The notes under the pieces were generated by a model that saw only the letters and a list, made by a program, of their open reading frames with translations, was not told the origin of the DNA and ran no database searches. This document shows, one piece after another, positions 1 through 48,621 of a stretch of DNA of 48,621 nt. Numbering within the stretch: position 1 is the stretch's first letter; every line of letters begins with the position of its first letter. Location of the stretch: positions 1 to 48,621 of the forward strand of contig QHYI01000139.1 in the NCBI GenBank assembly GCA_003223245.1. The letters run 5' to 3'. The DNA comes from Acidobacteriota bacterium (lineage in GTDB: Bacteria; Acidobacteriota; Terriglobia; Acidiferrales; UBA7541). A program made the position numbers and the translations under genes.

Positions 1-1142
1 AAGGCCAGATCGTGCACGGCCACGTGAAGAACGTGACCGACTACGGCGCGTTTGTGGATCTCGGCGGCATCGACGGCTTGCTGCATTTGACGGACTTGAG
101 TTGGGGCCGCGTGAAGCATCCTTCCGACGTGGTCAAGCCGGAGCAGGAACTCGACGTCATGATTTTGAAGTTCGACAAGGAAAAGCAGCGCATTTCGCTG
201 GGTCTGAAGCAATTGGCGCCGGATCCCTGGGCGGGTGCTGCCGAAAAGTATCCGGCCGGCGGCAAGGTCCAGGGAAAAGTCGTGGGCATCGTGGATTATG
301 GGGTGTTCGTGGAACTGGAACAAGGCATCGAGGGATTGGTGCACGTTTCGGAGATGAGCTGGAACAAGAAAATCCAGCATCCGTCGAAGCTGGTGAAGGT
401 CGGCGACGCCGTGGACGTCGTGGTGCTGGACATCAAGCCCAGTGACCGTCGCGTGTCGCTCGGAATGAAGCAAGCGCAACCCGATCCGTGGCTGCTCACC
501 GCCGAAAAATATCCTGTGGGAACGATCGTCACCGGCAAGGTCCGTAACATTGCGGAATTTGGCGCGTTCGTGGAAATCGAAGAAGGCTTCGACGGGCTCG
601 TGCACGTGGGCGATGTGAGCTGGACGGGCCGCGTTAAGAATCCGCATGAAGTTTTCAAGAAGGGCGAGCCGGTCACGGCGAAAGTGCTCAAAATTGACGC
701 CGAGAACCGCCGCGTATCGCTGGGCATCAAGCAGGTCAACGACATTTGGGGCGAATGGTTCAAGCAGCACAAAGTTGGACAAATTGTGAAGGGCAAGGTT
801 TCGCGCATCGCCACGTTCGGAGCGTTTGTGGAATTGGGCGAAAACATCGAAGCGCTTTGCCACAATACCGAGATCGAAGACCGCCGCCGGCGCGACGAGG
901 GTATGGGCGGATACCGCCCGACCACCGGTCCGCTAAAGAGCGCGGGGCCGCTCGAGCCGGGCAAGGAATATGATTTCAAGATCATTAAGATCAGCCCGGA
1001 GACGCGAAGAATCGGGCTGAGTTATCGCGCCGCGGTGAAGCAGCTCGAGCGCAAAGAAATCGAACAGTATCGGTCGGCGTCGAAGTCCTCGTCGACGGCG
1101 ACGATTGGAGATGCGCTGAAGTCCAAGTTGTCGGCGCGTTAG
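1..1142 (+). CDS. rpsA: 30S ribosomal protein S1, C-terminal part (5' end outside window)
   Basis: The reading frame is open from the first full codon at base 3, so the gene begins upstream of the window. Four S1 (OB-fold) RNA-binding repeats are visible in the 379 codons seen: roughly residues 1-70, 83-155, 170-242 and 256-350, each with the pattern GKV..I..(Y/F)GAFVEL...GL(V/L)H.(S/T)(D/E)(M/L)SW and ending in RRVSLG.KQ. The last repeat carries an extra Arg- and Gly-rich insert (RRRRDEGMGGYRP) before its final strand. S1 binds the leader of mRNAs on the 30S subunit and helps initiate translation; full-length proteins usually have six repeats, so about two are missing upstream. The next gene encodes an IHF/HU protein, matching the rpsA-ihfB order known from other bacteria. 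Confidence 0.95.
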   Translation, partial: GQIVHGHVKNVTDYGAFVDLGGIDGLLHLTDLSWGRVKHPSDVVKPEQELDVMILKFDKEKQRISLGLKQLAPDPWAGAAEKYPAGGKVQGKVVGIVDYGVFVELEQGIEGLVHVSEMSWNKKIQHPSKLVKVGDAVDVVVLDIKPSDRRVSLGMKQAQPDPWLLTAEKYPVGTIVTGKVRNIAEFGAFVEIEEGFDGLVHVGDVSWTGRVKNPHEVFKKGEPVTAKVLKIDAENRRVSLGIKQVNDIWGEWFKQHKVGQIVKGKVSRIATFGAFVELGENIEALCHNTEIEDRRRRDEGMGGYRPTTGPLKSAGPLEPGKEYDFKIIKISPETRRIGLSYRAAVKQLERKEIEQYRSASKSSSTATIGDALKSKLSAR

Positions 1143-1336
1143 ATTATGGGAGCCTGACCCGGGGGCACGGCTTTCATAATTTCATTTACCTGCGGGTCAT
1201 TTTAGTGTAGGAAAGGGAGCAATTCGGCGGCCAGCCAGCGCCCTGGAAACCCATACGAGTCACTGCGCTGGGGCAGGTGAAGCGGTGGGAAGCTTAGGCA
1301 GTCCGGTCCACGACTGCGCGACGAGGCATAGCGAAG
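1143..1336 (+). other. rpsA-IHF intergenic region with a GC-rich stem
   Basis: This 194-base gap holds no ORF with coding character. It contains a possible stem made by CCAGCGC near 1236 and GCGCTGG near 1266, followed by purine-rich sequence. No T-run follows, so it is not a clear intrinsic terminator. It could be a structured leader for the downstream gene. I compared it by eye with cobalamin riboswitch and SRP RNA motifs and found no convincing match. Confidence 0.3.
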
Positions 1337-1675
1337 ATGACCAAGCAAACGACTTCAACTCTCACCAAGGCCGATTTGGTCGAGGAAGTTCTGAATGTCA
1401 CGGAACTTCCTCGCAAAGAATCCGAAACGATTGTGGAAACGATTTTTGACAGCATCATCGGCGCGTTGCAAAAAGGTGAGAAAATCGAAATCCGTGGCTT
1501 CGGTAGCTTCCGCACGCGCGAGCGCCGCGGACGCGTGGGGCGCAATCCCAAAACCGGGGAAAAAGTGGAAGTGCCGGCGAAGAAGATTCCATACTTCAAA
1601 CCGAGCAAAGAGCTGAAAGATTTTGTGAATAACGCCACCGCCCATTCTGCCGCCGGAGATTCGCAGGGCGGATAG
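1337..1675 (+). CDS. Integration host factor / HU family DNA-binding protein
   Basis: A 112-residue protein of the HU/IHF family, which binds and bends DNA as a dimer in the nucleoid. The N-terminal part (residues 8-50, TKADLVEEV...KESETIVETIFDSI) is the dimerising helical body. The arm region follows with the family signature GFGSFRTRERRGRVGRNPKT at about 55-74; the Pro in RNPKTG is the residue that intercalates into DNA. The C-terminus (about residues 95-112) is a short extension beyond the usual 90-95 residues, rich in Ala, Ser and Gly. Position right after rpsA fits an IHF beta-like role, but HU and IHF cannot be separated safely by eye, so no symbol is given. Confidence 0.93.
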   Translation: MTKQTTSTLTKADLVEEVLNVTELPRKESETIVETIFDSIIGALQKGEKIEIRGFGSFRTRERRGRVGRNPKTGEKVEVPAKKIPYFKPSKELKDFVNNATAHSAAGDSQGG

Positions 1676-1838
1676 TCACCCTCGATTTTTCACACCTCCC
1701 CTTCCTTCCCCCGTCCCGACACAAAAAGAGATTTCAGTTTTCCCGGTAACCCCGCAAGTAAAGAATGGCCATGAGCCCGGCATGCTGATTCTGGGTTATT
1801 CTGTGCGCGCAGCTTTGGCCGGCAAAGGAAACGTCGCG

Positions 1839-2324
1839 ATGGATTATCTGTGGACCCCCTGGCGTTACCAGTACATGGCGCAAGCGGCCGGCGGCGAGCA
1901 GCCGGATTGCATTTTTTGCGAAGCCGTGGCGATAAAGAAAGATTCGGAAACGCTGATTGTTCATCGCGGCGTGAAGGCGTTCGTCATTCTCAATCGCTTC
2001 CCCTACACTTCGGGGCACGTCATGATCGTGCCCTACGCGCACGTGGCGGAACTGAAATTTTGTGATGCAGCGACCTTGGGCGAGATAATGCTGCTCGCGC
2101 AACGTCTCGAATCCGTTTACCGCAAAGAGTACCAGCCGGACGGCATGAACCTGGGCATGAATCTTGGCCGCGCGGCGGGCGCAGGAGTCGCCGGGCACTT
2201 GCACCTGCATATGCTGCCTCGCTGGATTGGCGATTCGAATTTCATGACGGTGACGGGCGAAACGCGCGTTCACCCGGAAGATTTGAAGACCACCTACGAG
2301 CGGCTTTCCAAGGCGCTCGCTTGA
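1839..2324 (+). CDS. HIT family hydrolase (AP4A phosphorylase-like)
   Basis: The frame is open from 1782, but ATG at 1839 is the better start because AAAGGAA lies 8 bases before it and family similarity begins there (MDYLWTPWRYQYM). The protein has 161 residues. CIFCEA near residue 24 is the CxxC pair common in bacterial HIT proteins; NRFPYTSGHVMIVPYAH is the HIT core; GHLHLHMLPRW near 130 contains the histidine triad His-x-His-x-His whose middle His is the catalytic nucleophile. Members hydrolyse or phosphorolyse nucleotides such as AP4A, or cleave AMP conjugates. The WTPWR start is typical of the AP4A phosphorylase-like subgroup. The true substrate cannot be told from sequence. Confidence 0.9.
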   Translation: MDYLWTPWRYQYMAQAAGGEQPDCIFCEAVAIKKDSETLIVHRGVKAFVILNRFPYTSGHVMIVPYAHVAELKFCDAATLGEIMLLAQRLESVYRKEYQPDGMNLGMNLGRAAGAGVAGHLHLHMLPRWIGDSNFMTVTGETRVHPEDLKTTYERLSKALA

Positions 2325-2365
2325 CATATCGCGGCCAAGCCCGGTTGTTCTCCGATTTTGCAGCG

Positions 2366-2383
2366 GCGGGGCTTCAGCTCCGC
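2366..2383. repeat. Short GC palindrome between genes
   Basis: An imperfect palindrome with arms GCGGGGCT and AGCTCCGC around TC sits between the HIT gene and the acyl-CoA dehydrogenase. It resembles other short palindromes in this window (6651, 11239, 11350, 24889, 39183, 40474). It may be a REP-like element. No T-run follows on either strand. Confidence 0.45.
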
Positions 2384-2439
2384 AAAAGGCGCTAAAATAA
2401 TAGCCACTCCGGGCCGCCGGCGGATAGGAGCGCTACCAG

Positions 2440-3582
2440 TTGGATCTCGAACTGACCGAAGAGCAAAAGCTGCTGCAGAAAAGCGTGCGCGAGTTTGCGG
2501 AGTCGGAAGTCCGCCCGCTGGCCAAGGAGCATGACGAGACCGGGCACTTTCCGCGAGCGTTGTTCAAAAAAGCGGCAGAACTTGGCTTGACGGCAGTAGC
2601 GTTTCCGGAAAGCGCAGGTGGAGCAGGCTTCGATCACGTCGCGTACACCATCGTGATTGAAGAGATTTCACGCTGCTGTGCTTCCACCGGCGTGATTCTC
2701 TCGGTGCAGAATTCGCTGTACTGCGATCCGATTCATCGCTTCGGTACCGAAGAGCAGAAGAAAAGATTCCTGCATCCCTATTCGCGTGGCGAAAAAATCG
2801 GCTGCTACGCGCTTACCGAGCCCCAGGCTGGTTCAAACGCCGCGGCGCTGCAAACCAAAGCCGTAAAGAAAGGCGACAAATACGTAATTAACGGAACCAA
2901 GGCTTGGATCACCTGCGGTGGAGAGGCTGACGCGGCGATCGTGTATGTGAATACGGACCCGGGAAAAGGGGAAAGAGGCATCACCGCACTCGTAGTGGAG
3001 AAGGGCACGCCGGGCTTCAAAGTCGGCAAAGAAGAAAAAAAGCTCGGCATCCACGCCACTGCTTGTTGCGAATTGATTTTCACCGATTGCGCCGTGCCGG
3101 CGACGAATCGCATCGGTAACGAAGGCGAAGGCTACAAGATAGCGCTCTCAACGCTCGATGGCGGGCGCATTGGCATCGCCGCGCAAGCCACCGGCATCGC
3201 GCAAGGCGCGTTCGAAGCCGCGCTGAAGTATTCGCAAGAGCGATTGGCGTTTGGCCATCCCATTTCGCAGTTTCAGGCGATTCAATTCATGCTCGCGGAC
3301 ATGAGCACGGAAATCGACGCGTCCCGGCTGCTGAACCGCAAGGCCGCCTGGAAGCAGGATAGCGGCGCGCGCTTCAGCATGGAAGCGGCCATCGCTAAGC
3401 TGTTCGCCAGCGAAATGGCCACGCGCGTCACCCACAAAGCCATTCAAATTCACGGCGGCAACGGTTACAGCCGCGAGTATCCCGTCGAGCGCAATTATCG
3501 CGACGCGCGCATCACCGAAATCTATGAAGGCACCAGCGAAATCCAGCGCCTGGTCATCTCCTCCTGGGTTCTGAGGTCATGA
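2440..3582 (+). CDS. Acyl-CoA dehydrogenase (short-chain/butyryl type)
   Basis: A 380-residue FAD flavoprotein catalysing alpha,beta-dehydrogenation of acyl-CoA in beta-oxidation or amino-acid degradation. Start is TTG at 2440 with ATAGGAG about 12 bases upstream; the encoded start MDLELTEEQKLL is the normal family N-terminus. Domains in order: helical N-terminal domain (1-115), beta domain with CYALTEPQAGSNAAAL and the substrate/FAD loop WITCGGEADAAIVYV (about 125-230), and C-terminal helical domain with QIHGGNGYSREYPVER (about 340). The catalytic base is the Glu in IYEGTSEIQRL (about residue 363), the position used by short- and medium-chain enzymes. No electron-transfer flavoprotein genes are next to it. 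Confidence 0.95.
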   Translation: MDLELTEEQKLLQKSVREFAESEVRPLAKEHDETGHFPRALFKKAAELGLTAVAFPESAGGAGFDHVAYTIVIEEISRCCASTGVILSVQNSLYCDPIHRFGTEEQKKRFLHPYSRGEKIGCYALTEPQAGSNAAALQTKAVKKGDKYVINGTKAWITCGGEADAAIVYVNTDPGKGERGITALVVEKGTPGFKVGKEEKKLGIHATACCELIFTDCAVPATNRIGNEGEGYKIALSTLDGGRIGIAAQATGIAQGAFEAALKYSQERLAFGHPISQFQAIQFMLADMSTEIDASRLLNRKAAWKQDSGARFSMEAAIAKLFASEMATRVTHKAIQIHGGNGYSREYPVERNYRDARITEIYEGTSEIQRLVISSWVLRS

Positions 3583-3604
3583 CTACCCGTAGTATCCTGA
3601 CCGA

Positions 3605-4789
3605 GTGCTCGAACTAGACCGTGGACTTAAATTTGACGCCGCCCGCGCGGAGGAGGCTCTCTTTCCTGCCTTGCCGGCACATCCAGCGGTTTGCCTGATC
3701 GAGCCGCGCGAAGAAAAAGCCGAACCCTACCTGATTCGCACACAGAATCTTCAGCGGCGCTTGCAGCGGCTCTTGGGTCCGCCAGATCCCACGACGAAGC
3801 GCCTCAATCTGCGCGATTTTGCGCGCGGCATCCGGTATCGCCTCACCGGCTCGCGGTTCGAGCAGACACTCACCTACTATCACCAGGCCAAACACCTTTT
3901 CCCCCAGCGTTATCGCAACCTGGTACGTTTGCGGCCTCCCGCGGTCCTGAAAGTCAACTTGCGCAATGCCTACCCGCGCTGTTACGTGACACGCAAAATC
4001 CGACTGCATGCTGACGGCATGCCTGCCGCCGGCTCTTACTATGGTCCATTCCCTTCCCGCCGCGAGGCGCTGGCTTTTTCCGAACGCGTACTGGATTTTT
4101 TCAGAGTGCGGCGCTGTCAAATCAAAATTCGCCGCGACCCCGCGTTCCCCGGTTGCATTTACTCCCAGATGAAAATGTGCCTCGCGCCGTGCTTTGCAGG
4201 CTGCACCAAGGAAGAGTACGACGTGGAGGTGAACCGGCTGCTACAGTTCCTTCAGACCGGCGGCGGGTCCCTGCGAACTGCTTTCGAGGAGGAGCGCGAA
4301 AAGGCCAGCGAGGAACTGGATTTTGAGCGCGCCGCGGCGCTGCACAAAAAAGTGGAGAAGCTCGACGAAGTTCTGCGCGGCAGTCCGGAAATCGCGCGGC
4401 GCATTCAAGATTTGTACGCCGTGATTGTTCAGCGTGCGGCGGAAGAACAAACCATCGGAGTTTTCGGCGTGCACGGCGGCCGCTTGGCCGAGCCGTTTTT
4501 TCTACACTTTGCGGAAATCGCCAGCCAGCCGCGCTCCGCGGAACAAATTTTTCGTGATTATCTGGAATCAGCTGCAAGCGCGAAAGACGGCGATCTCTCC
4601 GAGGATCTCTCGCTGCTCTCCCGCTGGTTTTACAGCAACCCGCGCGAAGGCGAGATTTTCTTTCGCGAAAAAGACTGGCCTTATCGTAGGATTCTTCGAG
4701 CCTGTTCGCGTTTGCTTGCACCAGCCGAAAAGGAACCGGCAAAAAATCCAGGGCCGGGACCGGCGCCATCGCCCGAAGGAGCGACATGA
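3605..4789 (+). CDS. UvrC-like protein with Fe-S cysteines and UVR motif but no RNase H-like domain
   Basis: A 394-residue protein starting at GTG 3605. Residues 20-110 align with the GIY-YIG domain of UvrC, but the signature is worn: AVCLIEP replaces GVYLF, and PYLIRTQNLQRRL replaces YVGKAKNLRKR. After this, SYYGPFPSRREAL (144-156) matches the UvrC YFGPF block, and C171, C184, C192 and C196 (RRC..., GCIYSQMKMCLAPC) match the four cysteines that hold the UvrC [4Fe-4S] cluster. A UVR (UvrB-interacting) coiled segment lies at about 225-258. The C-terminal RNase H-like nuclease and helix-hairpin-helix domains of UvrC are absent; about 130 residues of unclear fold follow. It overlaps the next gene by ATGA (4786-4789). 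Function unknown; a non-nucleolytic UvrB or DNA-damage partner is an inference. Confidence 0.75.
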   Translation: MLELDRGLKFDAARAEEALFPALPAHPAVCLIEPREEKAEPYLIRTQNLQRRLQRLLGPPDPTTKRLNLRDFARGIRYRLTGSRFEQTLTYYHQAKHLFPQRYRNLVRLRPPAVLKVNLRNAYPRCYVTRKIRLHADGMPAAGSYYGPFPSRREALAFSERVLDFFRVRRCQIKIRRDPAFPGCIYSQMKMCLAPCFAGCTKEEYDVEVNRLLQFLQTGGGSLRTAFEEEREKASEELDFERAAALHKKVEKLDEVLRGSPEIARRIQDLYAVIVQRAAEEQTIGVFGVHGGRLAEPFFLHFAEIASQPRSAEQIFRDYLESAASAKDGDLSEDLSLLSRWFYSNPREGEIFFREKDWPYRRILRACSRLLAPAEKEPAKNPGPGPAPSPEGAT

Positions 4790-5895
4790 CCACATCGGCC
4801 ACGAAAGAAGCAACTACGCGGTACGCGCAGCGATTTGTCGGGCGCGCGGCAGCGGGCCATTTCCGGGACGCGCAGAGAATAGTGCTTTCCTCACTGGGCA
4901 TCGGAACCTATCTCGGCCAACCCGACAAGAAAACGGACGAAGCCTATACCGCTGCGGTCGTTGCCGCCGTCGAAGGTGGAATCAACGTCATAGATAGCGC
5001 GGTCAACTACCGTTTTCAGCGCAGCGAACGCAGCATCGGCGCGGCTCTACCGCAGCTTGCCGCCAAAGGATTTTTACGCGAAGAAATCGTGCTGTGCACC
5101 AAAGGCGGCTACCTCACGCCCGACAGCTCGATGCCTGCCGACCCCAACGAATATTTCTTTCGCGAATACATCCAACACGGAATTTTCACCGCCAAGGACC
5201 TTGCCGCCGGCAGTCATTGCATGACGCCGAAATTCCTGAAGGATCAGCTGGGCCGCAGCCTGAAAAATCTGGGCGTCGAATGCGTGGACATCTATTACCT
5301 GCACAATCCCGAAACGCAGCTTTCCGAAATCGCCAAGCCCGAATTTCTGGAGCGTGTGCGCAAGGCATTCGAATTTCTGGAGTCGGCGGTGGGGGCCGGG
5401 GAAATTCGCTATTACGGCATGGCCACCTGGAACGGATTCCGGCAGGACGCGCGCGCCCGCGACGCCGTGCAACTTGTCGAGATGGCGCAGATCGCGCAGG
5501 AAATTGCCGGCGGGATGCATCATTTTCGCTTCGTGCAGGTCCCCTTCAATCTGGGAATGACGGAAGCGCTAACGCTCGGAAATCAAATTTTGCGGGAACG
5601 TCGGCGCACGTTAGTGGAAGTCGCGGGCGACCTGGACATCACCGTGGTCGCAAGCGCCTCGTTGCTGCAAGGTCAAGTGGCGCGCAATCTGCCGCCATTG
5701 GTTGCTGAAGCTTTCGGCTTGAAGAACGATGCGGAGCGCGCGTTGCAATTCGCGCGGTCGGCGCCTGGAATCACCACGGCGCTGGTGGGAATGTCCCGCG
5801 CAGAACACGTGAAAGCGAATGCCCGCCTGGTCGGTGTGGCTTCCGCAACGGTGGATGAATTCGGCAAGCTGTTTTCACGCGGCGAAAGCGCGTGA
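4786..5895 (+). CDS. Aldo/keto reductase family protein
   Basis: A 369-residue NAD(P)H-dependent oxidoreductase of the TIM-barrel aldo/keto reductase family. The catalytic tetrad is present: D70 and Y75 in DSAVNY, K106 in CTKGGY, and H173 in YYLHNPE. GLGT-like phosphate and cofactor elements are seen at LGIGTYLG (37-44) and near the C-terminus at ALVGMSRAEHV. Compared with small E. coli enzymes it carries an insert at about 110-145 (DSSMPADPNEYFFREY). The start ATG at 4786 lies in an ATGA overlap with the UvrC-like gene, so the two are probably translated together. The carbonyl substrate is not predictable. Confidence 0.88.
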   Translation: MTTSATKEATTRYAQRFVGRAAAGHFRDAQRIVLSSLGIGTYLGQPDKKTDEAYTAAVVAAVEGGINVIDSAVNYRFQRSERSIGAALPQLAAKGFLREEIVLCTKGGYLTPDSSMPADPNEYFFREYIQHGIFTAKDLAAGSHCMTPKFLKDQLGRSLKNLGVECVDIYYLHNPETQLSEIAKPEFLERVRKAFEFLESAVGAGEIRYYGMATWNGFRQDARARDAVQLVEMAQIAQEIAGGMHHFRFVQVPFNLGMTEALTLGNQILRERRRTLVEVAGDLDITVVASASLLQGQVARNLPPLVAEAFGLKNDAERALQFARSAPGITTALVGMSRAEHVKANARLVGVASATVDEFGKLFSRGESA

Positions 5896-5960
5896 AGGAA
5901 AAGCGCTTTACGCTCGGGAATAGGGGGCCGCAGGTTCCCGGAGAGGACTCGACATCGAAC

Positions 5961-6623
5961 TTAATGGCGAAGCCGGAAGACTTCTCCGAGCCAACTCGTA
6001 ATAGCGGCGTCAAGTTGATCGAGTTTGTTGCCAAAAAAGTGGTCCGCGCCTTCCACAACGACAAGATGATTCTCGCCCGGTAACGACGCGACCAGACGTT
6101 TGACCTTTTCGATTGCCCCGTACTGGTCTTGGCTTCCGTGAACGAAGAGCTTCGGCTTCTTGCACGGTTTCAAAAAAGAAAAATCCGAGCTATTGACCGG
6201 GACGCCCAAACCAATCAAGTGCGAAACCCGCGGATACTCGCAGCCGACATGCAGTCCCACCCAGGCGCCAAAACTAAATCCCGCCACCAAGAGCGGCACG
6301 CCCGGAAATTGCTTGACCAGAAAATCGAGCGCGGCGCGAACGTCATCCTGTTCGCCAACTCCGCGGTCGTGTTTTCCGGCACTGAGACCCGTGCCACGAA
6401 AATTGAAGCGCAGCACGGGGAGGCCCAGCGCGTCGAGTGATTTCGCCGCCTGGTAGACCACTTTGTTGTGCATGGTCCCGCCATAAAGCGGATGCGGATG
6501 GCACGCCACGGCAGCGAGCGGAGGACGGTGCCGCGCCGGAGCGGACGGTGTCCAGAGAATCGCTTCGAGGCGGCCGGCAGGGCCATCTAGAAAGAAATTG
6601 CGGGAATCGTGAGAAGTAGCCAT
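5961..6623 (-). CDS. Alpha/beta hydrolase (COG2945-like)
   Basis: The frame is open further upstream, but ATG at 6623 gives the family-like start MATSHDSRNFFLDGPAGRLEA and a 220-residue protein. The fold markers are CHPHPLYGGTMHNKVV (51-66), FNFRGTG (83-89, oxyanion region), the nucleophile elbow GFSFGAW with S117, the acid D166 in HGSQDQYG, and H195 in EGADHFF, so a full Ser-Asp-His triad is visible. The protein is likely a cytoplasmic esterase or peptidase-like hydrolase of unknown substrate; no signal peptide is seen. It converges on the aldo/keto reductase gene with a 65-base gap. Confidence 0.87.
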   Translation of the reverse strand: MATSHDSRNFFLDGPAGRLEAILWTPSAPARHRPPLAAVACHPHPLYGGTMHNKVVYQAAKSLDALGLPVLRFNFRGTGLSAGKHDRGVGEQDDVRAALDFLVKQFPGVPLLVAGFSFGAWVGLHVGCEYPRVSHLIGLGVPVNSSDFSFLKPCKKPKLFVHGSQDQYGAIEKVKRLVASLPGENHLVVVEGADHFFGNKLDQLDAAITSWLGEVFRLRH

Positions 6624-7085
6624 GAATGCGTGAGCGCACAGCGCATGTAGCCGCGGCTTTACGCCGCGGTGTTTGTCAGTGTAGCGCATCGAAGAAGAAA
6701 GGTTGAATCGAGCCTCTCGGGCCATGAAGCAGCGTAAGCAAAAGTTACCCACAGCGGTACACCCGGGGCCTGCGATTTCCTACTAGAAAGGAGCAGGCCG
6801 CTGCGGGAAGCGTTATTCGTCTCTAGGAATTCGATTTTCCGGCCAAGAGGCGTGGTCCAGGGCAAAGCGGTCCGGAAGGCCCATCGGTACGCGGCGATAT
6901 TCGCGGGAAACCATGAAGATACACAGTTACAGTACTGCCCGCGCACGACATTGGCGCAAGGATAGGCTTTTCGTAGCGAAAACGACAAGACCTCGTACTA
7001 GGACAAAATTGTTGGATTTTCGCGTTGAAACTTGTCGTTCCCAATGCTAGTTTGGCGCCGAATCCTTGAACGGCGGGGGTACTAG
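6624..7085. other. Intergenic region, no gene seen
   Basis: These 462 bases separate the hydrolase and PilZ genes, which are divergent, so both promoters should lie here. It contains the 6651-6669 palindrome. Frames that run through it are short, have poor composition and no ribosome binding sites. I see no RNA gene. Confidence 0.5.
6651..6669. repeat. Short GC palindrome (CCGCGGC-N5-GCCGCGG)
   Basis: Perfect 7-base arms around TTTAC lie just upstream of the hydrolase start. The flank TACGCCGCGGT..TTTGT recurs near 10058 upstream of uppS, so the two look like members of one dispersed element family. Confidence 0.5.
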
Positions 7086-7421
7086 ATGAGTGATGGATCT
7101 GAACGCCGTGAAGCGCGGCGATTTAATATGAATCTTCCCATGCGGGTCTTTTCCCGCGAAGAGAAGGGGCGCGAACTGAAAGCGCAGACCAGGGATCTCA
7201 GCTATCGAGGTTTGTATTTTCTTGCCGAAGCTGATTTCGAAGTGGGAAACGAAATTGACTTTGTCATCACGCTTCCGCAGCAGGTGACGCAGTCGGGCGA
7301 CGTCCATATCCGATGCCAGGGGGAAATTGTGCGCGTGGAAGCCAGCGAAAACGGTCGCGTGGGCATTGCGGCAAAGATTTCGCGATACGAATTTATTCCG
7401 GCCGCCGCGACGGCCGCCTGA
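7086..7421 (+). CDS. PilZ domain protein (c-di-GMP receptor candidate)
   Basis: A 111-residue single-domain protein. It has both halves of the PilZ c-di-GMP signature: the N-terminal RxxxR motif in ERREARRF (R7/R8 and R11/R12) and D37-x-S39-x-x-G42 in TRDLSYRGL. The rest is the expected beta barrel (FEVGNEIDFVITLP, CQGEIVRVE, GRVGIAAKI). Such proteins bind cyclic di-GMP and pass the signal to a partner for motility, polysaccharide secretion or other outputs. No diguanylate cyclase or motility gene is near, so the output is unknown. Confidence 0.9.
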   Translation: MSDGSERREARRFNMNLPMRVFSREEKGRELKAQTRDLSYRGLYFLAEADFEVGNEIDFVITLPQQVTQSGDVHIRCQGEIVRVEASENGRVGIAAKISRYEFIPAAATAA

Positions 7422-7524
7422 ACCCGTCGCGGGATGGCGCGATCCTCGCCCGATTTCTCATCTGCGCCTGTAAGTGAGTACAATAGGTTTGTATGTCCCT
7501 TTTTCGCCCGCCGCTGGGGGTAAC

Positions 7525-7755
7525 ATGATGTATCACTACGATCCTAGCCTTGCCTTGGAGGAGCTGCAGGAAGAGGCAGTTCTCCCGCACCCAGTCAAGC
7601 TGCGCGACATGATTCTGCGAACCAAGCTTGACGCCAGCCAGGCGCAACTCCTAAATCACGATTTCCAGGATTATTTGACGCGCTTTGGCGAATTGCAGAA
7701 GCTCGGCCGCATCATCCTCGAGCGGCTCGCTACCGGCCAGCGCAAGGCTTCCTGA
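7525..7755 (+). CDS. Small hypothetical protein
   Basis: A 76-residue protein starting MMYHYDPSLALEELQEEAV, with GGGGGT just before the double ATG at 7525/7528. The frame is open from GTG 7474, but that start lacks a ribosome binding site. The sequence is acidic then helical, with DASQAQLLNHDFQDYLTRFGELQKLGRIILERLATG, and shows no membrane segment or known motif. I do not recognise the family. It follows the PilZ gene by about 100 bases on the same strand and may share its transcript. Confidence 0.55.
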   Translation: MMYHYDPSLALEELQEEAVLPHPVKLRDMILRTKLDASQAQLLNHDFQDYLTRFGELQKLGRIILERLATGQRKAS

Positions 7756-8133
7756 TGCCATCGGCAAATCCGCAACCCTCCTGCCGATGAAAAACAAGCC
7801 GCGAATCCTATGCTCGAAGCTCGGTCCGCGATTGGTTACAACAATCTGCCCGCAGCCGCCTGAAAAATTGCTACTCTACGCTAACGACCCAGCTCGCCTG
7901 AATACAATGCGTGAAGCTGCGAGGAACCTCGGCAAACCGGCGGCGGCCAGCATCGCCGAAGGCGCCCTCCGGCTCGTTCTGTCTCAACTTTCTTAGTCTA
8001 GCGAAGCCCTCTTGTTGATTTGCGGAGATTCGTTGGGAAAAGCTGGAACGTCGCTGGTAGACTGGAGAGGCAGAGGCACACCGGGGCTGAGGGAGCGATC
8101 CGCGGCGCAAGCGCTGCGAATTGTTAGGGGTCA
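7756..8133. other. Intergenic region with a possible glycosyltransferase remnant
   Basis: 378 bases without a convincing complete gene. On the + strand, bases 7865-7996 translate to a segment with LLYANDPARLNTMREAARNL and GKPAAASIAEGALRLV, which resembles the C-terminal tail of MurG-like or related glycosyltransferases (pattern DPARL..MR.AAR.LG.P.AA..I). Nothing upstream in the same frame supports a full protein. If it is real it is a decayed fragment. Confidence 0.3.
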
Positions 8134-8820
8134 ATGCGACGAAACACGCTGCTAATCGACGCGGACGATACGCTTTGGGAAAACAACGTCTTCTACGAGA
8201 AGCTGATTGAAGACTTCATCACCGTCGTGGAGCCGTACGGCTACACGCGCGCATATATTCGCCACATCCTGAACGAAACGGAACGCAAGAATATCCGTCA
8301 GTACGGCTACGGCGTGCGCAGCTTTGGCCGCTCGCTCGAAGAAACGTATTTGAAGCTGGGCGACCAGATGGCACGCCGCGAGATTCTTGCGCAGATTCAC
8401 AGCCGCGTGGTCGAATTGGAGCGCACGCCGCCCAAAATCCTCGATGGCGTGCCGGAGACGCTGGCGTATTTAACCGAACGCCATCGCCTGATTCTTTTCA
8501 CCAAAGGCGAGCCCGCAGAGCAGGCCGCGAAGGTCGAGCGCTCCGGCCTGCAAGGCTTTTTCGAATTCATCGAAATCGTGCCGGAAAAAGATACGCAAAC
8601 TTACGGCGGGCTGGTGCGTAAGCACAAAATCGTGAAAGCGCATGGCTGGATGATCGGCAATAGCCCCCGCAGCGACATCAATCCTGCGATGCAAGTGGGC
8701 CTGAACGCCGTGTACATCCCGCACCAGCATACCTGGACGCTGGAGCATGAGCCGGTCCTGGCCGGTTCCGGCAAATTGGTGATTCTGCCGTCTTTCCGCG
8801 AACTGCGCTCGCATTTCTAG
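8134..8820 (+). CDS. HAD superfamily hydrolase
   Basis: A 228-residue phosphatase-like protein. HAD motif I is DADDTLWENN, with D9 as nucleophile and D11 as acid/base; motif II is ILFTKGE (Thr); motif III is a Lys in the segment after it (EKDTQTYGGLVRKHK); motif IV is MIGNSPRSDINPA with the metal-binding Asp. A helical cap lies between motifs I and II (about 20-110), so it is a C1-cap type similar to YjjG-like nucleotidases and phosphoglycolate phosphatase-like proteins. The substrate is not evident. It stands alone, converging on the uppS cluster. Confidence 0.88.
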   Translation: MRRNTLLIDADDTLWENNVFYEKLIEDFITVVEPYGYTRAYIRHILNETERKNIRQYGYGVRSFGRSLEETYLKLGDQMARREILAQIHSRVVELERTPPKILDGVPETLAYLTERHRLILFTKGEPAEQAAKVERSGLQGFFEFIEIVPEKDTQTYGGLVRKHKIVKAHGWMIGNSPRSDINPAMQVGLNAVYIPHQHTWTLEHEPVLAGSGKLVILPSFRELRSHF

Positions 8821-8834
8821 ATTTAGAACCCATC

Positions 8835-9065
8835 TCACGAATTCGGTTTCGCAGAAGTGCGCGACGCTAGCCACCCGAATACCGTCCAGGCCGAAACCCA
8901 GAACGGAAAAATGCCGTATAACGTATCCGAGACCGAATGCGAATGACGATCGACGGCGGTGAACACCTGCACCGAGAAAGCCACAGTTAGAATCAGCGCG
9001 AGCCATCCCGGCAACGCTACCGGCCGGTACAGCCAGCCCCACTCCTTGAACCAATTCAGCCTCAC
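8835..9065 (-). CDS. Small two-helix membrane protein downstream of uppS
   Basis: GTG at 9065 is preferred because GGAGG lies 8 bases upstream; longer reading would run back into uppS. The 76-residue product starts VRLNWFKEWGWLYRPVALPG. Two hydrophobic segments follow: LALILTVAFSVQVFTAV and LYGIFPFWVSAWTVFGWLA, separated by DRHSHSVSDT. It begins 77 bases after the uppS stop on the same strand and is probably co-transcribed with it. I do not recognise a named family; a small inner-membrane protein is all the sequence supports. Confidence 0.7.
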   Translation of the reverse strand: MRLNWFKEWGWLYRPVALPGWLALILTVAFSVQVFTAVDRHSHSVSDTLYGIFPFWVSAWTVFGWLASRTSAKPNS

Positions 9066-9141
9066 GTTCGAAGCCTCCGCTACTGAGAATTTTCTTGGTC
9101 CCTTCAACCTTGATTCGATTGGGGCAAACACCTCTGCCGCT

Positions 9142-10005
9142 TCAGCCCGCCAGCGCATCGGGCAGCGCGCCACGCGTTCGTTCCCGGTGCGCAAACTCTT
9201 GCAGCGCCGCTTCAAGGTCCGTTACTGTAAAATCCGGCCAAGCCTTCCGCACAAACACAAATTCCGCGAACGCGCACTCCCACAACAGAAAATCCGACAG
9301 CCTTTGCTCGCCGCCCGTGCGAATCAGCAAATCCACTTCCGTCGAGCCGCCATGCAGAACTTCCGCCAGCACGCGGCTGAACGATTCGGTCGAAAGCTCG
9401 GTGACCTTGTAGAAGCGGCACGCCGCCTGAAAAATCGCTTCGCGCGCGGAGTAGTCGATCGCCAGCCGCAGATGCAGCCGCGTTCCCTTTGCGGTAGCGG
9501 ATTCGGAATCGGCAATGGTCTGGCGCAGCGTGGCCGGCACACGGTCGCGCCGGCCAATGATGCTCAGCCGCACGCCTTCTTCGATCGAATGCTCCATTTC
9601 GGTGAGCAGATATTCGTGGAGCAGCCGCAAGATGCCGTTGACTTCCGCGACCGGCCGTTTCCAGTTCGCTGAAGAAAGCGCGAAGAGCGTCAACGTGTGA
9701 ATGCCGAGGCGCGGCGCCGCTTCGATGATGTGGCGCGCCGTTTCCGCTCCCGCGCGGTGGCCCGCCGAACGCGGCAGGCCCCGCGAAGTGGCCCAGCGTC
9801 CGTTGCCGTCGGCAATGATGGCCACGTGCAAACCGTCGTTCGCCGGGCTCGCGAGCTCCACGCCCTCTGCCGCCGCCGGTGCGGGAGGCCGCGCAGCGGG
9901 CATCGGCACCACGTGCGAAGTGCCCAGTGCTGGGCCCCGCGCACTAGCCGGTTGTGGGAATTGATTTTCTAGCGAGGTTGTTTCCGCCGAGGTTCCTGAC
10001 TCCAT
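9142..10005 (-). CDS. uppS: Isoprenyl transferase (undecaprenyl diphosphate synthase-like)
   Basis: A cis-prenyltransferase that condenses isopentenyl diphosphate with farnesyl diphosphate to make the lipid carrier for cell-wall and O-antigen synthesis. The core motifs are HVAIIADGNGRWA (catalytic Asp), GHRAGAETAR, SSANWKRP, RLAIDYSAR and DLLIRTGGEQRLSDFLLW...AEFVF. ATG 10005 follows GGAGACGGGG; the first 60 residues are a Pro/Ala-rich extension not part of the enzyme fold. Oddity: the conserved Glu of SSENW is Ala here (about residue 113), and IIMDGN is IIADGN. Activity is still likely given the intact Asp, Arg and RTGGEQR residues. A 19-bp palindrome at 10098 lies upstream and matches one at the promoter of the adjacent regulator operon. 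Confidence 0.92.
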   Translation of the reverse strand: MESGTSAETTSLENQFPQPASARGPALGTSHVVPMPAARPPAPAAAEGVELASPANDGLHVAIIADGNGRWATSRGLPRSAGHRAGAETARHIIEAAPRLGIHTLTLFALSSANWKRPVAEVNGILRLLHEYLLTEMEHSIEEGVRLSIIGRRDRVPATLRQTIADSESATAKGTRLHLRLAIDYSAREAIFQAACRFYKVTELSTESFSRVLAEVLHGGSTEVDLLIRTGGEQRLSDFLLWECAFAEFVFVRKAWPDFTVTDLEAALQEFAHRERTRGALPDALAG

Positions 10006-10097
10006 TGAGCTACCCCGTCTCCGCCGCAAAAAAAAACATGTGGAGCAGCGGCCCTACGCCGCGGTTCTTTGTTGACAAAACATCCCGTATTGCAAAT

Positions 10098-10116
10098 TAC
10101 TTTGCATCGCAAAGTA
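10098..10116. promoter_or_regulatory. 19-bp palindromic operator candidate upstream of uppS
   Basis: TACTTTGCATCGCAAAGTA has perfect 8-base arms around ATC. It lies 93 bases before the uppS start and just after the stop of the winged-helix gene. The second copy at 11199-11217 differs at only 3 of 19 positions. Both have a TTG-containing -35-like hexamer 1-2 bases beyond the arm in the direction of transcription. Inference: binding site of the regulator at 10143-10535. Confidence 0.6.
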
Positions 10117-10142
10117 CGTGCGCAAAAAAATTTTCCCCTCGG

Positions 10143-10535
10143 CTACCCCTCCCGCGTCGCGCGAATCAGCGCTTCCATATGATTCAGGTAGCGTTCGAGC
10201 GCCTTGCGTCCCGCCGCCGTCAGCCGGTATTCCGTTTTGGGCGTGCGTCCCTCGAAGGACTTCTCGCACACGATGTAGTCCGCTTCTTCCAGTTTTCGCG
10301 CGTGCACGCTCAAGTTGCCGTCCGAAGCTTTCAGCAGCGCCTTCAACTCATTGAACGTGAGCGCGCGATTCACCGCCAGGGCGCTGACGATGCCCAGGCG
10401 CACGTGCTCATGAATCAGCCGGTCCAAATCCGCCGGAGCGGCTTCTCGCGCCGGATTCTTCACGGATTCCAGAATGGCTTCGCGGTCGCGCGAGCGTTGC
10501 ACACGTTCTTGACGCACAGCCGATGTCTTAGCCAT
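10143..10535 (-). CDS. Winged-helix transcriptional regulator (HTH_34-like)
   Basis: A 130-residue DNA-binding protein with AAGGAG 5 bases before the ATG at 10535. Residues 40-125 form a winged helix: LIHEHVRLGIVSALAV, then the helix-turn-helix ALTFNELKALLKASDGNLSVHARKLEEA, and a wing (DYIVCEKSFEGRTPKTEYRLTAAGRKALE). This layout matches small MarR/ArsR-like regulators of the type that sense no obvious ligand. The N-terminal 35 residues are charged. It lies 9 bases after a membrane-protein gene, so the two form an operon. It may repress its own operon and uppS through the two matching palindromes; that is inference. Confidence 0.85.
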   Translation of the reverse strand: MAKTSAVRQERVQRSRDREAILESVKNPAREAAPADLDRLIHEHVRLGIVSALAVNRALTFNELKALLKASDGNLSVHARKLEEADYIVCEKSFEGRTPKTEYRLTAAGRKALERYLNHMEALIRATREG

Positions 10536-10544
10536 AAAATCTCC

Positions 10545-11162
10545 TTAGCCTCCGTAATGCCGGGCGATCCACCAACCGAACCCGACATGCACCACGCCAA
10601 AGCCCGCTGCCATGAACCCGTCGCCCCAGCCTGCTGGGCTGAAAAGCGCCACACTGCCAAGCAGCATCAAGCACAAACCCATTACCGGGACAACCCGCAC
10701 GGAAAACGCTCCCCCGGTGACAATCGCGGTCCCATACAGCAAGAGCCACACCCCTGGAAGCGCCGTAAGCGCGCCAACCTGAAACAGAGTGCAGGTCAGC
10801 AGAGCACCAACAACAATCGGCGGAGCAAAACTCAGCAGGAATTTGCGGCCGGGGCCGGAGAAAAGCCGCGCATTGGCGCGATGCGCTTTGGTAGCCGCCG
10901 TGGGCGCGGCAATCGCCACCGCCACGAACGCTTCCACGAGCCAGACAATGAGCCACGCGCGCGGACTCGCTTGCCGCGAAGCCACCAACGCGGCCGCCAG
11001 CGCGGTGATGCCCATGGCCACGCCGCCCCAACCCGGCACCGCGGTAAATTCCGCGGCGCTCGCCATGGTTTCGCGGATGTAGCGAAGATGGTCGGCCGCG
11101 CGCGCGTCAATGGGAATCGGCTCGCGGCGGGAAGAGCGCACCGGGCCCGGCGTCGTCACCAT
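10545..11162 (-). CDS. Polytopic membrane protein paired with a winged-helix regulator
   Basis: A 205-residue protein. The first 45 residues are soluble (DARAADHLRYIRETMASAAEFTAVPG) and are followed by about five or six hydrophobic segments: GGVAMGITALAAALVA, AWLIVWLVEAFVAVAIAA, FAPPIVVGALLTCTLF, LPGVWLLLYGTAIVTGGAF, VVPVMGLCLMLLGSVALF and AAGFGVVHVGFGWWIA. I do not recognise a characterised family; regulator plus membrane protein pairs of this kind are common in soil bacteria. ATG 11162 is chosen because the -10 box ends at 11169, which predicts a transcript that starts at or next to the ATG. GTG at 11168 is the alternative but would precede the start of transcription. Confidence 0.75.
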   Translation of the reverse strand: MVTTPGPVRSSRREPIPIDARAADHLRYIRETMASAAEFTAVPGWGGVAMGITALAAALVASRQASPRAWLIVWLVEAFVAVAIAAPTAATKAHRANARLFSGPGRKFLLSFAPPIVVGALLTCTLFQVGALTALPGVWLLLYGTAIVTGGAFSVRVVPVMGLCLMLLGSVALFSPAGWGDGFMAAGFGVVHVGFGWWIARHYGG

Positions 11163-11168
11163 GCTCAC

Positions 11169-11197
11169 ACTTTAGTCGCTCGGCTCACATCTGTCAA
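11169..11197 (-). promoter_or_regulatory. Sigma-70-like promoter of the membrane protein/regulator operon
   Basis: On the minus strand TTGACA (11197-11192) is separated by 17 bases from TAAAGT (11174-11169). Transcription would start about at 11162, the A of the ATG, so the message would be leaderless. The palindrome at 11199-11217 abuts the -35 box. Confidence 0.6.
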
Positions 11198-11198
11198 G

Positions 11199-11217
11199 TA
11201 CTTTATATCACAAAGTA
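11199..11217. promoter_or_regulatory. 19-bp palindromic operator candidate at regulator operon promoter
   Basis: TACTTTATATCACAAAGTA, with one mismatch between the 8-base arms, ends one base before the -35 box of the divergent-looking minus-strand promoter. It is the partner of the site at 10098-10116. A regulator bound here would block RNA polymerase. Confidence 0.6.
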
Positions 11218-11238
11218 TAGTCGAGAATTGGCTGTGGC

Positions 11239-11256
11239 GCCGGGCCTTAGCCCGGC
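11239..11256. repeat. GC palindrome (GCCGGGC-CTTA-GCCCGGC)
   Basis: Perfect 7-base arms around CTTA. A close relative with loop TTCA lies at 11350-11367. Both are in the gap between the operator region and the DUF1697 gene. Confidence 0.55.
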
Positions 11257-11349
11257 AGTTTCCAGAAAACCTTTGGCACACCTGCCGACCGACTGGCGAG
11301 CACACCGCGAGTCCGTGTCCCGGAATGCTCCCGTCGTGGTGTTGGAGAG

Positions 11350-11367
11350 GCCGGGCTTCAGCCCGGC
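11350..11367. repeat. GC palindrome (GCCGGGC-TTCA-GCCCGGC)
   Basis: Second copy of the short palindrome, same orientation and about 110 bases away from the first. The 11218-11469 gap (252 bases) holds these two elements and no gene. Confidence 0.55.
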
Positions 11368-11469
11368 TTTGTGGAGTGCCGCGGCTTGCCTGTACTGAGC
11401 GACTCGAACGCGACGCCGACCGTTCCAGCCGCCAGCGGTGGTGTGTTGAAACGGATTTGGATGAAACTG

Positions 11470-12021
11470 TCAGGGACTATGTTCGGAGGGCTTTTTCTCC
11501 TGGCCTTTCAAAATGCGCACGACGGCTAGGATCGTGTTCCAGTTGCGTGTGGTTGCTGGCGTACCGAACAGCCTGTCGATCCGGCCAAGGTAGCCGATGG
11601 TCTTCATGTGCCGACGGTAGACTCCAAAGATGAATTGTTTCTTCGACGCGAAAACTCGCACGAGCCACTGCCCGTCGGGAGGAAATGCGACTGGGAGGGC
11701 CGCACGGAGGCCTCCGGCTCTCGACAGGATGCTCACAAATCGAACGATATCGGGGCGTGATGGCTCGGCCCGAAACGGGTTCTCCATCTCTAGGCGGATG
11801 AGGTCGTGACCATCGCAGAGCACAGCTTCCGCCTTGAATGGCAGCTTCCGCAGCAATGCGGCACGGAACTTCGCCCTAGAGCCTGGCTTGCGAACGACGA
11901 AAGTGCCTGCCGCTCCGACATTCACGACACCATAGTCGCTCAGTCCCTTTGCGAGGATGCTAGGGCGGAACGTCCTGTGTCCGCCGACGTTCACGCCTCG
12001 CAGGAAAACCACCAGAGACAC
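11470..12021 (-). CDS. DUF1697 family protein
   Basis: A 183-residue protein with the family start VSLVVFLRGVNVGGHRTFRP and the family's later block GVYRRHMKTIGYLGRIDRLF followed by TTRNWNTILAVV. GTG 12021 has GGAG 7 bases upstream; the TTG at 12033 is a weaker choice. The family is widespread and uncharacterised, cytoplasmic, about 180 residues long, so this copy is full length. It starts 12 bases after the restored end of the methyltransferase gene and belongs to the same three-gene operon. A second, decayed copy of its C-terminus lies at 14198. Confidence 0.85.
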   Translation of the reverse strand: MSLVVFLRGVNVGGHRTFRPSILAKGLSDYGVVNVGAAGTFVVRKPGSRAKFRAALLRKLPFKAEAVLCDGHDLIRLEMENPFRAEPSRPDIVRFVSILSRAGGLRAALPVAFPPDGQWLVRVFASKKQFIFGVYRRHMKTIGYLGRIDRLFGTPATTRNWNTILAVVRILKGQEKKPSEHSP

Positions 12022-12033
12022 CGTCAGCTCCAA

Positions 12034-12650
12034 TCAGGATGTGTGGGCCACGGCCACGAGATGAGCACTAGCGCCGTGGGCTGAGGGCTCTCGCTCGATT
12101 AGAGTCAAGAACTCCATCAGGTTCTTTCGTTGCACCGGGTCATGAAAAATCCTCGGGCAAGTCCATGCATAAGCGAAGCAAAACGCGAAATTGCCGCTGC
12201 GATTAGCACGCCCTGGGGCTTGAGGATGCGACGGGCTTCACGGAGCGCCATCAGACGAACCGAACGTTCAACAAGATGATACAAGGGACCTGACAGAAGA
12301 ACTGCATCGGCGCTGTTGGACGAAGCCGTTAGGCAGCGGGCCTCACCTTTGGTGATTGAGCCGAGCTCAATACCTGACGATGTGGAGCGAGCCTTTGCCT
12401 GCTCGAAATGAAGCTCAACGGGATCGATGAGATGAACCACATATCCTCGCTCGCTAAGTGGAAAGGCGTAGGCTCCCCCGCACCGCCGATGTCAAAAATC
12501 ACTGCCGGTGCGGGCGGAAGAGCTCGGGCAAGAATCTCCAGCGTTCGAAGGCGCTCGAGCTCCCCGTGGGGGCCGCTCGATAGACGTTCGGACGGCCTCT
12601 CGATAGTGGGCTTCAACTTCTTCCGGCATCATCGACGATTGCTCGTTCAT
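12034..12650 (-). pseudogene. SAM-dependent methyltransferase with three frameshifts
   Basis: The ATG at 12650 overlaps the stop of the upstream reductase gene by ATGA. Reading forward, frame changes are needed at three places: one extra base at about 12590-12591, one missing base in the C5 tract 12475-12479, and one missing base in the A5 tract near 12147-12151. With these repaired the product is about 205 residues and continuous: MPEEVEAHYREAVERLSSGP, then ERLRTLEILARALPPAP, the SAM-binding FDIGGAGGAYAFPLSERGYV, VVHLIDPVELHFEQA, ADAVLLSGPLYHLVER, EARRILKPQGVLIAAAISRF and the tail RKNLMEFLTLIEREPSA. There are no stops in the repaired frame. Either a very recent pseudogene or sequence errors; class I methyltransferase identity is secure, substrate is unknown. 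Confidence 0.8.
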
Positions 12651-13186
12651 TGTTTGTGTGCCTCCGCGTCAATCTCATATTCGCTCTGCACCAGACCGCC
12701 TTTATAGCAGCGCGTCGCCACATGGCCAAGATGGAGGTCGCGCGGCACCGGGCCAAATAACGGAATACCTCGACCGATCAATATTGGCACGCGCGTGATC
12801 ACCAGCCGGTCGATGCATCCGGCCGCGAGAAACCTCTGAATTGTGATTCCGCCGTCAATATAAGCGTGTTCGAAGCCGCGGGAGGCGAGCTGCCTTACGA
12901 TTTCGGCCGGCTCGCCTGACATCTGCTCGACCGCGCCGCCTTCGATCGATGAGAAGTCCAGCGGACGGCTGCTCAGTACCACTACTGGCTTCGTTCCGTA
13001 AAACCACGACCCAAATTTCCGTACAACTTCGAAGGTCTTCCTACCGATTACGACCACATCGACAGTGCCGTAGAATTCCTCAAAGCCGTGAGGTTCCTGC
13101 CCGCCCGCATCCAAGAAATCCAGCGCATGGTCTGGCCGGGCCAGAAAGCCATCGACGCTTACTCCGCAGAAGACCGAGAGCTTCAT
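12647..13186 (-). CDS. Dihydrofolate reductase family protein (RibD C-terminal-like)
   Basis: A 179-residue protein starting at ATG 13186 with GAGGAGG 8 bases upstream. The fold signature is MKLSVFCGVSVDGFLARPD at the N-terminus, then VVVIGRKTFEVV (about 45-56), VVLSSRPL (about 70) and HAYIDGGITIQRFLAAGCID (about 107-126). This is the RibD C-terminal/DHFR-like fold, which binds NADPH. Stand-alone members of this kind are mostly uncharacterised reductases and are not dedicated to riboflavin synthesis. It is the first gene of an operon with the methyltransferase and DUF1697 genes. Confidence 0.87.
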   Translation of the reverse strand: MKLSVFCGVSVDGFLARPDHALDFLDAGGQEPHGFEEFYGTVDVVVIGRKTFEVVRKFGSWFYGTKPVVVLSSRPLDFSSIEGGAVEQMSGEPAEIVRQLASRGFEHAYIDGGITIQRFLAAGCIDRLVITRVPILIGRGIPLFGPVPRDLHLGHVATRCYKGGLVQSEYEIDAEAHKQ

Positions 13187-13209
13187 GACGTGCCTCCTCA
13201 TTTGCCGCT

Positions 13210-14037
13210 CTATGCCGAATTACTTTGCAGCCTAAGATCTTTGCCGAATATGGCAGCTAGGGTTCCCACACCCAGCCACAAGACCACCGCGTAAGGGGCG
13301 TGCCACTGCGCTTCTTGTTCCGCCGTGACGCCCGTAGGGCTGAAAACCACCAGCGAACCTGTCGCATGCATGAGCTGCGCAAGCGCAACACTGTTCGTGT
13401 GCGTATAAATCCATGCGATCAGGACTCTCATCGCGCTTACCACTGCTGTGAACGCCAGAAAATAACGCAGCCAGTAGGCACCATGTGGCGTAGCCGTTCC
13501 CAGGTAATCTATCACGGGCAAGTGCCACAATCCCCAGAGCGCGCCGAGAGTGATGCCCGCCCCCAGCGCATTTTGGTTCTGCAGCATTTTTGGAAATGCA
13601 TAGCCCATCCAGCCGACTTCCTCGAAAAAGCCCGCGATAATTCCAAAGGAAATTCCCGCGATGAATCTGTTGGGGGTGTATACGGGCGAAAAGAAGGTTG
13701 CCATACAGAAAAGCACACCCAATACCAGCACTGGTGGAACGAGCAGGAGTATGTACCACGGCGTTCCGACGCGGATCCGGCCCATGCGCAAAAAAGGGTC
13801 TGCTATCCCCGGCCTTCCGTCCACGGCATAGGTCAACACAATAGAGCTAAGAACTGGTCCTAGCAGCATCACCGGGAACATCAAGATTCCGGTGAATTCC
13901 GGCACTGCCTGGCCGCGAAGCAGTCGCGGCGCGACTAGGGCGAGTGCGCCCAACCATGAAATTGCGAAAGTCAGCGTGAAATAGCTCACCACCGGGTGCT
14001 GCACCGCAAAACCTTTTGCTCTTCCGACGTTTTCCAT
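13210..14037 (-). CDS. CPBP family intramembrane protease-like protein
   Basis: A 275-residue polytopic protein with about seven or eight hydrophobic segments. The CPBP (Abi) motifs are FFEEVGWMGYAFP (motif 1, two Glu), LGALWGLWHLP (motif 2, His) and AQLMHATGS (motif 3, His). These residues form the glutamyl-protease-like active site within the membrane. The family consensus Arg/Trp-Arg after the Glu pair (EExxWRG) reads EEVGWMG, so the Arg is Met. The protein could be a protease or a non-catalytic member involved in bacteriocin or stress immunity; this cannot be resolved. It sits 23 bases before the reductase gene and may belong to the same transcript. Confidence 0.85.
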   Translation of the reverse strand: MENVGRAKGFAVQHPVVSYFTLTFAISWLGALALVAPRLLRGQAVPEFTGILMFPVMLLGPVLSSIVLTYAVDGRPGIADPFLRMGRIRVGTPWYILLLVPPVLVLGVLFCMATFFSPVYTPNRFIAGISFGIIAGFFEEVGWMGYAFPKMLQNQNALGAGITLGALWGLWHLPVIDYLGTATPHGAYWLRYFLAFTAVVSAMRVLIAWIYTHTNSVALAQLMHATGSLVVFSPTGVTAEQEAQWHAPYAVVLWLGVGTLAAIFGKDLRLQSNSA

Positions 14038-14093
14038 ACCTTCGTTTGGTTCTGCGCCCTTCTTGATGGAGTGCCACGATCATACCAAGGTAT

Positions 14094-14127
14094 CCGAGTC
14101 AGGGAGGCTTTCGTCTCTCTGACTCGG
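14094..14127. repeat. Strong hairpin upstream of the CPBP gene
   Basis: Thirteen-base arms CCGAGTCAGGGAG and CTCTCTGACTCGG pair with one G-T type mismatch around an 8-base loop. No T-run follows, so this is a hairpin of unknown role, perhaps a factor-independent barrier or a repeat end. It lies between the CPBP start and the ADOP 3' end. Confidence 0.5.
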
Positions 14128-14197
14128 TTGATGGATGACGTAGCCGGTCATTCGGCGGCTGCGCAAGAGCGTCGCTCTTACGCATTGCGGGGTGGTG

Positions 14198-14272
14198 TCA
14201 GGGGCTATGTTCGGTCGGTTTATCCTGCTCGCTTTTCAGAATGTGCACGACGGCAAACGCAGCGGACTCCCG
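14198..14272 (-). pseudogene. C-terminal remnant of a second DUF1697 gene
   Basis: Read on the minus strand this gives ESAAFAVVHILKSEQDKPTE then HSP and a stop. The intact gene at 11470 ends ILAVVRILKGQEKKPSEHSP and a stop. Eleven of the last 18 residues match and the nucleotide match continues into the stop codon. No upstream part of a DUF1697 protein is present, so only the tail of a paralogue or of a duplicated segment survives. Confidence 0.7.
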
Positions 14273-14483
14273 TACACGCAATGCTCGACTCACATTCCCA
14301 TCGTTCCCTATTCATATCTCAACGCGACCATCGGATCGACTTCCATCGCCCTACGCCCGGGAATGTAGCTTGCCAAGGCTGCAACGCCTGACAGAACTAG
14401 CGAAACGACGATAAACGTCACCGGGTCCGTGGGTTTCACTCCAAAAAGCAAACTAGACAAGAGGCGCATGAATCCCAGCGCGC

Positions 14484-14563
14484 CAATGATTCCGGCCCCC
14501 AGTCCTAGCAAAGCCGGCGTCAGTCCTTGGCCGATCACACGCCGGAGCACCTCAGCCTTTTGT
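14484..14563. repeat. Left arm of an 80-bp perfect inverted repeat
   Basis: Perfect reverse complement of 14609-14688 over 80 bases, with 45 bases between (14564-14608). This arm encodes part of the C-terminal ADOP domain in the correct sense on the minus strand ([20 protein letters not shown]). Confidence 0.9.
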
Positions 14564-14608
14564 GCGCCGAGCGCCATGCGAATTCCGATTTCGCGCGTGC
14601 GCCGCGAG

Positions 14609-14688
14609 ACAAAAGGCTGAGGTGCTCCGGCGTGTGATCGGCCAAGGACTGACGCCGGCTTTGCTAGGACTGGGGGCCGGAATCATTG
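14609..14688. repeat. Right arm of an 80-bp perfect inverted repeat
   Basis: Inverted copy of 14484-14563. It replaces the natural ADOP coding sequence here and creates the premature stop at 14683-14685. Confidence 0.9.
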
Positions 14689-16893
14689 CGTGCTCACGTG
14701 CGAGAGCGGCAGGCTGCTGTCAACCTCGCTCGCAGCGCTGCGCACGGCCGAGGCAAGCGTGCGCGGGTCAGTAGCAGTGCGCAGCTCAAAATAGCAGCCG
14801 CCGCTGGTAAGCGGGACGTAAACAATCGGGACAATCATGCGGCGCAACGAGTCGTATTTCGTGTCGGCTACCACCCCGACGATTTCCCAAATTTTCGCGA
14901 TATCGTAATGATTACCGAATGCGCCGCCACTCGATCCCGAGCCGCCTCCCTTAACGATCAGTTTTCCTAGCGGATTTTCCTTTGGGTAGTACTGCTCGAC
15001 AAATGCCTTGTTGACCAGAACACGGATCGGGACAGCAGCGCCAGATGCATTTAGAGCCCTGGATGAGCTTCGAGCATTTGTATCCTGTTTCTGTGCTCTC
15101 TCGGCTGCGCTCGCTTGGTCAAAGTCAGCCGATGTGAACATGCGCCCTTGGAGGATCGGGATGTGCATGGTGGTAAAAAACTCCGGGCCAACCGCGAGCA
15201 TATTGGCCTCAACGCCACCCTTTTGCGGCTGGTCTTCAAAGTGTATGGTTTCTGTCCATCGTCCTCCGTCGAGCAGCGCGTCCGAAGCATAAGTCACGGA
15301 AGCCACGCCGGGAAGCGCCGCGAGGCGCTGGCGCAATTCATTGTAAAGGTTTTCGATTTGCGCGTCCTTGTACCCGAGCAATGTGGGGTCAACCTCGAAG
15401 ATCAGGATGTTGCGCGTGTCGAATCCTGGGTTGATGTTGCGAAGGTTTTCGAGCGTACGCATCACTAGTCCTGCGGCCACAAGCACCAGGACCGACAAGG
15501 CTACCTGCGCGACCACTAACGCGTCACCGAGATGAAAGCGTCCCACGCGTGCGGCGTTACCTGACAAACTGGAAGTGTTTTCCTTGAGCGTGGGCGCTAA
15601 ATCGACGCGCACGCTGCGCAACGCGGGAGCAAGACCAAACAAAATCCCGGTCGCGACCGAGACTCCAAGCGCAAAGGACAGAACGCGATAGTCTGGCCTG
15701 AGGACGTACGGAAAGTGCCCGCTTGATCCGGCCGTAACCAAAGCCGTGATCGCGTGTACTCCCCAATACGCGAAGACAATTCCGCACACGCCGCCCAAGA
15801 CCGAAAGCAAAATGCTTTCGGTGAGAAGCTGGCGCACAATTCTTGTGCGGCCTGCGCCTAGCGCCAGTCGCACGGCTATCTCTTTCTGGCGAGCTCGGCC
15901 GCGCGAAAGCAACAATCCCGCAACGTTTGCGCAGGCAATCAGCAAAATAACTCCCACCGCGACCATCAAAAAGCAAAGCATCTTCGAAAGCGTCCCGCGC
16001 TCGCCAACCAAGCCTTCTTGGGCGCGTGTCAGAAAAATCTTGGGCTCAGAGACTTGGGAAAACGTTTTTCCGGCGTCCAGAACCTCGTTGCGAAACACCA
16101 GACTGGCCGCAGTCTGCGCCTGATCGAGAGAAACGCCGGGCTTGAGCCTCGCGATGATGACGAGCCACCAGTTGGTCAAACCGTCAATGTCGTGCCCCCA
16201 ATCGATATTCAGTCGCGGGAGCATGGCAATCGGCAGCCACAAGTCCTGAGCCTTGCCCGGCGATAGATTCGTGAAGCTCCGCTCCGCCACGCCAACAATC
16301 GTGAACGGAATGTTATTCAGGAGAATTGTGTGCCCCAGAACCGCACGGCTGCCGCCAAAAGCGCTTTTCCAGTAGGCATAGCTGAGTACGGCTACCGGAG
16401 AGGCGGACGGAGAATCGTCATTTGGTCCGAGGGTCCGGCCGACGGCAGCATTGACATCCAGCGTCGAGAAGTAGTCGCCGGAAACGATTTCGCCCTGCAC
16501 CATTGTCGCCGGGCCCTTGCCACTGAGGTTCAGAGCCGCCGGGCCAGCGAAAGCGGACACGCCGGAAAATGCATTCGTCTGCGAACGAATGTGCCTGAAA
16601 ATTGGGAGCGGGAACGAGCAGCCGGAAGGCCCGGAAATACCCGATTCGCCGCAATCGCTAAATGAGCTGTATTCGCCGTTGAACGACATGTGCCGCGCAC
16701 GCCACTGCAGGATGACGAGCCCATTCGGGTTCACTACAGGCAAGGAACGAAGCATCACGCCGTCAATCAAGCTAAAAATCGCAGTATTCGCGCCGATTCC
16801 CAGGGCCAGGATCAGGGAAGCGACCGCCGTGAAGCCCGGCGACTTGACCAATGTTCGAAGACCGTGACGAATATCTTGAAACGCGGTATCCAC

Positions 16894-17311
16894 ACCCGTC
16901 TCGCCTCCCGCTTGTATCTTAAACCTGGCCAGGACGGTGCCAATGTTACTGGCGTGTTCGTTTGTACGGATTTGCTCCTAAGTTGGCTAGATGATGCAGT
17001 AGCCGGTTATCCGGCAGCTTTGCATAATGGTCCACCCGAACGACGCGCCAAAACCCCTCTGCCATCCCACGGTCAACAAACGACCTAGCAATTCCTCGGC
17101 AAAGGAGCTCTTCACCCCACCTGCGCTCCCTTTCTTTTAGAGCAACTTACAAACTGCTCAATTTGCAACTCCTTTGTTTTGATAACGTTCGAGCAGTGCC
17201 GGGGGTGGGGGCACGCTTCATATTCCGGGACTACCGAGGTCTGTTCGCATGTGGCCAAGGCGCGCTTCGAGACTCTTGCCGTTGGCGGTGCGCTGCCCGG
17301 CTAGTGAGGAT
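16894..17311. other. Intergenic region, no gene seen
   Basis: 418 bases between the ADOP start and the glycosyltransferase stop. It should hold the ADOP promoter. At 16983-17028 a segment (GATGCAGTAGCCGGTTATCC...) resembles 14131-14168 downstream of the same gene, in the same orientation. No open frame has coding character. Confidence 0.5.
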
Positions 17312-18043
17312 TCAACCCTCTCGCGGATAGCGGCCGAGGAGCCCATTCCAGCGGATTTTGAAGACGTCCAGGAACATTTGCAGGCTGTCGCGCATCATGC
17401 TGATTTTCGTGGCCGGAGAATGGCCCCAGCGCACGGGAATTTCCGCTGCGCGCAAACCGTGGTGCCGCGCCAGGTAAAGCAACTCCGGGTCGAAGCCGAA
17501 GCGCTCGATGGTTTGCTGCTCGAAAATAATTCTGCAGCGTTCGCGGTTAAAGGCTTTGAAGCCGCACTGGGTGTCGACAAACGGCAGCCGCAGGATGAAG
17601 CGCACGACCTTATTGAAAATGAAGCCCGCAAATTCGCGGAAAGCAGATTCGTGAACAGTAATGAGGCTACGGTTGACAGCGCGCGAGCCAATGGCCACGT
17701 CGAAGTGCTGCAAGGCATCCACAAGCTTGTCGGCTTCCTCGATGGGCGCGGACAGATCGGCGTCGGTAAACAAGACCAGGCGGCCGCGCGCCTCCTGCAC
17801 GCCGTGGCGCACGCTGTAGCCTTTGCCGCGGTTGACTCCGTTGGGGACGACGCGCAGCCGAGGGATTTTGCCGCTGAACGATTGCGCGACCGCCGCGGTG
17901 CGGTCCTTGGAGCCGTCGTCCACAACCACGACTTCGGTTTCGCGGTGGCAGTGTTTCAAGTACGCGGCGATGCGCTCGAGCGTCGCGGGCAGCCGCGATT
18001 CTTCATTGTATGCAGGTATAACGATGGAGAGTTCTGGACTCAT
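17312..18043 (-). CDS. Family 2 glycosyltransferase (dolichyl-phosphate glucosyltransferase-like)
   Basis: A 243-residue GT-A protein. It opens with MSPELSIVIPAYNEESRLPA and shows VVVDDGSKDRT (about 39-49) and the metal-binding DxD in LFTDADLSAPIEEADKLVDA. The acceptor region contains DTQCGFKAFNRERC and IFEQQTIERFGFDPELLYLA, typical of DPM1/DPG-like polyprenyl-phosphate sugar transferases. It likely transfers a sugar from a nucleotide donor to a polyprenyl phosphate at the inner face of the membrane. No C-terminal membrane anchor is seen. It starts 13 bases after pcm and is the last gene of a four-gene operon. Confidence 0.9.
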   Translation of the reverse strand: MSPELSIVIPAYNEESRLPATLERIAAYLKHCHRETEVVVVDDGSKDRTAAVAQSFSGKIPRLRVVPNGVNRGKGYSVRHGVQEARGRLVLFTDADLSAPIEEADKLVDALQHFDVAIGSRAVNRSLITVHESAFREFAGFIFNKVVRFILRLPFVDTQCGFKAFNRERCRIIFEQQTIERFGFDPELLYLARHHGLRAAEIPVRWGHSPATKISMMRDSLQMFLDVFKIRWNGLLGRYPREG

Positions 18044-18056
18044 GGAATCTCAGCAT

Positions 18057-18722
18057 TCAGCGCTGGGGAGGTTTCTGCCAGGCGTGGTTGCCGACGAGCG
18101 GGACAAAGCGGCAACCCTCCATGATTTTAATGGAAAATGCGCCCGCTTGCTTTTCGATGAGCTGCAATTCCTGATTATCGGCGTCGCCGATGGGAATGAT
18201 CATGCGGCCGCCTTCGGCCAATTGCGTGAGCAGTGGCTGCGGGGCCGCCGGAGCCGCCGCCGCGACCAGGAGGGCGTCGAAAGGAGCGAATTCGGGGAGG
18301 CCGAGCGTGCCGTCTCCGCAATGCACGTGCACGTTGTGGTAGCCGAGCTGCGTTAGTCTTTCCGACGCGCTCGAAGCGAGTTCCGGCATGCGTTCAACGG
18401 TGAAGACTTCCTTCGCCAGAAGCGAAAGAACGGCGGCTTGATAGCCGCTTCCGGTTCCGATTTCGAGCGCGCGGTCGGTCGGCCGGAGGCGCAGTGCCCA
18501 GGTCATAGCGGCGACGATGTAAGGTTGCGAAATCGTTTGGCCGCCGCCGATCGGCAGAGGCACGTCGTCGTAAGCGCGCGAGTGAAGCTCCTCAGCCACA
18601 AACTCGTGGCGCGGAACCGCTAGCATGGCCGCAAGGACGGAGGGAGCTTCGATGCCGCGGCGCCGCAACTGTTTTTCGACCATGTCCGCGCGTTGCGGCG
18701 CGTACTCTTTGACGTCAGGCAT
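18057..18722 (-). CDS. pcm: Protein-L-isoaspartate O-methyltransferase
   Basis: A 221-residue repair enzyme that uses SAM to methylate isoaspartyl residues in aged proteins. Marker segments are RRGIEAPSVLAAMLAVPRHE, the family block YDDVPLPIGGGQTISQPYIV, and the SAM-binding motif ALEIGTGSGYQAAVL at about 90-104. ATG 18722 overlaps the upstream aminotransferase stop by 8 bases and gives the normal family N-terminus (APQRADMVEKQLRRRGI), so longer starts are rejected. The C-terminus is compact and ends near the family's usual length of about 210. Confidence 0.94.
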   Translation of the reverse strand: MPDVKEYAPQRADMVEKQLRRRGIEAPSVLAAMLAVPRHEFVAEELHSRAYDDVPLPIGGGQTISQPYIVAAMTWALRLRPTDRALEIGTGSGYQAAVLSLLAKEVFTVERMPELASSASERLTQLGYHNVHVHCGDGTLGLPEFAPFDALLVAAAAPAAPQPLLTQLAEGGRMIIPIGDADNQELQLIEKQAGAFSIKIMEGCRFVPLVGNHAWQKPPQR

Positions 18723-19935
18723 GCGTAACCGCCGCGGCGTGTTTTTCCCAGACCCCGGTTTTGAGGACTTCTTCCATTTGCGCGAGGGTGAAGTCGCATT
18801 CGTCTTCGCGATTGTAAAAATGCGGCGAGAGGCGCACACCGGCTTTGGGGCGGTAGTCGACCAGGATGTCGCGCGCGAGAAGTTCGCGGCAAACTTCGTG
18901 CGCATGCGGGCATTCGACCGAGACGGTTCCGGCGCGCTCGGCGGGATTTTCTGGCGTGTTGACTTGCCAGCCGCGAGACTTCGCGCCTTCGATCAGCCGC
19001 GCGGTCATGCGCGCGGACTTCTCGCGGATGGCTGCGATGCCGATTTGATTGAGAATGCCCAGGCCGGGGCGGCAAGCAAAAAGCGCGGGAATGTGCGGCG
19101 TGCCGTTCAAATAGCGGTAGGAATCTTCGCGCGGGTCGATGGCGCCGGTCTCAAAGGCAAACGGGCGGCGATGGGCGATCCAGCCGGTGAGCGCGGGCTT
19201 CAGTTTGGCGCGCAAGTCCTCGCGGACGTAGAGATAAGCGACTCCGGGGCCGCCGCAGAGCCACTTGAGCACGCCGCCGACCGCGAAATCGGCGCCGAGG
19301 GAGCGAACATCGACGGGAATGGTCCCGGTGGCCTGGAAAGCGTCGAGAATGACGTGCGCGCCAACGCGGTGGGCGCGTGCGATGATGGCGCGCGCGTTGA
19401 CGATGAAGGAGCTGCGAAAGAGAACGAGAGAAATCGGAACGAGCACCGTGGTTTCATCGATCGCGGCGAGGAACTTTTCCAAGTTGAAGCGGATAGGGTT
19501 TTCCGAAGGGACAATTTCCACGCGAGCGCCGAGGCGGCGTTGCTCGTGATAGAAATATTGGATCGAAGGAAACTCGAGGTCGACCATCACAACTTTGTTG
19601 CGCGGGCCGCGGAAGTCAAAACAGGAAGAAATCACCGCTTGCGTGAGCGTGACATTTTGATGAAGAGAAATCTCGCCCGGCTTCGCGCCAAGCAAAGGAG
19701 CGATTTGGTCGCCCACGCTGACGGCCATCTCCCACCAGCTTTCTTCCCAGGCGCGTACGCCACGCTCGGCCCAGGAATCGGCGTACGCGCGCATGCTGTC
19801 GTAGACGCCGCGGGGCATGGCGCCGAGCGAATTGCTGATCATGTAGGTGGTGCGGTCGAGAATCGGAAACTCGCCGCGCCATTTCAGAAGCGGATCCACA
19901 ACATTACTCTCCGGGGCCAGATATGCGGGAATCAT
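18715..19935 (-). CDS. PLP-dependent class V aminotransferase/kynureninase-like enzyme
   Basis: A 406-residue fold-type I enzyme. ATG 19935 has GGAGAAGGA just before it. Key residues: D198 in ILDAFQATG, which holds the pyridine nitrogen of PLP, and K224 in GGVLKWLCGGPGVAYLY, which forms the Schiff base. SLGAMPRGVYDSMRAYADSW near 36-55 and HFYNREDECDF near the end match kynureninase and related class V proteins. True kynureninase cannot be claimed because the 3-hydroxykynurenine pathway genes are absent here. It overlaps the permease stop by 32 bases, so the amino acid importer and this enzyme are probably used together in amino acid catabolism. Confidence 0.85.
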   Translation of the reverse strand: MIPAYLAPESNVVDPLLKWRGEFPILDRTTYMISNSLGAMPRGVYDSMRAYADSWAERGVRAWEESWWEMAVSVGDQIAPLLGAKPGEISLHQNVTLTQAVISSCFDFRGPRNKVVMVDLEFPSIQYFYHEQRRLGARVEIVPSENPIRFNLEKFLAAIDETTVLVPISLVLFRSSFIVNARAIIARAHRVGAHVILDAFQATGTIPVDVRSLGADFAVGGVLKWLCGGPGVAYLYVREDLRAKLKPALTGWIAHRRPFAFETGAIDPREDSYRYLNGTPHIPALFACRPGLGILNQIGIAAIREKSARMTARLIEGAKSRGWQVNTPENPAERAGTVSVECPHAHEVCRELLARDILVDYRPKAGVRLSPHFYNREDECDFTLAQMEEVLKTGVWEKHAAAVTHA

Positions 19936-21328
19936 TCCTTCTCCAAACAAAGTAACACACCGTGAGGAGGACGAGCCAGGGGACGCCGGAGAGCAACATA
20001 ATGCGGAATCCGGGGACCCACCAGGTGGAGAGCATCACGGCGAGAACGGCGATGAGTCCGGCGAGCGAGGCCCAAGGGCCCGGGGGGCCGAGCCTGAGAT
20101 ACGGCTTGGCATCGCGGTGATGGTAGCGGCGAAACGCGAGGTGGGTCAGAAGGGTCATGAGCCAGGCGAAGAGCGCGCCGAATGTACTCACTGCAATCAT
20201 CGAAACGAACAAGGATTCCTGAAAAGACTTCGATAGCATCATCGCGGCGACCATGCCACCACCTGATGCGAGCACCGCGGTCATGGGCATGTCTTTTTTG
20301 TTCAGCCGGCCAAGCTGGGCGGGAAGATAGCCGCCGCGCGCCAGGGAGAAAGCGAGCCGAGCCGCGAAATACAGGTTGGCAACAGCGCTCGAAAGTGCGG
20401 CCGTTAGGACAACGAAATTCATGATGTTGCTGGCGGCGGGAATGCCGACGGTCTGAAACACGCGGACGAAGGGGCTCGCACCCATGTCGATTTGCTTCCA
20501 GGGAACAATTCCAACAACCAGCGCGAGTCCGGCAACATAAAAGAGCACCAGCGCGCTCACCGTATGGCGCAAGGCTTGGGGCACAGCGACTTTGGGATCC
20601 GCTGCTTCGCCGGCAGTGCTTCCCACAACTTCGATCCCGAAAAAACTAAAAAGCCCCAGAATCACGCCGAGGGCCACGCCCTTCCAGCCATTGGGCATGA
20701 ATCCGCCGTACGCGGTGTAGTTCGCGAGGCCGACTTTGGGGAATCCGAGGCCAAACAACAAAGCGGAACCCAAAACCAGGAACGCGAGGATGGTCACAAT
20801 CTTGACCATGGAGAGCCAGTACTCGAAGGTGCCAAGATTTCCGATGTTGATGGTGTTGACATAGAGAATCAGCAGGGACAACAGGCCGATCCAAATCCAC
20901 GCGGGGGTTTGCGGGAACCAAAGCCTGCAGTAGATGGAGGCGGCGACCACTTCACTGCCGACCACAACCATCATGCAAAGCCAATAGGTGAGACGAATCG
21001 CAAATCCCGCCCAAGGATGAAGATACATTTCCGCGTAAAGTCCAAAAGAACCGGGGGTGGGGTGGGCGGCGGCCATTTCGGCCAGGGCCCACATCATCGG
21101 CAAGGCAATCGAGGCCCCGGCCACGAAACTGAGGATCACCGCGGGCCCAGCCAGCTTAACGGCGATGGCGCTGCCCAGAAACAAACCGGTGCCGATGGTG
21201 CTTCCCAGGCCAAGCATGGCGAGCTGCGCGGGAGTCAGGTTGCGCTGCAGGCCTGATTCGCGGGCCACGATGACCGCGGGACGGCGGTTTCCGGCGCCCG
21301 CTCGAATATCGAGAGAGGGTTCGCTCAT
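19904..21328 (-). CDS. Amino acid permease (APC superfamily)
   Basis: A 474-residue inner-membrane transporter with about 12 hydrophobic helices. The first helix carries the APC substrate motif LGLGSTIGTGLFLGSA; SFFGIEVVGSTAGEAADPKV is the TM6 region; NKKDMPMTAV is the loop before TM9. The sequence is most like the LysP/GabP/AnsP-type group of cytoplasmic-amino-acid importers. ATG 21328 gives the usual hydrophilic start MSEPSLDIRAG; the frame runs on upstream but has no initiation signal. The product probably imports the substrate for the enzyme encoded next. Confidence 0.9.
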   Translation of the reverse strand: MSEPSLDIRAGAGNRRPAVIVARESGLQRNLTPAQLAMLGLGSTIGTGLFLGSAIAVKLAGPAVILSFVAGASIALPMMWALAEMAAAHPTPGSFGLYAEMYLHPWAGFAIRLTYWLCMMVVVGSEVVAASIYCRLWFPQTPAWIWIGLLSLLILYVNTINIGNLGTFEYWLSMVKIVTILAFLVLGSALLFGLGFPKVGLANYTAYGGFMPNGWKGVALGVILGLFSFFGIEVVGSTAGEAADPKVAVPQALRHTVSALVLFYVAGLALVVGIVPWKQIDMGASPFVRVFQTVGIPAASNIMNFVVLTAALSSAVANLYFAARLAFSLARGGYLPAQLGRLNKKDMPMTAVLASGGGMVAAMMLSKSFQESLFVSMIAVSTFGALFAWLMTLLTHLAFRRYHHRDAKPYLRLGPPGPWASLAGLIAVLAVMLSTWWVPGFRIMLLSGVPWLVLLTVCYFVWRRNDSRISGPGE

Positions 21329-21516
21329 GGCCAGGCATCGTAGCAGAAACGCAGCTAACCAAATCTTCTTATCGTTGAAGTGAACGCTCGACCTGACCCT
21401 TGGGACAGTGAACGATTGCAACACAGACTGTCCCTCGAAGCGCTCGCGCACCTGCGTACGCATTTCTAGAATCAGGGGTCGTAGCGAAGGTACAAGAACG
21501 AACCCGGGAGGCGGTC

Positions 21517-22158
21517 ATGAAGGCCCTGCTTGCTCTGATTGGCATCTATGTCGGCACGTTTTTCCTTGTCATTCAGGGATCGTCACAGAATTCCGTGCAA
21601 GCAGCGCCGCAAGGCGCGGCCTCCGCACAAGGCAGCACATCGGCAACGGCGATCTCCGGCGTCGACCCGATCAAAGAAGCGGACATTCGTTCATTGATGG
21701 AACTTGTCGGAGCGCACGACATGGTCGAGGACGGCGCCAACAACGCCATCGAACAGGCGCGGGAGAAATTGCTACAGACCGTGCCGAACAACGACAAAGG
21801 CCAAGCCTTCGTAAATACTTTTGCGGCCAATTACCAGAAAAAATTTGATGCCGATCAAGTGACGGAGCAATTGGTGGGAATTTACGACAAACACTTTACA
21901 GACGACGAAATTAAAGGACTGTTGCAATTTTATGGCTCGCCGCTAGGCCAGAAGGTGGCGGCGGAAATGCCGAAGGTCAACCGGTATATCCAGGCAACGG
22001 TTCGCGCCGCGGGCGGGAAAGCCGCGAGAGAAGCGCTGACCGAAGCCAAGCAGGAGAACCCGGGAGTGGGACAATGGGCGCGCCTAGGCAACGGCCAGAA
22101 TCGCTGGCAACAACGGCGGGCGCAACAGCAAACCGCCCAGCAACAGGACCCGCAGTAG
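21517..22158 (+). CDS. Secreted DUF2059 domain protein
   Basis: A 213-residue protein with a Sec signal peptide (MKALLALIGIYVGTFFLVIQ, cleavage expected near residue 25-30). The DUF2059 core lies at about 60-165: ADIRSLMELVGAHDMVEDG and QLVGIYDKHFTDDEIKGLLQ followed by FYGSPLGQKVAAEMP. The C-terminus is Gln-rich (QQRRAQQQTAQQQ). GGGAGG precedes the ATG. Members of this family are periplasmic or secreted helical proteins with no defined activity. It is divergent from the permease operon and stands alone. Confidence 0.88.
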   Translation: MKALLALIGIYVGTFFLVIQGSSQNSVQAAPQGAASAQGSTSATAISGVDPIKEADIRSLMELVGAHDMVEDGANNAIEQAREKLLQTVPNNDKGQAFVNTFAANYQKKFDADQVTEQLVGIYDKHFTDDEIKGLLQFYGSPLGQKVAAEMPKVNRYIQATVRAAGGKAAREALTEAKQENPGVGQWARLGNGQNRWQQRRAQQQTAQQQDPQ

Positions 22159-22347
22159 CAAGCTCCGGGCTTACTTAACAGCGCTTCTAGCAGCGGCTCC
22201 CAACGGGATTCCGCTTCCGAATTGCGTCCGCCCGGTGTGCCACATCGTGCCACTCAGAATTCGACGCTTCTCGCCCCTGCTGTATTCGCGCTTGACGAAG
22301 TTCTGCCTAAACTCGCAGCGCCATGGATGAAAGCCCATCGGCCTCAG

Positions 22348-23379
22348 TCACGGTGCACCGGCTTGCGCTTGCGCGGTCGGCGGCGAGCTCTTCTGGAGTA
22401 CCCGCCATTGTCCGGGTGATGTCCCTTCCCAGTGATGGAAAGCCCGGAAGAACGAATTGGCGTCTTCATACCCCAGGAGGTAAGCAGTTTCACTCAGCTC
22501 TATAGATGAATGCAGCAGATAATGGTGCGCCAACTCGCGACGCGCTTCTTCTAACAAACGCTGAAACGTAATGCCTTGCTCGGTGAGCCGCCGCTGCAAG
22601 GTGCGAGTGCTCAGATGCAGCTCTCTTGCGAGATCCGCTATCCCCGGGCGCTGGCCTGCGAGTAGCCGCTTGAGAATGGCTTTAGCTTGTTCGCTGAACG
22701 TTTTCTGCGCCAGCTGCTGCGTCAGTTCCGCCTCAAGTTGCGGCGCCACAATCGCGAGCATCTCCGCATTGTAGGTGACAAAGGGCAGGTCCATATCCGC
22801 CTTGCGGAATACCAACGCATTCTGGTTGGCCTTGAACCTTATGGGGCAGCCGAAATACCTCTCGTAGAGTTCTCGCTGCGCCGGGGCGCGCTGAAGCTCC
22901 ACGCGGTTGGGATTCACTGGGCGACTGGTGCCTCGCCTCCCGATGCCCAGTATCCATGCAAAACACACGTCCACCAGCAACGGAGGCTCTTTTTCACGCG
23001 CGAGAAGCCAGACGAACTGGACCGCGGATTCACTTCCACGTTCGACGAGGCGGATTTCCTCGGGACAGGTGAGTTGCTTGTAGCGCGCCAGCCGCTCGAC
23101 GGCATCCCGAAACGAGCGGGCAGAGAGCGCCGCGATTTTGATCGGATCGTAGCGCTCGACGCGCTCCTCGGTCCCGAGCTTCAGGCCAAAGGCCGGATCG
23201 TTGCTGGATTCCGCAATTCCCCGGTAAAGCGCGAAGAACTCCTCGGTGCTCACCTGGATTTTGTCTTGGTTGAATAACCCTATTGGCAACGCCGCCTGCC
23301 GCAGCACGGCGTCGGGCGAAAGTCCCAATTCTTCTAACTTTCGCGGCAGCGTACTCGAAACTCGAAATCGATTCGACAT
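22348..23379 (-). CDS. AraC family transcriptional regulator
   Basis: A 343-residue regulator. The N-terminal two thirds is the arabinose-binding-like domain of the OruR/ArgR-type AraC group ([37 protein letters not shown]). The C-terminal 100 residues hold two helix-turn-helix units: [20 protein letters not shown] and [20 protein letters not shown] followed by [13 protein letters not shown]. The N-terminal domain probably senses a small molecule. It follows a truncated cupin gene and a zinc alcohol dehydrogenase on the same strand, which suggests regulation of an aldehyde or alcohol response; that is inference. Confidence 0.92.
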
Positions 23380-23382
23380 GGA

Positions 23383-23585
23383 TCACCTAAAGGCATGACG
23401 CGGAGAGTCTGGCCGAGCGGATGCGTATGCCACGCCGTTCGCGCGCCCGGGTCAAACGTGACGCTGGCGCCTTGAACGAGCGCCGGATCAGGCGCCTGAA
23501 AAAGCGGATCGACGCGCACCGTGCCCGTGAACCACTCTGACGGCCCCTTGGCCGAAGGTTGCGAGCCAACTCTTTTGACTTCCAT
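23383..23585 (-). pseudogene. Truncated cupin protein
   Basis: ATG 23585 opens [20 protein letters not shown], then [20 protein letters not shown] and [12 protein letters not shown], which is the first half of the mandelonitrile lyase-like cupin family with the metal-binding HTH pair. The second cupin motif and the rest (about 60 residues in intact members) are missing. The frame runs straight into the AraC start region (stop at about 23334). This looks like a deletion that joined the first half of the cupin gene to the AraC gene. Confidence 0.75.
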
Positions 23586-23652
23586 GGCTTCGTCTCCCCT
23601 GCACCTCGACTCTCTATCGATTCCTCGGCCGTCCTCAAGTCGCTCTCGGTGT

Positions 23653-24765
23653 TCATTTCAAGGAAGCCATATCGATCGAGAAGCGGTACTTCACATCCGA
23701 CTTCAGGAGTCTCTCGTAGGCCTCGTTGACTTTCTGGATCGGGATCACTTCGACATCCGCAGTGATATTGTGCTGTCCGCAGAAGTCGAGCATCTCCTGG
23801 GTTTCCGGTATGCCGCCAATCGGCGAACCGGAGAGGCTTCGGCGGCCCATAATCAACCCGAATGCTGAAACGGCGAGAGGCTTTTCCGGCGCGCCGACGA
23901 GCGTGATGTTCCCGTCGCGGCGCAGCAAATTGAGGTAAGCGTTTATGTCGTGATTCGCGGAGACCGTGTCCAGAATGAAGTCGAAGCTGCCAGCATGCTT
24001 TTGCATTTCGTCCGCATTCCGCGAGATGACGACTTCGTCGGCTCCGAGGCGGCGCGCGTCTTCTTTTTTACTGCGGGACGTCGAGAAGACCACGACGTGG
24101 GCTCCAAGCGCGTGTGCAAACTTCACGCCCATGTGACCTAGCCCGCCAAGACCGACCACGCCAACCTTCTGGCCCTTGGTAACGCCCCGATGCCGCATGG
24201 GCGAGTACGTAGTGATACCGGCGCAAAGCAGAGGAGCAGTTCCGGCAGGGTTCAAGTTCGACGGAACGCGCAGGACAAACCTCTGGTCCACGACGATGCT
24301 ATCCGAGTACCCGCCATAGGTGACACCACCCAGATGCTTGTCGGGAGAGTTGTAGGTGAGGGTCATGTTCGCGCAAAACTGCTCTAGCCCCGCCTGGCAC
24401 TCGGGGCACACCCGGTCGGAGTCGACCATGCAGCCCACGGCCGCGAGGTCGCCAACTTTGAACTTGGAGACTGCTGAACCAACCTTTGTGACCCGGCCGA
24501 CGATCTCGTGTCCGGGGACGCAGGGGTAGACCGTGGGCATCACCTCGCCCCACTCATTCCGAACTTGGTGGAGATCGGAGTGACATATGCCGCAATACAG
24601 AATTTCGATCCGTACATCCTCCGGCCCCGGCTCGCGCCGGCGGATCCTGGCGGCTGTGAGACCGGAAGTTGGACTTCCCGCGGCATACGCTCTTGCTGCA
24701 TAGCTTCGTTTCCGCTGCGACTGGCTTTCGTTTTCGAGCGCAACCTTTTGGGCGGCTTCGTTCAT
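23653..24765 (-). CDS. Zinc-dependent NAD(P) alcohol dehydrogenase (cinnamyl alcohol/YahK type)
   Basis: A 370-residue medium-chain dehydrogenase. Catalytic zinc ligands are seen in CGICHSDLH (Cys), GHE (His/Glu) and [11 protein letters not shown] (Cys). The Rossmann motif is [18 protein letters not shown] (about 214). The structural zinc site is three Cys plus Asp ([17 protein letters not shown]); the first ligand is Asp instead of Cys, a variant I recall in related sequences. A stretch of about 40 residues before the core is unlike the minimal enzyme. The family reduces aldehydes with NADPH. Its neighbours are a truncated cupin and an AraC regulator. Confidence 0.93.
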
Positions 24766-24888
24766 TTCCGTGAACCTCCTTGTCCTCGCGAAATTAGATG
24801 CATCGGGCCCTGTAGCGCACTAGCAGAATACGCCAATCTACTTGCACAACGCGCCACAGACGCTCGACCGGCGGGGAGGCAAATTCCT

Positions 24889-24904
24889 CAGGCCTAAAGG
24901 CCTG
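24889..24904. repeat. GC palindrome (CAGGCC-TAAA-GGCCTG)
   Basis: Perfect 6-base arms with the tail GGGCTACAG. Related in form to palindromes at 45139 and 46618. It lies between the TamB stop and the alcohol dehydrogenase. Confidence 0.5.
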
Positions 24905-24958
24905 GGCTACAGCTTGAAATGACGGTTCTTGGCGGTTTTCGGCAGCTGGAGCTAGCAG

Positions 24959-27900
24959 CTAGAAGCGCTTTTTGATTTTGATGTCGATGCCGAAGGTGCC
25001 GTTCTGGTCGCGCAAGCCCACGATGGATACGTTGCGATCTACGTTGTATTCCACCTGAATGACTTGCTCTTGTGTCGAACTCACATTGGAAACATAAGTA
25101 ATCGTGAGATTGCGGGCGATTTGCTGCTCGACCGTGACGCGCGCCGCCGGGTTTTGTTCCGAACCGGTAGACCCAAGTTCGGTCAGTCCAGGGTCCACGC
25201 GAAAACGAGTAATGCCGAATAGCCGCTCGACGGGTCCGCTGAGTTTGGTGTTAACGGCTTCCGAGAGAACTGCTGACGCGTTGGCCGTGCCGCTTGGCGA
25301 AGTACCCGCACCACGGTTTGCAGCCGACTCCGCGGTGGTTTGTCCCAACGCCAGCAGAGTAATGATATCGGCGGTGGGCAGGGGAGGATCCGAACGATAG
25401 GCCAGGGTGAGCTTGCTGGCAGGACCGTTGAAATTCAAGCTGATCTCATACTGCTCGACGGTGGTGGTGGCCTCGACGTTGAGAACAGGATCCAGACGAA
25501 AAGGATTGGCGAAGTTCAGATCGCCCCGGGAGACGCGATAGCGATTGCCCGCGAAGCTCAGATTGCCCGACAAAATGTGGATATGGCCGAGCAAGATGGG
25601 ATGTTCCCACGTTCCCCGGACGCGAAGGTCGGCGTCGGCCTGGAGTTCCGCACCGGGCCATTCCATGCGGGCATCGGGGGCGGAGAGTGCTTCGACGTCA
25701 AATTGCAAGTTGCGCAAATAGGAAGAAGTGGTCGCGGGACCGGCAATTCCTTCCTTAGCCGAGACGAGCATCCCGGCAACCTGAAGACCCTCGGAGAGCG
25801 TGACGCGCTCCACCATCACGCGGCCCGAAAGCACGGCCGAACTCGGAGTGCCCGTCAACCGCAGCGTGCCGCCCGCGAGCCAACTCATGCCTTCGGGATA
25901 GCGGATTCGCACGCGGTCGGAGCGGACAGTGATGTCGTAACGCGGTGGTCTTTCCGCGTAATTGACGCTCCCGCTGAGGCGCAGCGTGCCTCCGCCGGCT
26001 TCGGCAGTTACATTTTGGAAAGAGAGGCGCGCGGCGTCGAAGACCAAGTCGCCCTGCATGGCGCTGAGGCCAGTCGGAAAATTTGCCGCGCGGACGGAGA
26101 CGTTTTCGATGTGGACGCGCCCGGTGATGCGCGGGAGATCCAAGGTTCCTTCAAAAGTGGCATTCACTTGGGCCATGCCGCGCGTATCCACTTCCGGCAC
26201 GTAGCCACTCAGAAGGCGCAGATCCAGGCCGCCGTTCAGGCGCAAGTCCAAGGTGCGGCGCCCGGCAAATTGCACGGCACCTGAAATCTGGAGATTCGTA
26301 TCCTTGCCTTGAAACGTGATGGGTTCTATCTCAAGAGAGTCGCGGGAGGAACGAAAGTGAACCACGCCCACGTTTTCCAAGTGGACGTTGGCATAATCCA
26401 TGGCCATGCGCGAGAAATTCGCGTCCGCCACAATGCTCTCCGGATGCCGAAGCGCACCCTTGACCGTTATATCGCCATCGGCGTTAGCATGGCCGTTGAA
26501 CGTTTCCAGGTGTAAAGCGGTGAGCAAGAAAGGATCCAAGCTAATATTCTTGATGGTGATCTTGCCGTTCAAGTTGTAGGGCTCGGTAAGCGCCAGTGTG
26601 GATGCCCCAGAGATCTCTCCTGCGGCCATCGCGGAACTCAATTGCAGATGAGCCTCCGCCCCATCCGACTTCAGGTCGCCCCCGAAACTGCCGATGATGG
26701 ATTGACCCACCTTCAGGTCAACGAGGCGAAAACTGCCTTCGCCCGTGGGCGCGAGAAACGAGCCTTCCGCTTTAAGGCGGAAACTCAATTGGCCGCCTAC
26801 GGGCAAGCGGCGGGACTGCAACGGTTCAAAATTCTCCAGCGGCAGACCCGCGCCGACCAGATCCGCGGAAAAGGTTTGCGCCGCGAAACGGTAGCTTGCC
26901 GAGCCCGTAATGATTCCGGCGCTACGGCTGCCTTCTTTTCCGGGAGGAAAGAATCTCAATTCCGCATTGGCAATGCGCGCCTCGTCCGAGGAAAGGTTGA
27001 CCTGCCCGCGGAGGCGATTGAAGGAGAGGTCATACACCTGCGCATCGGCAAGATCAAACAGCCCCGTCACGTTGGGTTCCGCGCGTGTGCCTCGGCCGTG
27101 AAACTGGCCGGTCAACGCACCTCTCACCGGATAGGAAATATCGAGCATTTGCTCGAGATCCTGGACAGGAACTTTCTCGAAACTCACATCGGCGGTCCAC
27201 TCGTTCTGGGCTCCCAGACTCCATTTCGTCAGAGACAGGTTCGCATCGATGAGCGCTCGCATCTCGCCGCGGCGGACAGTTCCATGGGTCAGGACCAGTT
27301 GCTTGGGAGAGAAGATCAGGTCGCCTTCCAGATAATCCGCGAAGACGCCATCGTAGCGAGCATTTTCGGCCCGCACATGGCCTTGAAAAGTGGAGCCAGA
27401 GGATGGGCCGGTAATCTTGCCTTCCCATTGCGCACTCCCGGAAATGGGTTTGGCCGCTTCGCGCGAGCCCGGAGGGACATCTCGAACGGCGTCGATAAAA
27501 TCCTTGAAGGTCCCAAGGGATCGCGTCTCAAACCTCGCGTTCATCGCCGAGTTCCGCGGAGCCAGAAGGCCGTCGATGGTACCGCTAGAAGAAGGCGTTT
27601 GGAATTCGCCAGCGGTAATAAAAAGAGTCCTGGGATCATAGCGGTAGTGAAGCTCCCATGAGCCGCGCACCGGCTGATGGCCTGCAGCAAGCTGCTCGGG
27701 GTAATCCCAGAAGCTTTTTGCCGTGACTTCGAAGTGCCGGAAGGGGCCTGTCCAGGTTTCCACGGAGTCCGCGGAAATCCGCGCGTCCCAGTGCAATTCG
27801 TTCACTGGGAAATTTCTGTGTTCTATAGAGGGCAAGATGGGTGCCAGTTTCATGCCTTCTACGTGGGTCTTCGCCTGGAACTTCAAGCCTTCCCATTGCA

Positions 27901-28969
27901 TATCGACTTTACCTGTTACGGTCCCTCCAAAAGCATCGGCAGAAAAATCAGGAACTTGGATGCCCGCATTGTCCAGGTGGTAGGTGCCGCGGCTCGTTAA
28001 GCCTTTGGCGTGAAAAATTTCGTAGGATAAAGCGATGTCCTGTGTGGCGTAAGTGCCGCTGCCCTTGAACTTGCCGGCGGCGAACTGACCATCGCCGTGG
28101 AGATCGACCCGGCCGGTGGGTATCTGCGGATTGCGCATCGTATCGCGGAAGTCAGCGAGCTCCAGCCAGCCGCGATAGCGATAATTCCACTTTGGATTTG
28201 CGAAGCCATTCATTTCCGCCTGAGCATCCATGCGCGAATGGCCGGCATGCAGCACCGCCTGCTCCAGCGCGAAACCATCGCGCCAGAGTGTGAATCTTGC
28301 CGTCAGGCCCACGGGCAAAGGAAGAGAGTGTTTCGAGGCGAATTCCACGGTTTGCCATTCGAGATTGCCCAAATAAAAGGGATGATCCGCGGTACCCGAC
28401 TCATCGAGAGTGAACTGCAGGTCGCCGCCATGAACGGTGACGGGCGTTTTCACGTCGTCGTTGAAGAGGACCCACCCGTCCTCGAGCAGGAGACGCCGGA
28501 TGCGGAGGCGGAAAAGCGCCTCGTTCCACGGCCGCTTCGCCGAAGTGGGCCGCACCGGAGTTGGCACGTTGGTGGCTCCGTTTTTGCCGACAAGGATATG
28601 CACATGAGGCTGCTGCACCAAGAGCTCATTCAGCGAAATGCGCCTGCCCCAAAGAGAATCAATCCGCAGCGCAGCCTGAACTTCGTCCGCTGAAAAGAAG
28701 GGCTCCGTGCCGGAAGGCTCGTTTCCGTGAAGCACCAAGCCACGGATGGTCATGCGCATGGCGAGCCAACGAATGGACATGGTGCGCAATTCGACTTTTC
28801 CGCCGGTCGTTCGTTCCAAGCGACTGATGAGGAGCTGTTGAAGCAGGGGATTACCACTTCCGCTGCCAAAAAAGAGCACGACGGCCAAGATGCCGAGCAC
28901 GGCCAAAACCCAGGGAGTGTGAATGACCCAGGTCCAAATGGGGTGGCGGCGCCTTGCGTCTCTGTTCAC
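24959..28969 (-). CDS. TamB-like translocation and assembly module protein
   Basis: A 1336-residue protein. Residues 14-36 form one inner-membrane helix (TPWVLAVLGILAVVLFF). The long middle is repetitive beta-rich AsmA/TamB-type sequence, and the C-terminal TamB domain (about 1000-1336) shows LLGHIHILSGNLSFAGNRYR, LTLAYRSDPPLPTADIITLL and an end in DIKIKKRF. TamB-like proteins span the periplasm and help lipid or protein transfer to the outer membrane. GTG 28969 sits in a GTGA overlap with the SurA-like gene, so translation is coupled. Gene order with Omp85 supports a role in outer membrane biogenesis. Confidence 0.93.
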   Translation of the reverse strand: MNRDARRRHPIWTWVIHTPWVLAVLGILAVVLFFGSGSGNPLLQQLLISRLERTTGGKVELRTMSIRWLAMRMTIRGLVLHGNEPSGTEPFFSADEVQAALRIDSLWGRRISLNELLVQQPHVHILVGKNGATNVPTPVRPTSAKRPWNEALFRLRIRRLLLEDGWVLFNDDVKTPVTVHGGDLQFTLDESGTADHPFYLGNLEWQTVEFASKHSLPLPVGLTARFTLWRDGFALEQAVLHAGHSRMDAQAEMNGFANPKWNYRYRGWLELADFRDTMRNPQIPTGRVDLHGDGQFAAGKFKGSGTYATQDIALSYEIFHAKGLTSRGTYHLDNAGIQVPDFSADAFGGTVTGKVDMQWEGLKFQAKTHVEGMKLAPILPSIEHRNFPVNELHWDARISADSVETWTGPFRHFEVTAKSFWDYPEQLAAGHQPVRGSWELHYRYDPRTLFITAGEFQTPSSSGTIDGLLAPRNSAMNARFETRSLGTFKDFIDAVRDVPPGSREAAKPISGSAQWEGKITGPSSGSTFQGHVRAENARYDGVFADYLEGDLIFSPKQLVLTHGTVRRGEMRALIDANLSLTKWSLGAQNEWTADVSFEKVPVQDLEQMLDISYPVRGALTGQFHGRGTRAEPNVTGLFDLADAQVYDLSFNRLRGQVNLSSDEARIANAELRFFPPGKEGSRSAGIITGSASYRFAAQTFSADLVGAGLPLENFEPLQSRRLPVGGQLSFRLKAEGSFLAPTGEGSFRLVDLKVGQSIIGSFGGDLKSDGAEAHLQLSSAMAAGEISGASTLALTEPYNLNGKITIKNISLDPFLLTALHLETFNGHANADGDITVKGALRHPESIVADANFSRMAMDYANVHLENVGVVHFRSSRDSLEIEPITFQGKDTNLQISGAVQFAGRRTLDLRLNGGLDLRLLSGYVPEVDTRGMAQVNATFEGTLDLPRITGRVHIENVSVRAANFPTGLSAMQGDLVFDAARLSFQNVTAEAGGGTLRLSGSVNYAERPPRYDITVRSDRVRIRYPEGMSWLAGGTLRLTGTPSSAVLSGRVMVERVTLSEGLQVAGMLVSAKEGIAGPATTSSYLRNLQFDVEALSAPDARMEWPGAELQADADLRVRGTWEHPILLGHIHILSGNLSFAGNRYRVSRGDLNFANPFRLDPVLNVEATTTVEQYEISLNFNGPASKLTLAYRSDPPLPTADIITLLALGQTTAESAANRGAGTSPSGTANASAVLSEAVNTKLSGPVERLFGITRFRVDPGLTELGSTGSEQNPAARVTVEQQIARNLTITYVSNVSSTQEQVIQVEYNVDRNVSIVGLRDQNGTFGIDIKIKKRF

Positions 28970-29616
28970 TTCGCCACCTCGTCAAGGGACTTTTCAATGT
29001 GCAGGCGCAGGCGGCTTTCCTTTAGCCATTGCTCTGCCTGCTGGTTGATGCCGTTCTGAATGAGCGCTTCCTGTATGGACTCGCGCGCCGCGTCGAAGGT
29101 GGGCGGCTCCTGGCCGCGAGCCGTTGCGCGGGGCACGACGGAAGTCTGATAAAGATCTGCGATTTCTTTGGGATCAATGTGCACTGCGGGGCGAAAGCGG
29201 GAATCCAGATAGTTGCTCAAATAAAGCTGCGAGGCAACCATGGCTCGCACGTCCTGCTCGGTGAGCCCTGCTTGTTTCCTCCTGTCCTGGTATTCCTGTT
29301 CCGAGGCAAACGAATTCCGGACGCGGCTTATGGCGCGATCGATGTCCGCTTCCGAGGGGCGAGGAAAGTGAGCGGCGTCCGCTTCGGTTCGAACGATCCA
29401 TTGGTCAATCAGGCGGTCGAGAATTTGAGCATCGGTTTCCGATTTGCCATCAAGGAACTGCTGGTAGCTGGCTAGGGCGCGAACATCACTGAGCAGGATG
29501 ACATCGTTCTCCACGCGAGCCACAATGCGATCCACGACTTCTTGCGCCGCGAGCCGTCCCGGGGCGATTGCTACGGCAGTGGCAAGAAGAATTCCGCGAA
29601 GGGCAAGGGAAGGCAT
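28966..29616 (-). CDS. SurA-like periplasmic chaperone without a PPIase domain
   Basis: A 216-residue protein whose start ATG 29616 forms TGATG with the Omp85 stop. A signal peptide is seen (PSLALRGILLATAVAIAPGR with LAAQ cleavage). SurA N-terminal chaperone sequence follows: VVDRIVARVENDVILLSDVR, DRLIDQWIVRTEADAAHFPR and SVRNSFASEQEYQDRRK-like helices. The parvulin domain of SurA (about 90 residues with conserved HILV...) is not present, and the C-terminal helix (AARESIQEALIQNGINQQAE) is. It probably escorts outer membrane proteins to the Omp85 encoded beside it. Known SurA is about 430 residues, so this is a minimal form. Confidence 0.85.
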   Translation of the reverse strand: MPSLALRGILLATAVAIAPGRLAAQEVVDRIVARVENDVILLSDVRALASYQQFLDGKSETDAQILDRLIDQWIVRTEADAAHFPRPSEADIDRAISRVRNSFASEQEYQDRRKQAGLTEQDVRAMVASQLYLSNYLDSRFRPAVHIDPKEIADLYQTSVVPRATARGQEPPTFDAARESIQEALIQNGINQQAEQWLKESRLRLHIEKSLDEVAK

Positions 29617-32600
29617 CAGAAGGTGGATCCTAGATTGAAGAAGATTTGGAAGCCAGGCAACCGCGTGCTCATCTGGCCGAGGGACCCAGGCACACAAGTG
29701 GGCGTATTCGGCGGGCAAGGGATCGGGACGATAAACAGGGGCCGGTTGAGTTGATAGCCCAGGTCGATACGAATCGGTCCAACAGGGGTCTTGTAACGGA
29801 AGCCGAGCCCCGCGGTGTGAGAAAAGTAGTTCAGTTCGTTCGAGCAATTGGTCGCGCAGAGCGGCACATTGCTCGAGCTCGGGGGCTCGGACGGATTCTG
29901 CAAAGCCACGGTGGGAGCCGGGAGATACGTTCGAAACGAGATGCGCGTGAGGCGGCTGTATATGTTGCCGCCGTCGTAGAACAAGGCTCCACCGAGCGAG
30001 GTTCCCACAAACGGCAAGCGCATGGGAAAGCGGAATTCCTGGTTGAGCACGAGCATGGCTTGGCCGCCGACAGGAAAGCCCGTGATGGAGTCGCGTGGAC
30101 CGGCCTGATTGAGGGCGAAGCCTCGCAGGGACGTTCCGCCTCCAGCAAAGAAGCGTTCGGGCAAGGGAATGACGGTTGGGAGCGGTGGTGTGGTCGGCGC
30201 GGGAAAGCTGAGCGAGACGGTGTCCCGGTATGGCGAAAGAATTCCAAAGCGAATGGACCGCGCAAAACTGAAGCGGCGCTTGATCGGATGATAAGTCGAA
30301 TTTTGATAGAAAAACCGTAAAAAACTCGCACTGGAAGCAATGGAAGTGTCCGAGACGCCAAAATCCGCGCTGTTGAAGCTGCCTTTCGAGGCATCCGCGG
30401 GATTGTTGCGAGAGTCGCGGACCCAGGTGGTGCCGAACTCCGATACCAGAGTAGGCTGATTGAAGAGCGGAATTTCCTGGCTGAGAATCTTCAGGTCGGA
30501 GACGAGTACTTGCCGAAACGCGTAGCGAAAAAGCACGGTCGAGCGGGGCGTGACTTGATCGGTCAACTGCACCGAACCCTCATAACGCTTTTCTGTAAAG
30601 GTGTTGATATCGCGAGTCTTTTCCGCGAAAGCCGTGGCCTGAAAACTAAGCTTGGAATCTCCGAAGGTATTGGGATCGGAGTATCCCAGCAAAGCACGCC
30701 CTTGCAACGTGCTGCCGCGCAACTTGAGGGAGAGCGTATCCGCGCGGCCGGTCAAATTCAGTTTGCTGATTTCTAGAATGCCTCTGGGAGCAGCTTCGAT
30801 CTGCCCTCCGGTGGGATTCGTGGTACTGGCGAGCCGCTGCACTTCGAATCCCCCGCCGTAAGCCAGCGTGTAACGTTTCGCCTCCTCGACGAGCACGGCG
30901 ATATCTTTGTCCACGTCGGTCCCTGTGGGATTCTGCGGCTCAATGGTGACGCGGTTAAAAATGCCGAGGTTGTAGAGGCGGCGCTGGGATTCGACGATAT
31001 TACCCTCGCGTAAAGGTTCGTGCGGTGTGATCTGTATCTCCCGGCGGATCACCCCCGGCCGTGTATGTTGATACCCACTGATTAGAACCCGGCGCACGCG
31101 CGTCTGGGGACCTTCCTGAATGTGGTAGACCAGTTTGACGGCGTCAGCTTGCTCAGCGGCGGGCTTTACTCCTTTTTCTCGCCCCTCCTTTTTTTCTACC
31201 CCCGGAGGCGAACCGTGATGGGAGTTAGAAGATGTTTCTTGCTGCGCCACACTTGCCGGAACGCGTTCTGCGGTCGCCGAAAATGTGGCTCCTGGGAAGC
31301 CTTCGTTAAAGTAAAGAGCCAGGATGTTGTCGCGGTCGGTGGTTACGCCGAAATCGGAATAAGGCTGACCGGGAGTCGATCCGATAACTCCCAATAACTC
31401 CTCTTCCTTGAAAGCATGAACTCCTTCAACGGATAGCGAGGCCACGCGCGTTTGCTTGCCTTCCTGAACATCGAAGGCGATGAACAAATCTCCTTCTTTC
31501 CCTTTGTAGTTGTCTTCTACGCGGGCGGTGACCTTGGCATCCAGAAAACCGTTCGCCTGATACAAGCTTTGTATGGATTGCGCATCTGCATCCACAAGCC
31601 GCCGGCTGAATCTTCCTGGCGTGCCGAAAGCTCCCTGGAAAATCTGCAGGCGGCTCTTCAACAGTTCCGTATCGAAATACCTGTTGCCGGAAATCTCGAT
31701 GCCCACCAATTTGTGCTTGTCGCCTCGCTCAACAGTATAGGTAATTGTCTCCTGGGTTCCTTGCCAAGCAAGCGACTTCACGTCGTGCATTTCAATCTTG
31801 TAGCTCACCTCGGCGTCGAAGTAGCCCTGGCGTTCCAGCCGCTCCCGGATGTTCCGTTTTCCTTCCTCGAGAAGGTCGGGATCGACGGCCCCTTCCTGGT
31901 AAATGGGGATCAATCTTTTAAGTTCGCCTTCGGAGAACTTCGCGCCACTCACGGTAACCTCGACGCGAGGTCCTTGCGTTACTTCCAGAAAAATGGGTGC
32001 AGCGTTCTTCCCTGCATCGAAGTCGCCGCGCCGCACGGTGACTCGGGCGCTCAGGTGGCCCTTTTTTGCAAGAAATTTCCGGACGCGCTCGGTTCCGCGC
32101 TGGAGTCGCGCGGACGTGATGGGCTGCCCCGCCTTCGTCTTGAATCTCGAGAGAATGGTGGCGTTCCGGTAGGCCGTATCATTTGTTAGTTGGATGCTCT
32201 CGATACGCGCGCGCGGCCGCGGCTTGACATGAACGACAACGTCCATTTGATGCGTCTCCCTGTGCGGCAAGGCTTCGGCGGAGACTTCCGCGCGGTACAA
32301 GCCTTCCTCGCGAAGCGTTTCCTGCAAGCGCTCCAGAGCCTCGTCCACGATCTGTTTCCTATAGGTTTGTCCCAAGCCAATTTGCATGGCGGCGGCAGCG
32401 GAAGCTTCGGTGGGCGGCGGCTCAAGTCCTTCCAGGCGCACCACATTGAAGAACAAGTTTTCCCGCACCACGAAATCCAGCCGCACGCCTCCCGCCTCAG
32501 GCCTCGTCACGGCACGAACATCCGCGTAATCCCCGGTTCGATAAAGCGCGCGGAGGCTGTCTGCGACTTTTTCGCGATCAAGCGGCTTGCCGGCTTCCAC

Positions 32601-32807
32601 GCTGATGCCCGAGGGGGATTCCGCCAGGACATGTCCGTCTTCGCGTACAATGCGAATGGCAACCACCAGTGGCCCAGCGGTAGCTTCGTTCGAGGAAGTC
32701 TCCGGTGCGCCCGGTGCCGCTTGCGCCTGCATGGGCGGTGGCACCGTCCCCGCGAGGAGCGCAAGCGCGATCATCCCTCGCATTCCGTGGATGCGGCGCA
32801 ATCTCAT
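29616..32807 (-). CDS. Omp85 family outer membrane protein (BamA/TamA-like) with seven POTRA repeats
   Basis: A 1063-residue outer membrane protein. Signal peptide at 10-30 (RGMIALALLAGTVPPPMQAQ). Seven POTRA-like repeats can be set out: about 47-117, 118-196, 199-279, 281-363, 366-452, 454-568 and 571-645; the sixth carries a charged insert at about 523-551. The beta barrel spans about 646-1063. FAGGGTSLRGF is the loop-6 RGF motif, and the chain ends in Phe (FQIFFNLGSTF), the usual outer membrane signal. Typical BamA has five POTRA and about 800 residues, TamA three; this is larger. It likely folds or inserts outer membrane proteins. It is the first gene of the operon, followed by the SurA-like and TamB-like genes. 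Confidence 0.92.
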   Translation of the reverse strand: MRLRRIHGMRGMIALALLAGTVPPPMQAQAAPGAPETSSNEATAGPLVVAIRIVREDGHVLAESPSGISVEAGKPLDREKVADSLRALYRTGDYADVRAVTRPEAGGVRLDFVVRENLFFNVVRLEGLEPPPTEASAAAAMQIGLGQTYRKQIVDEALERLQETLREEGLYRAEVSAEALPHRETHQMDVVVHVKPRPRARIESIQLTNDTAYRNATILSRFKTKAGQPITSARLQRGTERVRKFLAKKGHLSARVTVRRGDFDAGKNAAPIFLEVTQGPRVEVTVSGAKFSEGELKRLIPIYQEGAVDPDLLEEGKRNIRERLERQGYFDAEVSYKIEMHDVKSLAWQGTQETITYTVERGDKHKLVGIEISGNRYFDTELLKSRLQIFQGAFGTPGRFSRRLVDADAQSIQSLYQANGFLDAKVTARVEDNYKGKEGDLFIAFDVQEGKQTRVASLSVEGVHAFKEEELLGVIGSTPGQPYSDFGVTTDRDNILALYFNEGFPGATFSATAERVPASVAQQETSSNSHHGSPPGVEKKEGREKGVKPAAEQADAVKLVYHIQEGPQTRVRRVLISGYQHTRPGVIRREIQITPHEPLREGNIVESQRRLYNLGIFNRVTIEPQNPTGTDVDKDIAVLVEEAKRYTLAYGGGFEVQRLASTTNPTGGQIEAAPRGILEISKLNLTGRADTLSLKLRGSTLQGRALLGYSDPNTFGDSKLSFQATAFAEKTRDINTFTEKRYEGSVQLTDQVTPRSTVLFRYAFRQVLVSDLKILSQEIPLFNQPTLVSEFGTTWVRDSRNNPADASKGSFNSADFGVSDTSIASSASFLRFFYQNSTYHPIKRRFSFARSIRFGILSPYRDTVSLSFPAPTTPPLPTVIPLPERFFAGGGTSLRGFALNQAGPRDSITGFPVGGQAMLVLNQEFRFPMRLPFVGTSLGGALFYDGGNIYSRLTRISFRTYLPAPTVALQNPSEPPSSSNVPLCATNCSNELNYFSHTAGLGFRYKTPVGPIRIDLGYQLNRPLFIVPIPCPPNTPTCVPGSLGQMSTRLPGFQIFFNLGSTF

Positions 32808-32923
32808 GCTTTCTTTCGCTCAGACGAAGCGTAGCACAGGGGCGTTGCCTATCCCGCGCACTTTGGCGCTATGATGTTACTTGGTAGGGCCTGGCTGTCA
32901 GGCCAGTTGGGATCGCACCATCC

Positions 32924-33952
32924 GTGAACGGTTCCCTCCAGGAAAAATACTCACGCCAGATGTTGTTCGCCGGGATTGGACCCGACGGGCAGCGCCGGCT
33001 GCTCGCTTCATGTGCGACGATTGTGGGCTGTGGAGCCATCGGGGCTGCGGCTGCCAACCTTTTAGTTCGCGCCGGAGTCGGTTCGGTCAAAATCATTGAC
33101 CGCGACTTCGTTGAGCCCTCCAATCTCCAGCGTCAGACCTTGTTTGATGAGGCCGACGCAAGCAATGCCCTCCCCAAAGCCGTTGCCGCCGAACACAAGC
33201 TGCGCGCTATCAATTCCGGAGTCCACATCGCGGGGGTCGTCGCCGACCTCAGTCCGAAAAATGCCAAGGAGCTTCTCTCGGATTGTGACCTCATCCTCGA
33301 CGGCACCGACAACTTTGAAACCCGCTTTCTTATCAATGACTTCGCGGTCAAGTCCGGCCGGCCCTGGATCTATGCTGCCGCACTAGCCAGCTACGGTCTG
33401 AGCCTCACCATCCGCGCGGGACTCACGCCCTGCCTTGCCTGCCTTCTCGAACCCGGAAACTCCTCGCATGCGCTTGAAGAAACCTGCGACACCATCGGCG
33501 TGCTCGGGCCCATCGTGAACCTCGTCGCTTCCTGGCAGGTGGCAGAGGCTCTAAAGATTCTGAGCGGCCACCCCGAGGCGCTCCATGGCCGGCTGATCTC
33601 CTGCGACGTCTGGACCGGCCGCATGCAATCGCTCGGCCTGGCCCGCAATCCGGAATGCCGGGCCTGTGCCAAGCACGACTACGCTTATCTCGACGGAGAG
33701 GCCCAGCCTCATATCACCCTCTGTGGCCGCGATTCCGTGCAAATCCACGAGCGCAGCCGGGCGCTCGACCTTGCCGCTCTTGCCCTCCGCTTGCGGCCCG
33801 TGGTCGAGGATGTGAAGCAGAATGATTTCCTCGTTCGTTTTCGAGTAGCGCCTTACGAAATGACCGTTTTTGCGGACGGCCGCGCCATCCTGAAGGGCAG
33901 TAAGGACCCTGCCGTAGCCCGCTCGCTCTACGCGCGCTATCTGGGAGCGTGA
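32924..33952 (+). CDS. ThiF/MoeB family adenylyltransferase (E1-like)
   Basis: A 342-residue enzyme that adenylates the C-terminus of a ubiquitin-like sulfur carrier (ThiS or MoaD type). GTG 32924 follows GCACCATCC with no strong site. The ATP-binding motif VGCGAIGAAAANLLVRAG lies at 34-51; Zn Cys pairs are C170/C173 and C245/C248; the catalytic Cys is C188 in LEETCDTIGVLGPIV. Residues 258-342 form an added C-terminal part with PHITLCGRDSVQIHERSRAL, a block also found in other acidobacterial and proteobacterial ThiF/MoeB proteins. ThiF versus MoeB cannot be told. It is divergent from the Omp85 operon and no sulfur carrier gene is near. Confidence 0.9.
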   Translation: MNGSLQEKYSRQMLFAGIGPDGQRRLLASCATIVGCGAIGAAAANLLVRAGVGSVKIIDRDFVEPSNLQRQTLFDEADASNALPKAVAAEHKLRAINSGVHIAGVVADLSPKNAKELLSDCDLILDGTDNFETRFLINDFAVKSGRPWIYAAALASYGLSLTIRAGLTPCLACLLEPGNSSHALEETCDTIGVLGPIVNLVASWQVAEALKILSGHPEALHGRLISCDVWTGRMQSLGLARNPECRACAKHDYAYLDGEAQPHITLCGRDSVQIHERSRALDLAALALRLRPVVEDVKQNDFLVRFRVAPYEMTVFADGRAILKGSKDPAVARSLYARYLGA

Positions 33953-33983
33953 TCCGGCGGTCGTCGATGGAGATAGTTCCGCT

Positions 33984-34331
33984 TCAGCGGGGGTGCCCGG
34001 AACGGCCGAAGGAACTCCGCATGCTGGCCCGATCCAGGTTTTCGCGCAGGTTCATGAGCGTGAGAAAAGTGCTTAAAATCCGCGCTTTCAGGTCATCGGT
34101 CAAGTGCAGGCCGCTGGTCGCCACGCGCGCCAGCCGCTCGCCGTGTTCGGTGATGAAGCGCATGATTTCGCGCTGGCGTTCCGGCGGGGCGTTGCCGAGC
34201 GCCGTCTCGCGGCGCATCTCCCCGCAGCTGGTTTCCAGAGACAGGGTGAAATGCAACACGCACAACTTCTGCTCGGCAAGTGCCGAGGGCGAGTCGTTCT
34301 TGCATCCTGCGATTTGGCAAGTTGTTCCCAT
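33984..34331 (-). CDS. Hypothetical protein with Cys-rich N-terminus
   Basis: A 115-residue protein starting MGTTCQIAGCKNDSPSALAE at 34331. The N-terminal 40 residues hold Cys at 5, 10, 24 and 36, a spacing suggesting a zinc or metal site. The rest is helical and charged (PERQREIMRFITEHGERLAR, LKARILSTFLTLMNLRENLD). I do not recognise a family. It is divergent from argR with about 170 bases between the starts, so the two may share regulatory sites. Longer upstream reading lacks coding character. Confidence 0.55.
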   Translation of the reverse strand: MGTTCQIAGCKNDSPSALAEQKLCVLHFTLSLETSCGEMRRETALGNAPPERQREIMRFITEHGERLARVATSGLHLTDDLKARILSTFLTLMNLRENLDRASMRSSFGRSGHPR

Positions 34332-34464
34332 GAGCCCGTGGCGCAGAAAGATAAGTAACATTCCCTGCCCGGAAAATCCAGTGGCCAGCAGAACAGATGC
34401 GCCGAATCTTACATGGGCAGGGCGTCCTGCAAGCCGCGGCGCGCAAGAAAATCTTGATTTTCTG

Positions 34465-34494
34465 TTGACAAGAATATGCAATTGCCTGTATAAA
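34465..34494 (+). promoter_or_regulatory. argR promoter
   Basis: TTGACA (34465-34470), an 18-base spacer and TATAAA (34489-34494). The start of transcription would fall near 34501, about 4 bases before the ATG at 34505, so the argR message would have almost no leader. Confidence 0.6.
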
Positions 34495-34502
34495 TATTCA
34501 TA
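34465..34502. promoter_or_regulatory. Tandem ARG-box-like operator over the argR promoter
   Basis: Minus-strand TATGAATATTTATACAGG (34502-34485) fits the E. coli-type ARG box consensus WNTGAATWWWWATTCANW except for the core T-to-A change and the terminal positions. A poorer second box (ATTGCATATTCTTGTCAA, 34482-34465) lies 2 bases away. ARG boxes usually occur in pairs spaced 2-3 bases apart and overlap the promoter. Autoregulation of the arg cluster by ArgR is inferred. Confidence 0.6.
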
Positions 34503-34504
34503 GT

Positions 34505-34966
34505 ATGGGACAGGCGATGGGCGCGGGAAAAACATATCGTCAAGGCCAGATCCTCCGGCTGGTGACCGGCGAGCGCATCGGCAACCAGGAAGAATTGCGC
34601 CGCCGGCTGGCTGCGCAGAAGATGCGCGTCACCCAGGCCACGCTTTCACGCGACTTGCAGGAACTCCACCTCGTCAAGACGCAAGAAGGATACAAGCAAG
34701 CTTCGGCTCTGCCGGAAGAACCCACGCCTTTGCCTCCGCTGGCTCGCGCGCTCGACGAGTTTCTGCTCGATATCCGCCCGGCCGAGAATCTCCTGGTGTT
34801 GAAAACTCCTCCAAGCGGCGCGCAACCTTTGGCCGCGGCCGTCGATGCGGCGAAATTCACGGAAATCGCCGGAACCATCGCAGGAGACGACACGGTGTTG
34901 ATCATCACTCCCAATAGGAAGACTCGAGAGTCCCTGCAAAAAAAGATTGAAGCGCTGGTGAAATGA
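34505..34966 (+). CDS. argR: Arginine repressor
   Basis: A 153-residue hexameric DNA-binding repressor activated by L-arginine. N-terminal winged helix: GERIGNQEELRRRLAAQKMR and VTQATLSRDLQELHLVKTQE (about 22-60). C-terminal oligomerisation and arginine-binding domain contains GTIAGDDTVLII, with the Asp pair that binds arginine, and the family end KKIEALVK. It is the first gene of argR-C-B-D-F-G-H-J. Its promoter overlaps ARG-box-like sites, consistent with self-control and control of the genes downstream. ATG 34517 is an alternative start 4 codons in. Confidence 0.93.
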   Translation: MGQAMGAGKTYRQGQILRLVTGERIGNQEELRRRLAAQKMRVTQATLSRDLQELHLVKTQEGYKQASALPEEPTPLPPLARALDEFLLDIRPAENLLVLKTPPSGAQPLAAAVDAAKFTEIAGTIAGDDTVLIITPNRKTRESLQKKIEALVK

Positions 34967-35994
34967 GAGATCCCAAACAAATCGCAGTTGTTGGCGTTTC
35001 TGGCTATAGCGGCTTGGAATTAGCGCGCATATTGCTGCGTCATCCCCTAGTGCAGGCTCCTGTCTTCTACCTTCGGGATGCCAACGGCACGAGATGCCTG
35101 TCCGAACGCTTCCCCCAGTTTCGGGGCTGCGGGGAAGCGCCTTTGCGGCCGCTTTCTATCGAAGCTGTTACCTCGAGCAATGCCGGTACGGCCTTTCTTG
35201 CCACCCCGCATGAAGCCTCGGCAGAATTGGCACCGGCTTTGCTTCAGGCGGGATTGCGGGTTATCGATTTGAGCGGCGCATTTCGCTTCCGCGCTGCCGA
35301 TACCTTCACTTCCTGGTACAAACTGCCGGCTCCCCATGCGGATTGGCTTGGCCAGGCCGCCTATGGCATTCCGGAGCTCTATTCGAGGGAAATTGCTCGA
35401 GCGCGGCTGGTCGCTAATCCTGGGTGCTACGCCACGAGCGTCATTCTGGCGCTGAGGCCGCTTACGGACTCCGGCTGGGTCGCGCCGAATACTTCCGTTG
35501 TTTGCGATTGCAAATCCGGCGCCAGCGGAGCGGGCAAAGATCCCCGCCGCGATTTGCACTTCGTTGAGATAGATGAAAATTTCAAGGCTTACGGCCTGTT
35601 CACCCACCGGCACACGCCGGAAATTCTCGAGCACACGGGCTTGAGCGAATCGCAGGTCATCTTTTCGACCCACTTACTCCCGCTGGCACGGGGCATTCTC
35701 TCGACCATCTACGTCACGCTCGACCAGCCGCGGACAGCCGCAGACGTCGAAGCGCTCTTTCGCCAGTTTTACGCGGGGCGGCCGATGGTGCGGATCTGGC
35801 CCGCGGGGACGCTGCCGGAGTTGCAGCACGTGGCGCACACGAATTTTTGCGACATCGGCTTTGCCCTGGATTCCTCTGGGCGCCGCCTGGTGCTGATCTC
35901 CTGCCTCGACAATCTCGGGAAGGGCGCCGCCGGTCAGGCCGTTCAGAATTTGAACCATATGCTGGGCATCGAGGAGCAGACCTCACTGCAATGA
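34963..35994 (+). CDS. argC: N-acetyl-gamma-glutamyl-phosphate reductase
   Basis: A 343-residue NADPH enzyme that reduces N-acetylglutamyl phosphate to the semialdehyde, step 3 of arginine synthesis. The Rossmann motif is VVGVSGYSGLELARIL (residues 9-24), the catalytic Cys is C155 in NPGCYATS, and the family signature HRHTPEI follows (about 212). It overlaps argR by ATGA at 34963-34966. The length and all key residues are normal. Confidence 0.96.
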   Translation: MRDPKQIAVVGVSGYSGLELARILLRHPLVQAPVFYLRDANGTRCLSERFPQFRGCGEAPLRPLSIEAVTSSNAGTAFLATPHEASAELAPALLQAGLRVIDLSGAFRFRAADTFTSWYKLPAPHADWLGQAAYGIPELYSREIARARLVANPGCYATSVILALRPLTDSGWVAPNTSVVCDCKSGASGAGKDPRRDLHFVEIDENFKAYGLFTHRHTPEILEHTGLSESQVIFSTHLLPLARGILSTIYVTLDQPRTAADVEALFRQFYAGRPMVRIWPAGTLPELQHVAHTNFCDIGFALDSSGRRLVLISCLDNLGKGAAGQAVQNLNHMLGIEEQTSLQ

Positions 35995-36824
35995 GAATCG
36001 TAATCAAATTCGCTGGAGCTTTGCTCGAAGATGACTCGACGGTGCGCAGCTTGGCGCGCCAGGTGGCATCGCTGGCGCAGGAGGGGCACGAGCTCCTCGT
36101 GGTGCACGGCGGCGGCAAGCTTTTCACTGCCACCCTGAAGCGCATGGCCATCGAAAGCAAATTTGTTGGCGGCTTGCGGGTGACGGACCGCGAAACGCGC
36201 GACGCCGCCATCATGGTTTTTGCCGGCCTGCTGAACAAGAAACTCGCTGCGGCGATTTCCGCCGAAGGCCAGCCCGCCGTCGGGATCTCCGCCGCCGATT
36301 CACGCTGCTTCGTGGCCGAGCCTATGGTGCACAACGAAGTAGCCGGCAGTCTCGGCTATGTCGGCTATCTCACCGGCCTGAATTTGCCGTTCATCGAGTC
36401 CCTGTGGCGCGAAGGTTTGCTGCCCGTGGCGCCTTGCCTGGGCATTGGCTCGGACAATGAACTCTACAACATCAACGCCGACCACATGGCGGCGGCATGC
36501 GCAGAATTTCTCAACGCCGACCAATTGATCTATCTCACCGATGTTGCTGGCGTGCTCAGCGGCGAAAAAGTGTTGTCCGCGGTGGATTGCCAGGAAATCG
36601 ATCGCCTGGTGCAACGCCACGTGGTTTCCGGCGGCATGGTGTTGAAGCTGGAGGCCGCCAAGCGCGCCATCGAAGGCGGTGTGCACCAAGTCCGGATCGT
36701 CGGTGGAACTACCCCGGAAGCATTGTTGCTTGCATCGCACGCGGAGAAAGTTGCTTCCGTTCCCGGCACACGCGTGCTACCCCATTCTCACGCCGCCGCG
36801 CAGACGGCTTTTACGGCGGCATGA
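35991..36824 (+). CDS. argB: Acetylglutamate kinase
   Basis: A 277-residue kinase that phosphorylates N-acetylglutamate with ATP, step 2. The start at 35991 is in an ATGA overlap with argC. The amino-acid-kinase fold shows K6 in VIKFAGALLED (the usual KLGG is KFAG here), the nucleotide loop VVHGGGK and LNADQLIYLTDVAGVL, and the substrate region GLRVTDRETRDAA. The end is ...VASVPGTRVLPHSHAA, longer than usual by about 12 residues. Active given these residues. Confidence 0.95.
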   Translation: MRIVIKFAGALLEDDSTVRSLARQVASLAQEGHELLVVHGGGKLFTATLKRMAIESKFVGGLRVTDRETRDAAIMVFAGLLNKKLAAAISAEGQPAVGISAADSRCFVAEPMVHNEVAGSLGYVGYLTGLNLPFIESLWREGLLPVAPCLGIGSDNELYNINADHMAAACAEFLNADQLIYLTDVAGVLSGEKVLSAVDCQEIDRLVQRHVVSGGMVLKLEAAKRAIEGGVHQVRIVGGTTPEALLLASHAEKVASVPGTRVLPHSHAAAQTAFTAA

Positions 36825-38173
36825 TGAGCAGAACACCCAAGAAAGCCCCGAAATCGCCGTCAGGACAGGAAGGCAAGCAATTCGCCGCGGCTGCTTCCAG
36901 GCCGGACCCGCGCTTGCTGGACGCCGAGAAGTTTCTGCTGCCCACCTACAAGCGCCAGCCTGTCGTCATGTCCCACGGCCGCGGCGCTTATGTATTCGAT
37001 TCCCAGGGCAAAAAGTACCTCGATTTTCTCGGCGGCATCGCCGTCAATGCGCTCGGCCACGCGCATCCGCGCGTTGTGAAAGTGATTCGCCGCGAAGCCG
37101 CGCGCGCGATTCATCTCTCGAACCTCTATCACCACGCGTTTCAAGGCCCGCTCGGGCGCAAGCTCGCCAAGTGGTCCGGGATGGATCGCGTGTTCTTCGC
37201 CAATAGCGGCACCGAAACGATTGATGGTGCGATGAAGCTCGCGCGGCTGCTGGGCCGCAAACCCGAAGATCCCATCGGGACGCCTGCGAAGAAACACCGC
37301 TTTCTCGCGCTGCAGAATTCCTTTCACGGGCGCACATTGGGCGCTATTAGCGTCACGGCCACGGAAAAATACCGCTTGCCCTTTGCGCCGGTGGTTCCCG
37401 GAGTCGAGTTTGTTCGGTTCAACGATGCCGCCGATCTGGAAGCGAAATTCGACGACACCTTCTGCGCCATCCTGGTCGAAACCATTCAGGGAGAAGGCGG
37501 CATCTATCCGATCAGCGCAGCTTTTTGGAATCGCGCTCGCGCTCTCGCCACCGAGCACGGCGCCCTGCTGATTGCCGACGAGATTCAGTGCGGATTGGGC
37601 CGCACGGGGCGCTACTTTGCCTATCAGAAGTTTGCTTCCAAGCCAGACATCGTCTTAGTTGCGAAGCCCCTTGCCGGCGGTCTTCCTCTCGGCGCCATTC
37701 TCACGACAGATGCCGTCGCCTCGCGTGTCTCTCCCGGAATGCACGGCACAACTTTTGGCGGCGGCCCGCTTGCTTGCGCCGTCGCGCTCGAATTTCTTAG
37801 CGTTGTTGAAGACGAAAAACTTCTCGAGAACGTCCGCGAGCGCGGCGAAGAGCTGCGCGATGGCCTCTCGAAGCTCGCTTCGCAATTCGACTTCATCCGC
37901 GAAATCCGTGGCGAAGGCCTGATGCTTGGCATCGAGCTTTCTGTGGAAGGTGCTCCGTTCGTCGCTGAAGCCATGGAGCGCGGCTTGCTCATCAACTGCA
38001 CGCATGACTTTACCCTTCGCCTCCTGCCGCCCTTTATCATCACGCGGGCGCAGGTGCGCGAATTTCTGAAACTCTTCGAAATCGTTCTGGCCAAAACTCC
38101 CAGGCAGGCCCCCGCTGCGGATTCCGGCAAGTCCGGAGTTCCGCAGGGCGCGGCCGCTGCGGCAAGGGGATAA
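36821..38173 (+). CDS. argD: Acetylornithine aminotransferase
   Basis: A 450-residue class III aminotransferase that makes N-acetylornithine from the semialdehyde and glutamate, step 4. ATG 36821 overlaps argB by ATGA. PLP Lys is K282 in LVAKPLAGGLPLGA; LIADEIQCGLGRTG holds the Asp that pairs with PLP; NSGTETIDGAMKLARL is the phosphate region. About 30 residues at the N-terminus (TPKKAPKSPSGQEGKQF) and 20 at the C-terminus (PAADSGKSGVPQG) are extra and low in complexity. Confidence 0.95.
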   Translation: MMSRTPKKAPKSPSGQEGKQFAAAASRPDPRLLDAEKFLLPTYKRQPVVMSHGRGAYVFDSQGKKYLDFLGGIAVNALGHAHPRVVKVIRREAARAIHLSNLYHHAFQGPLGRKLAKWSGMDRVFFANSGTETIDGAMKLARLLGRKPEDPIGTPAKKHRFLALQNSFHGRTLGAISVTATEKYRLPFAPVVPGVEFVRFNDAADLEAKFDDTFCAILVETIQGEGGIYPISAAFWNRARALATEHGALLIADEIQCGLGRTGRYFAYQKFASKPDIVLVAKPLAGGLPLGAILTTDAVASRVSPGMHGTTFGGGPLACAVALEFLSVVEDEKLLENVRERGEELRDGLSKLASQFDFIREIRGEGLMLGIELSVEGAPFVAEAMERGLLINCTHDFTLRLLPPFIITRAQVREFLKLFEIVLAKTPRQAPAADSGKSGVPQGAAAAARG

Positions 38174-38178
38174 AACGA

Positions 38179-39129
38179 ATGACAACCTCGACTCTCGTCG
38201 CTCCTATTTCTTTATCAACCGATCTCCTCACCGGAGCGGAATGGAGCCCCGCGCACACCCGCGAACTCCTCCACCTCGCGGCGGACATCAAGGCGCGACC
38301 GGTTCGCTACGCCTCCACGCTGCACGGCAAATTCATCGCCCTGATTTTCGAGAAACCCTCGCTGCGCACGCGCGTCACTTTTGACGTCGGCATCCAAAGC
38401 ATGGGCGGCGCAGTGGTGTTCCTCGATCACACGCAGGCCTCCGCCTCGCTCGGCAAGCGCGAATCCATCGCCGATGTGGCGCGCAACCTCGACCGCTGGG
38501 TGCAGGGCATCGTGGCGCGCGTCTATTCGCAAAAAGTGCTCGAGGAAATGGCGGCCAACGCCACCATTCCCGTGATCAACGCGCTGTCCGATAAGTTCCA
38601 TCCCTGCCAGGCGCTCGCGGATTTTTTCACGCTGGAAGAGCGCTTTGGCAATTTGCGCGGATTCAAGCTGGCATACGTCGGCGATGGCAACAACGTCTGC
38701 CATTCCTTGATGTATCTTGCGGCGCGGCTTGGCGTGCATCTGCGTGTCGCCACGCCTCCGAATTATGCGCCGGACCCAGAGGTCTTATCGGATAGCAAGC
38801 GCGTAGCGCGCGAGACGAAAGCGAAAATCGAACTCATGAATGACCCGCGCGAAGCCGTCACCGAAGCGATGGCCGTTTACACCGACGCGTGGACCAGCAT
38901 GGGCTTTGAGGCCGAGGAAGAAGTTCGCACCAAGGTCTTTCAGCCTTACCAGGTAAACAGCGAGCTGATGTCGCTCGCTTCTCCGGACGCTGTGTTCATG
39001 CATTGCCTTCCCGCGCACCGCGGTCTCGAGGTGACGAGGGAAGTGCTGGACGGCCCGCAATCGGTCGCCCTCGACCAATCCGAAAACCGCATGTACGTGC
39101 AGAAAGCCATTCTGCACACGCTGTTCTGA
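38179..39129 (+). CDS. argF: Ornithine carbamoyltransferase
   Basis: A 316-residue enzyme that makes citrulline from ornithine and carbamoyl phosphate, step 6. The carbamoyl phosphate loop reads FEKPSLRTRVTF (58-69), and the second motif HPCQALADF is at 141. HCLPAHRGLEV near 272 is the ornithine-side signature. The gene starts 5 bases after argD. Carbamoyl phosphate synthase genes are not in this window. Confidence 0.95.
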   Translation: MTTSTLVAPISLSTDLLTGAEWSPAHTRELLHLAADIKARPVRYASTLHGKFIALIFEKPSLRTRVTFDVGIQSMGGAVVFLDHTQASASLGKRESIADVARNLDRWVQGIVARVYSQKVLEEMAANATIPVINALSDKFHPCQALADFFTLEERFGNLRGFKLAYVGDGNNVCHSLMYLAARLGVHLRVATPPNYAPDPEVLSDSKRVARETKAKIELMNDPREAVTEAMAVYTDAWTSMGFEAEEEVRTKVFQPYQVNSELMSLASPDAVFMHCLPAHRGLEVTREVLDGPQSVALDQSENRMYVQKAILHTLF

Positions 39130-39182
39130 TTCCCCTATGCACTGGAGACGTTTCCCATCGAATTTTCTTGTTTCTCTTTGTA

Positions 39183-39204
39183 GGGGCGCAGCAGGCTGCG
39201 CCCC
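39183..39204. repeat. Palindromic element between argF and argG
   Basis: A perfect 10-base stem (GGGGCGCAGC and GCTGCGCCCC, loop AG). Flanks TTTGTA before and CGTTTGGC after recur with the element at 40474, so the unit is about 38 bases. It could form a strong mRNA hairpin in the arg transcript. There is no T-run. Confidence 0.75.
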
Positions 39205-39237
39205 CGTTTGGCGATACCTGATGGCAAGCGAGGAATT

Positions 39238-40461
39238 GTGAAAACTCAGCAGAACAAGCCCAAGAAAGTCGTACTCGCGTACTCCGGGGGCCTCGACACC
39301 TCCATCATCATTCCCTGGCTCAAGGAAAACTACGGCTGCGAAGTCATCGCCGTGATTGGCGACGTCGGCCAGCAGGAAGATCTCGAGGCCGCGCGCAAGA
39401 AAGCGCTTGCCACCGGCGCATCTTCGGCCCATGTCGAAGATCTTCGCGAAGAATTTGTTCGCGATTACATTTGGCCGACGCTTCGTGCAGGCGCCGTTTA
39501 CGAGCACACCTATTTGCTCGGCACTTCCATGGCGCGGCCGGTCATCGCCAAGCGTCAGGCGGAGGTGGCGTTGCAGGTTGGCGCCGACGGCCTGTCGCAT
39601 GGGTGCACCGGCAAAGGCAACGACCAAGTACGTTTTGAGCTGGCTTACAAGGCCATTGCGCCCAACCTGCAGATTATCGCGCCCTGGCGTGAGTGGGACA
39701 TCAACTCCCGCGAAGACGCGATCGCCTACGCGCAAAAGCACAACGTTCCCGTCGAGCAGAGCAAGAAAAATATTTACAGCCGCGACCGCAACATCTGGCA
39801 CCTCAGCCACGAAGGCGGAGAGCTCGAAGACCCCGCCAACGCGCCGAACGAGGCCATGTGGCAGTGGGTCGTTTCGCCGGAAAAAGCTCCGGACAAAGCC
39901 GAAGAAGTGGAGATTGGATTTGAATCCGGTACTCCTGTTTCCGTTAACGGCTCAAAGCTCGGTCCCGTCGATCTTCTGAACAAGCTCAACGAAATTGCCG
40001 CAAAGCACGGTATCGGCCGCACCGACCTCGTCGAAAACCGACTCGTCGGCATGAAGTCGCGCGGCGCTTACGAAACTCCCGGGGGTACTCTGCTCGTGAA
40101 AGCGCACCAGGAGCTCGAACGGCTCACCGTCGACCGCGAGACCGCACACTTCCAGCAAGCGCTTGCGAATCGCTACGCCGAACTCGTTTATTACGGCTTG
40201 TGGTTCTCGCCGCTGCGCGAGGCGCTCGATGGATTTTTCAATGTGGCGCAGCAGCGCGTCACCGGTGCTGTCGGCTTGAAACTGTGGAAAGGCACGCTTA
40301 ACGTCACCAAGCGCGTTTCGCCCTTCTCGCTTTATCGAACCGACCTCGCCAGCTTCAAGATGGGCCGTTATAACCCGAAAGACGCGGAAGGCTTCATCAA
40401 TCTGTTTGCCCTGCCCGTCACCGTTCGCCCCAAAGCCAAAGCGGAGGGCAAAAATTCTTGA
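39238..40461 (+). CDS. argG: Argininosuccinate synthase
   Basis: A 407-residue ATP enzyme that joins citrulline and aspartate. GTG 39238 is used because AGCGAGGAATT precedes it and the start [20 protein letters not shown] matches the family; upstream codons lack signals. The PP-loop is AYSGGLDTS (residues 14-22). The aspartate and citrulline motifs include [20 protein letters not shown] and [18 protein letters not shown] palindromic repeat lies on each side of this gene. Confidence 0.96.
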
Positions 40462-40473
40462 TGGCATTTTGTA

Positions 40474-40495
40474 GGGGCGCAGCATGCTGCGCCCC
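40474..40495. repeat. Palindromic element between argG and argH
   Basis: A fully self-complementary 22-base palindrome (GGGGCGCAGCA and its complement). It differs by one base from the core at 39183 and shares the flanks TTTGTA and TTGGC. The 109-base gap to argH holds it and no ORF. Confidence 0.75.
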
Positions 40496-40570
40496 AGCTT
40501 GGCAAAACGTCAACTACCGGGCACTCCGTCGAAGGACTGAAAACTCAAAACGGACGACTGACAGCTCAGA

Positions 40571-41998
40571 ATGACCGAACGCAAAGACGACCGCTTATGG
40601 GGAGGGCGCTTCGAACGCGAGCCTAACGTTCGCTTCGATGCGTTCCAGCGCTCCTTTGCATTCGACCGGCGTCTTCTGCCCTATGAAATTGCTGTGGACC
40701 GCGCCTGGGCCAAGGCCCTGGAACCCATGGGGGTCTTGACCGCCACAGAAGTGAAACAAACGCTCGCCGCCCTCGATAAAATTGCCGAACGCGCAAAAAA
40801 CGATCCTGCCTGGGTCGATTCCTTCGGTGCGAACGCCGAGGATGTCCATCACTTTGTCGAAAAAGCTCTCGTCGAAGAACTCGGCCCGCTCGGTTGGAAA
40901 CTTCACACCAGCAGAAGCCGTAACGAACTGATTGCCACCGATTTTCGCCTCTTCGTCATCGACGCTGCCGCTGAAATTCAGCGCGGCGTGGAGGCCTTGC
41001 TGAATGCATTTCTAACGCAGGCGAAAGCCAGTCTGGACGTGCCCATGCCCGGCATGACGCACATGCAGCATGCGCAGCCGATTCTGCTTTCGCATTTTTT
41101 GCTGGCGCATGCCGAGGCTTTCACGCGCGACGTCACTCGCTTGCAGCACGCTGCCGCTAGCGCGGACGCTTGCCCCATGGGTTCGGGCGCGCTTGCCGGG
41201 AATTCCTTTGGAGTTGACCGCTATGCCATCGCGCGCGAGCTCGGTTTTTCACGCATCACGGCCAACAGTTTGGACGCGGTCAGCGATCGGGATTTTGCGC
41301 TCGACTATCTTTTCGCCCTCACGGGCATCGCCACGCATCTGTCGCGCCTCGCGGAAGATTTTGTCCTCTTCGCCTCGCAGGACTTTTCCTACGCCATTCT
41401 CCCTGATGAATATTCCACGGGCAGCAGCCTGATGCCGCAAAAGAAAAACCCCGATTCTTGGGAGCTGATTCGCGGCAAGTCCGGCCGCATCACCGGCGCG
41501 CTCCTTGGCCTGCTCACCACGCTCAAGGGCCTGCCCACCAGTTACCAGCGCGATTTGCAGGAAGACAAAGAAGCGCTCTTCGCCGCGCACGATCAGGTTG
41601 CCGACATGCTCGCGGTCGCAACCGGCGCGCTGGCATCCACCAAGTTCAACGCGGACCGCCTGCGCGCGGCCGCCTCGAATCCCGTCCTCCTCGCAACCGA
41701 AGCCGCGGACTATCTCGTGCGCAAAGACATCCCGTTCCGCCAGGCGCACGACATCGTCGGAAAAGTTCTGCGCGAAGCGGAAAAGCACGGTGTTTCGTTC
41801 ATCGCTCTGCCGCTCGAAAAACTCAAGCAGATTTCTACCGCGTTTGAAGCCGACTTTTCAAAGAGTCTCAGCCTGGATGCTGCTCTCTCCGCGAAGAAAG
41901 TTCCCGGCGGCACCGCGCCCGAAAGCGTCCGGGCGGCCATCGCCGACTTGGAAGCGCGTCTCAACAGAAAAACCATCAAGACAGGAGCGAAACCATGA
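40571..41998 (+). CDS. argH: Argininosuccinate lyase
   Basis: A 475-residue enzyme of the fumarase/aspartase superfamily that splits argininosuccinate into arginine and fumarate. Signature GSSLMPQKKNPDSWELIRGK is at about 283-302; TSRSRNELIATDFRLF holds the substrate loop and GMTHMQHAQPILLSH the catalytic-region His. The N-terminus LWGGRFEREPNVRFDAFQRS is standard. An ATGA overlap at its stop opens a 27-codon frame (see 41995). Confidence 0.96.
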   Translation: MTERKDDRLWGGRFEREPNVRFDAFQRSFAFDRRLLPYEIAVDRAWAKALEPMGVLTATEVKQTLAALDKIAERAKNDPAWVDSFGANAEDVHHFVEKALVEELGPLGWKLHTSRSRNELIATDFRLFVIDAAAEIQRGVEALLNAFLTQAKASLDVPMPGMTHMQHAQPILLSHFLLAHAEAFTRDVTRLQHAAASADACPMGSGALAGNSFGVDRYAIARELGFSRITANSLDAVSDRDFALDYLFALTGIATHLSRLAEDFVLFASQDFSYAILPDEYSTGSSLMPQKKNPDSWELIRGKSGRITGALLGLLTTLKGLPTSYQRDLQEDKEALFAAHDQVADMLAVATGALASTKFNADRLRAAASNPVLLATEAADYLVRKDIPFRQAHDIVGKVLREAEKHGVSFIALPLEKLKQISTAFEADFSKSLSLDAALSAKKVPGGTAPESVRAAIADLEARLNRKTIKTGAKP

Positions 41999-42078
41999 GC
42001 CTGCAGACCGCCAATCCCCTAGGAACTCTCCCATTCATCATGGGCAATGGGAGGTCCCTTCGACGAACTTCACTCTAG
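41995..42078 (+). CDS. Short ORF coupled to argH
   Basis: ATG 41995 overlaps the argH stop by ATGA and starts a 27-residue frame (MSLQTANPLGTLPFIMGNGR...). It ends 20 bases before the argJ ATG at 42098. No family is recognised. It may be a true small peptide, a device that carries ribosomes toward argJ, or chance. Only its ATGA overlap, like the other joins in this operon, supports it. Confidence 0.3.
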   Translation: MSLQTANPLGTLPFIMGNGRSLRRTSL

Positions 42079-42097
42079 TCGCGTGGGGGCACCGCGC

Positions 42098-43312
42098 ATG
42101 AACCACGCGCCTTCCGAAGCCGCCCTTCCCCGCGGATTCCGCTTCGCCACGACCGCCTGCGGCCTGAAAAAAACTGGCGCGCTCGACTTGGCGATTTTCT
42201 CGAGCGACGTTCCAGCCTCTGCTGCCGCCGTCTTCACGCAAAACCTGGTGGTCGCTGCGCCCGTTACCCTGTCGAAGAAGCACTTGCAGCTCTCGAAGGG
42301 ACGTATGCGCGCCGTGGTGGTGAACGCGGGAAACGCCAATTGCGCCACCGGTGCGCAAGGTGACGTGGCCTCGCTGCGCACGGTAGAAGAAGTGGCCCGC
42401 CGGCTGCGCGTGCAGCCTCAGGAAGTTTTTGTGTGCTCGACTGGCGTGATCGGGGTCCCGCTCCCGGTGGAAAAAATTCTGCGCGCGCTGCCTTCGCTCA
42501 CGCGCAACCGGCGTCCCTCGGCGCGCTCGTTCGCGGAACTGTCCCTCGCGATTTGCACCACGGACACGCGCCCGAAAACCGCCGCAGCCTTCTTCAAAAT
42601 GGCCGGTAAACGGATTCATCTCGTGGGCTGCGCCAAGGGCGCGGGGATGATTCATCCCAACATGGCCACAACCCTGGCGTTCGTCCTCACCGACGCAGCC
42701 ATTTCGCCCCCACTCTTGCAAAAGACGCTCCACGATGTCACGCGAAGAACCTTTAACTCCATTAGCGTGGATGGCGACACTTCGACAAACGACACGCTGC
42801 TCGTTATGGCCAACGGCGAAGCGGGCGCGCCCCGGATCAAAAAAGGCAGCAAGGCCCACCGCGCATTTGCCGCCGCGCTCGAAGAAGTTTGCCAGTCGCT
42901 CGCGCTGCAAATCGTAGCCGACGGCGAAGGCGCGCAACGCGTCATCGAAATCGAAGTGCGCCACGCAAAGAGCGAAGCTGCTGCGCGCCGGATCGCCGAA
43001 ACGATTGCCACTTCGCCGCTGGTGAAGACCGCCTTTGCGGGTGGCGACCCCAACTGGGGCCGCGTTTTTGCCGCCGCAGGCCGCTCGGGCGTGAAGTTCG
43101 ATCCTGCTTTGGTCGAGATCAACATGGCGGGCATTCCCGTTCTTCGCAAAGGCCAGCCGCTGGACTTCAACGAGCGTGTCGCCAGCAACAAGCTCCTTGC
43201 CGATCACGTTCCGCTCGTTGTCGACCTGCACGCCGGCGATGCCTCCGCCCGTTATTGGACCTGCGACTTCACCGCCGAATACGTCCGCATCAACGCCAGC
43301 TATCGCACGTAG
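42098..43312 (+). CDS. argJ: Glutamate N-acetyltransferase/ornithine acetyltransferase
   Basis: A 404-residue enzyme that transfers acetyl from N-acetylornithine to glutamate, making the pathway cyclic. It matures by self-cleavage before Thr191 in GMIHPNMATTLAF, whose Thr then acts as nucleophile. Other motifs: LPRGFRFATTACGLKKTG at the N-terminus, VVVNAGNANCATG, SVDGDTSTNDTLLVMANG, GGDPNWGRVFAAAGRS and a normal C-terminus (CDFTAEYVRINASYRT). ATG 42098 is preceded by GGGGG 10 bases away; ATG 42047 is less likely. It closes the arg cluster, so no argE or argA is needed. Confidence 0.95.
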   Translation: MNHAPSEAALPRGFRFATTACGLKKTGALDLAIFSSDVPASAAAVFTQNLVVAAPVTLSKKHLQLSKGRMRAVVVNAGNANCATGAQGDVASLRTVEEVARRLRVQPQEVFVCSTGVIGVPLPVEKILRALPSLTRNRRPSARSFAELSLAICTTDTRPKTAAAFFKMAGKRIHLVGCAKGAGMIHPNMATTLAFVLTDAAISPPLLQKTLHDVTRRTFNSISVDGDTSTNDTLLVMANGEAGAPRIKKGSKAHRAFAAALEEVCQSLALQIVADGEGAQRVIEIEVRHAKSEAAARRIAETIATSPLVKTAFAGGDPNWGRVFAAAGRSGVKFDPALVEINMAGIPVLRKGQPLDFNERVASNKLLADHVPLVVDLHAGDASARYWTCDFTAEYVRINASYRT

Positions 43313-43356
43313 CCGGTATGGGCGCTACGCTTGAGAAGAAACCGAAGAAGAGCTTC

Positions 43357-43780
43357 ATGACCATTCCGCTATTTCGCGTAATCTTTTGGATGGAGACAAG
43401 GCGCTTGCTCCCAGTTAAGCCCTTGCTGGTGGCGAAGTTCTCGCTCGGAACACTGGCATTTCGGGTTGTGTTCTTGTTTGCTACCGCAGTGTTGTCCGGT
43501 GCCTGGCTTCTGCCGCGCGAGGGGCCGAACGCGGGACGCTGCAAGTCCTCGCCGCGAAAATTGACATCACGCCTCCGGCGGACGCAGCTTTGCCGATGAG
43601 TGGCTACGCCAGCCGCAAGGAAGGTTTCAAAGGGATTCACGATCCCATCTCCGCGCGAGCTCTCGTGCTAAGCGACGGCGCGCGTACCGCCGCCATCGTC
43701 ACCTGGGAACTAATCGGCATACCAACCGACGTTTGGGAAGCTTTATCGCAGCGCATCGCGAAAGAAACTGGCAGTACCAC
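43357..43780 (+). pseudogene. Ceramidase-like protein, frameshifted and truncated
   Basis: The 5' part gives TLAFRVVFLFATAVLSGAWL, a signal peptide. At 43533-43535 a G3 run seems to lack one base: restoring it joins LLPREGPNAG to TLQVLAAKIDITPPADAALP. Then MSGYASRKEGFKGIHDPISA and RALVLSDGARTAAIVTWELI match the N-terminus of neutral/alkaline ceramidase-like proteins. The match stops after SQRIAKETG; the rest of the gene (about 400 residues) is absent. The catalytic region is lost, so it is not functional here. Confidence 0.6.
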
Positions 43781-44018
43781 CTCAAGGGTACGCCTGCGCA
43801 CCGCGGGGATCACAACGTGTAGGTGCGCGACTGACAGACGCATCAGCCAAACTCCTAAATCGAAAACTGTACTCCCGACCAGTGGCGCGCCGGCGCGCAT
43901 CCGTCTAATTGTTAGCCTCCCACCGAACCAGCCCCTCACAACGTACGAACCCCGCTTGGAGGGGAAAATCACGATTGCGTCAAGCACGCGAGACGCGCCA
44001 AAAAGGAGGCACAAGGAT

Positions 44019-44747
44019 ATGAGACATGCACAGCGTTGGATCGTTGCCGTGGCGAGCCTGCTCGCTTTGGCACCTTTTTCTTCCGCAAAGGTTATTTCCG
44101 CAAAAAGTCGGAGCAACGTAAAAGCGGAAAGGGATCGTCTTCAGAATTCGGGAAAGGTGATGCAGGAAATTCTCAATATTCCTGAAGCCATTCCTCAAGA
44201 CATGATGGACAAGGCTCGTTGCGTTGTGGTGATGCCGTCGGTGTTGAAAGCTGCGTTTCTTTTTGGCGGCAGTTACGGTCGCGGCACCATGGTTTGCCGA
44301 ACGGGCAAGAATTTCACCGGTCCCTGGGGAGCGCCTGCTATGTACGCGCTCGAAGGGGGGAGCTTTGGTTTCCAGATTGGCGGCGAGGCAACCGACTTCG
44401 TCTTTCTAGTGATCAACGATCGCGGCGCAGGCAGCCTGTTGCACAGCAAAATAAAGCTGGGAGCGGACGCATCCTTCGCCGCCGGACCCAAAGGGCGTTC
44501 CGCGGCAGCCGATACGGACGCCTTTATGCGAGCGGAGATTCTGAGCTACTCCCGTGCGCGCGGCGTGTTCGCCGGCGTCTCTCTGGATGGCTCGACGCTG
44601 CGGCCCGATGAACGCGCAAATCATAAGCTTTACGGCAAATCCACAAGCGCGGCAAAGATCGTCACCAAATCGCGGGTCAAGGCTCCGTCCTCGGCGCATG
44701 TTCTGCTCGCGGCGCTGCAAAAGTCATCTCCGCAGCTCAAGCGTTAG
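44019..44747 (+). CDS. SYLF (lipid-binding, YSC84-like) domain protein
   Basis: A 242-residue protein with AAGGAGG about 10 bases before ATG 44019. Signal peptide: WIVAVASLLALAPFSSAKVI. The SYLF domain spans about 50-240: MMDKARCVVVMPSVLKAAFL, FGGSYGRGTMVCR, SFGFQIGGEATDFVFLVIND, GADASFAAGPKGRSAAADTD and YSRARGVFAGVSLDGSTLRP. In eukaryotes the domain binds phosphoinositides; bacterial forms are secreted or periplasmic and not well understood. The frame is open upstream into the ceramidase remnant, but signal peptide and ribosome site show where it starts. Confidence 0.92.
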   Translation: MRHAQRWIVAVASLLALAPFSSAKVISAKSRSNVKAERDRLQNSGKVMQEILNIPEAIPQDMMDKARCVVVMPSVLKAAFLFGGSYGRGTMVCRTGKNFTGPWGAPAMYALEGGSFGFQIGGEATDFVFLVINDRGAGSLLHSKIKLGADASFAAGPKGRSAAADTDAFMRAEILSYSRARGVFAGVSLDGSTLRPDERANHKLYGKSTSAAKIVTKSRVKAPSSAHVLLAALQKSSPQLKR

Positions 44748-45326
44748 TTCATAATCCGGTTGGGGTTGGAGTCGAGCCACGATTCCTCGCGGCGCTCGGA
44801 ATGACATAGCGCAGTGCCCTGACATGAGCCGCTCCGCCCTGCCGGCCTGGCGGGGATAAATTCCAGGCGGCCATGAAAGGCAGGGAGCGCCCGCAGTCGG
44901 GCTTCAGACCTGCAAGTTTCGGCGGACAGCAAAGATGCCAGCCTAAAGGTGGCGCTACAGGGAACCTAGGCCTATAGGATTTGACAACTGGGCGCATCCC
45001 GAATACCTCGCCGAGCGGTGCAAGGGCGGTGACTGGTAACGAGCGAGCGGTGAAAACGAAGTGACTCGTGACGGGGGACTGGTGAAAGGAGCCGGGCCGC
45101 CCGGCCTGTACTGGGAATGCGGACGCGGGGAAGATGCCGCCTGGAAGGCGGCGCTAGGAAATGCCCTGCGTTGCGCTCCGGTCCTCCTCGGTCCGCATGC
45201 ACCTGGCATGCAAGGGAGGCGTGACACACCCGCGCCAGCAGCCTCGACTGAGCCGCATTCCTTCTCCAGGGTTCCTTTCTGCTGTTAGAATGGGCCGTTT
45301 CTACGTCCGCGTTAGGAAGCCGGCCC
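44748..45326. other. Intergenic region with repeat-like sequence
   Basis: 579 bases without a credible gene. It contains repeat-like pieces: AAGGTGGCGCTACAGG near 44945 and GCCGCCTGGAAGGCGGCGCTA at about 45139 (a palindrome of arms GCCGCCT and AGGCGGC), and CGGCGCTCGGAATGACAT near 44790. These resemble dispersed acidobacterial repeat units. The glgC promoter should be at its right end. Confidence 0.5.
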
Positions 45327-46568
45327 ATGTCCGATGCCATGCGGGATGCTATCGCGGTACTCCTTGCCGGAGGCCAGGGGGAACGCCTTTGGCCACTCAC
45401 GCGCGACCGCGCCAAGCCCGCGGTTCCCTTCGGCGCGCTTTACCGCATCATCGACATCACGCTCTCCAATTGCATTAACTCCAACCTGCGACGCGTCTTC
45501 ATTCTCACGCAATACAAGGCTCTCAGCTTGAACCGGCACATCCGCGCCGGGTGGTCGCTGCTGGCGGGCCTCGGCGAGTACATCGAAGTGATTCCGCCAC
45601 AGATGCGCGTATCGCAAACCTGGTATCAGGGGACAGCGGACGCGGTGTATCAAAACATTTATTCCATCGGCAGCGAGCGGTCTAAATTCGTGTTCATCCT
45701 TTCCGGCGACCACATCTACAAGATGAATTACGCCAAGATGCTCCAACAACACACCGACTCAGGTGCCGACGTCACCGTGGGCACGATTCAGGTTCCCAGC
45801 GTGCAAGCCGCCCGGCAACTTGGGGTCATTGAAGTCGACAAGGATTGGCGCATTGTCGGCTTCGAGGAAAAGCCCGCCGCTCCCAAGGAATCCCCGCACC
45901 ACCCCGGACACTGCAACGCTTCGATGGGCATCTACATTTTCAATACCCAACTGATGATTCCGGTGCTTCTGGCGGATTCCGAGGATCCCAAGTCCCATCA
46001 CGATTTCGGCAAAGACATTCTGCCGCGCATCATTACCAAGCACCGCGTTTTTGCGTACAACTTCGTGGATGAAAACGCCAAGGACGCGCTGTATTGGCGC
46101 GACGTCGGCACGCTAGACGCCTATTACGAAGCGAACATGGACCTCGTCCATGTTTCGCCGGTTTTCAATTTGTACGACAAGCAATGGCCGCTACGCACCT
46201 GGCAGCAGCAGTATCCTCCGGCAAAATTCGTCTTTGCCGATCCCGAACGCATGGGCGTGGCGCTGGATTCGATCGTGGCAGGGGGTTCGGTGATTTCTGG
46301 CGGGCGCGTCCAAAAATCAGTGATCGGCTACGACGTGCGCGTCAACAGCTACTGCGAAGTTTCGGAGGCTATCATCTACAACCATGTGAACGTCGGCCGG
46401 CACTCGCGCATCCGCCGCGCCATCATCGATCGCCACGTCAGCCTTCCCGAATACACGGAAATTGGTTACGACACGGAAGCCGACCGCCGCCGCTTCCACG
46501 TTACCGATTCCGGCATCGTCATCGTCGTGCGCCAGGAATCGCTCATCGAAGAGCCCGAATCGACGTAA
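45327..46568 (+). CDS. glgC: Glucose-1-phosphate adenylyltransferase
   Basis: A 413-residue enzyme that makes ADP-glucose for glycogen synthesis. N-terminal nucleotide-binding signature: AVLLAGGQGERLWPLTRDRA (residues 9-28); AGP signature PVLPFG-like AKPAVPFGALYRIIDITLSN; sugar-binding segments IYKMNYAKML and FEEKPA; NASMGIYIFN is the usual block. The left-handed beta helix lies at about 300-390 (IVAGGSVISGG..., SYCEVSEAIIYNHVNVGRHS). The residues match the regulated bacterial type. No other glg gene is nearby. Confidence 0.95.
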   Translation: MSDAMRDAIAVLLAGGQGERLWPLTRDRAKPAVPFGALYRIIDITLSNCINSNLRRVFILTQYKALSLNRHIRAGWSLLAGLGEYIEVIPPQMRVSQTWYQGTADAVYQNIYSIGSERSKFVFILSGDHIYKMNYAKMLQQHTDSGADVTVGTIQVPSVQAARQLGVIEVDKDWRIVGFEEKPAAPKESPHHPGHCNASMGIYIFNTQLMIPVLLADSEDPKSHHDFGKDILPRIITKHRVFAYNFVDENAKDALYWRDVGTLDAYYEANMDLVHVSPVFNLYDKQWPLRTWQQQYPPAKFVFADPERMGVALDSIVAGGSVISGGRVQKSVIGYDVRVNSYCEVSEAIIYNHVNVGRHSRIRRAIIDRHVSLPEYTEIGYDTEADRRRFHVTDSGIVIVVRQESLIEEPEST

Positions 46569-46681
46569 TCACGGGTCACATCGAGTTGCAAGCGACCGAA
46601 TCCAGTCGCGATCCCTCAGGCCTGAGCTACGGTTCGGGATGACACGCAGGAGGGCGTTGCAGCGATCAGGCAGAAGCCTGC

Positions 46682-46783
46682 CTAGCCTTTCCAGACGTAC
46701 TTGCCGCAGGAACAAGGCACGGTGTCAGTGGGATTTTTCTTCTCTAGTGGCTGCTTACAGACAGGACAATTTTTTCGCCACAT
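46682..46783 (-). CDS. 33-residue zinc-ribbon protein
   Basis: Too short for standard gene finding. The product begins MWRKNCPVCKQPLEKKNPTD and ends TVPCSCGKYVWKG. The C-P-V-C and C-S-C pairs (C6, C9, C24, C26) form a plausible four-Cys zinc knuckle. The frame is closed by a stop just upstream, so the start is ATG 46783 (ribosome site weak, GGAT). The position, 15 bases after the stop of 46799-47044 on the same strand, suggests one transcript. No named family is certain. Confidence 0.5.
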   Translation of the reverse strand: MWRKNCPVCKQPLEKKNPTDTVPCSCGKYVWKG

Positions 46784-46798
46784 ACTGCAAATCCATCA

Positions 46799-47044
46799 TT
46801 AATGAGCCAGTCCGGTCACCGATGCGGGCAGGTTCAGTTGCGCGATCATCGCGTAAAATTCTTCACGCTCCTGCAGGGCCACGAGAAGCGTCAGAACTTT
46901 GCCGTAGGCAGTAATGGTTCCCGAAAGGCGCTGAAAGTCAGGCGAATCCGGGAACGTCAAGCGTCGCTCGATGTGCGCGTCCGCCGACATCTCAAGAATC
47001 TGCTCGATGGCTATGTTCGCGAGACCTGCATCCGTTTTCATCAC
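46799..47044 (-). CDS. Hypothetical protein
   Basis: A protein of about 81 residues: VMKTDAGLANIAIEQILEMS, ADAHIERRLTFPDSPDFQRL, SGTITAYGKVLTLLVALQER and EEFYAMIAQLNLPASVTGLA. GTG 47044 has GGAGG 7 bases upstream; ATG 47041 and ATG 47074 are alternatives. It is mostly helical, with no membrane segment or known motif. I do not recognise it. Confidence 0.55.
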   Translation of the reverse strand: MMKTDAGLANIAIEQILEMSADAHIERRLTFPDSPDFQRLSGTITAYGKVLTLLVALQEREEFYAMIAQLNLPASVTGLAH

Positions 47045-47422
47045 TGGCCGGCCTCCTTCTCTTTCTTCGTACATGAATAAAGGTACTCGCAGAGCGGGCG
47101 ACGGAGATAAAGGGAATCCCCGTATTTCTGCAAGAGCGATATCCGATTTAGAGCACCAGGGTTTACCCCCCTTCGTTGAGGCTAACCCGGTCTCGGTCGC
47201 TTTGCCCGGCTCGACAAATCGAGTAGCCGCGAGCATCGCTCCATTCCTGCTAAGTTGTAATGCGAGCATGCTTGCTATTCTTTGCGCCAGCACAATCCGC
47301 ATGGAATAATTAGCTATTTTGGACACGCAAAAAATGAGTGCTTGCGGGGCAAGATAAAAGCAGGGAGTAGAAACAGAATGAAATTCGGGGGATACCGGCC
47401 CGTTTAGTTCTGGCTAGCTAAA

Positions 47423-47438
47423 GGGTGTTGCAAAACCC
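47423..47438. repeat. Candidate IS terminus
   Basis: GGGTGTTGCAAAACCC is quasi-palindromic and has the form of many IS ends. It lies 9 bases past the stop codon of the last minus-strand gene and could mark the left end of the insertion sequence. The matching right end is outside the window, so this is not proved. Confidence 0.35.
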
Positions 47439-47446
47439 CTGATTTT

Positions 47447-47827
47447 TCAAATTCCGTCGGCTGAGTCAAAAATTTCCTGGGGCAAGGTGGCTGGTTGTTG
47501 TTTTGAGCTGCCGTCTTTGACTGGCAACCGCCAATTTCCGATCGTCTTCGGTGGCCCATGGGTTTCTTGCCCGGGTGGGCCAATATTTCCCTTACTCCAC
47601 GAATCCTCGAGGACCAAAGATGACAGCGGTCCAGCACGAGCCGGATCGAATTGCGTGCTTTCGACAACCGACGCAGTGGGCGAGCCAGACGCGGGTTCTC
47701 TGCATCGATCCAACCATTGGCTTGAGCCCGAAACCTGCGACGGGTACATGCCAGCCTGCTGAATGAGGCCGAGCACCAGACACACCAGTGCCCAGCAGAC
47801 CATGGCTAACCAGAACCTTGGCTTCAT
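47447..47827 (-). CDS. Short membrane-anchored or secreted protein inside the IS
   Basis: A 126-residue protein. MKPRFWLAMVCWALVCLVLG has a strong hydrophobic stretch (residues 6-23) after a basic start, so it is a signal peptide or an N-terminal anchor. The rest is hydrophilic and Pro/Ser-rich (VSGSSQWLDRCREPASGSPT) without a known domain. ATG 47827 overlaps the DUF6788 stop by ATGA, indicating translational coupling. I do not recognise the family. A membrane passenger in an IS is unusual. Confidence 0.55.
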   Translation of the reverse strand: MKPRFWLAMVCWALVCLVLGLIQQAGMYPSQVSGSSQWLDRCREPASGSPTASVVESTQFDPARAGPLSSLVLEDSWSKGNIGPPGQETHGPPKTIGNWRLPVKDGSSKQQPATLPQEIFDSADGI

Positions 47828-48168
47828 CGTGAATCGGCCTCGCGGGCACTCTGCAAATTCCGTTCCTTATTTAGCTCCGCCAGTTCTCGTAAACATTCCT
47901 GCATTTCTTGCCAAGCGGCGACCCCCTCGCGCGTGGCCTCTTGCGCTGCCTTGGGAACATAGTAGCCGGTAGTCTTACCCTTCTCCCCGCGGTAGCTCAC
48001 ATTCAGATGCGGACCATGCTTGGGCCCTCCGCTCTGGCAATGGCAGCCCGGGCTTCCGCAAGTGCGGTAGGTTTCCGACAGCGTTCCGAAAATGGCCACC
48101 TCCGCTAGACGCGCGATTTCACTCAACAGCTTCCGCCGTCGGGCGGAAGTTCCAGCCACTTGCAGCAT
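47824..48168 (-). CDS. DUF6788 family protein
   Basis: A 114-residue protein; AGGAGG lies 7 bases before ATG 48168. It has ARLAEVAIFGTLSETYRTC, CGSPGCHCQSGGPKHGPHLN and YRGEKGKTTGYYVP, the family pattern of a Cys/His-rich N-terminal half (C-x4-C-x-C, H-GP) and a helical C-terminal half (AWQEMQECLRELAELNKERN). DUF6788 genes often accompany transposases. It starts 46 bases inside the transposase gene. Confidence 0.7.
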   Translation of the reverse strand: MLQVAGTSARRRKLLSEIARLAEVAIFGTLSETYRTCGSPGCHCQSGGPKHGPHLNVSYRGEKGKTTGYYVPKAAQEATREGVAAWQEMQECLRELAELNKERNLQSAREADSR

Positions 48169-48621
48169 GCTCGCTCCTCCTGTGCTCTTTTTTTGCGCTC
48201 CAGCCCACGGGCGATGGAGAACAGATTCTTGGTGATCACGCTCCAGCCCACGTAGCGCTGAAATCCAGGCTCTCCCTTGTAAGTAGCTCGCCACATCGAA
48301 AACGGATGCTTCAGGGTGCTGATGGTCGCTTCACAGCCAGCTCGCCAGCGCAAAGCTCGTTTGAACCAACGCTGTTTCTGCCGTTCCGCGCGCTTCCGCG
48401 ACAAACGCCCACGCGCCGGCAGCGCCACCTTCTCGACTCCCCGGGCCTCGGCCTCGCTCTCATTCTTGGCGGAAAAAAATCCGCGATCGGCCGTGGCCAT
48501 CTTCGGAAGGTGCCCAAAGCAAGCCTGATGTTGGTCGAGTGCCGGCATCCAGGAGTTGCTGTCTGCGGCATTGCCCTCCAGAATTTTATAACCGCTCACG
48601 ATGCCATGCTCCACTTCGTCG
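48123..48621 (-). CDS. Transposase, C-terminal part (ISNCY-like, DDE)
   Basis: The frame runs off the window end. Visible sequence: MEHGIVSGYKILEGNAADSN, ACFGHLPKMATADRGFFSAK, EKVALPARGRLSRKRAERQK, RWRAGCEATISTLKHPFSMW and RYVGWSVITKNLFSIARGLE. The Asp in MATADRGFFS and the Glu in RAGCEATISTLKH are the second D and the E of the DDE triad. This matches ISNCY-type transposases. About the first two thirds of the protein is outside. Confidence 0.85.
   Translation of the reverse strand, partial: DEVEHGIVSGYKILEGNAADSNSWMPALDQHQACFGHLPKMATADRGFFSAKNESEAEARGVEKVALPARGRLSRKRAERQKQRWFKRALRWRAGCEATISTLKHPFSMWRATYKGEPGFQRYVGWSVITKNLFSIARGLERKKRAQEERACCKWLELPPDGGSC

Follow-up and report, generated by a model that had tools for sequence, protein, structure and literature searches.

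Short microhomologies at the switch points are common in template-switch mutations, although they are not obligatory. In four-point notation the orders 1-4-3-2 and 3-2-1-4 both make a single inverted repeat, and most such events in great apes are described as following these two patterns (PMC7954356). Template switching also generates new hairpins in RNA genes (PMC8794818), and in Escherichia coli it causes the so-called quasipalindrome mutations, in which existing imperfect repeats are perfected (PMC7202029). Comparable joins are known as products of amplification: inverted sequences with intervening deletions represented more than 85% of 475 chimeras formed by phi29 amplification and were often primed by short matches (PMC1855051).

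Here we describe a perfect inverted repeat that interrupts a permease gene in the draft genome of a soil acidobacterium. The repeat is probably the trace of a real, gene-killing mutation which arose when DNA synthesis switched templates twice. It is a new example of a mutation type known from eukaryotes and, in the form of quasipalindromes, from E. coli (PMC7202029). In a narrow literature search no report was found of a gene of an uncultured bacterium being broken in this way.

Structure of the Inverted Repeat

The window, i.e., the whole stretch of 48,621 nucleotides that was analysed, comprises bases 1-48621 of contig C57 in the draft genome G000 (6,311,796 bases, 237 contigs, 95.8% complete). 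The sole inverted repeat of at least 30 nt reported in this window is a pair of 80-nt arms at positions 14484-14563 and 14609-14688, which are separated by a spacer of 45 nt. As stated in the original prediction, the arms are exact reverse complements (80/80), and the pairing ends sharply with a mismatched flanking base pair on each side. In 100 random sequences as long as the window, generated by an order-2 Markov model and screened with spacers of up to 1000, the longest perfect inverted repeat was 16 nt at maximum and 13.3 nt on average, and the 80-nt repeat is therefore not due to chance.

The 95% upper bound of 3.7% for the divergence of the arms (0 differences in 80 positions) does not give a firm age, because template switching can also perfect arms that were nearly perfect before (PMC8794818, PMC7954356). 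Of the earlier proposal that a perfect copy implies a recent or artificial event, the perfection of the arms holds, but recency is not strictly proven. The 45-nt loop folded no better than its shuffles (z-scores of 0.22 and -0.63), so that no hairpin seed was identified for the event. The hairpin region was not found a second time in G000, where a search returned, apart from the region itself, only short matches to family members around the spacer, and no exact match to a 35-base stretch spanning source arm and spacer was found in viral contigs.

Two further repeated elements were observed in the window. An intergenic stretch of about 80 nt at 14086-14168 has two partial copies in G000 (C159:393-470 and C202:5012-5053) and similar pieces in the genomes G018, G011 and G029, and possibly represents a dispersed small element. 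Positions 39177-39217 and 40468-40508 form a direct repeat of 41 nt (88% identity) with a GC-rich hairpin core, which we take to be REP-like.

The Interrupted Permease Gene

The inverted repeat is located in a gene encoding a duplicated permease of the ADOP family. Its parts, all on the minus strand, are the following:

14308..16893, minus strand: ADOP-family duplicated permease gene, putative pseudogene; TIGR03434 matches both parts, with one in-frame TGA between them
14689..16893, minus strand: native upstream part of 735 codons, ending in ...LSHVST (homologue alignment, translation); 14689 is the putative switch point 1
14609..14688, minus strand: inverted 80-nt copy between the putative switch points 2 and 3, carrying the TGA (80/80 complementary to 14484-14563)
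14564..14608, minus strand: native spacer and hairpin loop, encoding 15 residues and aligning in frame; 14608 is the putative switch point 4
14484..14563, minus strand: native source arm, encoding 26 residues in frame (TIGR03434 match, homologue alignment)
14308..14483, minus strand: native 3' end of the gene up to the stop codon (TIGR03434 match to position 803 of 803)

Taken alone, the N-terminal part (736 aa) reached a TIGR03434 score of 664.4, which exceeds the cut-off of 622.3, and matched profile positions 2-662, while the C-terminal part, an ORF of 89 aa, matched positions 715-803. Pfam assigned two MacB_PCD stretches and one FtsX domain to the N-terminal part; in the C-terminal part only positions 35-118 of the 120 FtsX positions were found and the second FtsX domain is thus incomplete.

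Translation from 14760 to 14308 gives a single frame with one TGA ahead of the final stop. This TGA is the second codon of the inverted copy, in agreement with the prediction that the premature stop was made by the copy. Together with one native base the 80-nt copy forms 27 codons in the frame of the gene, which is consequently closed by a single TGA; retention of the frame across the patch had a one-in-three chance. No further stops were seen among the native codons, neither in the 735 that precede the break nor in the 99 that follow it. Judged from the domain matches, the broken gene lacks the start of its last FtsX domain. The lost codons, which in homologues include runs such as FFGLLALVLACVGLYGLLSY, probably encoded the first membrane helix of the second FtsX domain. 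Readthrough of the stop would not bring this helix back, which is why the gene is called a pseudogene here.

The genome as a whole harbors a very large set of ADOP/MacB-type permeases, with 171 matches to the ADOP query (E-value up to 1e-3) in 6.3 Mb. Some of these matches contain single stops, e.g., C187:4598-6229 and C73:30318-31124.

Homologues and Break Points

Eighteen homologues, nine loci from G000 and nine from relatives, were selected as open frames of at least 650 aa, one per locus. Between the equivalent of T735 and the S of the motif SRRTREIG all 18 contain 42 codons, compared to 27 in the broken gene, and both flanks of the inverted copy align in frame to the homologues (the C-terminal part from the start of the spacer in 18/18). 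The locus is thereby composed of an inverted copy of nearby sequence between two native flanks with the source retained; the gene gained 80 nt in exchange for about 125 nt. Because the left arm encodes ADOP sequence in frame and the right arm replaces the 42 codons found in 18/18 homologues, the left arm is regarded as the native source and the right arm as its copy. The alignment thus bears out the earlier description of the right arm as an inverted copy of downstream gene sequence. Replacement of family codons had also been foreseen correctly, but for a segment of about 45 codons; its size is 42 codons in all 18 homologues.

A comparison with sister genomes for the intact version had been proposed. 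The linker codons are present in 18/18 homologues, but a full-length orthologue of the gene was not found by protein or DNA searches of the relatives, and a first scan of the genome contigs for an orthologue had yielded no relative. In a protein search of 61 genomes (G000, 35 of its genus and 25 others; E-value up to 1e-200, near full-length matches only) the best full-length match showed 56% identity. A DNA search of the 36 genus genomes (G000 and the 35 others) returned partial matches, the strongest in-gene match being contig C124 of G030 with 75% identity over 555 nt of the 5' part. When the N-terminal 401 aa were compared to 12 of the 35 genus genomes, positions 949-1422 of this contig (G030:C124:949-1422) were 74% identical to residues 21-178; they belong to a short open frame (201 aa) close to the contig end, which does not cover the broken region. 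This may be a piece of an ADOP orthologue, perhaps itself broken. For the C-terminal part the best match outside G000 among those listed was 69% identical (G018:C128). As no full-length orthologue was found, the ancestral junctions can be deduced from homologues only.

For the break points 33 homologue rows were found, of which four were dropped by a first-residue filter; one of the remaining 29 (L062) has no ADOP C-terminus. At the first break the codon is CAA or CAG in 15 of the 29 rows and the copy starts with CAA, and at the second break the codon is GTN in 27 of the 29 rows and the copy ends with GT. Without being a proof, these residues would be compatible with microhomologies of 2-3 nt.

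We also considered that the hairpin is a functional element or an invertible switch under selection. The hairpin of the transcript would be very stable (-215.4 kcal/mol, z-score of -22.7), but the perfect copy is by itself sufficient to account for this stability. The 80-bp arms might recombine and thereby flip the 45-nt spacer; such a flip would leave the 42 missing codons unrestored, and no recombinase was detected among the seven neighbouring proteins scanned. Elsewhere in G000 the region is represented only by the short family matches mentioned above. None of the 18 homologues contains the hairpin, which is not an independent test, because they had been preselected as open frames of at least 650 aa. 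Since the stability is explained by copying, a flip restores nothing and a recombinase is lacking in the scanned neighbourhood, a functional hairpin or switch is scarcely credible and was rejected.

Proposed Mechanism

We infer that the patch was produced by two template switches in the cell. Read in the sense of the gene, synthesis would have left its template after codon 735 and used the opposite strand of sequence located further downstream in the gene as its template for 80 nt. It would then have switched back to the original strand, at a point about 125 nt past that of departure, and proceeded along the native source. An identical product would be obtained on the other strand if the nascent strand folded back, copied 80 nt and re-aligned (type 3-2-1-4), so that the event would be denoted 1-4-3-2 in gene sense and 3-2-1-4 on the other strand. 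The outcome of either course would be a perfect hairpin of 80 bp with a loop of 45 nt, in a gene that has lost the FtsX start and reads TGA at the second codon past the break. The fold-back (template-switch) pattern postulated originally is hence retained as far as the template switch is concerned; a plain fold-back with a single switch is insufficient, because two switches are needed and about 125 nt are skipped. The length of the patch counts against the switch, as 80 nt exceed the 59 bp of the largest pattern mentioned in the study of RNA genes (PMC8794818).

The same join could be a chimeric molecule which was formed during library preparation or whole-genome amplification, by strand displacement and re-annealing of the 3' end, and was assembled into the draft, while the gene of the organism is intact. 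The ADOP locus shows an inverted join with an intervening deletion, as amplification chimeras do (PMC1855051), its perfect copy fits a fresh artefact, and the draft is fragmented, with 237 contigs and, among those retrieved, one of only 207 bp. A single chimeric switch, however, would lead to the copy followed by an inverted spacer. At the ADOP locus the spacer has its native orientation and the native strand is regained after 80 nt, so that artefact molecules would need two junctions 80 nt apart in one molecule, and G000 would have to contain such a molecule twice, in view of the second locus described below.

Survey of the Genome and a Second Scar

In total, 1,814,698 bases of G000 were screened, consisting of 100 stretches and the window; as about 24 kb were counted twice, this corresponds to about 1.79 Mb or 28% of the genome. 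The stretches derived from contigs C1-C27 and from contigs with ADOP hits and the survey is therefore no random sample; repeats extending across the ends of stretches would be missed. Inverted arms of 60 bp or more with an identity of 95% or more were defined as scars. Eight inverted matches were detected in G000, among which, beside that of the window, one belonged to this class. No scar was present in the controls, which comprised 0.30 Mb from G018 and G011 and 0.48 Mb from 80 loci of other genomes. At the rate of G000 the chance of finding none in the controls is 0.42, and the control sequence is too short for the difference of two versus zero to mean anything.

Repeats of other kinds were noticed in the screened loci. 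Locus L048 (G000:C9) contains overlapping direct copies at 930-1249 (170 bp at a step of 150 bp, 97.6% identical), and clustered inverted repeat matches with 81-91% identity are located at 4430-5862 of L241 (JAKQOW010000052.1).

The second scar is situated on contig C80 of G000 (locus L111) and affects a gene for an MFS transporter. Its arms of 123 bp (1783-1905 and 2344-2466) match in 121 of 123 positions and are separated by a spacer of 438 nt. The order of the parts is that of the ADOP locus, namely upstream gene, inverted copy, spacer and source. The MFS gene is interrupted by the right arm, and the source is composed of the end of the neighbouring gene and the last bases of the MFS gene. 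The native parts are up to 91% identical to orthologues, the nearest of which (82-91%) are found on records of metagenome-assembled genomes of Acidobacteria bacterium gp2, e.g., QHYH01000086.1 and QHYJ01000060.1. Among 80 loci from other genomes, 78 have a linker in this gene that is in frame and free of stops; the exceptions, L224 and L239, show 50% and 59% identity and have a linker that is out of frame with a stop. The linker comprises 186 nt in 21 of the 80 loci, including the eight best-ranked. In G000 its place is taken by 124 nt, which consist of the 123-nt copy and one native base and shift the frame; about 185 nt of the MFS gene were lost. The copy starts with GAG, and the first break reads GAG in G030 and GAA in G018, which amounts to microhomologies of 3 and 2 nt. 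At the return point the sequences are GGTCGCGG in G030 and GGCCGCGG in G018, which share 5 and 8 contiguous nt, respectively, with the source.

At the two mismatches between the MFS arms the base of the source is present in 4/4 and 2/4 relatives and that of the copy in 0/4 at both, which points to the copy as the arm that changed. These changes fit a real and somewhat older event, although copying errors would look alike. The MFS scar, with two differences that both appear to lie in the copy, argues against a fresh artefact. The original prediction had left open whether the ADOP repeat represents a template switch or an amplification or assembly chimera, and the second, diverged scar shifts the balance to a real event without deciding the question.

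The occurrence of two scars within 1.8 Mb of one assembly is possibly a property of that assembly. Their frequency, two repeats in about 1.79 Mb, is far below the value of about one junction per 22 kb of phi29-amplified DNA (PMC1855051), a comparison which is weak, because the latter figure is for reads and assembly would filter most junctions. Altogether we consider a chimeric molecule unlikely, but it is an explanation to be reckoned with.

The scars might also be real rearrangements for which break repair was responsible and not a switch inside one replication fork, the possible routes being microhomology-mediated break-induced replication (PMC2621351) and the end joining of a small inverted piece of DNA. 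Routes of this kind likewise rely on microhomology and produce inverted patches accompanied by deletions, and the MFS spacer of 438 nt seems rather long for a within-fork event. Both scars, however, regain the original strand near the departure point and keep the source, which is explained most simply by a local switch, and we regard break repair as very improbable.

Discussion

Double template switching in the cell is thus the reading that we favor for the ADOP locus, which would then provide a clear case of a gene broken in one step by backward copying of the nearby strand. It also illustrates that a perfect hairpin can arise without any function. With a second scar and intact relatives on record, the mechanism can be checked. 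Perfect inverted repeats in draft genomes need a check of the reads before they are taken for elements.

It is a speculative and rather improbable extension that this lineage of soil acidobacteria often makes long double switches of 80-123 nt, leading to several fresh gene-breaking scars per genome. If this was true, large permease families would lose members to pseudogenes and the scars would be a direct count of switching in uncultured bacteria.

Compared with the ADOP family TIGR03434, both parts of the gene match the profile, over positions 2-662 and 715-803; the difference is the interruption, with which 42 codons including the FtsX start disappeared. Chimeras of multiple displacement amplification share with the locus the inverted join, the deletion and short matches at the junction, but have one junction (PMC1855051), whereas there are two here and the original strand is regained. 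The quasipalindrome mutations of E. coli are likewise a case of bacterial template switching at inverted repeats. They perfect imperfect repeats that exist already (PMC7202029), whereas here the repeat was apparently made anew and the lost sequence is deduced from homologues. Template-switch hairpins in RNA genes resemble the locus in that a new perfect stem and its loop originate in one step (PMC8794818). RNA genes gain stems by this process, the largest pattern mentioned being 59 bp long, while here a protein-coding gene was destroyed. The four-point template switch (PMC7954356) corresponds to the locus in its fragments, from L to 1, inverted from 2 to 3 and from 4 to R, and in the retention of the source. 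It was described there for great apes, whereas the present scars are bacterial, with 80 and 123 nt copied and about 125 and 185 nt lost.
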